This document shows positions 1 through 64,000 of a stretch of DNA of 64,000 nt, piece by piece. Source of the stretch: Truepera radiovictrix DSM 17093 (GTDB lineage Bacteria > Deinococcota > Deinococci > Deinococcales > Trueperaceae); NCBI RefSeq assembly GCF_000092425.1, contig NC_014221.1:152001-216000 (forward strand), written 5' to 3'. Position 1 is the first letter of the stretch. Each line of letters opens with the position of its first letter. The position numbers were made by a program, and so were the translations under genes. The notes below the pieces were generated by a model. The model was not told where the DNA came from, did not search any database, and saw nothing but the letters and a program-made list of their open reading frames with translations.

Positions 1-2
1 TC

Positions 3-1217
3 CCGCCGCGCACGCTGCTCGCCGTCGCGGGCGACCCCGGCGAGGACGAGGAGACGGGTACGACGACGGTGACCCTGACGGTCGACGCGCGCTCGCAGGG
101 GGAGGCGCAGATCGAGCTCCGCCGCTTCGACACGGGCCGTGAGGAGCGGCTGCCGATGACGCCCGTAGCGGGGCAGCCCGGTTTCTGGACGATCACCCTC
201 TCCGACCTCGAGCGCTTCCGCTCGCTCGCGTTCAAGTTCGGCAACGCCGCGCCGGGGGCGAAGAACGCGGGGTACGAGGGCTTCGGTCAAGGTGACCGCA
301 CCCTCTACCTAGACGCCGCCGAGATGACCTACGAAGGGGTCTACAACTTCATCAGCGTCCCGGCTCCCGAAACGGCGTTTACGGGTACGGTGACCCTCGA
401 CGGCGCCCCGGCGACGCGCGCCCTCGTCGAGGCGAGCGACACGCCGGCGCGCTTTTACGCCTTTACCTTCGCCGACGGGTCGTTCTACCTGCCCTACAGC
501 GGGACGACGGACCTCACGGCGAGTAAAGACGGCCAGTCGCAGACCTTGAGCGGTGTGAGCGCGCCCGCTTCGGGGCTCACCTTCACCCTGGGCGGCAGCG
601 GGCTGCGCTACGCCATCGACGGCGACCTCGGCGACTGGACGCAGCCCCGCGCGCGGCTCATCAACCCGCCCTATGACGGCGGGTTCGGCCCCGACAACCT
701 CTTTTCGGAGCTTTTAGTCGACTGGGACGCGACCTACCTCTACCTGGGCTACCGCTACCGCGCGGCGGGCAACTCGGCCATCATCCACCTCGACGTGCGT
801 GACGGCGGGGTGACGAGCGTGGCGAACCTCAACGCTTGGCCGCGCTTAGCGAGCTTCGCGAACCCCATCGACGCCTTTGTCGCGCAGTACCAGGGGGACC
901 CGGCGCAGCTCTGGGAGGTGCGCTCGAGCACCCAAGCCGCCCGTATCGACGACGGGGTGATCACCGCGACCGCGGGCAGCGGCCCGGCGTACACCATCGA
1001 GGTAGCGCTGCCGTGGCGCGCTCTTGGTTTCGCGAGCCGCCCCACGGCGACGCTCAACCTCCACGCCGGCATCTACGGCGGTGACGGCTACGGCGCCGGC
1101 GACATCGCGCCGCACGCGGGTTCGACGCCCCCGGCGAGCGGCAACACGGTCGCGGGGTTTGACGCGAGCCGCCGCGTCGACTTCCAGACGCCCTTCTCGG
1201 TGCCGCTCGGCGACTAG
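3..1217 (+). CDS. C-terminal part of a secreted modular carbohydrate-active or carbohydrate-binding protein (5' end outside window)
   Basis: The frame is open from the first bases of the window, so the gene starts upstream. The GTG at 69 has no ribosome binding site and is probably internal. Three beta-rich blocks can be seen: an N-terminal sandwich ending near residue 95; a short carboxypeptidase-regulatory-like domain (about 120-185, starting TGTVTLDGAPATRALVEA); and a C-terminal DOMON/CBM9-like domain opening with YAIDGDLGDW, a layout known from extracellular amylolytic or glucodextranase-type enzymes. No catalytic domain is in the visible part, so the activity cannot be named. It could equally be a pure binding protein. 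The fold assignments are inference from pattern; the reading frame itself is clear. Confidence 0.6.
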   Translation, partial: PPRTLLAVAGDPGEDEETGTTTVTLTVDARSQGEAQIELRRFDTGREERLPMTPVAGQPGFWTITLSDLERFRSLAFKFGNAAPGAKNAGYEGFGQGDRTLYLDAAEMTYEGVYNFISVPAPETAFTGTVTLDGAPATRALVEASDTPARFYAFTFADGSFYLPYSGTTDLTASKDGQSQTLSGVSAPASGLTFTLGGSGLRYAIDGDLGDWTQPRARLINPPYDGGFGPDNLFSELLVDWDATYLYLGYRYRAAGNSAIIHLDVRDGGVTSVANLNAWPRLASFANPIDAFVAQYQGDPAQLWEVRSSTQAARIDDGVITATAGSGPAYTIEVALPWRALGFASRPTATLNLHAGIYGGDGYGAGDIAPHAGSTPPASGNTVAGFDASRRVDFQTPFSVPLGD

Positions 1218-1263
1218 CGCGGCGGCCAGGATGAAAGGCGTGAGGGCGGTGTAAAGCGGTAGA

Positions 1264-2724
1264 GTGGGCGGCGTGCGCGGCCGCTTTACGATCTACGTTC
1301 AGGGGGTTGGGCTCCTCGGGCTCGCTGGCCTCGGCCTCGTCTTCGCGACGTACGCGTGGCTGAGCGCCGAACCCACCGACGGGTTTCTCGCCATGGCCCT
1401 CCTCAGCGGCGCGCTGGGGGGGGCGCTTCTTGGCTTGGGGCGCTCGGACGCCGACCCCGGGCGCCGCGAGTCGCTCATCGGCGTGCTCTTGCTGTGGCTT
1501 TTGCTGCCGCTTTTGGGCGGCGTGCCGTTCGCCGTGACGCTCGAGCTGAGCGTGCTCGACGCGGTCTTCGAGTCGATGAGCGGCTTTACGACGACCGGCG
1601 CGACGATGCTGGTGTCGTTCGCCGAGGTCCCCGCGAGCCTCTTTATGTGGCGCGCGCTGACGCAGTGGTTGGGCGGCGTCGGCATCATCGTGATCTTTAT
1701 CGCGGTGTTTCCGCCTTTTGGCGTGGCCGGACGGCAGCTCTTCTTCGCGGAGGTGCCGGGGCCGACCGAAGAGCGCCTGACCCCGCGCCTACGCAACACG
1801 GCCGCCGCCGTGCTGCTCGTCTACCTCCTGCTGACGCTCCTCTGCGGCCTCTCGTATGCGGTCGCGGGGATGAGCCGCTACGACGCCCTCTTGCACGCCC
1901 TGACCACGATCGCCTCGGGGGGCTTTAGCTCGCACCCGCTCTCGTTTGAGGGCTTCTCCCCCGCGCAGAACTGGGTGGCGGTGCTCTTCATGGTCTTCGC
2001 GGGGGCCAACTTCGCCCTGCAGTATCAGCTCGTGGTGGGGCGTCCCCTAGCGCTCCTACGCGACCGGGAGTTTCAGACCTACCTGGCGATCGTCGGGGTG
2101 GGGGGGCTTCTGCTCACGCTGACGTTGTGGGAGCTCTACACCCCCATCGAGGCGCTGCGCCACGGGATGTTTCAGTCGCTCACGATGGTCACCACGACGG
2201 GCTACGCCTCGGCGGATTTCGTGCGTTGGCCCCTGCCGGCGCAGGCGACCTTGGTGCTCTTGATGTTCGTGGGGGGTAGCGCGGGGTCGGCGGCGGGGGG
2301 GATCAAGGTGATCCGCTGGCTGATTCTGGTCAAGGCCACGGCGGTCGAGCTGCGCCGCACACTGCACCCGCGCGTGGTCAAACCGGTGATGGTCGGCCGC
2401 CGCGTGGTGCGCGAGGAGGTCATCCGGGCGGTCGCCGCCTTTATCACCCTCTACCTCCTCCTGTTTGCCGCCACGACCTGGACCGTGACGGTCCTGGGTG
2501 AGGACTTTACGACGGCACTCACCGCCGCGGTGGCGTGCATCGGCAACATCGGGCCGGGTCTGGGGGCGGTGGGGCCGATGGCCAACTTTGCCGAGCTGCA
2601 CCCCGTGAGCAAGGGCCTCTTGACTTTCGGGATGTACGCGGGGCGGCTCGAGGTCGTGACGGTGTTCGTGCTCTTAAACCGCGACTTCTGGTACTTGCCG
2701 CGGAAAAAAGGAGCGCGCTACTAG
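1264..2724 (+). CDS. trkH: TrkH/KtrB-family potassium uptake channel subunit
   Basis: Membrane K+ uptake subunit of the superfamily of K+ transporters. All four pore loops are present with their selectivity-filter glycines: TTTG at 109-112, ASGGF at 217-221, TTTGY at 310-314 and GNIGP at 427-431. The family motif GGSAGSAAGGIKVIR follows the third loop. Length (486 residues) is normal for TrkH. The TrkA/KtrA regulatory partner is not in the window, so it must lie elsewhere. The start is GTG 1264; GTG 1273 is a possible alternative. It lies 46 nt after the preceding gene and ends 99 nt before the convergent lysA. Confidence 0.93.
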   Translation: MGGVRGRFTIYVQGVGLLGLAGLGLVFATYAWLSAEPTDGFLAMALLSGALGGALLGLGRSDADPGRRESLIGVLLLWLLLPLLGGVPFAVTLELSVLDAVFESMSGFTTTGATMLVSFAEVPASLFMWRALTQWLGGVGIIVIFIAVFPPFGVAGRQLFFAEVPGPTEERLTPRLRNTAAAVLLVYLLLTLLCGLSYAVAGMSRYDALLHALTTIASGGFSSHPLSFEGFSPAQNWVAVLFMVFAGANFALQYQLVVGRPLALLRDREFQTYLAIVGVGGLLLTLTLWELYTPIEALRHGMFQSLTMVTTTGYASADFVRWPLPAQATLVLLMFVGGSAGSAAGGIKVIRWLILVKATAVELRRTLHPRVVKPVMVGRRVVREEVIRAVAAFITLYLLLFAATTWTVTVLGEDFTTALTAAVACIGNIGPGLGAVGPMANFAELHPVSKGLLTFGMYAGRLEVVTVFVLLNRDFWYLPRKKGARY

Positions 2725-2823
2725 CGCGGCGCTGGTCTCGCAGGTGGTGTGTGGCTCGTGGCGTGTGGGACACGCACCCCGGCGAAAACGCGCGGGGCCA
2801 AAGCGAGGTCAGCGAACCCGGGG

Positions 2824-3981
2824 TCAAAGCTCGAGCTGCACGAGGTCGTCGGGCGTCTCGCGGCGCCGCGCGAGGCGCACCTCACCGCCAGCGACGACCA
2901 CCTCGGCGGGGCGGAGCGACGAGGCGTAGTTCGACGCCATCGCAAACCCGTACGCCCCCGCCTGTTCGACCGCTAGGAGCGTTCCCGGTGTGAGCGCGGG
3001 GAGCGCGACGCCCCGCGCGAGGCGGTCGGCGTTTTCGCAGAGCGGGCCGTCGAGGTCGGCGCTGCCGCTCGCCCCATCGGCCGCGCCGAGCACGCGCACG
3101 GGGTGCTGCGCGCCGTAGAGGGCGGGGCGGAGCAGGTCCGCCATGCCCGCGTCGGCGATCACGTGGCGCACCGGCCCCTCTTTGACGTGGAGCACGCGCG
3201 TCAGCAGCACGCCGCTCTCGGCGACCAAGAAGCGGCCGGGCTCGAGCAGCAGGCGCCTAAAGGGCACCTGCGCCAGAAACGCGCGCACCCGCGCGGAGAA
3301 CTCGGGCAGCGCAAACCCCGGCACCGCGAAGCCGCCGCCTAAGTCGAGCGTGTCGGCGTGTGGGAAGCGCGTGAGCAGCGCCCCTAGCTGCGCGAACACC
3401 GGCTCGTAGGCGCCCAGCTCGGTGATCTGCGAACCGATGTGGACGTGAAACCCCGCGAGGTGCTCACCGAGCGCCGCGCCGAGCGCGGCGAGTTCGCCAA
3501 AGGGCATCCCGAACTTTGACCGAGCGGCGCCCGTGGCGAGGTGCTCGTGCGTGCGCGGGTCCAGACCGGGGTTGAGGCGCAGCAGAAAGCGCGGCGCCCC
3601 CTCGCGAGCAGCGAACCGTTGCCACCCCCGCCACTGCGACGGGTTGTCGAGGCTCACCCAACCGACCCCCCACGCCGCCGCGACGAGGGGGGGGTCCTGG
3701 CGCGGCCCCCCGAGCAGGATGCGCCCCTCCGGGAAGCCCGCGCGGCGCGCCCGCGCGAGCTCGCCCACGCTGATCACCTCGGCGCCGAGCCCCGCCGCCG
3801 CGAGGTGCCGCAGCACCGCGCCGCAGGGGTTGGCCTTGACGGCGTAGAGGAGCTCGGCCGTCGGCAAGGCCGCGCGCAGGCGCGCGACCCTGTCGCCGAT
3901 GGCGTCAAGGTCGTAGACGTAGGTCGGGGTGCTGTAGCGTTCGGCGATGCGGTGCAGCAGCGCGGCGCGGCCCGGGTCCAT
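2824..3981 (-). CDS. lysA: Diaminopimelate decarboxylase
   Basis: PLP enzyme of fold type III that decarboxylates meso-diaminopimelate to lysine. The PLP lysine is K49 in YAVKANP. HVHIGSQ, a glycine-rich GGGFAVPG phosphate loop, EPGR, and the dimer-interface active-site motif GPLCENAD near residue 310 are all present, as is the C-terminal AYGFAMASNY motif. Length (385) is slightly short but complete for the family. It is divergent from the flavoprotein at 4021 with only 39 nt between start codons. A TAGGCT hexamer lies just before the ATG, so the transcript is probably nearly leaderless. Ornithine/arginine decarboxylase relatives are less likely given the CENAD motif. Confidence 0.92.
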   Translation of the reverse strand: MDPGRAALLHRIAERYSTPTYVYDLDAIGDRVARLRAALPTAELLYAVKANPCGAVLRHLAAAGLGAEVISVGELARARRAGFPEGRILLGGPRQDPPLVAAAWGVGWVSLDNPSQWRGWQRFAAREGAPRFLLRLNPGLDPRTHEHLATGAARSKFGMPFGELAALGAALGEHLAGFHVHIGSQITELGAYEPVFAQLGALLTRFPHADTLDLGGGFAVPGFALPEFSARVRAFLAQVPFRRLLLEPGRFLVAESGVLLTRVLHVKEGPVRHVIADAGMADLLRPALYGAQHPVRVLGAADGASGSADLDGPLCENADRLARGVALPALTPGTLLAVEQAGAYGFAMASNYASSLRPAEVVVAGGEVRLARRRETPDDLVQLEL

Positions 3982-4020
3982 GACGGGAGCCTAGCACGCC
4001 GTGTGGGCTAGACTGGGCGG

Positions 4021-5358
4021 GTGAGACCGCAGCGGTTAGTCGTCGTCGGCGGCGTCGCGGGTGGGATGAGCGCGGCGGCGAAGGCCAAACGCCAAAACCC
4101 CGCGCTCGAGGTCACCGTCTTCGAGCGGAACGCCTACATCTCCTACGGGGCGTGCGGGCTCCCCTATGCGACCTCCGGCGTCGTCCCCAACCTTCAGCGC
4201 CTCATCGCCCGGACGCCGGCGGCGATGCGCGCGCGCGGCGTCGACGTGCGCGTGCGCCACGAGGTCACCGAGGTCGACGGTGAAAGGCGCTGCGTCAAGG
4301 GGCGCAACCTCGAGACGGGCGAGGCTTTCTGCGCCCCCTATGACGCGCTGGTGCTCGCGACGGGGGCGCTGCCGGTGTGCCCGCAGGTGCCGGGGCGGGC
4401 GCTACCGGGGGTGCACGTGATGCGGCGCCTCGAGGACGCCGCGGCGCTGCGTGAGGCGATCGCCGCGGGGGCGACGCGCGCGGTGGTGGTGGGCGGCGGG
4501 TATATCGGCCTCGAGATGGTCGAGGCGCTCGTCACCGCGGGGCTCGACGTGCGGGTGCTCGAGCGCCAGGCGGGGTTGCTGCTGCCGTTTGGCCCCAAAC
4601 CCGCGGAGCTGGCCCTAGAGGAGGTCACCGCGCGCGCCGAGGTGGTGTTGGCGGCGGAGCTGCTGGGCTTCGAGGGGCGCGGCCGGCTCGAGCGCGTGGT
4701 GACGAGCGCGGGCACCTTTCCGGCGGACGTGGCGCTCGTCGCGGTGGGGGTGCGCCCCAACAACGCCTTGGCGCGCGCGCTCGGGTTGCGCCTCGGCCCC
4801 GCCGAAGCGGTGTTGACCGACGCGCAGCTGCGCACCGACCGCGACGGCGTGTTCGCCGTGGGCGACCTGACCGCCGCGCATCACCGCGTCACGGGGCGCC
4901 CCGCTTGGATCCCGCTCGGCGACACCGCCAACCGCCAGGGCCGCGTCGCCGGCACCGTCATCGGCGGCGGCGACGCGCGCTTTCGGGGGATCGTCGGCAC
5001 CGCCATCACCAAGGTCTTTGAGCGGGCGTTCGCGACCACCGGGCTGACCCTCGCCGAGGCGCAGCGGCACGGCTTGAGCGCCCGGGAGACCCAGATCACC
5101 ACCACCGACCACGCGAGCTACTACCCGGGCCACCGCCCGCTCCACGTCACGCTCGTCTGGGAGGAGGGCACGGGGCGGCTTTTGGGGGGGCAGCTCGTCG
5201 GTTACGGCGACGCGGTCAAGCGCATCGACGTCCTCGCCGCCCTGCTCTTTCGCCAAGGTACGCTCCAGGACCTCGCCGACCTCGACTTCGCCTACGCCCC
5301 GCCCTTTAGCAACGTGTGGGACCCCTTGGCGGTGGCGGCCAACGCGGCGCTCGGTTAG
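4021..5358 (+). CDS. CoA-disulfide reductase / NADH oxidase-type FAD oxidoreductase
   Basis: Two-dinucleotide-binding flavoprotein with an FAD site at the N-terminus (VVVGGVAGGMSAA), an NAD(P)H site (VVVGGGYIGLEM, about residues 157-168) and FAD motif VFAVGDLTAA. The single active-site cysteine sits in YGACGLPY (about residue 46), as in CoA-disulfide reductase and water-forming NADH oxidase. The usual role is reduction of CoA or related disulfides in thiol redox balance. The C-terminal dimerisation domain is complete. The start is GTG 4021; the -10 hexamer TAGACT at 4009-4014 leaves room for almost no leader. CoADR versus Nox cannot be settled by eye. Confidence 0.85.
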   Translation: MRPQRLVVVGGVAGGMSAAAKAKRQNPALEVTVFERNAYISYGACGLPYATSGVVPNLQRLIARTPAAMRARGVDVRVRHEVTEVDGERRCVKGRNLETGEAFCAPYDALVLATGALPVCPQVPGRALPGVHVMRRLEDAAALREAIAAGATRAVVVGGGYIGLEMVEALVTAGLDVRVLERQAGLLLPFGPKPAELALEEVTARAEVVLAAELLGFEGRGRLERVVTSAGTFPADVALVAVGVRPNNALARALGLRLGPAEAVLTDAQLRTDRDGVFAVGDLTAAHHRVTGRPAWIPLGDTANRQGRVAGTVIGGGDARFRGIVGTAITKVFERAFATTGLTLAEAQRHGLSARETQITTTDHASYYPGHRPLHVTLVWEEGTGRLLGGQLVGYGDAVKRIDVLAALLFRQGTLQDLADLDFAYAPPFSNVWDPLAVAANAALG

Positions 5359-5408
5359 CGCCGGGGCGCCCGACCCCTCGTCAAGGCAAAAGGGTATAAG
5401 GTAGAGGG

Positions 5409-5915
5409 GTGAATAGGCAACTCCGCAGAGCCAACGAACGCTCCGACAAGCGCCGCGAGCGCGAGCAGGAGCGCCGCAAAGAGGCGCGCCGCGCCGCGCG
5501 GGTCGTCCCCGCCCCCCGCAAAAACGCCGCCACGCCGGAAGCGGCGCCCAAAACCCGCCCCGCCCCCGGCACCCTCCGCCAAGGGCTCAGCCTGGCGTAC
5601 CTGGTGCTGGTCGTCGGCATCCTCCTGGCGCAAGCCTTCGTGCCGCAGCGGACCGACCCCTTTTCGCTCTTTGTCCACGCGCTCTTTTACGTGATCTTCG
5701 GCTACTTCCTCGCCCTGCAGCTCTTCCGGCGCGGTGTCGCGCGCGCGGGGCCCGTGACGGTCGTCGCGGGGCTGCTGCTCGCAGCGCTCGTCGAGGCGGC
5801 GAAGCTCTTAACGGGCGCGGGGGCGCCCGAAGCGGTTCTCGTCGCCCTCGCGCTGCCAGGGCTGCTGCTCGGCGCGTGGTTGGGCGGGTTCGTCCACCGT
5901 CAGGAGGGCCGTTAG
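5409..5915 (+). CDS. Small membrane protein with highly charged N-terminus (weak VanZ-like pattern)
   Basis: 168 residues. The first 55 or so are very rich in Arg, Glu and Ala (likely cytoplasmic, disordered or helical). About four membrane helices follow (near 59-75, 85-105, 113-130, 142-160). The pattern of a His in the second helix region and a later acidic residue loosely recalls VanZ-like proteins, but this is not convincing. GTG start at 5409 sits 9 nt after a TATAAG hexamer (5395-5400), so the mRNA is probably leaderless. Function unknown. Confidence 0.6.
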   Translation: MNRQLRRANERSDKRREREQERRKEARRAARVVPAPRKNAATPEAAPKTRPAPGTLRQGLSLAYLVLVVGILLAQAFVPQRTDPFSLFVHALFYVIFGYFLALQLFRRGVARAGPVTVVAGLLLAALVEAAKLLTGAGAPEAVLVALALPGLLLGAWLGGFVHRQEGR

Positions 5916-5968
5916 CCGCGTTTGGGGCCCCTTGCGGGCGTTTTGGGCGCCGCCGAGGCGTCCTATCG

Positions 5969-6046
5969 TGCATCCCCTTGACGAATGCCGCATACGGGTG
6001 TAAGATGATTTTATCAGCGCTCGAAAGAGCGCCTTTTTTCTTTCCC
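5969..6046 (+). repeat. Promoter-terminator repeat, copy 1
   Basis: A 78-bp unit containing a sigma-70-type promoter, TTGACG (5978-5983), a 17-nt spacer and TAAGAT (6001-6006), followed at once by a hairpin GCGCTC-GAAA-GAGCGC (6017-6032) and a T6 run (6034-6039). The predicted transcript would be only about 27 nt. A second copy, inverted, lies at 7517-7593. The 17-nt promoter spacer is identical in both, and the hairpin loop differs (GAAA versus GCAA). The unit may terminate the upstream membrane-protein gene and at the same time fire a tiny RNA toward the aldehyde dehydrogenase. Confidence 0.75.
6017..6039 (+). terminator. Intrinsic terminator inside repeat copy 1
   Basis: A 6-bp GC stem with a GAAA tetraloop and a six-T tract. 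It lies about 100 nt after the stop of the gene at 5409-5915 and about 100 nt before the aldehyde dehydrogenase start, so it separates the two units. Confidence 0.8.
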
Positions 6047-6142
6047 CAGAGCAACCCAACCCTGGTGACCGAGGGTGCTACGGCGGCGCGCCGCTGGGGC
6101 CGACGCGCCACCGCCGCTTACAATGGGCGGCGGAGGTTACCG

Positions 6143-7510
6143 ATGGCGCTCGTTTCAACAAATCCGGCGACGGGGGAGACCCTGGCGCACTACCCGGTGA
6201 TGTCGGCAGCGGAGGTGCAAGAGGCGATCGCGGAGGCGCACGCGGCCTTCGAGGTGTGGCGGACGTGGCCCGTGAGGCGCCGCGCCGAGCCGATGCGCCG
6301 TGCCGCCCTCCTGCTGCGAGACGAGGTCGCGGCGCAGGCGCGCCTTATCAGCGAGGAGATGGGCAAACCCATCAAGCAGGCTCGAGCCGAGGTCGAGAAG
6401 TGCGCCTGGGTGTGCGACTACTACGCGGAGCACGCCGAGGCGCTGCTCGCCCCGCAGCGCGTCCAGACGGACGCCTACAAGAGCTTCGTCAGCTACCGGC
6501 CGCTCGGGGTGGTGCTCGCGGTGATGCCGTGGAACTTCCCGCTGTGGCAGACCTTTCGCTTCGCCGCGCCCAGCCTCATGGCGGGCAACGGGGCGCTCCT
6601 CAAACACGCCCCCAACGTGACCGGCTGCGCGCTCGCGACCGAGGCGCTGCTGCGCCGCGCGGGCTTCCCCGAGGGGCTCTTTCGCGCCCTGCGGATCGAG
6701 GTCGATCAGGTCGAAGGGGTGCTCGACCACCCGCACGTCGTCGCCGCGACGCTCACAGGTAGCACCCGCGCGGGGGCGGCGGTCGCCGCGCTCGCGGGGG
6801 CGCGCCTTAAAAAGACGGTGCTCGAGCTCGGCGGCTCCGACCCCTACGTGATTTTAGAGGACGCCGAGCTCGAGCTCGCGGTCGAGGCGTGCGCGGTGGG
6901 CCGGTTGCAAAACAGCGGTCAGAGCTGCATCGCGGCAAAGCGCTTTATCGTCGTCGCACCCCTCGTCGAACGCTTTACCGAGCGCTTGGTGGCGCGCTTT
7001 CGCGCCTGCTGCATGGGCGACCCGCGCGACGAGGCGACCGAGCTCGGCCCGCAGGCGCGCGAGGACCTGCGCGAGGCGCTGCACCGCCAGGTCACGAGGA
7101 GCGTCGAGGCGGGGGCAGAGCTGCTCTTGGGGGGAACGCTGCCCGAGGGGCCGGGCTACTTCTACCCGGCGACGGTGCTCGGGGGTGTGAGGCCCGGGAT
7201 GCCCGCTTTCGACGAGGAGACCTTCGGGCCGGTCGCCGCCATCGTCCGCGCCGAGGACGAGGAGGAGGCGATCGCGCTGGCCAACAGGAGCCCCTACGGC
7301 CTCGGCGCCGCGGTCTTTACCCGCGACCGGTCGCGCGGCGAGCGGATCGCCGAGGAGCGGCTCGAGGCCGGGAGCTGCTTCGTCAACGCCTTTGTCCGCT
7401 CCGACCCGCGGCTGCCCTTTGGGGGGATCAAGCGCTCCGGTTACGGGCGCGAGCTCGCGGCTTTCGGGATTCACGAGTTTGTCAACGTCAAGACGGTGTA
7501 CGTGGCGTAA
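6143..7510 (+). CDS. NAD(P)-dependent aldehyde dehydrogenase (succinate-semialdehyde dehydrogenase-like)
   Basis: Oxidises an aldehyde to the acid. The catalytic cysteine is C262 in NSGQSC and the general base is E228 in LELGGSDPYV. MPWNFPLWQ is the cofactor-binding motif, and the C-terminal LPFGGIKRSGYGREL motif is typical of the Sad/GabD branch. Length is 455 residues. The frame is open far upstream, but ATG 6143 has a GGAGG 7-11 nt before it and the protein then begins in the family manner (STNPATGE). The gene stands alone, flanked by two inverted promoter-terminator repeats. The precise substrate is not determined; succinate semialdehyde or a related short aldehyde is the best guess. Confidence 0.88.
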   Translation: MALVSTNPATGETLAHYPVMSAAEVQEAIAEAHAAFEVWRTWPVRRRAEPMRRAALLLRDEVAAQARLISEEMGKPIKQARAEVEKCAWVCDYYAEHAEALLAPQRVQTDAYKSFVSYRPLGVVLAVMPWNFPLWQTFRFAAPSLMAGNGALLKHAPNVTGCALATEALLRRAGFPEGLFRALRIEVDQVEGVLDHPHVVAATLTGSTRAGAAVAALAGARLKKTVLELGGSDPYVILEDAELELAVEACAVGRLQNSGQSCIAAKRFIVVAPLVERFTERLVARFRACCMGDPRDEATELGPQAREDLREALHRQVTRSVEAGAELLLGGTLPEGPGYFYPATVLGGVRPGMPAFDEETFGPVAAIVRAEDEEEAIALANRSPYGLGAAVFTRDRSRGERIAEERLEAGSCFVNAFVRSDPRLPFGGIKRSGYGRELAAFGIHEFVNVKTVYVA

Positions 7511-7516
7511 CGCGCC

Positions 7517-7593
7517 GGGAAACAAAAAAGCGCTCTTGCGAGCGCCCATAAAACTATCCTACACCCGTATGCGGCATTCGTCAAGGAGATGCA
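7517..7593 (-). repeat. Promoter-terminator repeat, copy 2 (inverted)
   Basis: Reverse-strand copy of the unit at 5969-6046. It has -35 TTGACG (7584-7579), an identical 17-nt spacer, -10 TAGGAT (7561-7556), stem GCGCTC/GAGCGC (7530-7545) and a T6 run (7529-7524 on the minus strand). It points back into the 3' end of the aldehyde dehydrogenase. On the plus strand the same hairpin can end that gene's message. Confidence 0.75.
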
Positions 7594-7799
7594 GCGCGGC
7601 GGCGCTCGGGTGGGTCGAAACGAACCGCTACGGGACCCGCAACGCTTCGCAGGGCAAGCTAACGGGCAACTGTGAGATGCACCGAAAAACGCTCCCCCCG
7701 GGACGCCTAAGATGCAAACATCCGGGTTTGTGCACGCCGTCACGGAGACGGGGGGTGTGCAGCCCGCTGGAGACCTCGACCTACCAAAGGGGGTTACAC

Positions 7800-8504
7800 G
7801 TGAGCTACGAAGACTACAAACGCACCTATGGGCAAGACTACGGCCAAACCTACGGCCAGAGCTACGGGCAGAGCTATGGCCAGTACGGCTCGTACAACCG
7901 CTACGACGACGACGACGGCGACACCAACTGGACGTACGTCGTTACCGGCACGCTCTTTATCGCCGCGGGCGCCTACCTCATCTATAAAGGGCTCAGCAGC
8001 GACGACGAGGACCACACCTACACGTATGACACCCGCTCCGAAAAGCAGAGCCGCGGCAAGGGTGTCCAGGTGCGCGAGAGCATCGTGGTCAACAAACCGG
8101 TGTCGGAGCTCTACGCCTACTGGCGCAAGCTCGAAAACCTGCCGCGCATCATGAGCCACCTCGAGTCGGTGACGGAGATGGGGACCCGCTCGCACTGGAA
8201 GGCCAAAGGCCCCCTGGGGATGAGCCCCGAGTGGGACGCGACGATCACCGACGAGCGCAAGGACGAGACCATCTCGTGGCGCTCGCTCGAAGGCTCCGAG
8301 GTGCCCAACGAGGGGACGGTGCGTTTTATTAAGCGCGGCGACTCGAGCACGGAGATCCTGGTGTCGTTGACCTACCACCCGCCGCTCGGGCCGGTCGGGG
8401 CGGCGGTCGCCAAGCTCTTCGGTGAGGAGCCCTCGCAGCAGATCCGCGACGACCTGCAAAACTTCAAGCAGAGCGTCGAGAGCGGTTCGCTGTCGCTGGT
8501 TTAA
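7800..8504 (+). CDS. Membrane-anchored SRPBCC (cyclase/dehydrase) protein with YGQ-repeat N-terminus
   Basis: Three parts. Residues 3-35 are a tyrosine/glutamine/glycine repeat (units YGQD, YGQT, YGQS, YGQS, YGQY), then an acidic stretch. One membrane helix spans about 46-64. From about residue 80 onward there is a SRPBCC/START-like domain (VRESIVVNKPVSELYAYWRK, later RFIKRGDSSTEI). SRPBCC domains of this kind bind hydrophobic ligands; the real role is unknown. Start GTG 7800 has an AAAGGGGG Shine-Dalgarno before it; the frame is open further upstream without repeat-like content. It is convergent with mfd. The low-complexity N-terminus before a membrane helix is unusual for the family. Confidence 0.7.
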   Translation: MSYEDYKRTYGQDYGQTYGQSYGQSYGQYGSYNRYDDDDGDTNWTYVVTGTLFIAAGAYLIYKGLSSDDEDHTYTYDTRSEKQSRGKGVQVRESIVVNKPVSELYAYWRKLENLPRIMSHLESVTEMGTRSHWKAKGPLGMSPEWDATITDERKDETISWRSLEGSEVPNEGTVRFIKRGDSSTEILVSLTYHPPLGPVGAAVAKLFGEEPSQQIRDDLQNFKQSVESGSLSLV

Positions 8505-8532
8505 GGGTTTAAAGGGGCGCGGGGGGCGCCGC

Positions 8533-8570
8533 GAGAGGGCGGGACCTCAGGGTCTCGCCCTCTCTGTTGT
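8533..8570. terminator. Bidirectional-type hairpin between convergent SRPBCC gene and mfd
   Basis: Stem GAGAGGGCG (8533-8541) pairs with CGCCCTCTC (8556-8564), with an inner GACC/GGTC pairing. A T-rich TGTTGTT tail follows on the plus strand. It lies in the 74-nt gap between two convergent genes. Confidence 0.6.
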
Positions 8571-8578
8571 TCGCGGGG

Positions 8579-11599
<3,021 letters not shown>

Positions 11600-11722
11600 A
11601 GGGGGCGCCTCCGAAGGGGCAGACGCTCCATTGTACCGGCCCCGCCTATGGCCGCGCTGCGCGCGCGAAACAGCGCTGCGCCGGTTCTGCGCGGTCACTT
11701 TGTATTTGTTGTATTTGTAGCC

Positions 11723-12412
11723 CTACACGTCCCCCGGCGCCGAAGCGGGCTCCGGTGCCAGCGGCGACGCGTCGTACCCCGCCAGCAGCGCCTGCGGGTC
11801 GTCGTAGACGGCGAGCGCCCCCAAGAGGTCCTCGTCGCGCCAGCCGCCGCAGCGCAGCGCGACGACCCCGAGCCCGAGCGGTGCGGCCGCCTGGAGGTCG
11901 TAGGGCGTGTCGCCTAGAAGCAGCGCCTCCTGGGCGCTGACGCCCGCGCGCTCGAGGGCCGCTTGCAGGATGTCCGGGTCGGGTTTGGAGTTTTCGGCGT
12001 CGTCCGAAGAGGTGCGCGCGTCGATGAGGTCGGCGACGCCGGCGCGCTCTAGCAGGGCGTCGGCCTCGTCCTCCTTGGCCGAGCTGGCCGCGACGAGGGT
12101 CAGGCCGTCTCGCCGCAGGCGCTCGAGCAGTTCGCGGACGCCGGGAAAGGGTTTGATGTCGGGCAGGTAACGGCTTTTAAAGATCTCGCCGCGGCGCGCG
12201 TCGATCTCCTCGCGTAGCGGCGCGTCGCTCTCAACGTCGATCACCTGCGGCAAGAGCTTGTCGCCGCCCATCCCGATAAGCGGCCGAACCTTCTCGAAGG
12301 GTACGTCGTACCCGTAGGCTTTAAGCGCGTCGACGTAGGCGCGCGCGTGGGCGTCGTTGCTGTCGACGAGGGTGCCGTCGACATCGAGCAGCACCGCTTT
12401 GGGGTGTCCCAT
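11723..12412 (-). CDS. HAD-family hydrolase (phosphoglycolate phosphatase-like)
   Basis: 229 residues. Motif I is DVDGTLVDS with D10 as nucleophile and D12 as acid/base. A helical cap follows. Motif II is around AASSAKEDEADALL, and motif IV is LLLGDTPYDLQAA. This is a soluble phosphomonoesterase of the beta-phosphoglucomutase/Gph type. Start ATG 12412 is chosen because AGGAGG lies about 10 nt before it; the open frame runs 12 codons further without support. Substrate unknown. It is followed by mfd in the same direction after 123 nt, so co-transcription is possible but not shown. Confidence 0.85.
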   Translation of the reverse strand: MGHPKAVLLDVDGTLVDSNDAHARAYVDALKAYGYDVPFEKVRPLIGMGGDKLLPQVIDVESDAPLREEIDARRGEIFKSRYLPDIKPFPGVRELLERLRRDGLTLVAASSAKEDEADALLERAGVADLIDARTSSDDAENSKPDPDILQAALERAGVSAQEALLLGDTPYDLQAAAPLGLGVVALRCGGWRDEDLLGALAVYDDPQALLAGYDASPLAPEPASAPGDV

Positions 12413-12976
12413 CGGCTTTGTCCTCCTAGAGGCGTGAGCGGGCCGCAAAAGGGTGCGGGCGGACCCCGCGCGTCTGCGCGGAGGCCAACGGGTGCTCCAA
12501 GTTGCCTGTGGGTGCCGCTTTGGCGCCCCCCGCGCCGGCTTCTGCGGCGCGCCCCGAGAGGACTATGCCACGGCGCGCGCGCCGCGACTGTAGCGAAGTG
12601 ACCCGACGACGCTGCGGGGCCGCGGTGCACCCTTGCCCTCGCCGATGCGACCAGGCCCTGCCTCCTGAGATAATCCCTCTCACCCTCTGGTTGGCATCGC
12701 CGACGCGGCGCTTGCTAGGCTACGCCACGTCGGGCGGCGGTAGAGGGCCTCGGCGTTTTCGGCCGCCCCCGTCTGGAGGCGTCGGGAGCCATCGCCCGCC
12801 ATGCCGAACATCAAGAGCGCCTCGGGGCCGAGCGGCCACGCAGCACCGTACTGCTCGCACCCCCGCTGCTCGTCACTCGTATGTCTGTGTATCCCATATG
12901 TCCGTGTATCTGGTGCGCACATCCTGCTTCTAGCGAGCGCGCCGGAAAGGGCGCTGCGTCCCCCCACGCGCTAAGC
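12413..12976. other. 564-nt gap without a convincing gene
   Basis: The gap lies between two minus-strand genes. It holds a 14-bp direct repeat (TATGTCTGTGTATC at 12880-12893 and TATGTCCGTGTATC at 12897-12910, spaced 17 nt). A minus-strand frame of about 95 codons at 12680-12967 lacks family resemblance and a clear start. No tRNA or riboswitch fold was recognised. Confidence 0.5.
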
Positions 12977-13804
12977 TTACCCGCTTTCGTTAGCGCGCTC
13001 GAGCGTCAGCGCGTAGGCCACGTTGCGCGGCGCGCCGGCGGCCTCGAGCGCCGCGCGCAGCGCGCGGCCCGACAGCCCCGAAGCGGCGAGCCGCGCGGCA
13101 GCCGCGGCAAAGTCGACGTGAGGGCTCTCGGCACCCCGTTCGCGCGGCCCCACGACCACCACGCACTCCCCCCGAACCTCGCCGAGCGCCGCCAGCTGCG
13201 CCGCGACCGCCCCCAGGGTGCCGCGGTAGGTCGCCTCGAAGCGTTTGGTGAGTTCGCGCGAGACGCTGACCGCGCGCGCCTCGCCGCAGACCGCCGCGAG
13301 ATCGTTGAGCGTGGCGAGGAGGCGTTTGGGCGACTCGTAGAGGGCGACCGTCCGGTCGCTCGCGGCGATAGCGGCGAGGCGTTCACGGCGAGCGGCGCCC
13401 TTGCGCGGCAAAAAGCCCTCGAAGGCGAAGCTGCCGAGCGGCAGACCGGAGAGCACGAGCGCGGGGATGAGCGCGGTCGGCCCCGGCAGCACCTCGACCT
13501 CGTGGCCCGCGGCGAGCGCGAGCCGCACGAGCTCGGCGCCGGGGTCGGACAAGCCGGGGGTGCCGGCGTCGGTGACGAACGCGAGGTGCGCGTAGCGCCC
13601 CAAGAGGGCGGGGGCGCGCGCGGGGATGGTGTGCGCGTCGAGGCGCTCCAAGGGTTTGGAAATACCGAAGTGCGCGAGCAGCTTGCCGCTATGCCGGGTG
13701 TCCTCGGCGGCGACGGCGTCGGCTTCGCGGAGCACCCGGAGGGCGCGCAGGGTGACGTCCTCGAGGTTGCCGATGGGCGTCGGGACCAGCGTCAGCTTGG
13801 CCAC
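12977..13804 (-). CDS. rsmI: 16S rRNA (cytidine1402-2'-O)-methyltransferase
   Basis: Tetrapyrrole-methylase-fold enzyme that 2'-O-methylates C1402 in the ribosomal P site with SAM. Characteristic segments are LVPTPIGNLEDVTLRAL at the N-terminus, AEDTRHS, VTDAGTPGLSDPG (SAM-binding glycine loop), the conserved FEGFLPRK, and ESPKRL. Length (275) is normal. GTG 13804 is the start. It is the last gene of a three-gene minus-strand set with the small gene at 13818 (13 nt away) and the TPR-like gene at 14002. Confidence 0.95.
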   Translation of the reverse strand: MAKLTLVPTPIGNLEDVTLRALRVLREADAVAAEDTRHSGKLLAHFGISKPLERLDAHTIPARAPALLGRYAHLAFVTDAGTPGLSDPGAELVRLALAAGHEVEVLPGPTALIPALVLSGLPLGSFAFEGFLPRKGAARRERLAAIAASDRTVALYESPKRLLATLNDLAAVCGEARAVSVSRELTKRFEATYRGTLGAVAAQLAALGEVRGECVVVVGPRERGAESPHVDFAAAAARLAASGLSGRALRAALEAAGAPRNVAYALTLERANESG

Positions 13805-13817
13805 GTCCCCAAACGCC

Positions 13818-14015
13818 CTAGACCCCGACGACGTCGGGGTTGGTCACGCGGCCGCGGCTGCGGCGTTTGGCGTTGCGGATGAGCGCGGCGCGCATGCGGG
13901 CGCGGATCATCTCCACCTCGCCCACCGTAACGGTGACGATCGTCCCCTCGGGTAGGTCGGCGCCTTCGGGCAGAACCACCACGCCGCGCTCGACGCGCCC
14001 CTTAAACGCTCGCAC
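13818..14015 (-). CDS. Small DUF104/AbrB-like protein
   Basis: 65 residues. The opening pattern RVERGVVVLPEGADLPEGT followed by VTVTV is that of short swapped-hairpin proteins annotated as DUF104 or antitoxin-like. The second half is basic (RNAKRRSRGR). GTG 14015 has a strong GGAGGAG before it and overlaps the end of the upstream gene by 14 nt, so translation is probably coupled. No toxin partner is adjacent, since rsmI follows. Nucleic-acid binding is a guess. Confidence 0.65.
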   Translation of the reverse strand: MRAFKGRVERGVVVLPEGADLPEGTIVTVTVGEVEMIRARMRAALIRNAKRRSRGRVTNPDVVGV

Positions 14016-14448
14016 CGTGCTCCTCCTCCCGCTCGGCGAGCTCGCGCCGGAGCTTGGCGATCACCGCTTCTGTCACCGCGCGCTCCCCCTCCCGTTCGGG
14101 GAGCGTCTGCAAAAGTCGCGCGTAGGCCTCAAAGACGCGGAGCGCCTCTCGTGGGCGGCCCGCTTCGGTCAAGAGGTCGCCGAGGTGTTCGCCCTCCGAA
14201 AAGTACCCGCGCGGGTCGTGCGGAGCGGTGCGGCGGCGCGCCTGGAGGAGCGCGATGCGCGCCTCGAGGCGTTGGTGCCGTTCGACGCGCTGACGCACGA
14301 CAGCCCACGCGACGATAAACACCCCGACGGTGAGCGTCGTGACGATGCCGAAGCCGCGCGGCACCCCGACCTGCGTCGCCAGGTTGACCAAAAACGGCGA
14401 CACGAACGCGAGCGCCGCGAGCAGTGCGAGCAGCGCGGCGTAATTCAT
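14002..14448 (-). CDS. Membrane-anchored TPR-like protein
   Basis: 148 residues. Two N-terminal hydrophobic helices (about 4-22 and 33-49) precede a helical region with a TPR-like heptad pattern (GEHLGDLLTEAGRPREALRV). Such proteins usually act as scaffolds at the membrane, but the partner is unknown. ATG 14448 was chosen because the frame upstream (to 14805) has no start or hydrophobic segment that fits. First gene of the rsmI operon; its 3' end overlaps the small gene at 13818-14015. Confidence 0.65.
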   Translation of the reverse strand: MNYAALLALLAALAFVSPFLVNLATQVGVPRGFGIVTTLTVGVFIVAWAVVRQRVERHQRLEARIALLQARRRTAPHDPRGYFSEGEHLGDLLTEAGRPREALRVFEAYARLLQTLPEREGERAVTEAVIAKLRRELAEREEEHGASV

Positions 14449-14608
14449 GTTGGTCTTCCCCAGTCGGCCCACACACCCCTCACAATCCGTATGGTAGCGC
14501 ATCCACGGGGCGCCGCGTGCCGTTTGGCGGTAGCCCAGCTGTCGTCTGGGTGTGGACGCGGGTTGTCGACGGTGCTGCGCGCTGCGGCCGTGGGGGTTTC
14601 CGGCGCGG

Positions 14609-14857
14609 CTAGCGCAGCTCTGTGGGCACCGCACCGAGCTCGCGGTAGCGCTCCGCTTTGTGCGGCATCCCGATCGTGCGATAGGCGTGGGCGAGCCGCA
14701 GGGCGAAAAAGCGGATCGCTCGCACGTCCTGGGCGCATTCGGCCGCCTCGAGGCAGAACAGATACTCTTTGATGACCAGGTGCCACTCCGCCGAGCGTTC
14801 GGCAAACCGCGCGCGCAGGTGCGCGTGACGAACTTCGGTTAAAGAAGGCCAAGGCAT
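14609..14857 (-). CDS. Small helical hypothetical protein (TPR-like)
   Basis: 82 residues from ATG 14857, which has GGGGGT upstream. The sequence is all-helical in pattern, and KAERYRELGA at the end resembles the second helix of a TPR. It precedes, by 160 nt, another TPR-like gene in the same direction. No recognised family. Confidence 0.5.
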   Translation of the reverse strand: MPWPSLTEVRHAHLRARFAERSAEWHLVIKEYLFCLEAAECAQDVRAIRFFALRLAHAYRTIGMPHKAERYRELGAVPTELR

Positions 14858-15117
14858 GGTGTACCCCCGTGTGACAGTAGCATAGCCTACACAACCCCGA
14901 AGGGGTGACATCTCACCAAGGTCGGTGTGCCTAGATCGGCACGCGCGGCCGCGTCTTGGCGGCTGGAGCGCTGTGCGGCGCGTCTGCGGCAGCCTACCGG
15001 AGCGGCGCGGTACGATGCAAGTAGTGTAGCCTTGGCAGCGCCACGAGCCACCCTAGACGGGTTTGGCGCGCATGGCTTGGCGAGCGGTGTGTGGGCGAAC
15101 CGCTATAAGGAGGCACG

Positions 15118-16002
15118 ATGACAGGTAACGAAGCGAGCAGCGAGCCGCGCGAGGTGTTTAGCCGCGACCTCTTGCGGGACAAGGTCGTGCTGATCACGGG
15201 GGGCGGTACGGGTTTGGGCCGCGCCATGGGGGAGCGCTTTTTGGCGCTGGGGGCGTCGCTGGTCATCACGGGGCGGCGCGAAGGGGTGCTGCGCGAGGCG
15301 GCCGAGGCGATGGCGGCGGCGACCGGCGGCGCTGTCCTCCCCGTGAGCGGCGACGTGCGCGACCCCGAGCGGGTCGCCGCGACGCTCGACGCCGCTTACG
15401 AGCGCTTCGGTCGCGTCGACGCGCTCGTGAATAACGCCGCCGGCAACTTTATCTCCCCGACCGAGCGCCTTTCGCACCGCGCCGTGGACGCCGTGCTCGG
15501 TATCGTGCTGCACGGGACCTTTTACTACACGCTCGAGCTCGGCAAACGCTGGATCGGCGCCGGGCGCGGCGGGGTGGTGCTCAACATCGCCACCACCTAC
15601 GCGACCTCCGGCTCGGGGTACGTGGTGCCGTCGGCGGCGGCCAAGGCGGGGGTGGTCGCGATGACCAAGTCGCTCGCCGCCGAGTGGGGCAAGTACGGCA
15701 TCCGGCTCAACGCCATTGCGCCGGGCCCCTTTCCCACCGAAGGGGCCTGGAGCCGCCTCATGCCCACCCCCCAGATCCAGGCGCTCTTTGAAAAGCGCGT
15801 CCCGCTGCGGCGCGTCGGTGAGCACCTCGAGCTCGCCAACCTAGCCGCCTATCTGCTCTCGGACGCCGCGGCCTTTATCACGGGCGACCTCATCGCCATC
15901 GACGGCGGCGAGAGCGCGTGGAATGGCGGCGAGTTCAACATCCTAGATGAGCTCACGCCGGAGCAGTGGGACGCTCTGGCGGCGGCGCGCAGCCGAAGCT
16001 AG
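15118..16002 (+). CDS. SDR-family oxidoreductase, 2,4-dienoyl-CoA reductase-like
   Basis: NADP-binding Rossmann motif TGGGTGLG near residue 27 and NNAAGN in the middle. Where most SDRs have YxxxK, this has SAAAK, with a tyrosine four residues before the serine (GYVVPSAAAK). That arrangement is typical of 2,4-dienoyl-CoA reductases, which help degrade polyunsaturated fatty acids. The C-terminal GDLIAIDGGE is normal. ATG 15118 has AAGGAGG in front. The gene is alone; other beta-oxidation genes are not adjacent, though the ETF genes are in the window. Confidence 0.82.
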   Translation: MTGNEASSEPREVFSRDLLRDKVVLITGGGTGLGRAMGERFLALGASLVITGRREGVLREAAEAMAAATGGAVLPVSGDVRDPERVAATLDAAYERFGRVDALVNNAAGNFISPTERLSHRAVDAVLGIVLHGTFYYTLELGKRWIGAGRGGVVLNIATTYATSGSGYVVPSAAAKAGVVAMTKSLAAEWGKYGIRLNAIAPGPFPTEGAWSRLMPTPQIQALFEKRVPLRRVGEHLELANLAAYLLSDAAAFITGDLIAIDGGESAWNGGEFNILDELTPEQWDALAAARSRS

Positions 16003-16135
16003 GTATCTTTTGGTGGCGCTTTAGCCCAACTCGAGCGGCTTGCGCCGCACGAGGGCGCGTCAGGAAGAAAGTACGTCTCGGCGGTAATGGAGAGAGCGAA
16101 GAACGCTGAAGCTCGAAAGGGCAGCCGGGAGGTAC

Positions 16136-17786
16136 TTAGCGGCCTCTGGGCGGCGCGGTGAGCAGCGCCTCGAGCTGGCGCTGCAGCTCGGTCTGCGCGA
16201 TCACGCGGTAGAGCCGCCGGTGGCGGCCGTTGCCGGGGGCGCGCCAGGCGCTGACGCCGTCGGGGCTCAGGTGCAGCGCTTCGTGGTCGGCGAGCCCGAA
16301 GTAGGTGCCGCCCTCCGGGTGCACCGTGCCGCGCACGGCGTAGAGGACCGTGCACAGGTCCCACGAGTTGCGGCCGACGCCCTCCCGGCCGAAAAACAGG
16401 GTGTAGGCGGCGCGCACGGGGTTTTCCGGCGGGGTGCTGCGAGCGAGCGTGTGTCCGGTGACGAAGCCCCCGCAGACGCTCCCCGGGGTGAAGACGACCG
16501 GGGTGGGCCACGTTTCCAGCACCCTCATGGCCGGCTCCGGCGTCATCTCCCGCCCCCCCCCGTAAGTAGAGGTCGCGGCTGCTACCGGGGTGCGTGCCGG
16601 CCATCACCACGAGCTGTCTGACCTTGCGCCGCACGAGCGCCTCGCCGCTCAGGCCGCTGTAGCGGTCGGGGCTCGAGGCGAGCAGGTCGGCGAGGTTTTG
16701 CAAAAACCCCACCGCGATGAGCGTCACGCTGCTGTCGGGTTGCGCGGCCAACACCCGCCGGTAGACCGCGACCGCCGCCTCGGGGTTGGGCGCGGTGTTG
16801 TGCGGAAAGCGCTCGGCGAGATCCTTGACAAACCGCGGGGCAAAGGTGCGCCAGTAGGGGGTGGCGACCGCGTACTGCGGCCTGGGGTTGCGGCCGACGG
16901 GGACGTCTGGGCGCCCGTAAAAGGTGTTGATGGCGCCCAGTGCAGCGGCCGCGTAGGGGTCGTTGACGTTGGCGATGGTCGCCAGGAGGCGCGCTTCACC
17001 GCGGTCGGCGAGCGCGTGCAGCACCGCCAGGGCGCCCGCGTCGTCGACGTCGATGCCGAGGTCGGTGTCGAAAATCACCGGCACCCCGCGCGCCGCGACG
17101 CTCTGGCTGCCACCCCCAAGCTCGATGACGAGGCGCGGGGCGGCGTTCGGGTGGCGGTCGAAGGCCCGCGCGACGCGCAGGCCGCTGTGCCCCTGAAAGA
17201 GCAGCGCGACGCTCCCCCCGCTCCGCCAGTCGGGGCGGTCGACAACCTCTTGCAGCACGGCGGCGAGGTCGGGGGTGCGCTGCGCCGCGCCCGCCTCGCC
17301 CGCGCGCGTCCACGGCAGCGGGGTCCAGACGACTCGAGCGCGGGTCTTGGCGCGGTAGGCGAGGTTGTGGTGGGCCGCCCGAAAGGGTTTGGCGCTGCCC
17401 GTCGCCTCCGCCCGGATGGTCACGCGCGCGGGGGCGCTATGCGCCTCGTCGGCGGTGAACTGCACGTAGGCGCGGCGAATCTTCGCCCCTCGCGGCAGCT
17501 GCACCCCGGTAAAGCGCAACCCGACGGTCTGCGGTTGCCCCCGTTTGAGGCCGAGCTCGAGGTCGGGGCTGATGAAGGTGATGGTGCCGTCCGCGCGGTT
17601 CTCGGCGTCGTCGCCGCTCGAGCTGACCACGACGCTCAGGGTGCGCGTGGCGGTGACCTCCAAGGGCGGCGCGGTTTGCGGCCCCGCACCGGCGCACGCC
17701 GCGAGGCTCGCGATCATCCCCAAGCTGAGACAAGCCGCGGCGAGGCGGCGACCGACCCGGACCCGGTTGGCGTTGCTGACGTGCAT
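16136..17786 (-). pseudogene. Nucleoside hydrolase-like lipoprotein, frameshifted at a C9/G9 tract
   Basis: A lipoprotein signal (lipobox SLAAC near residue 30) is followed by a beta-sandwich module (about 45-230) and an inosine-uridine nucleoside hydrolase domain with the Ca2+-site pattern FDTDLGIDVDDAGAL and later VGFLQNLADLL. The frame breaks at a run of nine C (16553-16561; G9 in the gene). After removal of one G the protein continues LRGGREMTPEPAM and ends at 16136. Without correction, translation runs in a nonsense frame to 15999. The predicted role is exported ribonucleoside or glycoside hydrolysis. The break may be a phase-variable tract, a real lesion or a sequencing error. Confidence 0.8.
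16553..16561. repeat. Homopolymer C9 at the frameshift
   Basis: Nine consecutive C on the plus strand, inside the coding part of the nucleoside-hydrolase-like gene and exactly at the frame change. Confidence 0.85.
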
Positions 17787-17861
17787 GGTTCCCCCCTACG
17801 GGTGAAGCGGTACGAAAGGCGCCTCACCCCCGCTCTGGTATGGTGGGGAAGTGTATCATTT

Positions 17862-17884
17862 TTCACATCCCGCGTAGATGTGAA
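17862..17884. promoter_or_regulatory. Inverted repeat, possible operator
   Basis: Perfect 8-bp arms TTCACATC and GATGTGAA with a 7-nt spacer, in an AT-rich island about 76 nt upstream of the nucleoside-hydrolase lipoprotein start (17786, minus strand). Placement and symmetry fit a repressor site; the binding protein is unknown. Confidence 0.5.
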
Positions 17885-17940
17885 GTTTTGTATAGCGCCA
17901 GCTTGAGAGAAACCCTGTAGATGCCCCCTCGGGGAGTGCT

Positions 17941-17965
17941 AAAAAAGGGCGCCCGTGGGCGCCCT
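17941..17965 (-). terminator. Intrinsic terminator of acnA
   Basis: On the minus strand AGGGCGCCC and GGGCGCCCT pair and a T6 tract follows, about 30 nt after the acnA stop codon. Confidence 0.85.
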
Positions 17966-17995
17966 GCAACGCTGGCTCGACGCTGCGCTAGCTGT

Positions 17996-20728
<2,733 letters not shown>

Positions 20729-20883
20729 CGTCCTCTCCTTTACGCGAAAGAGCGGGTGGGGCTGCCGACGTGAACCGAGCGCGGTGGGCTTTGGGCTCAT
20801 CTTAGCCCCTCTAGGTGCCGCTAAGAGGTCGGTACAGCACCATCGGACCGCTTTATCCCCATTGTGCGGATACACTAGGTGAT

Positions 20884-21564
20884 ATGGAAGCCGGAAAATC
20901 ACCTAGAACCCCCCCGGAGCGGGCGCGCGTGCGGTGGGTCTCGGGGCGCGAGGCGGCGGCGGCGCTCACCGACCCGCGCACGCTGCGGCAGCTCGAGCCC
21001 TTTTTGGCGCGCGAGTGCAGCGTGTCGCAAGCGGCCAAAGAGACCCACACAAAGCCCAACACCATGCTCGCACGCGTGCGGCGCTTTTTGGCGTTAGGGC
21101 TTTTGGAGGTCGCGCGCGAGGTGCCGCGCAAGGGGCGGCCGGTGAGGCTCTACCGCACGGTCGCCGACGCCTTTTTCGTCCCCTACGAAGCCACCAGCGC
21201 CGAATCGCTCGAGGCCGCCATGCGCGAGCGCGACGCCTACTGGGAGGAGCTGTTGCGCGCAAACGTGGTGCGCGCGCGGCTCGAGGACGCCCCGCGTAAC
21301 GGCGGCAACTGGGGGACGCGTATCTACCGCGACGCGCGCGGCCGGTTGCAGGTGCAAGCGGCGGTGACGCCGGACGAGAACTATACCCTCTTGGGGCCGG
21401 AGCGCCCTGCGGCCCTCTCGTCGTGGCGCGACTCGGTCTACCTCGACTTCGAGGACGCCAAGGCGCTGCAGCGCGAGCTGTTCTTTCTCCTCAAGCGCTA
21501 CCAGCAAAAGCGCGGGGCGCAGCGCTACATCCTGCGCGTGGCGATGGCGCCCATTTTGGAGTGA
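20884..21564 (+). CDS. Winged-helix (ArsR-like) transcriptional regulator
   Basis: 226 residues. A helix-turn-helix near residues 35-85 ([20 protein letters not shown], then a basic wing [14 protein letters not shown]) is followed by a ligand or dimer domain of unknown type. Start ATG 20884 lies about 9 nt after TACACT, so the message is probably leaderless. It is divergent from acnA and could control it, but a defined operator was not found between them. Effector unknown. Confidence 0.72.
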
Positions 21565-21640
21565 CGCTGATACCGAAGGGTGCGGGGGAGCGCGCCGGAC
21601 CCCTCACCCGTCCGCGCCGGGGAGCCGCTATCATAAATCT

Positions 21641-22093
21641 ATGACCCCCGCTGCTCTTCGCCCCATCCGCCTGGGGCTCGCCGCCCTCTGCGCGGCGCTC
21701 GCTCTAGCGGCCTGCGCGCCGCGCGCGGGCGCACCCGCCCCTACCCAAACCCCAGCGCCGCGGCCCGCCCCCGAGACCCCTACCGCCCCCCCCGAGCGGG
21801 AGGCGCCGGGGGAGACGATCGTCCTCACCGACCCCGTGGCGCTCGAGACGGACCGCGCCGCGCGCGAGGCGTTTCACCTCATGGAGCTCGCCTACCTCGA
21901 GACGGGCGCCTACAGCGCCAACATCCTGCTCGCCGAGCTGACGCTGCCGAGCGGCGTGCGCTGGATGCTCGAAGACCTCTCGGAGACCTCCTACACGCTG
22001 CGCATCACCGCCGACGCGCTGCCGACGGTGGCGTGGTTCGTCACCCCCGAGGGCGTCGTGGCGCGCCAGGTCGAGGATAACCGCATTCGCTAG
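21641..22093 (+). CDS. Small lipoprotein
   Basis: 150 residues with a lipoprotein signal peptide (lipobox LALAAC near residue 25), a proline-rich linker (about 33-57) and a compact C-terminal domain of about 85 residues beginning AAREAFHLMELAYLETGAYS. That pattern resembles pilin-like or periplasmic small lipoproteins. ATG 21641 follows TATCAT (21629-21634) by 6 nt, so it is likely leaderless. Its last codons and stop are duplicated immediately downstream as a tandem repeat. Confidence 0.7.
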   Translation: MTPAALRPIRLGLAALCAALALAACAPRAGAPAPTQTPAPRPAPETPTAPPEREAPGETIVLTDPVALETDRAAREAFHLMELAYLETGAYSANILLAELTLPSGVRWMLEDLSETSYTLRITADALPTVAWFVTPEGVVARQVEDNRIR

Positions 22094-22130
22094 CGCCCCT
22101 AACGGATAACCGCATTCGCTAGCGCCCCTA
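22075..22130 (+). repeat. Tandem duplication spanning a stop codon
   Basis: A 27-bp sequence (beginning GGATAACCGCATTCGC) occurs at 22075-22101 and again at 22104-22130, a 29-bp period. The first copy contains the last codons and stop of the lipoprotein gene; the second is non-coding. Confidence 0.9.
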
Positions 22131-22417
22131 GCCAAGCCCGCCGCACCCTGCTGCTCTCCCCTCGCCGCGGTCTCGCGTCGCGGAAACCGTGCCTGACGCA
22201 TCCTACGCGTCCCGATGCGCAGCGCTGCAGGTGTCGTGGCTAGCCGTGGTGGCAGGTGCAGGTTCTCGGCTGCAGAACCCGATGCGTAGCGCTCACCGGG
22301 CGCGGCGCTGACCGGACGACGCCTACCCCAAGACGATGCCTGCCCAAAGACGCCCGCTCAAAAAACGCAAAGAGCTAGGCGCCAAAGCCTAGCTCTTCGT
22401 GTGCGCGCCGAGGCGCG
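22094..22417. other. 324-nt gap between lipoprotein gene and trxA
   Basis: It holds the second copy of the 27-bp tandem repeat, then GC-rich sequence without a recognised gene or RNA, then the trxA terminator. GATGCGYAGCGCT occurs twice (about 22214 and 22280). Confidence 0.5.
22360..22397 (-). terminator. Intrinsic terminator of trxA
   Basis: An 11-bp stem AAGAGCTAGGC/GCCTAGCTCTT with a 6-nt loop. On the minus strand a short GCG and T6 follow. Confidence 0.85.
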
Positions 22418-22750
22418 TTAGCTGACGAGGCTCGTGACGTGCTTTTCGAGCCGCGCCTGATAGGCGCTCTTGGGTTGCGCGCCGATCATCGTCTCGACGG
22501 GTTCGCCGTCTTTAAAGAGGATCACCGTGGGGATGCTCATCACGCGAAACTGCATGGCGGTCTGCTGGTTGTCGTCGACGTTGAGTTTGCCGACCTTGAC
22601 CTTGCCCGCGTAGTCGCTCGCGAGCTCCTCGATCACGGGGCCGACCATGCGGCAGGGGCCGCACCAGGGCGCCCAAAAGTCGACGAGCACGAGGCCCGTT
22701 TGGGTTTCGTCGCGAAAGTTGCTGTCGGTAAATTCAACGGTTTCAGCCAT
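22418..22750 (-). CDS. trxA: Thioredoxin
   Basis: 110-residue cytoplasmic disulfide reductase with the classic WCGPC site (C30, C33) in [13 protein letters not shown] and the cis-proline in SIPTVILF. Full length, no signal peptide. ATG 22750 is preceded by GGGAGG. It carries its own terminator and is probably monocistronic. Confidence 0.96.
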
Positions 22751-22815
22751 AACGCCTCCCTGAAGTAGCCGTCCCTCAATCTAGTGGAGCCGGCCCTGGA
22801 GCAATGTCTTGTGGT

Positions 22816-23952
22816 CTACACGCGCGGCTCTGCTGACGGCGTTTGCCACACGTAGAGGGCGCGCGCCGGGCTGCCACGGCCGAAGCGCGGCGGGGTGAGC
22901 CCGAGCGCCCTCGAGCCCCCTTTGACGGCCGCGCGCACCAAAGCGATCGGGCTCGCTTTCGCACCGTGCAGCGCGCGCGCCGCCGCGACCTCGCGGGTCA
23001 CGTCGAGGTCGGGTGCCGACCCCTTGGAGTCGGTGCCGAAGGCGACCTCGACGCTGTGCTTGGCGAGCAGCTCCCAGGGGAGGCGGCCGCACCGAAGGGC
23101 CTCGTTCGAGCGCGGGCAGTGCACCACGGTGCAGCCCGCTTTGGCGACGGTTCTAACGTCCTCCTCGCCCACGTGCACCATGTGCACGAGCGTCGGGCGG
23201 GCCTCTAACACCCCCAAGCGGGCGAGGTACTGCACCGGGCTGAGGCCGCTCGGCCGCCAGTCCCCCAAAAAGGGCCGCATCAGCTCGAAGAGCGGGCCGC
23301 TGCCGTCACGGTGCAGCGCCGCCTCGGCGGGGCTCTCGGCGACGTGGATTTGCAGGGGCAAGCGCTCGGCGATGGCCAGCCGGGTGAGCCGTTGCAGCAA
23401 GGGGGCGCTGACGGTGTGCGGGGTGTGCGGCGAGAGGCCGAGTTTGAGGCCGTCAGGGCGCTCGAGGCGCCTAAACGCGCGTAGCCGCGCGACCGTCTCC
23501 GAGAACGCCGCCTCAGCCTCTGCCGGGTCGGGCGCGAAGACCTCCCAGTAGGCGACGCCGCGTAGACCGGGGGTTTGGAGCAGCTTGCGCATCGCCGCCT
23601 CATCGGCGACGATATCGCCAAACGCGAGCGGGGCGGCGCGCTGCAGCTCGGCGAGCCCGGCGTCTGCCGCGGCGACGCCGCGCGCGCGTTTGTGCCGGAT
23701 GACGTGCCGGACAAAGTCCTCGTAGGGGCCGCGGAAGGGGGGCAGGCTCGAGAGGTCGAGGTGGGTGTGGGCGTTGACCGGCGGCGGCGAGATCGCGAAG
23801 CCGACGTCCGTCACGGGGGCCTCGGGGTAGAAGCGGCGCGCGTCCTCGCGGGACAAAATCGCCGCGACGCGCTCCCCTTGGAGCACGACGGCGCCCCCTC
23901 GTATCGGCGTGCCGAGACCTGTATAGACGACCTCTGCGCTCAGGATGCGCAC
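22816..23952 (-). CDS. Amidohydrolase, probable aminofutalosine deaminase
   Basis: 378-residue TIM-barrel deaminase. Metal ligands are in NAHTHLD (H62, H64), later HVAESPAE and GTDSKGSAPDLD. The family also contains chlorohydrolases and guanine deaminases. The nearby mqnC in the same direction suggests a role in the futalosine route to menaquinone (6-aminodeoxyfutalosine deamination, sometimes called MqnX). That assignment is an inference from context. GTG 23952 is the start, 18 nt after the stop of the small membrane gene upstream. Confidence 0.75.
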   Translation of the reverse strand: MRILSAEVVYTGLGTPIRGGAVVLQGERVAAILSREDARRFYPEAPVTDVGFAISPPPVNAHTHLDLSSLPPFRGPYEDFVRHVIRHKRARGVAAADAGLAELQRAAPLAFGDIVADEAAMRKLLQTPGLRGVAYWEVFAPDPAEAEAAFSETVARLRAFRRLERPDGLKLGLSPHTPHTVSAPLLQRLTRLAIAERLPLQIHVAESPAEAALHRDGSGPLFELMRPFLGDWRPSGLSPVQYLARLGVLEARPTLVHMVHVGEEDVRTVAKAGCTVVHCPRSNEALRCGRLPWELLAKHSVEVAFGTDSKGSAPDLDVTREVAAARALHGAKASPIALVRAAVKGGSRALGLTPPRFGRGSPARALYVWQTPSAEPRV

Positions 23953-23970
23953 CGCTACCCGCCAGGTGCT

Positions 23971-24240
23971 CTAGGGCGTGAGCGGCACGGCGGTGCCGGT
24001 AAAGAGCAACAGGAGGTAGAACGACGCGCTGATCACGGTGAGGATCAGCCCCGCTTGGGCGAAGGTGCGTTTGCTCGGATGGACGGCGCCGGCGAACGCC
24101 CAGTAGAGCAGCGCCACGAGGTTGACGAGCGGGATGGCGAGGAGCACCAACGTGAGCAGCCAGTTGCCGACTGAGATGACGTCAAAGCCACCTCGCGCGC
24201 CTCTGGGCGCGTCGCTTACGTAGGGGTCGCGGTGGTCCAT
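23971..24240 (-). CDS. Small two-helix membrane protein
   Basis: 89 residues with two membrane helices (near 27-46 and 60-80) and a short basic loop containing HPSKRTFAQAG. No family is recognised. It sits directly upstream of the deaminase gene (18-nt gap) and is probably co-transcribed with it. Confidence 0.6.
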   Translation of the reverse strand: MDHRDPYVSDAPRGARGGFDVISVGNWLLTLVLLAIPLVNLVALLYWAFAGAVHPSKRTFAQAGLILTVISASFYLLLLFTGTAVPLTP

Positions 24241-24260
24241 CGGGACTCCTTAGTGTCGGG

Positions 24261-24566
24261 TTAGGGTCGTGTCCGTGTCGTGCAGCGCGCTAAGCGGTGC
24301 TGCGTATCGGTGAGGGCTCGAGCCGCGCCCTGCAAGCTCCGCCGCTCCGCTTCAGAGCGCGTGACGCGGGCGGCTTGGGCGTTCTCCTCGAGCTGCGCCA
24401 CGGCGGGGTGTGCCAAAAGGTAGCGTAGCGCGAGCTGCGCGGTGGTGCGCGACCTCGAGCCGCGCGTTTGTAGCGCCTCCCGGGCGTGGTCGAGCGAGAG
24501 CGACATGCAGCCGAAGCCGAGTTCACTCACCCACAGGTCGCCCTGGCCGAGACGGTTGCGCTTCAC
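24261..24566 (-). pseudogene. Aldo/keto reductase relic with large internal deletion
   Basis: The first about 32 residues match the start of an aldo/keto reductase (NRLGQGDLWVSELGFGCMSL). They are joined almost directly to a typical C-terminal segment (QLALRYLLAHPAVA, then QLEENAQAARVTRSEAERRS). The central barrel of roughly 200 or more residues, including the catalytic Tyr/Lys, is absent, so the product cannot be an active reductase. GTG 24566 start. Confidence 0.75.
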
Positions 24567-24575
24567 GGGCGGAAC

Positions 24576-25142
24576 CTAGAGGACGCCCTCGTAGACGTCG
24601 TCTAGCGTCAGGGTGAGGTTGAGGTAGGGGAGCGTTAGCGTCGCCTGTTCGCGGTACTCGTGGTACCACCAACCTTCCTCGGGGTCGCGGCGGTAGCGCT
24701 CGACGAGGCGCTCCTCGGCGCTCACGATGAGGTAGTCGCGTAGCTCGGGGAGGCGCTGATAGGCCATCAACTTCTCGCGGTGGTCGGTCGCGGCGGTGCT
24801 CGGCGAGGTCACCTCGGCGAGCAAACAGGGGGCGACCTTGTAGAGGTCGTGGGTGTCGCTCTCGCTGCACGTGACCATCACATCGGGGTAGTAGAAGCGT
24901 TCGCTCGGCCCCGTAGCGATGCGCAATTTCATGTCGCTCGAGTACACCCGGCAAGGACCCCGGCGGGTCGCCAGCCACAGGTGCCCGGTGAGGTTGGTGA
25001 CGATGCGGTTGTGCCGGTCCGTCGCCCCTGCAAGCGCATACACCTGGCCGTCTACAAACTCGTGCTTGACGGCGCTCGCAGCCTCGAGCTCGAGATAGTC
25101 CTCGCTCGAGAGCGGTTTGAGTTTCAGTGCGGCCTCACCCAT
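24576..25142 (-). CDS. Uma2-family (DUF820) restriction-endonuclease-like protein
   Basis: 188 residues. The Uma2 pattern is present: YLELEAASAVKHEFVDGQVYA near the start, then YYPDVMVTC and CLLAEVTSPSTAATDHREKL, giving the D...ExV core of the PD-(D/E)XK fold, and finally YLIVSAEER. These proteins are common in cyanobacteria and Deinococcota in many copies; their target and purpose are not known. ATG 25142; 15 nt downstream of mqnC. Confidence 0.85.
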   Translation of the reverse strand: MGEAALKLKPLSSEDYLELEAASAVKHEFVDGQVYALAGATDRHNRIVTNLTGHLWLATRRGPCRVYSSDMKLRIATGPSERFYYPDVMVTCSESDTHDLYKVAPCLLAEVTSPSTAATDHREKLMAYQRLPELRDYLIVSAEERLVERYRRDPEEGWWYHEYREQATLTLPYLNLTLTLDDVYEGVL

Positions 25143-25157
25143 GCCGCATTATAGGTT

Positions 25158-26306
25158 TTAGAAGGCCGCCTCGAGCGCCCCGAAGTCCACCTCGGGCTTT
25201 TGCGCCAAGATGGCCGCCGCGTCGGGGACGCGGACGACGTTGTAGAGCGAGTCGCGCTGCACCGGCCGAAAGCCCGCCTCGGTGATCTGCCGGATGATCT
25301 CGCGCTCGTTCACCCGCCTGTGCTTGGCGCCCGCCTGCGAGACCACGTTCTCCTCCAACATGGTCGAGCCGTAGTCGTTGGCGCCGAAAAAGAGCGCCGT
25401 CTGCGCGACCTTGTGGCCCATCGTCGGCCAGGAGGCCTGGAAGTTGGGGATGTTGTCCAAAAACAGCCGCGAGACGGCCAGGTTCTGCAGGTATTCGTGC
25501 GCGCCCGCCCCCGGCACCTTGCCGTGAACGCGCACCCCTTCGGTCTGCAGCGTCCAGGAGATAAAGGCCGAAAAGCCGTTGCCGTAGCTTGCGAGCGCCT
25601 TGTCCTGCTGGTCGCGGACGCGCTGCATGCTCGCTACGCGCTGGGCGTGCGTCTCGCCGAAACCGATGACCATCGTCGCGGTGGTGTAGAGCCCGAGCGA
25701 CTGCGCTTCGTCCATGATGCGGATCCAGTCACCCGCGGAGATGCGCGCGGGCGAGATGTGGCGCGCGTGGCGCACCTCGTCGACGAGCATCTCGCCGCCC
25801 CCGCCCGGCAGCCCGTCAAGGCCGGCTGCCTGGAGCGCTTTGAGGACCTCCAGGCTCGGCATCCCCGTGAGTTTGGCCATCCCCCTAATCTCCTCGGGGG
25901 AAAAGGCCTCGAGCCGGATCCTCGGGTGACGTTGTTTGAGGTGCTCTAAAAGCCCCGTGTACCACGAAAAGGGCAAGGTCGGGTGCACCCCCCCCTGCAT
26001 GAGGATGCGGGTCCCGCCGACGGCCTCGAGCTCGAGCACCTTGGCGCTCACCTCCTCGTACGAGAGCACGTAGGCGTCCGCTTGGCGCCGCGTGCGGTAA
26101 AAGCCGCAGAAGGCGCAGCCCACCGTGCAGACGTTCGAGTAGTTGATGTTGCGGTCGATGAGGTAGCTCACCACCTCGGGGTCGGTGCGCTGTGAGCGCA
26201 CCGCGTGCGCGGCGGCGGCGAGCTCAAAGAGCGGCAGGTGGTAGAGCGCCGTCGCCTCGTCCGCGCTGAGGCGCGCCCCGGAAGCGGCTTTGGCGAGGAG
26301 GTTCAT
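25158..26306 (-). CDS. mqnC: Cyclic dehypoxanthinylfutalosine synthase (radical SAM)
   Basis: Radical SAM enzyme of the futalosine menaquinone pathway. The 4Fe-4S cluster cysteines are C60, C64 and C67 in NVCTVGCAFCGFY. Family segments include GGVHPTLPF, GLDGLPGGGGEML, MVIGFGET and WPTMGHKVAQTALFFGAND. Length (382) is normal. MqnE shares the fold but usually differs in these motifs. ATG 26306. Upstream on the other strand lies the promoter of the arabinose transporter island. Confidence 0.92.
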   Translation of the reverse strand: MNLLAKAASGARLSADEATALYHLPLFELAAAAHAVRSQRTDPEVVSYLIDRNINYSNVCTVGCAFCGFYRTRRQADAYVLSYEEVSAKVLELEAVGGTRILMQGGVHPTLPFSWYTGLLEHLKQRHPRIRLEAFSPEEIRGMAKLTGMPSLEVLKALQAAGLDGLPGGGGEMLVDEVRHARHISPARISAGDWIRIMDEAQSLGLYTTATMVIGFGETHAQRVASMQRVRDQQDKALASYGNGFSAFISWTLQTEGVRVHGKVPGAGAHEYLQNLAVSRLFLDNIPNFQASWPTMGHKVAQTALFFGANDYGSTMLEENVVSQAGAKHRRVNEREIIRQITEAGFRPVQRDSLYNVVRVPDAAAILAQKPEVDFGALEAAF

Positions 26307-26377
26307 GGCTCGAGTCTAGCACTGGGGTGGCGTAGGCGCCGTCAGATGCGCGCTTACCAGAGCTTTTTCGGCCTCGC

Positions 26378-26406
26378 TTGACAAACAAGGCTATGTATCC
26401 TATGAT
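26378..26406 (+). promoter_or_regulatory. Consensus sigma-70/sigma-A promoter
   Basis: TTGACA (26378-26383), exactly 17 nt, TATGAT (26401-26406). This is the closest match to consensus in the window and lies ahead of the oligosaccharide transporter genes. Confidence 0.88.
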
Positions 26407-26419
26407 GTGAGCGTTCACA
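26406..26419. promoter_or_regulatory. LacI-family-like operator
   Basis: TGTGAGCGTTCACA, with arms TGTGA/TCACA and centre GCGT, closely resembles the symmetric lac-type operator. It overlaps the end of the -10 box and the expected transcription start, the classical repressor position. CRP is unlikely because the spacer is 4 rather than 6 nt. No LacI gene is in the window. Confidence 0.7.
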
Positions 26420-26692
26420 AAAGGTTCTCGAACCCCTACTTCGGCTTTCGGAGCTCGAAAGGAGGAGAGATATTAAGGTCAGTGCTCTAGCTGTTAGCGG
26501 CTAGCCGCATAGGGTATTTGGGCATAAGCGCTTTGCTTTGAACCCCCAGCGGGAGGCGCAGCGTTATGGCTTATATCATCTGAGCAAGCAGCAACTTTCA
26601 CGCGGATACCAGTAGGGGCAACGCAGCATTCGCAAGCCTTACAGAAGAGTGTCAAGGCTGCTGACGACAGCCCCCTTTGGAGAGGAGAAGAC

Positions 26693-28594
26693 GTGGCAAA
26701 GCTGAAAGCCTGTTTACTAGCTATCTCTTTGGTCGTAGCGTGCCAAATCGCGCTTGCTCAAGACGAAGAGCCAGAAGCGCCCCCCCTTCAGGAGCTTCCG
26801 AGAGAGCAAACGCTGATCTTGCAGAATCCGGAAGGTACAATTCGCAACCCGGGTTGGTTCAATCTGTGGGTTTCGGGTGCAGGTGGGGGGTTGTCGACCG
26901 GCCTACAGCAGCTCATGATGGACACGTTTTGGTATATCGATCCCAACCAAGGCATCGATGGTCCTAACTACAACTCACTGGCGACGGGTCCCGCTGAATA
27001 CAACGACGATTATACCGAGATGACTGTTCGTCTGCGCGAGGGCGTCTACTGGAGCGATGGGGTTGAGTTCACCGCCGACGACGTCGTGTATACAGTCGAG
27101 ACGCAGATGAACACGCCTGGGATGGGTTGGAGCGGCGCTTTTTCGCAGCAGGTTGAACGCGTCGAAGCTCTTGACGACTACACGGTACGCTTTACCCTGA
27201 ACGCTCCGAACTCGCGCTTCCACTCGATCTTCTCGGTGCGGTGGAATGGCGCTTGGATCATGCCCAAACACATCTTTGAAGAGGTCGATAACGTCCTTGA
27301 GTATGACTTCAACCCACCCGTAGGGCTTGGCCCTTACACCCTACACAGCTTTGATCCCAACGGGGACTGGTACATCTGGGAAAAGCGCGAGGACTGGGAC
27401 CGCACGGCTATGGCTGAGTTCGGCGAGCCAGCCCCTCAATACGTCATCTACCGTAACGGTGGGCCGACCGACCGCCGCCTCATTGAGATGCGTAACGGCA
27501 ACCTCGATGTGGTGCACGACCTGACGCCGGAAGGTATGTTCGCGATCGTCCAACAAGACCCGACGGCGCGTGGCTGGTTTTCGGGCTTCCCTTACGCACA
27601 CCCCGACCCCACCCTACCGATGGTGATCTTTAACCATCAAAACGAAAAGTTCCAAGACCGCAGAGTTCGTTGGGCGCTCACGCTCATGCTCGATGCGAGA
27701 GCCCTCTCGATGGCTAGCTACCGCGGCGCTGCAACCCTCACGGCGATCGCGATACCGCCGACCGGGACGCATCCGGACGACTATCACATCCCCATGCAGG
27801 AATGGGTCTCTAACTTCACGCTCGAGGCGGGTGGACAGGCGTTTCAACCCTATAACCCGGATCTGACCTTGCAGATTGCCGATATGGTGCGCGGCCAGTT
27901 TGGCGATCAGGTGCCGACGGATGAGGATGAGATTCGTCGCGCCTTCGGTTACGGCTGGTGGGAGCAGAATCTAGAAGCGGCTGCGGCTCTCCTTGAAGAG
28001 GCGGGTTTCACACGCCGGGGCAATGACTGGTACATGCCTAACGGTGAACGCTTCAGTATCCGCGTCATGATTCCGCCAGACGGCGTGATCAACCGGCTTG
28101 GGACGATGATCGCCCAGAACTGGAGCCAAGCCGGTGTGGCGGCTCAGGTCGAGGCTGCCCCCGACAGTTGGGACCGCCAATCGGTCGGTGACTTTGAGGT
28201 CAACATCGCCTGGTCGATTGAGACCTGGGGTGGCCATCCCGACCTGTCTTTCTTCCTCGACAGCTGGCACTCTCAGTACCTCGCCGAGCCAGGCGAGCTG
28301 CAACCAGCACGCAACTGGCAGCGTTGGAGCCACCCCGAACTCGACCGCATCATCGAAGAGGTTCGGCGGACGGACTTCTACGACCTCGAGGCGAACATCG
28401 AGTTGGGCAAGCAGTTTATCCAGCTGATGGTGGAAGAGATGCCGGTCATCCCGATCATGAGCTATAACGTCTTCTCGGTCGTCTCCGAGCGGTACTGGAC
28501 CGGCTACCCGACAGCCGAAAACCCCTACGCCAATCCGGTCAACAATTGGGCCAACTCACGCTACATCTTGACGCAGCTCGAGTCTACGCAGTAG
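26693..28594 (+). CDS. ABC transporter substrate-binding protein (family 5, oligosaccharide/oligopeptide type)
   Basis: 633 residues with a signal peptide (about 1-22, ending ALAQ). The SBP_bac_5 fold shows YTEMTVRLREGVYWSDG, FTADDVVYT and PPVGLGPY. Family 5 proteins bind peptides, nickel or, in several thermophiles, plant oligosaccharides. The GH51 gene downstream points to arabino-oligosaccharides. GTG 26693 follows GGAGAGGAG. First gene of a five-gene transporter set with visibly lower GC and different codon use than its neighbours. A perfect 18-bp hairpin follows its stop. Confidence 0.85.
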   Translation: MAKLKACLLAISLVVACQIALAQDEEPEAPPLQELPREQTLILQNPEGTIRNPGWFNLWVSGAGGGLSTGLQQLMMDTFWYIDPNQGIDGPNYNSLATGPAEYNDDYTEMTVRLREGVYWSDGVEFTADDVVYTVETQMNTPGMGWSGAFSQQVERVEALDDYTVRFTLNAPNSRFHSIFSVRWNGAWIMPKHIFEEVDNVLEYDFNPPVGLGPYTLHSFDPNGDWYIWEKREDWDRTAMAEFGEPAPQYVIYRNGGPTDRRLIEMRNGNLDVVHDLTPEGMFAIVQQDPTARGWFSGFPYAHPDPTLPMVIFNHQNEKFQDRRVRWALTLMLDARALSMASYRGAATLTAIAIPPTGTHPDDYHIPMQEWVSNFTLEAGGQAFQPYNPDLTLQIADMVRGQFGDQVPTDEDEIRRAFGYGWWEQNLEAAAALLEEAGFTRRGNDWYMPNGERFSIRVMIPPDGVINRLGTMIAQNWSQAGVAAQVEAAPDSWDRQSVGDFEVNIAWSIETWGGHPDLSFFLDSWHSQYLAEPGELQPARNWQRWSHPELDRIIEEVRRTDFYDLEANIELGKQFIQLMVEEMPVIPIMSYNVFSVVSERYWTGYPTAENPYANPVNNWANSRYILTQLESTQ

Positions 28595-28620
28595 CGCGGT
28601 TGCCGTTGGAAGCCCTGCTT

Positions 28621-28662
28621 GACCAAGATGACTGGTCTGTTGCAAGACCAGTCATCTTGGTC
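28621..28662 (+). repeat. Perfect 18-bp intercistronic hairpin
   Basis: Left arm 28621-28638 (GACCAAGATGACTGGTCT), loop GTTGCA, right arm 28645-28662, with no mismatch and no T tract after it. It begins 26 nt after the binding-protein stop. A stem in this place usually protects the upstream binding-protein message or partly attenuates the downstream permease genes. Confidence 0.85.
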
Positions 28663-28810
28663 GCAGCGCTACCGGCCTCGTCGTGGCGCCGGTGAGCCGA
28701 GTGAGCGTGGCGTAACCGCCTTTGGCTCGAGCAGTGCCCTCGACACAAGCCACGTCGTCAGCGCGCTTCCCTTGACGCGCCAACCTAACCACGGAAAGGA
28801 GTTGTGACGG

Positions 28811-29815
28811 GTGCGAGCCTATCTCTGGTTTGTTGCCAAGCGTGCGCTGCAGCTGCTGGCCATCGTTTTTGTCGGCATTTCGGCGTCGTTTTTTATCTCT
28901 CACTTGTCCCCCATTAACCCCGTCGAGCAGACCTTGGGTCGCATCACGACGCGGTCTAATATCAGCCCCGAAGCGATCGCCTCGTTGCGGGCAGCGCTCA
29001 CGGACATGTACGGGGTCGATGAGCCCCTGTGGAACCGCTTCGTCAACTTTTGGGTGCGGTTCGTACAAGGGGATATGGGTCCCTCATTGATCGCGTTTCC
29101 AACGCCTGCCATGACGCTGATTCAACGCGCTCTGCCCTGGACGGTCGGTCTTTTAAGCGTGACCGTCGTCATAACGTGGCTGGTGGGCAACCTTTTGGGT
29201 GGGCTCGCTGGCTACTACCAAAACAACCGCTTGCTCAAGGCTTTCGGCGTGCTCGCGATGGGCGTGCAACCTATTCCGTACTATATCGTCGCTTTCATCC
29301 TACTCATCGTGTTCGGTTTTGTGTGGCCGGTGCTGCCCATTTCCGGTGGTTTTGCTATGAACGTACGTCCTGGCTGGACACCCGAATTTGTAGCGTCGGT
29401 CATTAGGCACGCCATTCTACCGGCAACGTCGATTGTCTTGGTCGGTATGGGGCTCTGGTTCCTCGGGATGAGGGCGCTCGTCTCTAACATCATCACGGAG
29501 GACTACGTGACCTACGCTGAGCTTGCCGGTGTCAAGCGCTCGCGCATCGTGGGTTCCTACGTTATCCGTAACGCGATGATCCCGCAGCTCACAGCTTTGG
29601 CGATGACGCTGGGGGGGGTGTTCTCGGGCACCGTCATCACTGAGCAGGTGTTTTCTTATCCGGGGCTCGGAACGCTTCTGGTAGACGCGGTCAACGGCGG
29701 CGATTATGGGCTCGTTGTTGCAGTCACGTCGGTGGCGATCATCGCCGTTGCCGTTGCTATCTTCGTCGTCGACCTCATCTATCCGATTCTCGACCCCCGG
29801 ATCAGGGTTGAGTGA
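28811..29815 (+). CDS. ABC transporter permease (DppB/OppB type)
   Basis: 334-residue inner-membrane permease with about six helices. The binding-protein-dependent transport motif is YAELAGVKRSRIVGSYVIRNA (cut here before its end) near residue 235, and the DppB-type end is YPILDPRIRV. GTG 28811 has AAAGGAG upstream. Its stop overlaps the next start (GTGA), so the two permeases are translationally coupled. Confidence 0.92.
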   Translation: MRAYLWFVAKRALQLLAIVFVGISASFFISHLSPINPVEQTLGRITTRSNISPEAIASLRAALTDMYGVDEPLWNRFVNFWVRFVQGDMGPSLIAFPTPAMTLIQRALPWTVGLLSVTVVITWLVGNLLGGLAGYYQNNRLLKAFGVLAMGVQPIPYYIVAFILLIVFGFVWPVLPISGGFAMNVRPGWTPEFVASVIRHAILPATSIVLVGMGLWFLGMRALVSNIITEDYVTYAELAGVKRSRIVGSYVIRNAMIPQLTALAMTLGGVFSGTVITEQVFSYPGLGTLLVDAVNGGDYGLVVAVTSVAIIAVAVAIFVVDLIYPILDPRIRVE

Positions 29816-30681
29816 GATCGATGTTCTCGGTTTTTAAAGATCTGCTGCGCTACAATACCGAGTTTGCAATCGGCGTCGTGCTGGTCGGGGTCGTCGTGGT
29901 CTACGCAGGTTTAAGCTTTTTTTCGTCGGTCGATCCGACCTTGATGTATACCGTCATGCCCGACATGGCGCCGTCAGCTGAACACTGGTTCGGTACCAAC
30001 TCGCGTGGCCAAGACATGTTCTGGCAGCTGAGCTTCGCTTTTCGTAACACGCTGGTCTTTGGCTTGCTCGTCGTGGTTCTAAGCCGCATCATCTCCATTA
30101 CCGTCGGGCTGGTGTCGGGTTACTTGGGCGGAGCTACTGACCGGGCGCTCATGTTCGTCAACGACATCTTCGTTGCGCTCCCCATCTTTCCGATCCTGGT
30201 GCTTTTCTATTTCACCATGCGCTCTGATCTCAACACGGTCAACCTAGCGTTTCTCATGGCGTGCCTCGGATGGCCCTTTGACGCTCGTTTGATCCGTTCC
30301 GTTGCCCTGGGTTTGAGGCACCGTGAATTTACGAGGCATGCCGTCTTTTCCGGGATGAGCGCGCGAAAAATTATGTTCGAAGAACACTTGCCCTACGTTA
30401 TGCCCATCATCTTCTCTACGGCCATGGCCAACCTGATCTGGGCGATTGGGCTCGAGGTGACCTTGGCCGTCCTTGGCTTTACCAATATCAACATCCCGAC
30501 AGTCGGGACGACCATCTACTGGGCGAATAACCATTCGGCCTTGGTGGTAGGGGTGTGGTGGTGGGTCGTCATTCCCGTCGTGCTGATCGTCATGTTGTTT
30601 ATCGGGCTCTTTCTACTCGCCGTGTCGATCAACGAATACATCGACCCGCGTTCACGCCTGCGTCGGATGGAGAGAGCCTGA
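29812..30681 (+). CDS. ABC transporter permease (DppC/OppC type)
   Basis: 289 residues. An N-terminal helix is followed by a soluble loop with FGTNSRGQDMFW, typical of DppC. The EAA-like segment is around FSGMSARKIMFEEHLP. About six membrane helices. The start at GTG 29812 overlaps the previous stop; ATG 29821 is possible. The C-terminus ends INEYIDPRSRLR as expected. Pairs with the DppB-type permease. Confidence 0.92.
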   Translation: MRSMFSVFKDLLRYNTEFAIGVVLVGVVVVYAGLSFFSSVDPTLMYTVMPDMAPSAEHWFGTNSRGQDMFWQLSFAFRNTLVFGLLVVVLSRIISITVGLVSGYLGGATDRALMFVNDIFVALPIFPILVLFYFTMRSDLNTVNLAFLMACLGWPFDARLIRSVALGLRHREFTRHAVFSGMSARKIMFEEHLPYVMPIIFSTAMANLIWAIGLEVTLAVLGFTNINIPTVGTTIYWANNHSALVVGVWWWVVIPVVLIVMLFIGLFLLAVSINEYIDPRSRLRRMERA

Positions 30682-30682
30682 C

Positions 30683-31714
30683 ATGGTCGACGACGTCCTG
30701 ACCGTGCAAAACCTCAAAGCCTACTATCAGATGGCTTACTTCGGGGTCAAGCGTGAGGTGCGCGCTGTCGATGACATCACACTCACCGTGCGCAAAAACG
30801 AGATCTACGGCATCGCTGGCGAAAGCTCATCGGGCAAAACCACGCTGATCAAGACCTTTGCCGCTGCCATCCGGCCGCCCTTGCGAATCGTAGGTGGCTC
30901 AGTGACCTACAACTTCGGTGGCCAACTCATCGAGCCGAACACCGCCAAAAAAGAGGAGGTCGACAAAATTCGCTGGAAGCACCTCGCTTACATCATGCAA
31001 GGCTCGATGAGTGTCCTTAACCCGGTCCGCAGGATCCGGCACAGCTTTGAAGACTTTGCCCTGCGGCCCATGGGGGTAGCTAAAAAGGAGTTCTGGCAGA
31101 GGGTCGAGGCACACCTCAAGCGTTTAAACCTCTCGCCCGAGGTGTTAAACGCGTACCCACACGAGCTGTCGGGCGGTATGCGCCAGCGCGTGACGATCGC
31201 TCTGGCTACGGTGTGTCGGCCTCAGTTCATCATCGCCGATGAGCCAACGACAGCGCTCGACGTGGTGGTGCAGAAAGACGTCTTAGCCATGCTTCGGGAC
31301 GTGCAAAAACAGATGGGCTCATCGGTGGTTTTCGTCACCCACGATATGAGCGTGCACGCCAACATGGCCGACCGTATCGGGATCATGTACGCCGGCCGCT
31401 TGGTGGAGGAGGGGCCGACGCGTGCCCTTTTCACCGCACCCAAGCACCCGTATACGGCTCACTTGGTGGCGAGCCTACCGCGTATAGGTGACACGACGCA
31501 GAAACCGGCTTTAGAGGGGCAGCCGCCCAACCTTGCGGACCCGCCTCAGGGCTGCCGCTTTCATCCACGGTGTCCACTCGCCATCGCCAGGTGCGAGACC
31601 GAAGTACCTCCTCTTGCGCTTATCGGGGCCGATCACCGCACCGCTTGCTGGCGCGCAGCCGACGTTCGTCCTCTGACGACCCTTCGCCCACAACGCGCCG
31701 AGGTGGTGTCGTGA
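30683..31714 (+). CDS. ABC transporter ATP-binding protein (DppD/OppD type)
   Basis: 343 residues. Walker A is GESSSGKTT (46-54), with signature LSGGMRQRVTIAL, Walker B FIIADEPTTALD and switch VTHDMS. The C-terminal oligopeptide-transporter extension with CRFHPRCPLAIARC carries the Cys pattern that binds an Fe-S cluster in some DppD/DppF proteins. ATG 30683 is one base past the permease stop. Confidence 0.92.
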   Translation: MVDDVLTVQNLKAYYQMAYFGVKREVRAVDDITLTVRKNEIYGIAGESSSGKTTLIKTFAAAIRPPLRIVGGSVTYNFGGQLIEPNTAKKEEVDKIRWKHLAYIMQGSMSVLNPVRRIRHSFEDFALRPMGVAKKEFWQRVEAHLKRLNLSPEVLNAYPHELSGGMRQRVTIALATVCRPQFIIADEPTTALDVVVQKDVLAMLRDVQKQMGSSVVFVTHDMSVHANMADRIGIMYAGRLVEEGPTRALFTAPKHPYTAHLVASLPRIGDTTQKPALEGQPPNLADPPQGCRFHPRCPLAIARCETEVPPLALIGADHRTACWRAADVRPLTTLRPQRAEVVS

Positions 31715-32625
31715 GCACGTTGCTCGACGTGTCACACGTCTCTAAACGGTTTTCGATGGGGGGCATCTTATCGCGCAAATACACCGACGCCGTGGTCGAC
31801 GTGAGCTTTTCGCTACAGGCCGATCACCCCGAGATCTTTACGATCATCGGGGAGTCGGGGTCGGGCAAGACCACGCTGGCCCGCATGATCTTAGGCCTCG
31901 AGACACCTTCGCATGGGACGATCACGTTCGCGGGTAAGAGCACCTCCGAGTGGAAGCGCCGAGCGGCGCGCAGCGACTTTATGCGCCGTGTGCAACCGGT
32001 TTTCCAGAACCCATTTGAAGCGTTTAATCCCCTTAAGCAGGTGGACCGCTACCTCGAGGCGACCGCTCGCCGCCTTCTGGGGGCGACCGAGCGCAAGGCG
32101 GTCGACGCGGCTATGGACGAGGCGTTGCAGAAGGTCGGCTTGAGCCTCAAGGAGATCAAGGGTCGCTTTGCGCACGAGCTGTCGGGGGGGCAGCTGCAGC
32201 GGGTGGCCATCGCTCGGGCGCTAATTCCAAACCCGTCGCTACTCATCGCCGACGAACCCGTTTCGATGGTGGACGCGTCGCTACGGATGTCGATCGTCAA
32301 CCTTTTAAAGCGGTTACGTGATGACCTCAACGTGTCCGTGATCTATATCACCCACGACTTGGCCACGGCTTACTACATTTCGGACCGGATCATCATCATG
32401 CAAAAGGGGTACGTCGTCGAGATGGGCCCCGCTCGCGCGATCCTCGAGTCGCCGGAGCACGCGTATTCACAACTGCTCAAGTCTTCGGTCTTGTCGATCG
32501 ACACGGCGGGGATGGGCGTGCTCGAGCCAGCTGACCGGAGGATGACAGAAGCTGCCTGGAGCACGATGGGTCGAGGTCGCCTCGAACCTCGTCCCGATGG
32601 CCGTATGGTCAGAGTTGCGGCCTGA
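31711..32625 (+). CDS. ABC transporter ATP-binding protein (DppF/OppF type)
   Basis: 304 residues from GTG 31711, whose GTGA overlaps the previous stop; the open frame upstream (from 31570) is not used. Walker A GESGSGKTT (47-55), signature LSGGQLQRVAIARAL, Walker B LLIADEPVSMVD and ITHDLA. The C-terminus lacks the Cys-rich extension seen in its partner. Last gene of the transporter; 34 nt before the GH51 gene. Confidence 0.92.
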   Translation: MSTLLDVSHVSKRFSMGGILSRKYTDAVVDVSFSLQADHPEIFTIIGESGSGKTTLARMILGLETPSHGTITFAGKSTSEWKRRAARSDFMRRVQPVFQNPFEAFNPLKQVDRYLEATARRLLGATERKAVDAAMDEALQKVGLSLKEIKGRFAHELSGGQLQRVAIARALIPNPSLLIADEPVSMVDASLRMSIVNLLKRLRDDLNVSVIYITHDLATAYYISDRIIIMQKGYVVEMGPARAILESPEHAYSQLLKSSVLSIDTAGMGVLEPADRRMTEAAWSTMGRGRLEPRPDGRMVRVAA

Positions 32626-32659
32626 CGGCCTCTATCTTCCACACCCTCAAGGAGGCTTC

Positions 32660-34132
32660 GTGAGTAACACCATCGCCATCGACCCTTTACGCACCCTCGG
32701 TAGGCTCGAGCGCAACGTCTTCGGCGGCTTTGCCGAGCACCTAGGCCGCTGCATCTACGGCGGCCTCTACGACCCAAACTCGCCCCACGCGGACGCGTCG
32801 GGCCTTAGGACGGACGTGCTGGACGCCCTAAAGCGCCTCAACATGCCGGTCATGCGCTACCCCGGCGGCAACTTCGTCTCGGGCTACCGCTGGCGCGACG
32901 GTGTCGGTCCCAAGGCGGAGCGGCCCGCGCGCACCGAGCTGGCCTGGCACGACGTGGAGCCCAACACCTTCGGTACGAACGAGTTCGTGGACTTCTGCCG
33001 CCGCCTCGGCACCGAGCCCTACCTGGTGGTCAACGCCGGCGACGGCGACATGCGCGAGGCGCGCGACTGGCTCGAGTACTGTAACGGTACCCAGGACACC
33101 GCCCTGGTCAAGCTGCGCCGCGCCCACGGCTATGAGGCGCCGCACGGCGTCCGCTACTGGGGGATCGGCAACGAGGTCGACGGCCCCTGGCAGATCGGCT
33201 ACAAGACCCCCGAGGAGTACGCCCGCACCTACACGGAGTTCGCCAAGGTCATGAAGTGGACCGATCCGAGCGTCAAGCTCGTCGCCTCGGGGATCTCCGC
33301 GTGGGACGCGAGCGCCGTTGAGCGCGTGAAGCTGCTGATGGAGCACGCGGCGGCGCACATCGACTACCTCGCTATCCACTGGTACGTCGGCAACGACGCC
33401 CAGAGGGGCTACCGCGACGACGACTTCGCGAGCTACATGGCCCTGTCCGAACGCATCGAGGACATGCTCGTCGCGACCGAAGGGGTGTTGAGGGCCATGA
33501 GCCGCGCGCTGCGGCTCGGGCGGGAGGTGGCCATCGCGGTCGACGAGTGGAACGTCTGGTACCGCACGGGCAACGAGGAGAAGCTCGAAGAGGTCTACAA
33601 CCTCGAGGACGCCCTCATGACGGGGATTCAGCTCAACGCCCTGATCCGCCACGCTAGAAGCGTCAAGATGGCCAACCTCGCGCAGGTCGTCAACGTCATC
33701 GCCCCCATCCTGACGCGCCCGGACGGGCTCGTGTTGCAGAGCATCTTCTACCCCTTTGAGCTCTATAGCCGCTTCGCTAGAGGCGTGGCGCTCGACGTCT
33801 ATTGGGCGGGGGACACCTTTTCGACGCCGGAGCACACGGGCTTGCGGGTGCTCGACGTGGCGGCCACGCTCGACGAGAGCGCCAAAGAGCTCGCCGTGTT
33901 CGTGGTCAACCGCAGCTTAGAGGCGCGCGAGGCGACGCTGTCGCTCGGCACGCGCGCTTCGGGCGCCAAGGCCTTCGTCGTCAACGGCCCCGACATCAAG
34001 GCCACCAACACCTTTGAGGCGCCTGACCGCGTCGGCGTCAGGGAGACGGGGCTCGAGGTGGACGGAGACACCCTCACCTACACTTTCGAGCCGCACTCGG
34101 TCACGGTGCTTTCCGTCGCGCTCGAGCCCTAG
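32660..34132 (+). CDS. abfA: GH51 alpha-L-arabinofuranosidase, intracellular
   Basis: 490 residues, no signal peptide. Acid/base E172 in GIGNEVDG and nucleophile E296 in AVDEWNVWY, the GH51 pair. MRYPGGNFVSGYRWRDGVG is a substrate-site motif, and a C-terminal beta-sandwich ends with SVTVLSV. It releases arabinose from imported arabino-oligosaccharides. GTG 32660 has AAGGAGG in front; the open frame begins 21 codons earlier without a good site. It follows the transporter genes directly, but its GC content returns to that of the host. Confidence 0.93.
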   Translation: MSNTIAIDPLRTLGRLERNVFGGFAEHLGRCIYGGLYDPNSPHADASGLRTDVLDALKRLNMPVMRYPGGNFVSGYRWRDGVGPKAERPARTELAWHDVEPNTFGTNEFVDFCRRLGTEPYLVVNAGDGDMREARDWLEYCNGTQDTALVKLRRAHGYEAPHGVRYWGIGNEVDGPWQIGYKTPEEYARTYTEFAKVMKWTDPSVKLVASGISAWDASAVERVKLLMEHAAAHIDYLAIHWYVGNDAQRGYRDDDFASYMALSERIEDMLVATEGVLRAMSRALRLGREVAIAVDEWNVWYRTGNEEKLEEVYNLEDALMTGIQLNALIRHARSVKMANLAQVVNVIAPILTRPDGLVLQSIFYPFELYSRFARGVALDVYWAGDTFSTPEHTGLRVLDVAATLDESAKELAVFVVNRSLEAREATLSLGTRASGAKAFVVNGPDIKATNTFEAPDRVGVRETGLEVDGDTLTYTFEPHSVTVLSVALEP

Positions 34133-34240
34133 GGGGTGTGCGGGTCGGCGCAGGAGCTTGACCCCTGTGACGCGGTAAACGTTGTAGGCTGATCCGCAAA
34201 CATCCCTGGCGAACCCTCTCACTTGCTAAAGGAGACGCTC

Positions 34241-35911
34241 ATCGAAACCTACACCCTCGGCCTCGACTACGGCACCGAATCCGGGCGCGCGCTGTTGGTG
34301 CGCGTCTCAGACGGCGCGGAGGTCGCCACCGCCGTCTACCCTTACAAGGACGGCGTCCTCGACCGCGCCCTACCGGACGGCACGCCGCTGCCGCCCGACT
34401 GGGCGTTGCAGAACCCGGACGACTACCTAGACGTTCTCAAAAACGCGGTGCCCGCCGTCCTTAAGGAGAGCGGCGTTGCCCCCGACGCGGTGGTGGGCGT
34501 CGGCATCGACTTTACGAGCTGCACGATGCTGCCGACGTTGCGCGATGGCACGCCGCTCTGCCGGCTGGGTGACCTCAGGGGTAACCCCCACGCCTGGGTC
34601 AAACTCTGGAAGCACCACGCCGCGCAGCCCCAAGCCGACCGGATCAACGAGGTCGCGCGCGCGCGCGGCGAGCCGTGGCTCGGCCGTTACGGTGGCAAGA
34701 TCAGCAGCGAGTGGTTTTTCAGCAAGGCGCTGCAGATCTTGGAGGAGGCCCCCGAGGTCTACGCGCGCGCCGAGCGGCTCATCGAGGCGGCGGACTGGCT
34801 CGTGTGGCAGCTGACGGGCGTGGAGACCAGGAGCGCCTGCACCGCCGGTTACAAGGCGATGGTGCAAGACGGGAGCTTCCCGAGCCCCGAGTACTTCGCG
34901 GCCTTGCACCCGGACTTTCGAGACGTCGTCGACGAGAAGATGTCGCGCGAGCTGCTGCCCCTTGGGGCCAAGGCGGGGGGCTTAAGCGAGGCGGCGGCCG
35001 CTTGGACGGGCCTCAAACCGGGTACGCCCGTGGCGGTCGCCAACGTCGACGCGCACGTCACGGTGCCCGCGACGGGGCACGTCGCGCCCGGCACCTTGGT
35101 GATGATCATGGGCACCTCGACCTGTCACGTGCTGGTCGGCGAGAGCCTCCACGAGGTCGAGGGGATGTGCGGCGTGGTCGAAGGCGGCGTGGTGCCCGGG
35201 GCCTACGGCTACGAAGCGGGGCAGTCGGGGGTCGGCGACCTGTTCGCCTGGCTCGTCAAGCGCCTCGCCCCCCCCGAGGTGCACGACGCGGCGCGCGCCG
35301 AGGGCGTGAGCGTCCACGAGGTGCTGACGCGGGAGGCGGCGCGTCAGCGGCCGGGCGAGAGTGGGCTGTTGGCGCTCGACTGGCTTAACGGTAACCGCAG
35401 CGTGCTGGTCGACGCGGAGCTCTCGGGGCTCATCGTCGGGCTGACGCTGGCGACGACCCCCGCCGAGCTCTACCGGGCGCTCCTAGAAGCCACCGCCTAC
35501 GGCACCCGGATGATCGTCGAGGCGTTTAGGGGGGCGCAGGTCCCCGTGACGCGGCTCGTGGCGGCGGGTGGGCTGCCCAGCAAAAACCCCTTGCTGATGC
35601 AGATCTACGCCGACGTGCTCAACCAGGAGGTCTACCTCATCCGCAGCGAGCAGGGGCCGGCGCTGGGGGCGGCGATGCACGCGGCGGTGGCAGCGGGGGT
35701 GTACCCCGACATCGCGGCGGCGGCGGCGAAGATGGGGGGGCTTAGCGAGACGGTCTACCGGCCCGTGCCGGAGAACGCGGCGGTGTACGAACGGCTCTAC
35801 GCCGACTACCGGGTGCTGCACGACCTCTTCGGCCGGAGCGGTGCGGACGAACCCGGCGGCGTGATGAAGCGCCTGCGCTCGCTGCGGCGTGAGGCGAGGC
35901 GGGCCGGATGA
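34241..35911 (+). CDS. araB: Ribulokinase
   Basis: FGGY-family sugar kinase that phosphorylates L-ribulose. GLDYGTESGRALLV at the N-terminus is the ATP phosphate-1 motif with the ribulokinase-type TESGRA; GIDFTSCTMLP, GTSTCHVLV and YGYEAGQSGVGD follow. The start is unclear: no ATG or GTG fits. AAAGGAG (34228-34234) stands 6 nt before ATC 34241, which aligns with the normal N-terminus; TTG 34223 is open but lies ahead of the Shine-Dalgarno. The stop overlaps the next gene's ATG. Confidence 0.9.
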   Translation: METYTLGLDYGTESGRALLVRVSDGAEVATAVYPYKDGVLDRALPDGTPLPPDWALQNPDDYLDVLKNAVPAVLKESGVAPDAVVGVGIDFTSCTMLPTLRDGTPLCRLGDLRGNPHAWVKLWKHHAAQPQADRINEVARARGEPWLGRYGGKISSEWFFSKALQILEEAPEVYARAERLIEAADWLVWQLTGVETRSACTAGYKAMVQDGSFPSPEYFAALHPDFRDVVDEKMSRELLPLGAKAGGLSEAAAAWTGLKPGTPVAVANVDAHVTVPATGHVAPGTLVMIMGTSTCHVLVGESLHEVEGMCGVVEGGVVPGAYGYEAGQSGVGDLFAWLVKRLAPPEVHDAARAEGVSVHEVLTREAARQRPGESGLLALDWLNGNRSVLVDAELSGLIVGLTLATTPAELYRALLEATAYGTRMIVEAFRGAQVPVTRLVAAGGLPSKNPLLMQIYADVLNQEVYLIRSEQGPALGAAMHAAVAAGVYPDIAAAAAKMGGLSETVYRPVPENAAVYERLYADYRVLHDLFGRSGADEPGGVMKRLRSLRREARRAG

Positions 35912-36774
35912 CGCTGGCTGAGCTCAAGGTGGTCGTGACCGGCTCGAGCGGCCGCGCCGGCCGCGCGGTGGTCAGGGGCCTCAAAGAGCAGGGGCTCGAG
36001 GTGCTGGGGGTCGACCGGGTCAAACCCCTCGAAGACCCCGGCGTGCCGACGCTTCAGGCCGACCTCACCGACCTGGGCGAGACCCTTGAAGTCCTCAAGG
36101 GTGCGGACGCGGTGGTGCACCTCGCCAACATCCCCGCGCCAGGCATCTTCCCGCCGGGCCGGACGTTTGTGGAAAACACCGTCATGAACTACAACGTCTT
36201 CTCGGCGGCGGTGGACGTGGGGCTGGGGCGGGTGGTGTGGGCCTCGAGCGAGACCACCCTCGGCCTGCCCTTCGACACGCCGCCCCGCTACGCCCCGGTG
36301 GACGAAGCGCACTACCCCGTCCCGGAGTCGTCCTACGCCCTCTCCAAGGTGGCGAGCGAGACCCTGGCCGAGCAGTTCGCCCGCTGGAGCGGCGTGCCCT
36401 TTATCGGCCTGCGCTTTTCAAACATCTTAAGTGAGCGCGAGTACCGCACCTTTCCGGAGACGTGCTGGCGCGACCCGGCCGCGCGCAAGTGGAACCTCTG
36501 GGGGTACGTGGACGAGCGCGACGTGGCGCTCGCGTGCCGCTTGAGCCTCACCGCCCACGTGACGGGCGCGGACGCGTTGATCATCGCCGCTAACGACACG
36601 GTGATGAACCGGCCCTCGCGCGAGCTGATGGCCGAGGTCTTCCCGGGCGTCCCCGTGGCGGACGACCTGCCCGAGTACGGCACCCTGCTCTCAGTCGAGC
36701 GGGCGCGCCGTACCCTCGGCTATGAGCCCGCGCACTCCTGGCGCGAGGTCTTGGAGGGCGAACGGGTAGGCTGA
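35908..36774 (+). CDS. NAD-dependent epimerase/dehydratase-family protein (uronate or sugar dehydrogenase-like)
   Basis: 288-residue extended SDR. The NAD loop is TGSSGRAGRAV (12-22), and the catalytic YALSK has an upstream serine in WASSETTLG. The short length and NIP..G pattern resemble uronate dehydrogenase and related sugar-lactone-forming dehydrogenases more than UDP-sugar epimerases. ATG 35908 overlaps the araB stop (ATGA), and its own stop abuts the GNAT gene, so translation is coupled. Substrate is inferred to be a pentose or acid from context only. Confidence 0.75.
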   Translation: MTLAELKVVVTGSSGRAGRAVVRGLKEQGLEVLGVDRVKPLEDPGVPTLQADLTDLGETLEVLKGADAVVHLANIPAPGIFPPGRTFVENTVMNYNVFSAAVDVGLGRVVWASSETTLGLPFDTPPRYAPVDEAHYPVPESSYALSKVASETLAEQFARWSGVPFIGLRFSNILSEREYRTFPETCWRDPAARKWNLWGYVDERDVALACRLSLTAHVTGADALIIAANDTVMNRPSRELMAEVFPGVPVADDLPEYGTLLSVERARRTLGYEPAHSWREVLEGERVG

Positions 36775-37406
36775 TGGACGCCAAGCCCCAGCCCGCCCCC
36801 GGCTTTTCGCTCCGCTCCTACCATCCCGAAGACCTAGGGGCGGTCTACCGCATCTGCCTCGAGACGGGCGACACCGGTGAGGACGCCACCCACCTCTACC
36901 GCGACCCGGAGCTCCTGGGGCACCTCTACGCGGGGCCCTACGTGACCCTGGAGCCCGAGCTGGCGTTTGTCTTGGAGGACGCAGCGGGGGTGTGCGGCTA
37001 CGTCCTCGGGGCGCGCGACTCGAGCGCCTTTTACGCCCGCCTCGAGGCCGAGTGGTTCCCGCCGCTGCGCGCGCGCTACCCGGAGCCCGAGGGCGACCCC
37101 GACACCTGGACGCGCGACGAGCACCTGATCACGCACCTTTACACGGCGCCGCCTCAAGACGAGGCGCTCTTTGGCCGCTACCCCTCGCACCTCCACATCG
37201 ACCTCCTAAAGCGCGCGCAGGGCCGCGGCAACGGGCGCGCGCTCATGGCGGCCCTGTTTGCGGCGCTGCGCGCGCAGGGTTCGCCGGGCGTGCACCTCGG
37301 CACCTCGCCGCAGAACGTGCGGGCGGAGCGCTTCTACCGCAAGCTGGGTTTTCGTGAGCTGAAGCGGGAGCCTCCCTACACGCTGGTGATGGGTAGAGGG
37401 TTATAG
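36774..37406 (+). CDS. GNAT-family N-acetyltransferase
   Basis: 210 residues. The acetyl-CoA loop is RAQGRGNGRALM and the C-terminal motif is NVRAERFYRKLGF. The sequence between (LYTAPPQDEALFGRYPSHLHI) resembles the acetyltransferase domain of O-GlcNAcase-type proteins. ATG 36774 overlaps the previous stop. Substrate unknown; placement in a sugar operon suggests an amino sugar or a protein, but this is a guess. Confidence 0.8.
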   Translation: MDAKPQPAPGFSLRSYHPEDLGAVYRICLETGDTGEDATHLYRDPELLGHLYAGPYVTLEPELAFVLEDAAGVCGYVLGARDSSAFYARLEAEWFPPLRARYPEPEGDPDTWTRDEHLITHLYTAPPQDEALFGRYPSHLHIDLLKRAQGRGNGRALMAALFAALRAQGSPGVHLGTSPQNVRAERFYRKLGFRELKREPPYTLVMGRGL

Positions 37407-37496
37407 GGGGCCTTGTCGCTGGTCTTCGCGCGCTTTGTTCTGAAACGCGCCTGCTGCCGATGAGCGCTAAAACCACGTCACAGCACCCACTTGTGG

Positions 37497-39029
37497 TCAC
37501 TCGAGCAGCGACCGCCCCGTCATCTCCGCTGGTTTCTCCAGACCCATGAGCTCTAAAATCGTCGGCGCGACGTCGCCCAGCACGCCGCCGGAGCGCAGTT
37601 TGGCGTCGCCCGCGCCCACCAAGATAAAGGGCACTGGGTTGGTCGTGTGGGCGGTGTGCGGGCCGCCATCGTCGGCGATCATCACCTCGGCGTTGCCGTG
37701 GTCGGCGAGGATGATAGCCACCCCGCCCTTTTGCTGCACCGCGCCTATGATCCGGCCGAGCCCCTCGTCGACGGCCTCGCAGGCTTTGATGGCGGCCCCC
37801 AACACACCCGTGTGCCCCACCATATCGGGGTTGGCGTAGTTAATCAGGATAAAGTCGTCGTCGTGCTCTTTGATGCGTTTGACGGTCGCGTCGGTGAGTT
37901 CGGGCGCGCTCATCTCCGGTTTGAGGTCGTAGGTCGCTACCTTGGGGGAGGGGACGAGGTGACGCGTCTCGCCCTCGAAGGGCTTTTCGATCTTGGCGTC
38001 GAAGAAGTAGGTCACGTGCGGGTACTTTTCGGTTTCGGCGGTGTGGTACTGCGTCTTGCCGGCGCGGCTTAAAACCTCGGCGAGCGGGTTTTTGAGCTCG
38101 GGCAGCTCGAGCGCAAAGGGCGCGCGGAGCTCCTTGTCGTACTCCATCAAAGAGGCGTAGGTGAGTCTGTGCAGCACGCGGCAGCGCCTAAACTTGTCCC
38201 AACTGTCGTCGCCCAAGAGCGCGTAGGTGAGCTGGCGGGCGCGGTCGGCGCGGAAGTTAAAAAAGACCACCGAGTCGTTGTCGTGGATCTCGACGGGCGC
38301 GCCGTCACGTAACACGAGCGTCGGTTGGATAAACTCGTCCGTCTCGCCGCGCGCGTAGGCCTGCTCGACCGCTTCGATCGCGTTTTCGGCGCGGTAGTCG
38401 GCCCTGCCGCAGACGATCGCTTCGTAGGCGCGTTGGGTGCGCTCCCAGCGGTTGTCGCGGTCCATGGCGTAGTAGCGGCCGGTGACCGAAGCGATGTGGA
38501 TGTCGTGGCCCAACTCGTCGATCTTGTACTGCAGCTCGCGGACGTAACCTAGACCGCTCTGGGGCGGGGTGTCGCGGCCGTCGGTAAACGCGTGGACGTA
38601 GACGGGGGCGGCGTTGCGGCGTTTGGCGAGCTCGAGGAGCGCGAAGAGGTGCTCGAGGTCGCTATGGACCCCGCCGCGGCTGACGAGCCCCATGAGGTGC
38701 AGCGCGGCGCCCGCGGGCAGGTCGTAGGCGCGGTTGGAGACCTCGTTCTGGAAAAAGGTGCCGTCGTCGATGAGGCTCTGGATATAGGTGAGGCTCTGCA
38801 TCACCACGCGGCCTGCGCCCAGGTTGAGGTGCCCGACCTCGGAGTTGCCGATCTGCCCTTCGGGGAGCCCGACCGCCTTGCCCGAAGCCTGCAGCGTCGT
38901 GTGCGGGTAGTCGCGCCACAGACGGTCGAAGTTCGGGGTGTGGGCGAGGCTCACGGCGTTGCCCGGGCCGTCGGGGGCGAGGCCGAAACCATCTAGAACC
39001 ACGAGCATGATGGGGTTAAACGTCGTCAT
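37497..39029 (-). CDS. gpmI: 2,3-bisphosphoglycerate-independent phosphoglycerate mutase
   Basis: Glycolytic enzyme of the alkaline phosphatase superfamily using two Mn2+ ions. The phosphorylated serine is S63 in GNSEVGHLNLGAG and the first metal ligand is D13 in VLDGFG. Other motifs are FTDGRDTPP, TVTGRYYAMDRD-like segment, FFNFRADRARQ, NPDMVGHTG and ADHGNAE. 510 residues, full length. ATG 39029 with GGGAG upstream; ten extra codons of open frame ignored. Upstream lies a 3x14-bp tandem repeat. Confidence 0.96.
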   Translation of the reverse strand: MTTFNPIMLVVLDGFGLAPDGPGNAVSLAHTPNFDRLWRDYPHTTLQASGKAVGLPEGQIGNSEVGHLNLGAGRVVMQSLTYIQSLIDDGTFFQNEVSNRAYDLPAGAALHLMGLVSRGGVHSDLEHLFALLELAKRRNAAPVYVHAFTDGRDTPPQSGLGYVRELQYKIDELGHDIHIASVTGRYYAMDRDNRWERTQRAYEAIVCGRADYRAENAIEAVEQAYARGETDEFIQPTLVLRDGAPVEIHDNDSVVFFNFRADRARQLTYALLGDDSWDKFRRCRVLHRLTYASLMEYDKELRAPFALELPELKNPLAEVLSRAGKTQYHTAETEKYPHVTYFFDAKIEKPFEGETRHLVPSPKVATYDLKPEMSAPELTDATVKRIKEHDDDFILINYANPDMVGHTGVLGAAIKACEAVDEGLGRIIGAVQQKGGVAIILADHGNAEVMIADDGGPHTAHTTNPVPFILVGAGDAKLRSGGVLGDVAPTILELMGLEKPAEMTGRSLLE

Positions 39030-39066
39030 GTCAGCGTCTCCCTGGGGCTTGGCTGCCAAGCCCGTT

Positions 39067-39108
39067 GTATCACGTCACACGTATCACGTCACACGTATCA
39101 CGTCGCAC
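39067..39108. repeat. Three tandem 14-bp repeats upstream of gpmI
   Basis: GTATCACGTCACAC at 39067-39080 and 39081-39094, then GTATCACGTCGCAC at 39095-39108. They lie 38-79 nt upstream of the gpmI ATG, where a promoter or activator would bind. Confidence 0.9.
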
Positions 39109-39142
39109 GCCGGCCGCACCGCGCCGGTGAGTGCGCCGCGCC

Positions 39143-39640
39143 TCACGCGGGCGGGCGGCGGACGTTGTCGATGCGCGCGACCATCACGACGTCGCCGTCA
39201 TGCAAGTAGAGCTCGGTGAGCGTCACGCCCGAGAGCTGCCGGTTGAGGAGCGCCTGAACGTCGACACGCAGCTCCGGCGCGGCGGCGCCCTTGTGGACGC
39301 TGACGCCGGGGGGGAGGGGGATGGCGGCGGTGAGCAGGTTGAGGAGGCGGTGGATGGGGAGCGCGAGCACGCTCGAGACGAGCGAGAACGACACCACCCC
39401 CGCGGCGAAGCCGAGGTAGTGCAGCTCGAGCCGCACCCGCGGGGCGAGGGCGCGCAGGGGGCGCGGCAACAACGCCTCCGGGTTGAGCGTGACGTGCACG
39501 GTCGACCCGCTACAGCTCACCCGCTCGACGGGGGGCGGCAGCGGCTTGTCGGCGGTAGCGAGCGCGAGCGCTTCGGGGAAGGGGAGGACGAGCTGCGCGA
39601 TGGGAACCTCCAAGGGGCCACAGGGCTCAGGCGTCAGCAT
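39143..39640 (-). CDS. Conserved-looking hypothetical protein
   Basis: 165 residues from ATG 39640. No signal peptide or catalytic motif. The middle is a hydrophobic amphipathic stretch (FAAGVVSFSLVSSVLALPIH) and the end is a strand-rich segment (TELYLHDGDVVMVARIDNV), as in lipid- or membrane-binding beta proteins. It follows the DciA-like gene in the same direction after 65 nt. Family not recognised. Confidence 0.6.
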   Translation of the reverse strand: MLTPEPCGPLEVPIAQLVLPFPEALALATADKPLPPPVERVSCSGSTVHVTLNPEALLPRPLRALAPRVRLELHYLGFAAGVVSFSLVSSVLALPIHRLLNLLTAAIPLPPGVSVHKGAAAPELRVDVQALLNRQLSGVTLTELYLHDGDVVMVARIDNVRRPPA

Positions 39641-39705
39641 AACAGCCCTCACGGGGTCACCGATATCGCTGCTGATCCCTGACGGCTGTCTTCTGTCTCC
39701 TGCCC

Positions 39706-40554
39706 TTACCCCCACCGCCCCAGGGCTCGAGCGACCCGCGCGTCGAGGTAGCCGAAGTCGTCCTCGCCCACGTCCTCCAGACGTTTGCCGAGCTGGTGCG
39801 CGAGGTAGCAGCGGGCGGCGCGCTCGAGGTGCGGCCGAAAGGTGGGGTCGGCGAGCGTCTGGGGCAGGAGCTCCTGCAGTCTGCGCTCCAAGTACCCCTT
39901 GGCGAGCTCGGCGGCGACGGCGCGTTCGTCGTCGCTCAGCAAAGGGGTAGCGCTCCCGGGGGCGACGGCGAGCGTGCGGCTCGCGCGGAGCACCTTGGGG
40001 GCCGCGGCGTAGCGCGCGCAGGTGCTGCAGAGCGTCCCCTTGAGTTGCGGCGGGGAGAGCGCGCCGCAGACCGTACACGGCGCCCACCCCTCCGCTTGGC
40101 GCTGCGCGCGCCACACGAGCATCGCTTTGGCGGCGCGCATGGCGCTCTGGGTGAGTGGGTCGGGGAGCGCGGCGGCGGAGAGGTATCGCGACAGCTCGGC
40201 GAGCGCCTTGGGGTCGGGGTGCGCTTCGGGCGGGGGGGCTTTGGGCGCTTCCGGCGAGGCGCGCCGGCCCGTCCGGAAGCGCACGTCGCGGATGTCGCGC
40301 ACGCCGAACTTGGCCCTGTAGACGTGCAGAAACTTCTGGCGCTGAAAGCTGAGGTGCATGGCCGTTTCGGAGTCGGGCACCTCGACGATGAGGACGCCGT
40401 CTTGGAGGGTTTTGGCCTCGGTGAACTTGGCGACCTCGGGGCCGACGACCTGCGGCCAGAGCAAGACCGCCTCGGCGCGGCGCACGCCGCGCCTCAGCCC
40501 CCCCTTTTTAAAGACCTCGGCCAAGAGGTCGGCGACGCTCCGAGCGTCTTTCAC
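39706..40554 (-). CDS. dciA: DciA-like (DUF721) protein with zinc-ribbon
   Basis: 282 residues. The N-terminal 90 show the DUF721 pattern (LLAEVFKKGGLRRG, LLWPQVVG, LIVEVPDSETAMHLSFQR), which in other bacteria loads the replicative helicase DnaB. The rest is an extension with a four-cysteine zinc-ribbon (CTVC...CSTC) and a helical end, which DciA proteins normally lack. It is directly downstream of recF (12-nt gap), the usual recF-dciA pairing. The role of the zinc part is unknown. Confidence 0.82.
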   Translation of the reverse strand: MKDARSVADLLAEVFKKGGLRRGVRRAEAVLLWPQVVGPEVAKFTEAKTLQDGVLIVEVPDSETAMHLSFQRQKFLHVYRAKFGVRDIRDVRFRTGRRASPEAPKAPPPEAHPDPKALAELSRYLSAAALPDPLTQSAMRAAKAMLVWRAQRQAEGWAPCTVCGALSPPQLKGTLCSTCARYAAAPKVLRASRTLAVAPGSATPLLSDDERAVAAELAKGYLERRLQELLPQTLADPTFRPHLERAARCYLAHQLGKRLEDVGEDDFGYLDARVARALGRWG

Positions 40555-40566
40555 CCCGACCTCCGG

Positions 40567-41625
40567 TTACGCGGGCCGCTCGAGGCGGACGTCGCCGCCG
40601 GCGATAAAGAGCTGCGCCGCGGCGTGCGGCGGCGCCTCGGTGCCGCTCACGAGCGCCTGCGGGGCGCGCGCGGCGAGCTGCAGCAAAAACTCGCGCCGGC
40701 TGGCGTCGAGCTCGGCGGTAAAGTCGTCGATTAAAAGCACCGGCGCCTCGCGCAGCTTTTCTTGCAGCAGCGTGTACTCGGCGACCCGCAGCGCCAGGGC
40801 CACCGTGCGCGCCTCGCCGCGCGAACCGTACGCCTGCACGCTGTGGCCCGCTAGCGTGAGCTCGAGGTCGTCGCGGTGCGGCCCGACGACCGTGACGCCG
40901 CGCGCGCGCTCCTCGTGTTGGGTGGCCGCGAGCGCCGCGCGCAACCCCACCCCCTGTGCAGCGGCGCGGTGCGACACCCCCAAGGGTTTGTCGTCCCCCG
41001 AGATCTCGGCGTAGCTCGCGCGCGCGACCTCGCCGACGCGCGCGAGCGCCCGCTCGCGCAGCGCGGTGATCTCGTCACCGAGCGCGACGAAGCGCTCCGT
41101 CCACACCTCCAACGTCGGGTCGCCATACGGAAGGCTTTTGAGGGCGGCGTTGCGCTGCTCCACGACCCGAGTATACTCGCGCTGCAAAAGCGCGTAGCGG
41201 AGCGACAGACGGCTTAAGAGCGTGTCGAGGTAGCCGCGCCGCAGCGCGGGGGGGCCGTGGACCAGCTCGGCGTCTTCGGGGGTGATCAGCACCGCCGCCG
41301 AGACCCGGGCGAGCTCAAAGGCGCGGACCGACTGGCCGTCGAGTCGCACCGTTTTGCGCCCCGGCGCGAGCCCGACTTGCACCGTGCTGAGGCCGCCCCC
41401 GTGCTCGAGCTTGACGCTGACAAACCCCTCGCTCTCGCCTAAGCGCACGGCCTCGGCGATCTTGCCGTGGGGCAGCTCGCCCGTCAGGCCGAGGTAGACC
41501 GCTTCCAAGAGGTTCGACTTGCCCGCCGCGTTGCGCCCGACGATCGCCGTCACCCCGCCGCCAAAGGTCACGCGCGGGGTGTTGAGGTTGCGGTAATTGA
41601 GCTGTTGGAGCGAGAGCAGGCGCAC
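40567..41625 (-). CDS. recF: DNA replication and repair protein RecF
   Basis: SMC-like ATPase that helps RecOR load RecA at gaps. Walker A is GRNAAGKSN (30-38), Q-loop region GLTGELPHG, signature SRGEARTVALAL and Walker B LLIDDFTAELD. 352 residues, full length. Start GTG 41625. Divergent from the interrupted opsin gene, with 192 nt between. Confidence 0.95.
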   Translation of the reverse strand: MRLLSLQQLNYRNLNTPRVTFGGGVTAIVGRNAAGKSNLLEAVYLGLTGELPHGKIAEAVRLGESEGFVSVKLEHGGGLSTVQVGLAPGRKTVRLDGQSVRAFELARVSAAVLITPEDAELVHGPPALRRGYLDTLLSRLSLRYALLQREYTRVVEQRNAALKSLPYGDPTLEVWTERFVALGDEITALRERALARVGEVARASYAEISGDDKPLGVSHRAAAQGVGLRAALAATQHEERARGVTVVGPHRDDLELTLAGHSVQAYGSRGEARTVALALRVAEYTLLQEKLREAPVLLIDDFTAELDASRREFLLQLAARAPQALVSGTEAPPHAAAQLFIAGGDVRLERPA

Positions 41626-41817
41626 CCCTTTAGTCTACCGACTCCCGTCTGCCGGTTTCTCGAGCTTTGGGCCCCCCATCTTGCGAGCTGGGACGTAACC
41701 GTAGGGCACGCTTAAGTCGGCCCTTTACCGCGTTGCCTAGGCTAAACGTGGAGGCGTGCGGGGGGCCTCCGCACCCGCCCATAGCAGGGGGCGCTATCCC
41801 CCGCGGGAAGGAGCAGC

Positions 41818-41945
41818 ATGGACACGCAAACCTTGCTGATCTGGCTCTACGTGGGTTTGATGGCTGCAGGGATGCTCGTTTTCTGGGCGATGAGCCGCTC
41901 GCCCAAGGGGGTACCGGCGCTCGAATACATGGTCGCGCTCCTTAT
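41818..41945 (+). pseudogene. 5' fragment of ASR/xenorhodopsin-like microbial rhodopsin
   Basis: First 42.7 codons of a retinal protein: helix A and the start of helix B (LLIWLYVGLMAAGMLVFWAM, then GVPALEYMVALLI). ATG 41818 has GGAAGGAG before it. The coding sequence stops making sense after TTAT at 41942-41945, where the TnpB element begins, and resumes at 43291. The residue pattern and spacing are close to Anabaena sensory rhodopsin. Confidence 0.9.
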
Positions 41946-41967
41946 AAAAAAGGGTCTGGGTGGAAAA

Positions 41968-41987
41968 CCCACCCATTTATGGGTGGG
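41968..41987 (+). repeat. Left-end subterminal hairpin of the TnpB element
   Basis: 8-bp perfect stem with TTTA loop, 22 nt inside the left boundary, the place where TnpA recognises IS200/IS605 ends. Confidence 0.8.
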
Positions 41988-42034
41988 ATGTAGAACCCAG
42001 GCCGCCCAACGGGCGGCGGTGCCAGAGCTTATGC

Positions 42035-42064
42035 TTGACGCCTCAGCATAAAGTGGGCTAGACT
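42035..42064 (+). promoter_or_regulatory. Promoter of tnpB
   Basis: TTGACG (42035-42040), 18-nt spacer, TAGACT (42059-42064); the tnpB ATG is 10 nt further, so the transcript is almost leaderless. The -35 box lies in the loop of a TTATGCT/AGCATAA stem. Confidence 0.65.
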
Positions 42065-42074
42065 GCGGGCAGTC

Positions 42075-43274
42075 ATGGTCATCCTTGAGTTCAAAGCCTA
42101 CGGGAGAGCGGAGCAATTCGTCGCCATAGACGAAGCCATCCGCGTCACCCAGTTCATCAGGAACAAGGCTTTGCGCTACTGGATGGACAACCGTGGCGTC
42201 AGCAAGTACGACCTCAACAAGCTGTGTGCAGTCCTTGCAGCTGAATACGACTTTGCAGACCGCCTCAACTCTCAGGCTCGCCAAGCGGCAGCCGAGAGAG
42301 CGTGGAGCGCGATTGCTCGGTTCTACGACAACTGCAAGAAGAAGGTGAAGGGCAAGAAGGGCTACCCACAGTTCAAGAAGAACGTCCGGTCTGTCGAGTA
42401 CAAAACGACGGGCTGGAAGCTCTCGGAAGACCGTAAGTCCATCACCTTCACTGACAAATGCGGTATCGGCAAACTGAAGATGAAAGGTACCCGTGACCTG
42501 CTCTTTTACCACCCCTCGCTCATCAAGCGGGTGCGGCTGGTCAGGAAGGCAGACGGCTACTACATCCAGTTTGCCGTGGATGCTGACCGCAAAGAACCAC
42601 TGGAAGCCACCGGAAAGACCCTCGGTCTGGACGTAGGGCTACAGGACTTCTATACGGACAGCAACGGCCATAAGGAACCCAATCCCCGATTCTTGCGAAA
42701 GGCGGAAAAGCAGATCAAAAAGCTGCAACGCCGCGTGAGCAAGAAGGCCAAGGGGTCGAATAATCGGCGCAAGGCCGTGAAGCGTCTCGCCAGGAAGCAT
42801 CTCCAAATCCAACGGCAGCGTAAAGACCACGCCATCAAACTGGCGCGGTGCGTCATCCAGTCGGCAGACTTGGTTGCCTATGAAGATTTGAGAATCCGCA
42901 ACATGGTGAAGAATCACGGCCTTGCAAAATCCATCAGTGATGCCTCTTGGTATCAATTCAGAACTTGGCTGGAATACTTCGGTAAGGTGTTTGGACGCAT
43001 CACAGTCGCCGTCCCGCCTCAGTACACCAGTCAGGCTTGTAGCGAGTGTGGCTGCAAGGTCGAAAAGACACTATCTACTCGCACACACGTATGCCCTCAC
43101 TGTGGATACGTCGCAGACCGCGATGAAAACGCGGCCCGCAATATCCTCACTTTGGGCATCGGTACGGTGGGGCACATCGGAACTTACGCTTGGGGAGATA
43201 GCGCCTCTACTGAGATGGGGGAAACCGCCAGCTCGGCAAGTGCTGTCGCTGAACCAAGAATCCCACGGCTTTAG
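42075..43274 (+). CDS. tnpB: TnpB RNA-guided nuclease (IS200/IS605 family)
   Basis: 399 residues, apparently intact. The RuvC-like catalytic triad is in GLDVGLQ (Asp), VAYEDL (Glu) and DRDENAARNIL (Asp). The zinc finger is CSECGC...CPHCGY. An arginine/lysine-rich bridge-helix-like segment lies in the middle (KAEKQIKKLQRRVSKKAKG). TnpB cuts DNA next to the element's target motif using an RNA from its own right end, favouring retention of the element. ATG 42075. Base use is more AT-rich than the flanking genes, in keeping with transfer. Confidence 0.95.
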   Translation: MVILEFKAYGRAEQFVAIDEAIRVTQFIRNKALRYWMDNRGVSKYDLNKLCAVLAAEYDFADRLNSQARQAAAERAWSAIARFYDNCKKKVKGKKGYPQFKKNVRSVEYKTTGWKLSEDRKSITFTDKCGIGKLKMKGTRDLLFYHPSLIKRVRLVRKADGYYIQFAVDADRKEPLEATGKTLGLDVGLQDFYTDSNGHKEPNPRFLRKAEKQIKKLQRRVSKKAKGSNNRRKAVKRLARKHLQIQRQRKDHAIKLARCVIQSADLVAYEDLRIRNMVKNHGLAKSISDASWYQFRTWLEYFGKVFGRITVAVPPQYTSQACSECGCKVEKTLSTRTHVCPHCGYVADRDENAARNILTLGIGTVGHIGTYAWGDSASTEMGETASSASAVAEPRIPRL

Positions 43275-43306
43275 CCGTGTGGAGTGTCAACCCCGTCTGG
43301 TCGGGG
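43150..43306 (+). ncRNA. Predicted omega/reRNA of the TnpB element (approximate limits)
   Basis: By analogy with characterised TnpB systems, the guide RNA runs through the 3' end of tnpB and the right-end hairpin into the flank. The guide would begin at 43291 (CCCCGTCTGGTCGGGG), which is opsin sequence. Limits are inferred, not seen. Confidence 0.35.
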
Positions 43307-43883
43307 GCGGCGTACATGGCGATGGCGATGGGGCAGGCGACCACCGAGGTCGCGGGGCGCACCGTCTTCTACGGGCGCTACATCGACTGGGTGGTCACGA
43401 CGCCGCTGCTGCTCTTGGCGCTCGCTTTAACGGCGATGTACCGCGGCCCAAAGAGCAAAACGCTGATCGCCGGGCTGATGGCCACGGACGTCATCATGAT
43501 CCTGAGCGGCCTCGCCGCCGACCTCTCCGAGGAGCCCATGCGGTGGGTGTGGTTCGTCTTCGGTTGCGTGTCGTTCGGGGTGATCCTCTACATGATCTGG
43601 TGGCCCCTTTACGACATCGCTAAAAGCCGCGGTCCGCGCCACGCGGCGAGCTTTCGCAACGTCGCGCTCTTTTTGACCGTGCTCTGGTTCGTCTACCCCA
43701 TCAGCTGGTATATCGGCCCGTCGGGGATCGGTTTGGTCGACACGACGACCGACTGGTTTCCTCTTTACCGTGACGCCGTTTTTCTCCAAGGTCGCCTTTA
43801 GCCTCTACGACCTCTCCGTGCTGCGCCGGTTGTCGAAAGAGGCGCCCTTGGAGGAGAAACGGCCGGCGACCGAGCCGTTCTGA
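43291..43883 (+). pseudogene. 3' fragment of ASR/xenorhodopsin-like rhodopsin, with a one-base frameshift
   Basis: Helices B-G. In the rejoined protein, helix C reads RYIDWVVTTPLLLLA, giving D75, T79 and A86 (D75/T79/S86 in Anabaena sensory rhodopsin). Frame 0 stops at 43801 after a shift near 43757-43763. Dropping one base gives LFTVTPFFSKVAFSLYDL with P205 and the retinal lysine K209, and a natural end at 43883 (about 239 residues in all). Pro in place of the helix-G Asp is the mark of the ASR/xenorhodopsin group (sensors or inward proton pumps). As read, the product lacks the lysine. Confidence 0.9.
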
Positions 43884-43887
43884 CCGG

Positions 43888-44941
43888 GTGCGTCGGGCTC
43901 AGGCGCTTGCAAGACGCCCTCGCCGGGGAGGTGCGTGTAGCGCGCCGGACCCCGGGGCGGCGCGGCTGTTGCCCTACGCCCTGGCCGTCTCCTGGTTCGC
44001 CGCCGCCGCCGCGCTAGGGCTCGCGCTGCTCGACCCCGCGCGGGCGCACGCGCACGCCTTTACGCCCCTGCTCCTAGGCGCTCTCTGCTTCGGGTTGCCG
44101 CACGGGGCGCTCGACCACCTCGTGCCGGCGCGTCTGGGTCTCCCCTGGAGCCGCCGGCCCCTACGCGTCGGCGCCTACGTGCTTTTCTACCTCGCCCTCG
44201 CGGGCGCGGTGCTGGCCCTCTGGTACGCCCTGCCGAGGGGTGCGTTCGCCTTTTTACCTGCTCCTCACGGTCGCGCACTGGGGGCACGGCGACCTGCGCT
44301 TCTGGGAGCGGTTTTGGGGGTACCGGCCGCCCCGTTGGGTGGCGTGGGTGATCGGCCTCGTGCGCGGCGCGTTGCCCATCGCCCTGCCCGTGCTCGCCTT
44401 TCCGGAGACGGCGGCGAGCCTCCTCCGTCACGCCGCGCTGGGCCTCGGCCTAGAGGCAGCCCCCCTCCCCCTGGCGGCGCCACAGGTGGTGTGGCCGCTT
44501 CGCGCCGCTCTAGGCGCGGCGCTCGCGCTTTACGGCGTCGCTGCGGTGCGCGCCGCGCCGCGCCGGGCAGCGCTGGCGGTCGACCTGTTCGAGGTCGCGC
44601 TGCTGCTCGCGCTCTTCAGCCTCGCCCCTGCCTACTTCGCGGTCGGCGTCTACTTCGTCTTCTGGCACGCGCCGCGGCACCTCGCGCGGCTCGCGCTCCT
44701 GCGCCGCGCCGACGCCGAAGCGGTCGCCGCGGGGCGCCTCTGGGGTCCCCTGCGCCGCCTCGCGCGGGACACGCTGCCGCTCACCCTCGCCGCGCTCGCC
44801 CTTTTAGGAGGGCTCTACGGTCTGGCTGCGGGGCGTGTGACGACCCTCGAGGGTTTCGTCGCGCTCTACCTCGTGTTGATCAGCGCGCTGACGCTGCCGC
44901 ACGCCGTTGTGGTAGCGCTCATGGACCTCTGGGAGCGCTAG
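43888..44941 (+). pseudogene. blh: Brp/Blh-family beta-carotene 15,15'-dioxygenase, frameshifted
   Basis: Membrane enzyme that splits beta-carotene into two retinals, the opsin cofactor. Conserved His motifs are GLPHGALDHL (frame 1), then HWGHGDL, FWHAPRHLARL and LPHAVVVALMD (frame 2). The frame changes at a run of five T (44251-44255); with four T the text reads FAFYLLLTVAHWGHG. Start GTG 43888 is 4 nt after the corrected opsin stop, so the two form one operon. The unshifted frame runs to 45120 as nonsense. Lesion or sequencing error cannot be told apart here. Confidence 0.88.
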
Positions 44942-45058
44942 GTGCGCTACCCACGCTGAGGGGCTGGGCGGCGTCTGCGCGTAGACGCGCTACGAACGCC
45001 CCCCACGGCGGCGTCTGCGGGGTGCTACCCCTGCTTTACCAAAGAGGCTCGAGCCCCG

Positions 45059-45430
45059 CTAGCGCGCAGCCGACGCCTCGAGCACCACCACCGCCGCCGC
45101 GTGCTCTTTCGAGTGGCTGAGGCTGAGGTGCGCCCGCCACCCCCGCTGCGTGAGCGCGTCGGCGAGGGTGGGGGCGAAGGCAAAGCTCGGTTTGTCGCCG
45201 CGGCGCACCACCCACACGTCGCGCCAGCCGTGCGCCTCGGGCCAGGTCTTCTGAAACGCCTCTTTGGCGGCGAAGCGCGCGGCCAAAGAGGGGATGGGGT
45301 CCTTTTTGCGGAGGCAGTAGGCGAGCTCCTCGGGGTGGAAGTGCCGCTCCAAAAAGCGGTCGCGGTGACGGTTCCACACCCCCTGGATGCGGCTGAGCTC
45401 GACGATGTCAAGGCCGATGGCGACGATCAC
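45059..45430 (-). CDS. acpS: Holo-[acyl-carrier-protein] synthase
   Basis: Transfers phosphopantetheine from CoA to ACP. Mg2+-site residues are D8 in GLDIVELSRI and E57 in FAAKEAFQK, and the late motif is LSLSHSKEHA. 123 residues, typical. GTG 45430, 8 nt downstream of rpiA, probably the same transcript. Confidence 0.94.
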   Translation of the reverse strand: MIVAIGLDIVELSRIQGVWNRHRDRFLERHFHPEELAYCLRKKDPIPSLAARFAAKEAFQKTWPEAHGWRDVWVVRRGDKPSFAFAPTLADALTQRGWRAHLSLSHSKEHAAAVVVLEASAAR

Positions 45431-45438
45431 GGGAGCCC

Positions 45439-46122
45439 TTACGCGCGCTCGAGCACGTCGACCCCGTCGTCGCTCGCCAGGTAAGCGAGGTGCGCTAAGC
45501 CCAGAAAGAGGCCGTGGCCCAACACGCCCGGGATCTGGCTGATCGCCAGCGCCACCTCCTGCGGGTCGAAGGGGTGGCTGAAGTGGCAGTCGAGCAGGTG
45601 GTGGCCGTTGTCGGTGGTGACGGGGCGGCCCCCGCTAAGGCGCAGCACGGGGCGGCAGCCGAGCGCCTCGAGGTCGCGTGAGGCCGCCTCCAAGCCGAAG
45701 GGGAGCACCTCGACGGGGACCGGCGCGCGCTCGCCGAGGTAGCGCACGCGTTTGCTGGCGTCGCCGATGAGGATAAAGCGCGCCGCGCGCGCCTCGACGA
45801 TCTTCTCGCGTAACAGCGCGCCGCCGAGCCCCTTGATGGCGTCGAGCGTACCGGTGACCTCGTCCATACCGTCGATGGCGAGGTCGACCCCGCCCCGCGG
45901 GAGGTCGATGACGGGGATGCCCAACGAGCGGGCGAGCGCCCCCGTTGCTTCAGACGTCACCGCCGCGCGGAGGTCGCGCAGCTCCCCTGCGGCGAGGCGC
46001 CGACCGATCTCGAGCGTCGCGTACTTCGCGGTGCTGCCCGTGCCGAGCCCGAGCACCATCTTGCTCTCGACGTGCGCGACCGCCGACATCGCGGCCTGCT
46101 CCTTTTGCGCCTCAGCGGACAC
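45439..46122 (-). CDS. rpiA: Ribose-5-phosphate isomerase A
   Basis: Pentose-phosphate enzyme converting ribose-5-P and ribulose-5-P. Motifs are GLGTGSTAKY near residue 25, DLAIDGMDEV, and KGLGGALLREKIV with the catalytic Glu/Lys region. 227 residues. Start at 46122. Divergent from the peroxiredoxin at 46258. Confidence 0.95.
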   Translation of the reverse strand: MSAEAQKEQAAMSAVAHVESKMVLGLGTGSTAKYATLEIGRRLAAGELRDLRAAVTSEATGALARSLGIPVIDLPRGGVDLAIDGMDEVTGTLDAIKGLGGALLREKIVEARAARFILIGDASKRVRYLGERAPVPVEVLPFGLEAASRDLEALGCRPVLRLSGGRPVTTDNGHHLLDCHFSHPFDPQEVALAISQIPGVLGHGLFLGLAHLAYLASDDGVDVLERA

Positions 46123-46257
46123 GGCGCCACCCCCAACTCCTGCTAGGCTCTCTCATACGGGTCACTGTAACAGGTGGCCGCAGCGACGACGCCCGCGCTA
46201 CACCCTTTTACTCGGTGATGGGCTCCCTTGGCGCGGGCGCCCGTGAGGAGGTCTTGC

Positions 46258-46731
46258 GTGGCAGCACCCCAGCGGCTGCGCGTCGGTGACGACGCGCCCC
46301 CCTTTGCGCTCCCCTCGAACAGAGGCGAGCAGCGCCTGAGCGACTACGCCGGTCAGTGGACGGTCCTCTACTTCTATCCCAAGGACAACACCCCCGGGTG
46401 CACGCAGGAGGCGTGCGACTTCCGCGACGCGCTGCCCGGCATGGGCGCGGCCGTGTTGGGGGTTTCAGCCGACGACGTGAGCTCGCACGAGGGCTTCGCC
46501 GCGGCGCACAACCTCCCCTTCCCGCTGCTCTCCGACCCGGACGGCGCGGTCGCCAAGCGCTACGGCGCCTACGGCACCAAGCAGCTCTACGGCAAGACCT
46601 ACGAGGGCGTGTTGCGCTCGACCTTTATCATCAGTCCCGAGGGCAAGATCGCCGAGGCGATGTACAACGTCAAGGCCACGGGGCACGCGGAGCGGGTCGC
46701 CAAACGGCTCGAGGCGCTCCGCAGCGCCTAG
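46258..46731 (+). CDS. bcp: Peroxiredoxin, Bcp/PrxQ type
   Basis: Thiol peroxidase. Peroxidatic C48 and likely resolving C53 in DNTPGCTQEAC, the two-cysteine PrxQ spacing. FYPKDNTPGCT is the family core. 157 residues. GTG 46258 follows AGGAGG; ten extra upstream codons are not used. It would accept electrons from thioredoxin (trxA is in the window). A second paralogue is at 59900. Confidence 0.92.
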   Translation: MAAPQRLRVGDDAPPFALPSNRGEQRLSDYAGQWTVLYFYPKDNTPGCTQEACDFRDALPGMGAAVLGVSADDVSSHEGFAAAHNLPFPLLSDPDGAVAKRYGAYGTKQLYGKTYEGVLRSTFIISPEGKIAEAMYNVKATGHAERVAKRLEALRSA

Positions 46732-46797
46732 CGCCGCCTGAAACGGCCGTGAGGACCGCCTCGCGGCCGTTTTCGCGCAGGGTACGGCGTCCTAAAA

Positions 46798-46827
46798 CTT
46801 GACATAATCACGCTCAAGTTTCATAAT
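46798..46827 (+). promoter_or_regulatory. clpB promoter with HAIR/HspR-like operator
   Basis: TTGACA (46799-46804), 17 nt, CATAAT (46822-46827). A 21-bp inverted repeat at 46798-46818 with arms CTTGACA and GCTCAAG and a 7-nt centre overlaps the -35 box. It has the size and arms of the HAIR element (CTTGAGT-N7-ACTCAAG) bound by HspR. The symmetry extends to AAACTTGA/TCAAGTTT. Confidence 0.72.
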
Positions 46828-46836
46828 ATGAGCATT

Positions 46837-49416
<2,580 letters not shown>

Positions 49417-49500
49417 GTGCGCCCCCTACGCCCCCGGCGTAGCACCGCCCGCTCAGCACCGCTTGTTCAGTACCGTTCAGTAGCACCCGTGCGGCAGCGC

Positions 49501-51174
49501 CTAGGCGCTGCCGCTGGCTTTGTCCGCAGGGAGGGTGAAGGGGGTGTCGGCGGTCGGGGGCGCGGGCGACTCAGCGCCCACCCCGAGGTAGGCCCTGGCC
49601 GCCTCCATCTCGGCTCGAGCACGCGCCTCGTCCCAAGCGAGCGCCTCGCCGAGCAGCTGCACCACCTGCGGCAGCGCCTCTAAAGCGGCGCGCTGATCGA
49701 CGAAAGCGAGCCGCGTACGCCGCGCCAAAATGTCCGTGGCGGTCTGCGCCCCCTCGAAACGGGCGCCGTAGAGGACCTCGGCCGCGAGGTGTGGGTGCCC
49801 CGGGACGAGCCGCCCGGGGTGCTCGCGGGCGAGACCCGCGACCTCTGGCGCGCGGTCGCCGTAGGCGCGGTGGAGGTAGGCAGCCACGTCGGGCTCGAGC
49901 CCGAAGCCCCGCTCCAAGCTAGCGGCGCCGCCCGGCTGGAAGCTGTCGGCGCCGACGAGCTTCAGCGCCTCGGTGCGCGAGGGCCCGGCGCGCAACCCCC
50001 CGACGCGCACGGCCGCGTCGACGGTGTCGAGCGCCATCTTGCGGTACGTGGTCCATTTGCCCCCCGCGATGGTGACGAGCCCTGAAGGGGCGAGGTTGAG
50101 CACGTGGTCGCGCGACAAACGGGCGGTGTCGGCGGCTTTGGGGTTGGAGACGAGCGGCCGCAACCCCGACCAGGCGGCGCGCACGTCCGCGCGCGTCACC
50201 GGCAGGTCGAAGTACCGCTCCACGTGGCGGAGGATGTAGGCGATGTCGTCCTCGGTCGCCTGCGGATGGGCCTCGATGGGTGCGGGGTGGTCGGTGGTGC
50301 CGACCAGGGTGTAGCCGAGCCACGGCAGCAAGAAGAGCACCCGTCCGTCGTCGGTCTGGGGGATTAGCAGCCCCGTCTCGGGGGGCGAAAAGCGCCCGTC
50401 TAAGACGATGTGGCTCCCCGAACTCGCGCTCAGCATCGGCGGCGCGCTGGGGTCGTCGAGCTGGCGGATGGCGTCCGAAAAGGGGCCGGTGGCGTTGACG
50501 ACGACCTTGGCCGCGACCTCCCAGGTTTCGCCGGTGAGCGCGTCGCGCACCGCCGCGCCCCGGAGCCGCCCCCCCGACTTGAGGAGGCCGGTCACCTCGA
50601 CGTGGTTGGCGACCGCCGCCCCCTCGCGCGCCGCCGTGAGGGCCAGAGCGACGTTCATGCGGGCGTCGTCGAACTGCCCATCAAAGTAGAGCACGCCGCC
50701 GCGCAGCCCCGCGCGGCGCAGCATGGGAAAGCGCGTCAGGGCCTCGCTGCGCCCCACGAAGCGGCTCCCGGCGAGGTTGGTGCGGCCCGCCAGGAGGTCG
50801 TAGAGCTTAAGGCCGCTCATCATGTAAGGGATCTCCCACCAGTTGTATAGCGGCGTCAGGATGGGGAGCGGCCGAGCGAGGTGCGGCGCGAGTTTAAGCA
50901 GCGTGGCGCGCTCTTTGAGGGCGTCGCGGACCAGGTTGAGCTGCGTCTTGTCGAGCTTTTTAACGGCTTGCTCGAGGTAGCGCACGCCGCCGTGGATGAG
51001 CTTGGTCGAGCGGCTGCTGGTCCCCGCAGCGAAGTCGTTGCGTTCGACGAGGGCGGTTTTAAGCCCGCGGCTCGCCGCGTCTAGAGCGACGCCCGCGCCC
51101 GTCGCGCCGCCGCCGATGACGAGCACGTCGAAGGTCTCCGACTGTAGCCGTTGTAGCTGCGCGTGCCGGTTCAC
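49501..51174 (-). CDS. glpD: Glycerol-3-phosphate dehydrogenase (FAD, aerobic type)
   Basis: Membrane-associated flavoenzyme feeding electrons from glycerol-3-P to quinone. The N-terminal FAD motif is VIGGGATGAGVALDAASRG, with GTSSRSTKLIHGG and IAGGKWTTYRKMA. 557 residues from GTG 51174; the very long open frame upstream (to 52083) is antisense to etfB and is not coding. No glpK or glpF beside it. Convergent with clpB. Confidence 0.93.
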   Translation of the reverse strand: MNRHAQLQRLQSETFDVLVIGGGATGAGVALDAASRGLKTALVERNDFAAGTSSRSTKLIHGGVRYLEQAVKKLDKTQLNLVRDALKERATLLKLAPHLARPLPILTPLYNWWEIPYMMSGLKLYDLLAGRTNLAGSRFVGRSEALTRFPMLRRAGLRGGVLYFDGQFDDARMNVALALTAAREGAAVANHVEVTGLLKSGGRLRGAAVRDALTGETWEVAAKVVVNATGPFSDAIRQLDDPSAPPMLSASSGSHIVLDGRFSPPETGLLIPQTDDGRVLFLLPWLGYTLVGTTDHPAPIEAHPQATEDDIAYILRHVERYFDLPVTRADVRAAWSGLRPLVSNPKAADTARLSRDHVLNLAPSGLVTIAGGKWTTYRKMALDTVDAAVRVGGLRAGPSRTEALKLVGADSFQPGGAASLERGFGLEPDVAAYLHRAYGDRAPEVAGLAREHPGRLVPGHPHLAAEVLYGARFEGAQTATDILARRTRLAFVDQRAALEALPQVVQLLGEALAWDEARARAEMEAARAYLGVGAESPAPPTADTPFTLPADKASGSA

Positions 51175-51532
51175 GGTGCGCGTCCTGCGCGTGTGGGGCG
51201 CTCTGCACTGCGTGTGGGGCGGGAGGCGTGGGTGGCGCCGTGGAGGGTGGCGCGGCGATGAGCGGCCTTCATGCGTTTCACGATAAAGCATGGCGCGAGG
51301 TGGCGGCCTCGCTCTGGAGCACGTTGTCGGGCGGGCGCGGGGGGCGACGCCGGAGCGGGGTGGCGCTGTGTCCTTTGGCGCCGCCGGTCTTAGAGCACCC
51401 CCCGCCCCTAGGGGTATGATGGGGCCGCCTACAGCTTTCCAAAGGGGTCTAGAGGCTCTAGACGCTCTAAGCCGCCCGCCACCAACCTCGGGGCCTACAG
51501 GCCTAGGCGCGGCGCCCTGATGAGGAGGACAG
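51175..51532. other. 358-nt intergenic region between glpD and etfB
   Basis: Divergent control region. It contains TATGAT at 51415-51420 as a possible -10 for the etf operon, with no clear -35, and a cluster of TCTAGA motifs (about 51449-51468). No RNA gene or extra coding sequence was recognised. Confidence 0.45.
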
Positions 51533-52306
51533 ATGAAGATCATGACGCTCATCCGGCAGGTGCCGGATGTCGAGGCGCGGCTACGCGTCACGGGGGGCGA
51601 GGTCGACCTGAGCGGCGCCACCTTAGTCATCGACGGGATGGACGAGTACGGGGTCGAGGCGGCCCTCGAGCTCAAGGAGGGGGCGCGCGGCGAGGAGGCC
51701 GTGGGCGCCGAGGTGGTGGTGGTCGCGGTCGGCCCTAGGCGCAACGAGGAGGCGCTGCGCACCGCCCTGGCGATGGGCGCCGACCGCGCGGTGCACGTTG
51801 AGACCGACCTCGCTCTCGACCCCATCGCGCTCAGCCAGGTCGTGGCCGAGCTCGTCCGCCGCGAGGGGGCCGAGTTGCTGCTTTTGGGCGCGCAGCAAGC
51901 CGACTGGGACTCCCAGGCCCTCGGACCGGCGACAGCCGAGCGCCTGGGGTGGCCGCAGCTCACCTGGACAAACGCGCTCACCGTACAGGGGGGGGTGCTG
52001 AGCGGCCGCCACGACGTCGACGAGGGGAGCGACGCCTTCGAGGTGCCGCTGCCCGCTGTTGTCACCACGCAGCAGGGGCTCAACGAACCGCGCTACCCGA
52101 CCCTGCCCAACATCATGAAGGCCAAACGCAAGGAGCTGCGCAAAGAGAGCCTCGAGGCCTTCGGCGTGCGCCCGCTCCTGACGCGCGTCGCCGCGGACGT
52201 GCAGACGAAAGAGCGCTTGGGGCGCGTGGTCGACGGTAAAGACGCGGCCGCTGCGGCCGCGGCGCTCGTCACGTTTTTGCGTGAGGAAGCGAAGGTGAGC
52301 CGGTGA
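51533..52306 (+). CDS. etfB: Electron transfer flavoprotein beta subunit
   Basis: 257 residues. ETF-beta pattern: [13 protein letters not shown] at the start, [14 protein letters not shown], the AMP-binding region and the recognition-loop end [12 protein letters not shown], by which ETF docks to acyl-CoA dehydrogenases. ATG 51533 with GAGGAGG upstream. Stop overlaps etfA (GTGA). Confidence 0.95.
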
Positions 52307-53256
52307 TCTTGATCCTAGCCGAACACGACGGCGCGCGGCTGCGCAAGAGCGCCTACGAGCTCGTCTCGGCCGCCCGGGCGACGGGGCGCGAGGGGCCGGT
52401 GACGATGCTCGTCTTGGGCAGTGGCGTCGCGGCGGTCGCCGACGAGGCCGCCGCTTTGGCCGAACAGGTGTTGGTCGCCGACCTGCCGGAGCTAACGGCG
52501 TACGACCCGGAGCTGTGGGCGGCGGCGGCCGCGCAGATCGCGACGGAGGGGGAGGCGCACACGGTGCTCGTCGCGGGCAGCCGCAGCGGCCGCGAGTACA
52601 GCCCACGGCTAGCGGTCAAACTGGCGGCGCCGCTGCTCGAGGACGTGATCGCCCTCGTCGGCGAGGGCGACGCGTTGCGGGCGCAGCGCGGCGTCTTTCT
52701 CGCCCGCGTCACCGAGACGTTGCAGACCGACGCGCCGGTGGTGGTGGTGAGCGTCAAACCCGGCTCCTTCGCCCCCGCCCAGCCCGCTGACGCGCGCGGC
52801 GAGCAGTACGACGTCGAGCTGTCGCTCCCCGAGCGCCGCGTGCGGGCCTCGGACCGGCGCAGCGACAAGACCGGCCGCGTGCCGCTCACCGAAGCCGAGG
52901 TGGTGGTCACCGGCGGGCGCGGGTTGGGGAGCGCCGAGCGCTTCGCCGAGCTCGTCGAGGGGCTCGCCGACACCCTCGGGGCGGGCGTCGGGGCGACGCG
53001 GGCGGTGGTGGACGCGGGTTGGCGGCCCTACGCCGAACAGATCGGCCAGACCGGCAAGACGGTGCAGCCTAACGTCTACGTCGCGCTCGGCACCTCGGGG
53101 GCGGTGCAGCACCTCTCGGGGATGAACAAAAGCCGCTACGTGGTGGCGGTCAACAAAGACCCCGACGCTCCCATCTTCAAAGTCACCGACTTCGGCGTGG
53201 TGGGCGACGTCACCGAGGTCGTACCCGCGCTTATCCGCGCGCTCAAGGCCGGCTAA
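52303..53256 (+). CDS. etfA: Electron transfer flavoprotein alpha subunit
   Basis: 317 residues. The C-terminal FAD domain carries [21 protein letters not shown], and the signature around [26 protein letters not shown] (read in two parts, PNVYVALG then [10 protein letters not shown]). Forms the heterodimer with EtfB. GTG 52303; 23 nt before the membrane oxidoreductase gene, its likely electron acceptor. Confidence 0.95.
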
Positions 53257-53279
53257 GCGAGCTAGCGAGAAGGGACGCC

Positions 53280-55874
<2,595 letters not shown>

Positions 55875-55886
55875 GAGGAGCCCGCC

Positions 55887-57410
55887 GTGACCGACGCTCT
55901 GCTGATGATCGACCTTAAGCAGCCCCGCCTGACCCCGGACGAGCGCGCGTTTTTGGGCGAGCGCCGCGTGGGCGGCGTCTGCCTCTTCGCCCGCAACGTC
56001 GAAGACCGCGTGCAGCTCGGTGAACTCACCGCCGAGCTGCGCGCGCTCCTCGGCCCGGACGTGCTCATCGCCGTCGACCAGGAGGGGGGGGCGGTGGTGC
56101 GCGTGCGCGACGTCCCCTACCCGCCCAGCATGATGGCGCTCGGCGCGGCGGATGACCTAGGGCTCACCCGCAAGATGGGCGCGATGAGCGCGCGGGGGTT
56201 GCGGGCGGTGGGCGTCAACGTGAACTTTGCACCGGTAGCCGACGTGAACCACAACCCGCGCAACCCGGTGATCGCCGAGAGGGCCTTCGGGGGCGACCCG
56301 GAGGCGGTGGCGCGGCACGTCGCCGCCTTTGTCGCGGGGCACCAGGAGGCGGGGGTGGGGGCGGTCGTCAAGCACTTCCCGGGGCACGGCGACACCGACC
56401 TCGACTCGCACCTCGAGCTGCCGCACCTCGCGGCGGACGCGGCGCGCTTGGAGCGGCTCGAGCTGCCCCCCTTTCGGCGCGCGGTTGCGGCGGGCGTCGC
56501 GGGGGTGATGAGCGCGCACATCGTGCTCCCGGCGCTCGACCCCGCGCTCCCCGCGACGCTCTCTAGAGCGGTGCTGACGGGTCTTTTGCGCGAGCGCCTG
56601 GGCTTTGACGGGGTCATCTTCACCGACGCCCTCGACATGCGGGCGATCGCCGCGAGCTTCGCCCCCGCCGAGGCGGCGCTGCGCGCGGTCGCCGCGGGCG
56701 CCGACATGGCGCTCTACCTGGGCCCCTTAAAGGAGCACGAGGCGATCTTGCGGCGGCTCGAGGCGGGGCTCGCGAGCGGCGAGCTCGACCCCGAGGCCGT
56801 GGCGAGGGCCCGCGCGCGGCTGCGGGCCCTCGCGCGGCGCTTTCCTGTCGCGCCAGCCCCGGAAGCGGCCTGGGAGGTGGGCGACGAGGCGCGTCTAGAG
56901 GCGGCCGCCTTTCGCGGCACCGTGGCGCTCGGCGAGCTCCCCAAGCTTGAGCCCGGCGCGCGCGTGACGCTCGTGGCGGCCGCGGCGGTCGCCGCCGGGG
57001 GGGCGAGCTCCGCCGTGCGGGCTCCCGCCGAGGCGTTGGCGGCGGCCCTCGAGGGGGCGGGCGTGCGGGTCACGCGGGCGTTTTACGCGCGCGGCGCCGA
57101 AGGGGCGTCCGTGCTCGGCGCGCTGGCGGGGGCCGAGCTCGTCCTCTTCGCCTCGACCTCGCGGACCCGCATGGAGGGGGCGGAGTTGGCGCTCGCCAGG
57201 GCCGTGGCGCGCGCCGTGAGGCCGCCGCAGCGCTTTGTCCACGTCGCCCTCTGGAACCCGTACCACGCCCTCGACCTGCCCGGCCCCGCGCTGCTCACCT
57301 TCGGGTTTCGCGGCCCTTCGGCGCGTGCGGCGGCGCGCGCGCTGCTTGAGGGCGGGGCGCCGGGGCGGCTGCCCGTGGCGCTCGAGGTCGCGCGCGGCCC
57401 GTACGCGTAG
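55887..57410 (+). CDS. Glycoside hydrolase family 3 protein (beta-N-acetylhexosaminidase-like)
   Basis: 507 residues, no signal peptide. The GH3 barrel has the NagZ-type loop KHFPGHGDTDLDSH, AVDQEGGAVVR, and the nucleophile Asp in FTDALDM. The second alpha/beta part (from about 350) is unlike classic GH3 C-domains but occurs in long NagZ-like proteins. Likely peptidoglycan amino-sugar recycling. GTG 55887 with AAGAGGAG, 12 nt after the previous stop. Confidence 0.86.
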   Translation: MTDALLMIDLKQPRLTPDERAFLGERRVGGVCLFARNVEDRVQLGELTAELRALLGPDVLIAVDQEGGAVVRVRDVPYPPSMMALGAADDLGLTRKMGAMSARGLRAVGVNVNFAPVADVNHNPRNPVIAERAFGGDPEAVARHVAAFVAGHQEAGVGAVVKHFPGHGDTDLDSHLELPHLAADAARLERLELPPFRRAVAAGVAGVMSAHIVLPALDPALPATLSRAVLTGLLRERLGFDGVIFTDALDMRAIAASFAPAEAALRAVAAGADMALYLGPLKEHEAILRRLEAGLASGELDPEAVARARARLRALARRFPVAPAPEAAWEVGDEARLEAAAFRGTVALGELPKLEPGARVTLVAAAAVAAGGASSAVRAPAEALAAALEGAGVRVTRAFYARGAEGASVLGALAGAELVLFASTSRTRMEGAELALARAVARAVRPPQRFVHVALWNPYHALDLPGPALLTFGFRGPSARAAARALLEGGAPGRLPVALEVARGPYA

Positions 57411-57523
57411 GTGACGGCGTGCTGCGGCACCTGCCGCGCGGCTCTTGGGGGCGTCTGGTATCGTGGGGCCATGACCAGTGTCGGTGCATGGGGTTTCGTG
57501 AGCCTTGCGGCTCGAGGTGCCGG

Positions 57524-58975
57524 GTGAGGGGGGCGCTGCGGCGCCCCCTCGCGCGGGTCGCGCTGGGGGCGTGCTTGGCGCTCGGGGGGACGGGTGCGGC
57601 GCGCGCGCAAGGGGGGTGGCTCGACGCGGAGGCGGGGGGCGTCCGGTGGAAGACCGAAGCGCACGCGACCCCGAGTGCCGAGCTGGGCGAACTGCGCGGC
57701 ATCTGGGTCGACGCCTTCGGGCCCGGTTTTAAAACCCCCGACGAGATCGAGGCGCTCGTCGCGGACGCGGAGGCGATGAACCTCAACGCGCTCTTTGTGC
57801 AGGTGGTGCGGCGCGGCAACTGCTACTGCAACCGCAGCACGCTCCCGCGCGCCGAGGACCCGGCGCTGGCGCCGGGGTTCGACCCCTTGGAGGCGCTTAT
57901 CGCGCGGGCGCGCGCCGCCGGGTTGCAGGTGCACGCTTGGGTGGTGACCCTGGCCCTCTGGGGCGCCGACGCGCCGCCCCAGGACCCGGCGCACCCTTAT
58001 AACCGCCACGGCCCCGCGGCGGTCGGTGAGGCGAACTGGCTGACGGTGCGCTACGACGGCGTCACCCGCCCCGACCGGGACGTCTACCTAGACCCCGGCC
58101 ACCCGGCGGTGCACGACTACCTCGCCGGCGTGGTCCGCAGCCTGGCTGAAAACTACGACCTCGACGGCGTCGCGATCGACCGCCTGCGCTACCCCGACTT
58201 CAACTCGGGGGCGCTGCCGAGCTGGGGGTACAACGCGGTGAGCTTGTCGCGCTTCGCCGCCGAGACGGGCGCCCCCATCCCCCCGCCGCCCTCGGACCCC
58301 GTGTGGACCGCGTGGCGCCGCGAGCAGGTGAGCGCCCTGATGCGGCGGCTTTACGAGGAGATCAAGGCGGTCGACCCCACCCTCTGGGTGAGCGCCGCGA
58401 CGATCGCCTACGGCGCCCCCCCCGAAGATGAAACGGACTTCGCCTCGAGCCACGCCTACAAGGTGGTGTTGCAGGACTGGGCGGGGTGGGCGCAAGGGGG
58501 GTTTTTGGACCTCAACCTGCCGATGAACTACAAACGCGCCGATTACCCCCAAGCGGCGGTCTGGTTCGACGCCTGGAACGCGCTCGCACCGCGCCTCGCG
58601 GGGGAGGCGCAGACGGCGATCGCCACGGGCCTCTACCTCAACGACCTGCCGGGGTCGCTGGCGCAGCTTGAGTCGGTGCGGCGCACGGAAGGGGTCATCG
58701 GTTGGGTCGGCTACGCCTACCGCAGCCCGGAGCGCCGCGCCTTGGCGGGGCAGGTTCCCTTCGAGGCCTCGCTCGCGGCGCTCGCGCGTGAGCTGACGGC
58801 GCTAGGCGCCCCCTTCGCGGCGGCGGCGGCCTTCGGGCGTCCCGGCCCCGCCGCCCCAGCAGCCGTAGAGGCCCCTTTAGATACCCTGGTCGGCGCGCCC
58901 GAAAACGCGCCCGCCGCCCCTTGGTACGCGCAGGCCGAAGTGGGCGGCCTCGTTGAGGGATGGGAGATACGATGA
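57524..58975 (+). CDS. Exported GHL10-type (family 10-like) glycosyl hydrolase
   Basis: About 483 residues with a signal peptide (RRPLARVALGACLALGG...AARAQG). The pattern ELRGIWVDAFGPGFKTPDEI, later NLNALFVQVVRRGNCYCN, YLDPGHPAVHDY and DGVAIDRLRYPD is that of the GHL10 barrel family, thought to act on cell-wall or exopolysaccharides. GTG 57524 gives a clean signal peptide; ATG 57488 is an alternative. Its stop overlaps the manA ATG (ATGA). Confidence 0.82.
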   Translation: MRGALRRPLARVALGACLALGGTGAARAQGGWLDAEAGGVRWKTEAHATPSAELGELRGIWVDAFGPGFKTPDEIEALVADAEAMNLNALFVQVVRRGNCYCNRSTLPRAEDPALAPGFDPLEALIARARAAGLQVHAWVVTLALWGADAPPQDPAHPYNRHGPAAVGEANWLTVRYDGVTRPDRDVYLDPGHPAVHDYLAGVVRSLAENYDLDGVAIDRLRYPDFNSGALPSWGYNAVSLSRFAAETGAPIPPPPSDPVWTAWRREQVSALMRRLYEEIKAVDPTLWVSAATIAYGAPPEDETDFASSHAYKVVLQDWAGWAQGGFLDLNLPMNYKRADYPQAAVWFDAWNALAPRLAGEAQTAIATGLYLNDLPGSLAQLESVRRTEGVIGWVGYAYRSPERRALAGQVPFEASLAALARELTALGAPFAAAAAFGRPGPAAPAAVEAPLDTLVGAPENAPAAPWYAQAEVGGLVEGWEIR

Positions 58976-59946
58976 CACTCTACCCGCTCGAGCTCGAGCG
59001 CTTTTTGAGCCCCCGCCTGTGGGGCGGGGACCGTTTGGTGTCGTACCTGGGCATCGCCGAACCTGCCGAGGAGGAGCCCCTGGGTGAGTCGTGGCAGGTC
59101 TACGCGGGGTGCCGCATCCTGAACGGTCCGCTGCAGGGCAAGACGTTGGCCGAAGCGAGCCGCGATCACGGCGCCGCCCTCCTCGGCACGGCCCCGATGG
59201 CGCGCTACGGGCACACCTTCCCGCTGCTCGCCAAATTTATCGACGCGGGCGAGGCGCTCTCCATCCAGGTGCATCCGGACGACGCTTACGCGCGTGAGCA
59301 CGAACCCGAGACGGGCTTTTTGGGCAAGAGCGAGGCCTGGTACATCTTGGAGGCGGCGCCCGGAGCCGGGGTCATCTGGGGCTTCAAGGACGCCCTGACG
59401 CCCGAGGAGGTGCGGCGCGCGGCCGAGGAGGCGCGGCTCGAGGCGCACCTCAACTTCGTTCCGGTGCGCGCCGGTGAGGTGGTCTACAACCCCGCCGGGA
59501 CGGTTCACGCCATTGGAGCGGGGGTCTTTCTCTTCGAGATCCAACAGACTTCGGACCTCACCTACCGCCTCTACGACTACGGGCGCAGGGGTGCGGACGG
59601 CAAGCCGCGCGAGCTGCACCTAGACCGCGCCCTCGAGGTCGCCGACCTCACCCCCGGCGAGCGCGCCAAGGTGCCGCCCAAGGAGCTGGGTGAGGGCAAG
59701 ACCGAGCTGCTGAGCACGGAGCACTTCGTGCTCGAGCGTTGGGACGTCGCTGGCGACCGCGAGGAGAGCACGCGTGAGACCAGCGTCGAGCTGCTCACGA
59801 CGATCTCGGGCGGGCTCGAGCTCTACGCGGGCGCGTCGCACGTGCGGCTCCCGCAGGGGCGGTCGGTGGTGCTGCCCGCGGCGCTGGGCGCCTACACCCT
59901 TAAGGGTGAGGGGGCGCTGCTGCGGGCGTTTGTCCCGCCGCGCTGA
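58972..59946 (+). CDS. manA: Mannose-6-phosphate isomerase, class I
   Basis: Zinc cupin enzyme linking fructose-6-P and mannose-6-P. Zn ligands are in SIQVHPDD (Gln and His), KSEAWYIL (Glu) and GTVHAIGAG (His). 324 residues, the short class I form. ATG 58972 overlaps the previous stop. Its last 47 nt overlap the convergent peroxiredoxin gene. Confidence 0.93.
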   Translation: MTLYPLELERFLSPRLWGGDRLVSYLGIAEPAEEEPLGESWQVYAGCRILNGPLQGKTLAEASRDHGAALLGTAPMARYGHTFPLLAKFIDAGEALSIQVHPDDAYAREHEPETGFLGKSEAWYILEAAPGAGVIWGFKDALTPEEVRRAAEEARLEAHLNFVPVRAGEVVYNPAGTVHAIGAGVFLFEIQQTSDLTYRLYDYGRRGADGKPRELHLDRALEVADLTPGERAKVPPKELGEGKTELLSTEHFVLERWDVAGDREESTRETSVELLTTISGGLELYAGASHVRLPQGRSVVLPAALGAYTLKGEGALLRAFVPPR

Positions 59947-60406
59947 GTGCCCGCACGACCTTGAGCGCCTCGTCGACGTGCCGCGTGGCGTGAAAGAGGT
60001 CGTTAAAGACGTGCCGCACGGTGCCCCTTTCGTCGAGCACGAAGCTCACCCGGCCGGTCATGAGGCCTAGTAGCGCCGTGGCGCCGTACGCCCGCGCGAC
60101 CTCGCCCTTCGGGTCGCTGAGCAGGATGAAAGGGAGGTCGTGCTGCTCGGCAAACGCCCGGTGCGACGCCTCGCTATCGGTGCTGATGCCGACGACCTCG
60201 GCGCCCGCCTCCTTAAAGACGAGGTAGTGGTCGCGGAAGGCGCACGCTTGGGCGGTGCAGCCTTTGGTGTTGTCCTTGGGGTAGAAGTAGACGACGACGG
60301 GGCCTTTGCCGAGGAGGTCGCGGAGCGCGACCGTGCGGCCGCTCGCGTCGCGCAGCGCGAAGTCGGGGGCGCGGTCGCCGGGTTGGAGGCGTGCGGGGGG
60401 CTTCAT
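59900..60406 (-). CDS. Peroxiredoxin, Bcp/PrxQ type (second copy)
   Basis: 168 residues, C50 and C55 in DNTKGCTAQAC, same spacing as the paralogue at 46258. ISTDSEASHRAFAEQH and LLSDPKGEVARAYGA are normal. ATG 60406. Convergent with manA, sharing 47 nt of coding sequence at the 3' ends. Confidence 0.92.
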   Translation of the reverse strand: MKPPARLQPGDRAPDFALRDASGRTVALRDLLGKGPVVVYFYPKDNTKGCTAQACAFRDHYLVFKEAGAEVVGISTDSEASHRAFAEQHDLPFILLSDPKGEVARAYGATALLGLMTGRVSFVLDERGTVRHVFNDLFHATRHVDEALKVVRALSAAGQTPAAAPPHP

Positions 60407-60530
60407 GCCCCCAACCTATCCCGCCGACGCGCCCGCAAACGCGGTGGCCGCTCACCTTGGTCTCGCGCTGCCCCCGGCCGCGCCGCTGCGCGCTCGCCAG
60501 AGAGGCTTTTAGGCCGAACCGCTCGGCGCG

Positions 60531-61178
60531 CTAGCGGTCCTGTCTGCGCTGCGCGAACAGCCAAGCGTAGAACGCCGGGTCGCGGTAGGTGCGGGTCCAG
60601 GCGTCGTGTGTCACATCCGGGTAGACCGTGAGCTTGGCGTGGCCCCCGGCGGCGTTTACGGCCCGCACCATCCGCTCGGACTCCTCTAGGGGCACCACCT
60701 CGTCCTCGGCGCCGTGAAAGGCCCAGATGGGGAGGTCTGTGAGCCGGCTAGCCAGCAGCGGGGTGCCGCCGCTGCAGACCGGCGCGAGCGCCGCAAAGCG
60801 CTCCGGGTGCTTTGTGGCGAGCGCCCACGCGCCGTAGCCGCCCATGCTGATGCCGGTGAGGTAGACCCGCGCGGGGTCTACCGGCAGCCTCGCGAGCGCG
60901 TCCTCTACAAGGGCGCTCAGGTGGTGGAGTTCAAACGGCCACCACGACTCCGCCGGGCACTGGGGGGCGAGGACGTGCGCGGCCTCGGGCAGCGGGTCGC
61001 CGGCAGAAAGCTCCCGCGGTAATCCGTGCGTTGTAACCCGCTTCAAGTCCTCCCCGCGCTCGCCCGCCCCGTGCAAAAAGAGCACGAGGGGTGCGGGTCG
61101 GCCCGGCGTCTGCGGGGCGTAGTGAAGATAGGGGAGCGGGCCAGTCGTGACGTGTTGGGGGCGTAAGCGCGTGGACAC
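60531..61178 (-). CDS. Alpha/beta-hydrolase esterase (prolyl-oligopeptidase/feruloyl-esterase-like)
   Basis: 215 residues, no signal peptide. Oxyanion strand LVLFLHGAGERGEDL, nucleophile Ser in GISMGGYGAW (near 111), acid in FHGAEDEVVP and His in DVTHDAW. Resembles small carboxylesterases that remove acyl groups from sugars. GTG/ATG start at 61178. Substrate open. Confidence 0.86.
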   Translation of the reverse strand: MSTRLRPQHVTTGPLPYLHYAPQTPGRPAPLVLFLHGAGERGEDLKRVTTHGLPRELSAGDPLPEAAHVLAPQCPAESWWPFELHHLSALVEDALARLPVDPARVYLTGISMGGYGAWALATKHPERFAALAPVCSGGTPLLASRLTDLPIWAFHGAEDEVVPLEESERMVRAVNAAGGHAKLTVYPDVTHDAWTRTYRDPAFYAWLFAQRRQDR

Positions 61179-61258
61179 GCCACAGCATACGCCGCCTGGC
61201 GTACCATGTTCGCTGGAGGGCGCCCCCGCCGCGTCGACGGCGGTACGCTAGCGGTCTC

Positions 61259-63052
61259 ATGATGCCTCGTTCACGCGCAGCGGACCCTCCCCGAGACCGC
61301 AAGGGGGCGCTAAAGACCCTGTGGCGGCTCATCCGCCCACGCTGGGCTCAGGCGGCCTCCCTCTCGCTCCTACTCACGCTCACCGCCGCCTTGGGGCAGG
61401 TGTTTCCGCAGTTCGTCCGCCTCGTCATCGACGACCTCATCCCGCGCGGTGAGGGGCGCCTGTTGCTCCTCGTGGGGGCGGGTATGCTCCTCTTTTACCT
61501 TCTTACCGCCGCCCTCGGTTACGCGGCGATGTACTTCTCCTACGCCTTTACCCAGCGGGTGATCAGCGAGGTGCGCCTAGAGGCGTACGGCAAGCTCTTG
61601 CGCCTGCCGCTCGCGCGCTTTACGAGCGAGCGTTCGGGGTCCTTGGTGTCGCGGGTGGTCTCGGACGTCAACGCCCTAGAGACCATGATTCAGTCGGGCG
61701 CGTCGCGGCTTCTGGGCCAGCTCTTTAGCGTCGTGTTCGTGCTCGCGGTGCTCTTTGCCACCGACTGGGTGTTGGCGCTCGTGGCGCTCGCGATCGTTTT
61801 CGCCATGGCCTTTTTCACGGGTGTCTACCAGGGGCCGCTGCGCGAGTCGGCGCGGCGCATCCGCTCCCGCGTGGGCGAGCTGACCGCGACCGCCACCGAG
61901 GCTATCGGCAACATCGGGGTGGTCAAGAGCTTTGCGAACGAAGGGCTCGAGTACCGGCGCTTCGAGCGCGACAACGACCGCTACGTCGCGGGTAACTTGG
62001 AGCGCCGCAAGCAGGTCGGTTTGATGGAGGCGCTTGTGGGCCTCTCCGCCGACCTGGGGCTCGCGGCGGTGCTCGTGCTGGGGGGCTGGCTGGTCGTGCA
62101 GCGCGGCCTGACGGTGGGGGAGCTCTCGGCCTTTCTGCTCTACCTGGGCAACCTCATCGGGCCGGTGCGTTCGGTGATGTTTTTTAACAACGCTCTGCAG
62201 GCGGGGTTGGCGGCCCTAGAGCGGGTCGACGAGCTGTTACACGACCGCCCCGAGCAGGAGGGGGGGCGCACGGCGGTGCCGCACGGCGGGCTCTCGTTTC
62301 ACGGGGTGACGTTTCGCTATCCGGGCGGCGGCGCCCCGGCGCTCCGCGGGCTCTCCTTTACGGTCGCGCCGGGGCAGACGGTCGCCCTGGTCGGCCCCTC
62401 GGGGGCGGGTAAGAGCACGGTCGCCAAGCTCGTCAGCCGCCTTTATGACCCCGATGAGGGCGAGATTCTGCTGGGCGGTTTCGACCTGCGCACGTACGCC
62501 CTTAGCGCCCTGCGCGGGCGCGTCGCGGTGGTGCCGCAGGAGCCGACGCTCTTCTCGGGGAGCGTGCTCGACAACATCCGCTACGCCAAACCGGAAGCGG
62601 CGGACGACGAGGTCCGTGAGGCGGCCCGGCTCGCCAACGCCGAGGCGTTTATCCTGGGGCTGCCGCAGGGGTTTGACACCGAGATCGGTGAGCGCGGCGT
62701 CAAGCTCTCGGGCGGGCAGAAGCAGCGCGTCGCCATCGCGCGGGCGATCCTCAAAGAGGCCGCGGTGCTCATCTTGGACGAGGCCACGAGCAGCTTGGAC
62801 ACCGAGTCCGAGGCGGTCATCCAGGACGCTTTGGCGGGGCTTTTCGAGCGGCGCAGCCGGGTGACGACGTTGATCATCGCCCACCGCCTCTCGACGGTGC
62901 TGGGCGCCGACGCCATCTTGGTGCTAAACAACGGGCAGCTCGTCGAACGCGGGACGCACCGCGAGCTCGTGGCGCGGCGCGGGCTCTACTGGGCGCTGCA
63001 GCGCTTGGCTCAGGAGGATGGGCGGCGCCGTGCGGAGGTTCTCGGCGACTAG
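61259..63052 (+). CDS. ABC exporter, fused permease-ATPase (MsbA/BmrA type)
   Basis: 597 residues. Six membrane helices lie in the first 320. The nucleotide-binding domain has Walker A GPSGAGKST (near 380), Q-loop VPQEPTLFSG, signature LSGGQKQRVAIARAI and Walker B AVLILDEATSSLD. Acts as a homodimer exporting lipids or drugs. ATG 61259 lies about 11 nt after TACGCT, probably leaderless. Its 3' end overlaps the convergent gene by 4 nt. Confidence 0.93.
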   Translation: MMPRSRAADPPRDRKGALKTLWRLIRPRWAQAASLSLLLTLTAALGQVFPQFVRLVIDDLIPRGEGRLLLLVGAGMLLFYLLTAALGYAAMYFSYAFTQRVISEVRLEAYGKLLRLPLARFTSERSGSLVSRVVSDVNALETMIQSGASRLLGQLFSVVFVLAVLFATDWVLALVALAIVFAMAFFTGVYQGPLRESARRIRSRVGELTATATEAIGNIGVVKSFANEGLEYRRFERDNDRYVAGNLERRKQVGLMEALVGLSADLGLAAVLVLGGWLVVQRGLTVGELSAFLLYLGNLIGPVRSVMFFNNALQAGLAALERVDELLHDRPEQEGGRTAVPHGGLSFHGVTFRYPGGGAPALRGLSFTVAPGQTVALVGPSGAGKSTVAKLVSRLYDPDEGEILLGGFDLRTYALSALRGRVAVVPQEPTLFSGSVLDNIRYAKPEAADDEVREAARLANAEAFILGLPQGFDTEIGERGVKLSGGQKQRVAIARAILKEAAVLILDEATSSLDTESEAVIQDALAGLFERRSRVTTLIIAHRLSTVLGADAILVLNNGQLVERGTHRELVARRGLYWALQRLAQEDGRRRAEVLGD

Positions 63053-63453
63053 CGCGCGGGACTCAGGCGTTTAAGGCGGTCTAGAATGAGCTGCTCGAGC
63101 GCCTCGAGGGTCTGGCACCCATCGATCTCCGCTTTGGTGAGCCAGGGCTCGACGGTCCCCGCACGCCGCACGAAAGCCGCCGGCAGCGGCACGCCGAGGT
63201 CGCTGTAGGCGCGCCGCAGCTCGTCGGCGTGCAAAAAGCGGGTTCGCACCCCGAGCCCCGCGATGAAGCGGCGCCACTGCGGGCGCATCCGCACGCCCCC
63301 GTAGGTCAGCGCGCAGAGGCTGCAGGGGTAGGTCTGCGGCGAGACGAGCTTGTGCAGCGCGTCGCCGAGCGCGTTGAGGAGGCCGCTGTCGGCGTTGTAG
63401 ACGAACACCAGCTCGAGCTCGTCGGCTGGGGGGCGGTCGGGAGGGGTGTCCAT
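63049..63453 (-). CDS. Conserved hypothetical CxxC protein
   Basis: 134 residues. The core is VYNADSGLLNALGDALHKL then PQTYPCSLCALTYG, a pattern I have met in uncharacterised bacterial proteins. The cysteine pair CSLC may be redox or metal binding. No membrane helix. ATG 63453; divergent from the hydrolase at 63510. Confidence 0.7.
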   Translation of the reverse strand: MDTPPDRPPADELELVFVYNADSGLLNALGDALHKLVSPQTYPCSLCALTYGGVRMRPQWRRFIAGLGVRTRFLHADELRRAYSDLGVPLPAAFVRRAGTVEPWLTKAEIDGCQTLEALEQLILDRLKRLSPAR

Positions 63454-63509
63454 ACGGTGGGTACGGGCGCGCCGTACGCTTCGGGGCCGCGCGCGTTAGA
63501 GTGCGCAGC

Positions 63510-64000
63510 GTGAAAGGGTTTTTTAAAGGCGTGGGTCTCCTCGCCCTCCTCGCTCTGGCCTTCGGCGCGGGGTACCTCTACCCCATCTTAAACCGTCCGC
63601 CCCTCGTGCTGCACCAAGACGCGGTCGTCGCGGGCGTCCCCCGAGAAGGCGTGCGGGTGCGCTGGCGCGAGGAGGCGGGCGGCTTTATCGACATCGTGCC
63701 CGCTGCGGGCGCGGACACGCTCCTGATCCTCTACCCGGGGGGGTTGGTCCGCCCCCAAGCCTACGAGTGGCTCGGGGTCGCGCTCGCGCCCCGCGGCGTA
63801 CGCACCGTGATCCCGGCGTTTCCCTTCGACCTCGCGGTCTTGCGGCCAAACCGCGCGGCGGCCCTTTTGGAGGCGTTCGCCGTGGACCCCACGACGCGCG
63901 TCGTGCTGGGCGGCCACTCGCTCGGCGGGGCGATGGCGGCGCGCTTCGCCGCGCGGCGGCCGGACGCTCTCGACGCGCTCGTCCTGATGGGCGCCTTTAG
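63510..64000 (+). CDS. Alpha/beta hydrolase, 5' part (runs off the window)
   Basis: At least 163 residues. An N-terminal membrane helix or uncleaved signal (about 7-23) is followed by LLILYPGGLVRPQAYEWLG and the nucleophile elbow GGHSLGGAM near 140. This matches small membrane-anchored alpha/beta hydrolases. GTG 63510 or the in-frame GTG 63501. The catalytic Asp and His lie beyond the end. Confidence 0.78.
   Translation, partial: MKGFFKGVGLLALLALAFGAGYLYPILNRPPLVLHQDAVVAGVPREGVRVRWREEAGGFIDIVPAAGADTLLILYPGGLVRPQAYEWLGVALAPRGVRTVIPAFPFDLAVLRPNRAAALLEAFAVDPTTRVVLGGHSLGGAMAARFAARRPDALDALVLMGAF

Follow-up and report, generated by a model that had tools for sequence, protein, structure and literature searches.

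An aldehyde dehydrogenase (ALDH) gene of Truepera radiovictrix DSM 17093 lies between two similar units in which a promoter is followed almost at once by a terminator. The question raised by this locus is what such units could be for, and whether they concern the gene between them. The window analyzed, i.e., the whole stretch of 64,000 nucleotides, corresponds to bases 152001–216000 of a single-contig genome of 3,260,398 bp.

Structure of the two inverted units

A repeat search of the window found copies 1 and 2 as 77-nt inverted arms (5969–6045, forward; 7517–7593, reverse), 86% complementary and separated by 1471 nt. On direct reading, TTGACG, the same 17-nt spacer, a −10 element of the form TAnnnT (TAAGAT vs. 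TAGGAT), and a hairpin followed by T6 were found to be common to both copies, which bears out the preliminary description of two inverted promoter–terminator units pointing inward at ALDH. The features are as follows:

5969..5972, forward: copy 1 upstream box TGCA, at about −44 to −41, from the sequence
5978..5983, forward: copy 1 −35 element TTGACG, from the sequence
5984..6000, forward: copy 1 17-nt spacer AATGCCGCATACGGGTG, identical in copy 2; presumed binding site
6001..6006, forward: copy 1 −10 element TAAGAT, from the sequence
6013..6039, forward: copy 1 predicted RNA of ~27 nt (AUCA, hairpin, T-run), predicted from the sequence
6013–6016, forward: copy 1 ATCA, from the sequence
6017–6032, forward: copy 1 hairpin GCGCTC-GAAA-GAGCGC, −11.2 kcal/mol
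6034–6039, forward: copy 1 T6, from the sequence
6143..7510, forward: ALDH gene (PF00171, E = 2.4e-132), a neighbor outside the element
7590..7593, reverse: copy 2 upstream box TGCA, from the sequence
7579..7584, reverse: copy 2 −35 element TTGACG, from the sequence
7562..7578, reverse: copy 2 17-nt spacer, same as in copy 1
7556..7561, reverse: copy 2 −10 element TAGGAT, from the sequence
7524..7549, reverse: copy 2 predicted RNA of ~26 nt (AUG, hairpin, T-run to 7524), predicted from the sequence
7546–7529, reverse: copy 2 hairpin, −12.0 kcal/mol
7529–7524, reverse: copy 2 T6, from the sequence

The 25-nt promoter core occurred twice in the window, against an expectation of zero by chance. 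As the hairpin begins past the likely start by ~4 nt in copy 1 and by ~3 nt in copy 2, a length of ~26–27 nt is a fair estimate for the predicted RNAs, and the RNA of ~27 nt per unit proposed initially is retained on this basis. The predicted RNA of copy 2 stops ~14 bp before the ALDH stop codon. The curated models nearest to ALDH were succinate-semialdehyde dehydrogenases, with scores below the cut-offs (NF006915, 568 bits against a cut-off of 730). Elsewhere in the window, the frame at 7801–8504 (forward) encodes a protein with an initial YGQ-rich repeat (SYEDYKRTYGQDYGQTYGQSYGQ) followed by a soluble domain, and a nucleoside-hydrolase-like frame at 15999–17786 (reverse) turns Arg/Pro-rich toward its C terminus, possibly through a frameshift.

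Distribution and conservation of the family

The genome-wide search for the unit, suggested earlier as a check, yielded two further copies in this genome; with a 76-nt query, the Truepera genome contained four copies in all and no partial ones, and further copies were present in relatives. The core with at most one mismatch was confined to these four complete elements; it is thus no general promoter box in the Truepera genome, for which a general regulator box was rejected. The first promoter pattern matched 37 of the 39 Trueperaceae genomes, covering 16 of 17 genera, with no control match. The family motif GCAnnnnYTTGACGnATnnYGYATAn6TAnnnT, with two mismatches permitted, matched 101 of the 111 related genomes searched, representing 30 of 31 genera, usually in one to five copies, and reversed-pattern controls gave zero; the class-level and phylum-level searches cover the same 111 genomes, whose composition showed no trace of Deinococcus. 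Copy number across the family ranges from 1 to 10 per genome. Thermus genomes mostly contain exactly one copy, and three of the missed Thermus genomes carry a variant with the upstream gap one base shorter. An exact scan of species genomes gave 73 matches, of which 72 were titled Deinococcota and none Deinococcus, with few Thermus genomes returned either; the remaining match (L159) was a Micrarchaeota MAG, with no terminator hairpin in its printed sequence.

Against Rfam 15, the window region gave no match at E ≤ 1, and eight loci gave none at gathering scores. Plasmids and viral contigs contained no family matches at the sensitivity used, and a plasmid or phage origin was rejected on this ground. 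No paper with this motif or with a Thermus rtcB leader RNA was found in the open-access literature. Judged by their sequences, the units belong to a previously unnamed family of Truepera, Thermus, Meiothermus, and their kin, and this family is old and chromosomal in the Truepera–Thermus lineage.

Among Trueperaceae, 82 copies share a conserved block of YGCA (around −44), CTTGACGaAT, a spacer YGCATA box, and then TAnnnT, with TTGAC invariant; parts of this block were demanded by the search pattern, but YGCA, absent from the first family pattern, was not. Across 164 distinct copies, collected with a pattern that tolerated two mismatches anywhere, the upstream GCA box had G in 160, C in 149, and A in 163, and T-12, A-11, and T-7 were invariant (164/164) while the middle of the −10 element varied, as expected for a real sigma-A promoter. 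Together with the TTGACA-like −35 element, these bases define a sigma-A (sigma-70 type) promoter, its 17-nt spacing, set by the pattern, lying within the required 16–18 bp. The −10 element is non-consensus in most copies. The spacer core ATnnYGYATA is conserved throughout the order, and the Thermaceae version of the block reads GCATAnnCTTGACGCATAnCGCATA, with three direct GCATA repeats. Conservation is centered on the promoter, where most positions carry 1–2 bits; the transcribed part shows little of it apart from pairing.

A terminator-like hairpin with a T-run ends 25–53 nt past the −10 element in 160 of the 164 copies, as compared with 150 of 492 dinucleotide shuffles (30%) and 69 of 492 random places (14%), and the units thereby qualify as carrying intrinsic terminators, which are recognized by a GC-rich hairpin and a T-run. 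The trinucleotide ATC lies 6–7 nt downstream of the −10 element in 96/164 copies. The innermost 5-bp stem gave 52 entries (a few incomplete) ranging from GC-rich to A/T-containing, with mostly purine-rich loops; the stems vary widely yet stay paired, suggesting that pairing rather than sequence is kept, all entries being paired by the fold used for finding them.

The spacer and upstream GCA box are thus shared order-wide and almost always accompanied by a nearby terminator, which strongly supports the early guess of a function beyond promoter needs. The accompanying guess, that spacer identity reflects recent copying, fails, since the spacer is conserved between families, some positions are ancient, and no plasmid or viral match was found; the identity reflects long-term constraint. 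Recent copying may account for the alike hairpins within the Truepera genome and for local tandem copies elsewhere.

Genomic positions and candidate functions

Two old positions of the units were observed in several genera. One is beside yciI, which is divergent from dnaK (nine loci share the yciI neighbor), and the other lies near sucA, flanked by the genes of a pfkB-type kinase and a PALP enzyme. A third ancient position, ahead of rtcB, recurs in all Thermus sampled. At the yciI/dnaK position the units are of a short type, in which the hairpin directly follows ATC, and at the pfkB/PALP position of a long type with a 10–20-nt linker; the two body types follow their positions even within one genome. 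In the short type, the predicted RNA has ~4 nt plus the loop unpaired. With so little unpaired sequence, and neither stem nor loop conserved, no base-pairing target can be named.

A promoter and a stop signal, side by side and both strongly conserved, are hard to account for by ordinary gene expression. The reading we favor, with a chance only just short of even, is that the units are small RNA genes jointly controlled by one factor, the hairpin RNA acting by its structure and not by its sequence. Each unit would be a complete miniature transcription unit, made up of the sigma-A type promoter, the extra conserved sequence, and the intrinsic-terminator hairpin that the sequences show. The extra sequence (GCA at about −43, ATnnYGYATA in the spacer) may be read by a dedicated regulator or form an unusual RNA polymerase contact; the polymerase would start near the conserved ATC and be released almost at once, giving a hairpin RNA of 25–55 nt. 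Transcription, regulator, and active RNA are what we infer from the observed promoter, extra sequence, immediate terminator, and old positions. In units placed immediately ahead of a gene (rtcB in Thermus, RsuA-type in Meiothermus), leak through the terminator would feed that gene too. The "tiny RNA" of the preliminary description thereby stays the leading candidate. It is possible, at somewhat under an even chance, that a Deinococcota lineage has long kept a dedicated regulon of such minimal RNA genes, with a marked promoter, an immediate terminator, and a 25–55-nt hairpin that matters by structure and not by sequence; if so, few known families of primary-transcript RNA genes would be as small. 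The family motif in any case provides a concrete sequence for seeking a regulator common to Thermus, Meiothermus, and Truepera.

The concentration of conservation in the promoter, with little in the transcribed part except pairing, would also suit a role at the DNA level. Polymerase or a regulator would then bind or be parked at the promoter region (titration, local opening, domain marking), the terminator merely blocking harmful transcription. The non-consensus −10 of most copies, as regulated promoters have, points the same way. However, the pairing, T-run, and ATC start are all kept, two body types persist at two positions, and the few sites per genome could titrate only a scarce protein; we consider such a role unlikely.

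A regulated promoter joined to the leader terminator of the next gene, with read-through as the point, would place the function in cis, and here the neighbors are informative. Each of the 20 Thermus-type regions fetched has rtcB immediately downstream on the same strand, typically with a GGAGG-like ribosome site right past the T-run. Meiothermus and Calidithermus units precede an RsuA-type pseudouridine synthase gene whose ATG is a few nt beyond the T-run, and in another family gatB is downstream. Nearly every unit in the sampled Thermaceae precedes a same-strand gene, an arrangement equally compatible with a leader and with an independent RNA gene, and the Thermus unit, on sequence grounds, is probably best read as an attenuated leader ahead of rtcB. 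Against this, heuristic gene calls placed the downstream gene of Trueperaceae units on the same strand in 35 of 78 cases and on the opposite strand in 43, where the unit stands alone; by these counts, a leader of the downstream gene was rejected as the general rule for Trueperaceae. Copy 2, ending ~14 bp before the 3′ end of ALDH, would have nothing to express, and the downstream genes are unlike between lineages (rtcB, RsuA-type, gatB, uvrA, glycerate kinase, a PabB/TrpE relative). Cis attenuation as the purpose of the family is improbable. In four loci with gatB after the element (L189, L190, L111, and L118), gatB carries a TATAAT of its own a few bases upstream of the ATG and looks leaderless with a separate promoter.

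Flank exchange and comparison with described systems

A small sequence copying itself along with its promoter and terminator could explain the hairpin sequence common to the copies of one genome (four in Truepera) as well as tandem copies clustered locally, such as the three that genome G044 has within 600 bp. The latter (L084:403–1050) have a gene end on one side and a sugar-kinase-like gene on the other and suggest local duplication. The flanks of the elements are also swapped between two Truepera genomes. The order here is dnaK–yciI–element–VTT gene and block 4034–5737–copy 1–ALDH–copy 2; in the sister genome (G001) it is dnaK–yciI–element–3′ end of ALDH and block–element–VTT gene. The gene-order breaks coincide with elements, the flanks (dnaK–yciI, VTT-domain gene, ALDH, and the 4034–5737 block; loci L009, L011, and L012) being exchanged, and the counterpart of copy 2 is hence the element next to the 3′ end of ALDH in G001. 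Ordinary recombination between repeats explains this swap, and by the flank matches, on which alone this reading is based, ALDH seems to have become bracketed incidentally, when copies recombined with each other.

The early framing around ALDH finds no support, as in G001 ALDH was found to have an element only at its 3′ end and neighbors elsewhere are wholly different; the bracket is incidental, and the units are members of a conserved family. The "mobile regulatory repeat" suggested earlier is likewise weak. The 1–10 copies per genome (a single one in nearly every Thermus genome), the orthologous sites retained across genera, and the lack of matches in plasmids and viral contigs at the search sensitivity applied differ from REP/MITE-like repeats, for which positions that shift from species to species, frequently high copy numbers, or occurrence on mobile DNA are expected, making such a repeat quite unlikely. 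No specific support was found for an insulator, the remaining early option. Chance likeness of two ordinary promoters and terminators, each a common signal singly, has a negligible probability and is refuted by the zero expectation in the window, the zero family controls against 101 of 111 genomes matched, and the excess of hairpins over shuffles.

Among described systems, the streptococcal csRNAs controlled by CiaR resemble the jointly controlled small RNA genes favored here in being several related intergenic small RNA genes per genome with a shared operator–promoter followed by a terminator (PMC8186281). They are 87–151 nt long, with ribosome-site-complementary sequences and the operator TTTAAG-N5-TTTAAG (PMC8186281), whereas the units are predicted to give 25–55 nt (~27 nt in the window), have no conserved hairpin sequence, have a different operator, the CiaR one being absent from their conserved motif, and belong to another phylum. 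GraL, the E. coli greA leader, has a promoter, 19 nt before an intrinsic terminator, and short RNAs, most transcripts ending there (PMC6829880). Its layout resembles the Thermus rtcB arrangement, but GraL is one leader of one gene, and the units are a multi-position family with extra conserved promoter sequence; about half of the Trueperaceae units have no gene to lead, and greA is absent among the downstream genes identified. Leader attenuators and riboswitches in general share the early intrinsic terminator after a promoter, but the units have no sensing domain and no Rfam match and are too short for alternative folds; a same-strand gene past the terminator, present in 20/20 Thermus-type regions, was lacking in the 43 opposite-strand Trueperaceae cases. 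The nearest described systems are the csRNA family and GraL, and the units are neither.

An inverted pair around a gene resembles pdif modules, and some Meiothermus copies hold a CGCATAATGTATA-like stretch resembling XerCD dif/pdif. A dif site has two 11-bp arms around 6 bp, with the XerD arm near TTATGTTAA, and a hairpin with a T-run is not part of it. In the units, the second arm is replaced by the variable TAnnnT of the −10 element and the half-site spacing is wrong; dif/pdif was therefore rejected, and a dif-like pattern search of the Truepera genome gave no match.

Since Thermus is usually single-copy, the purpose of transcription into an immediate terminator is cleanly testable there by removing one 70-bp unit, and the units give a lead on the control of rtcB, the RNA repair ligase gene. 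In one Thermus rtcB locus (L220:3–1430), NF038162 scored below its cut-off, and the RtcB frame appears to be intein-bearing (TIGR01445, 29.7 bits against a cut-off of 24.5).
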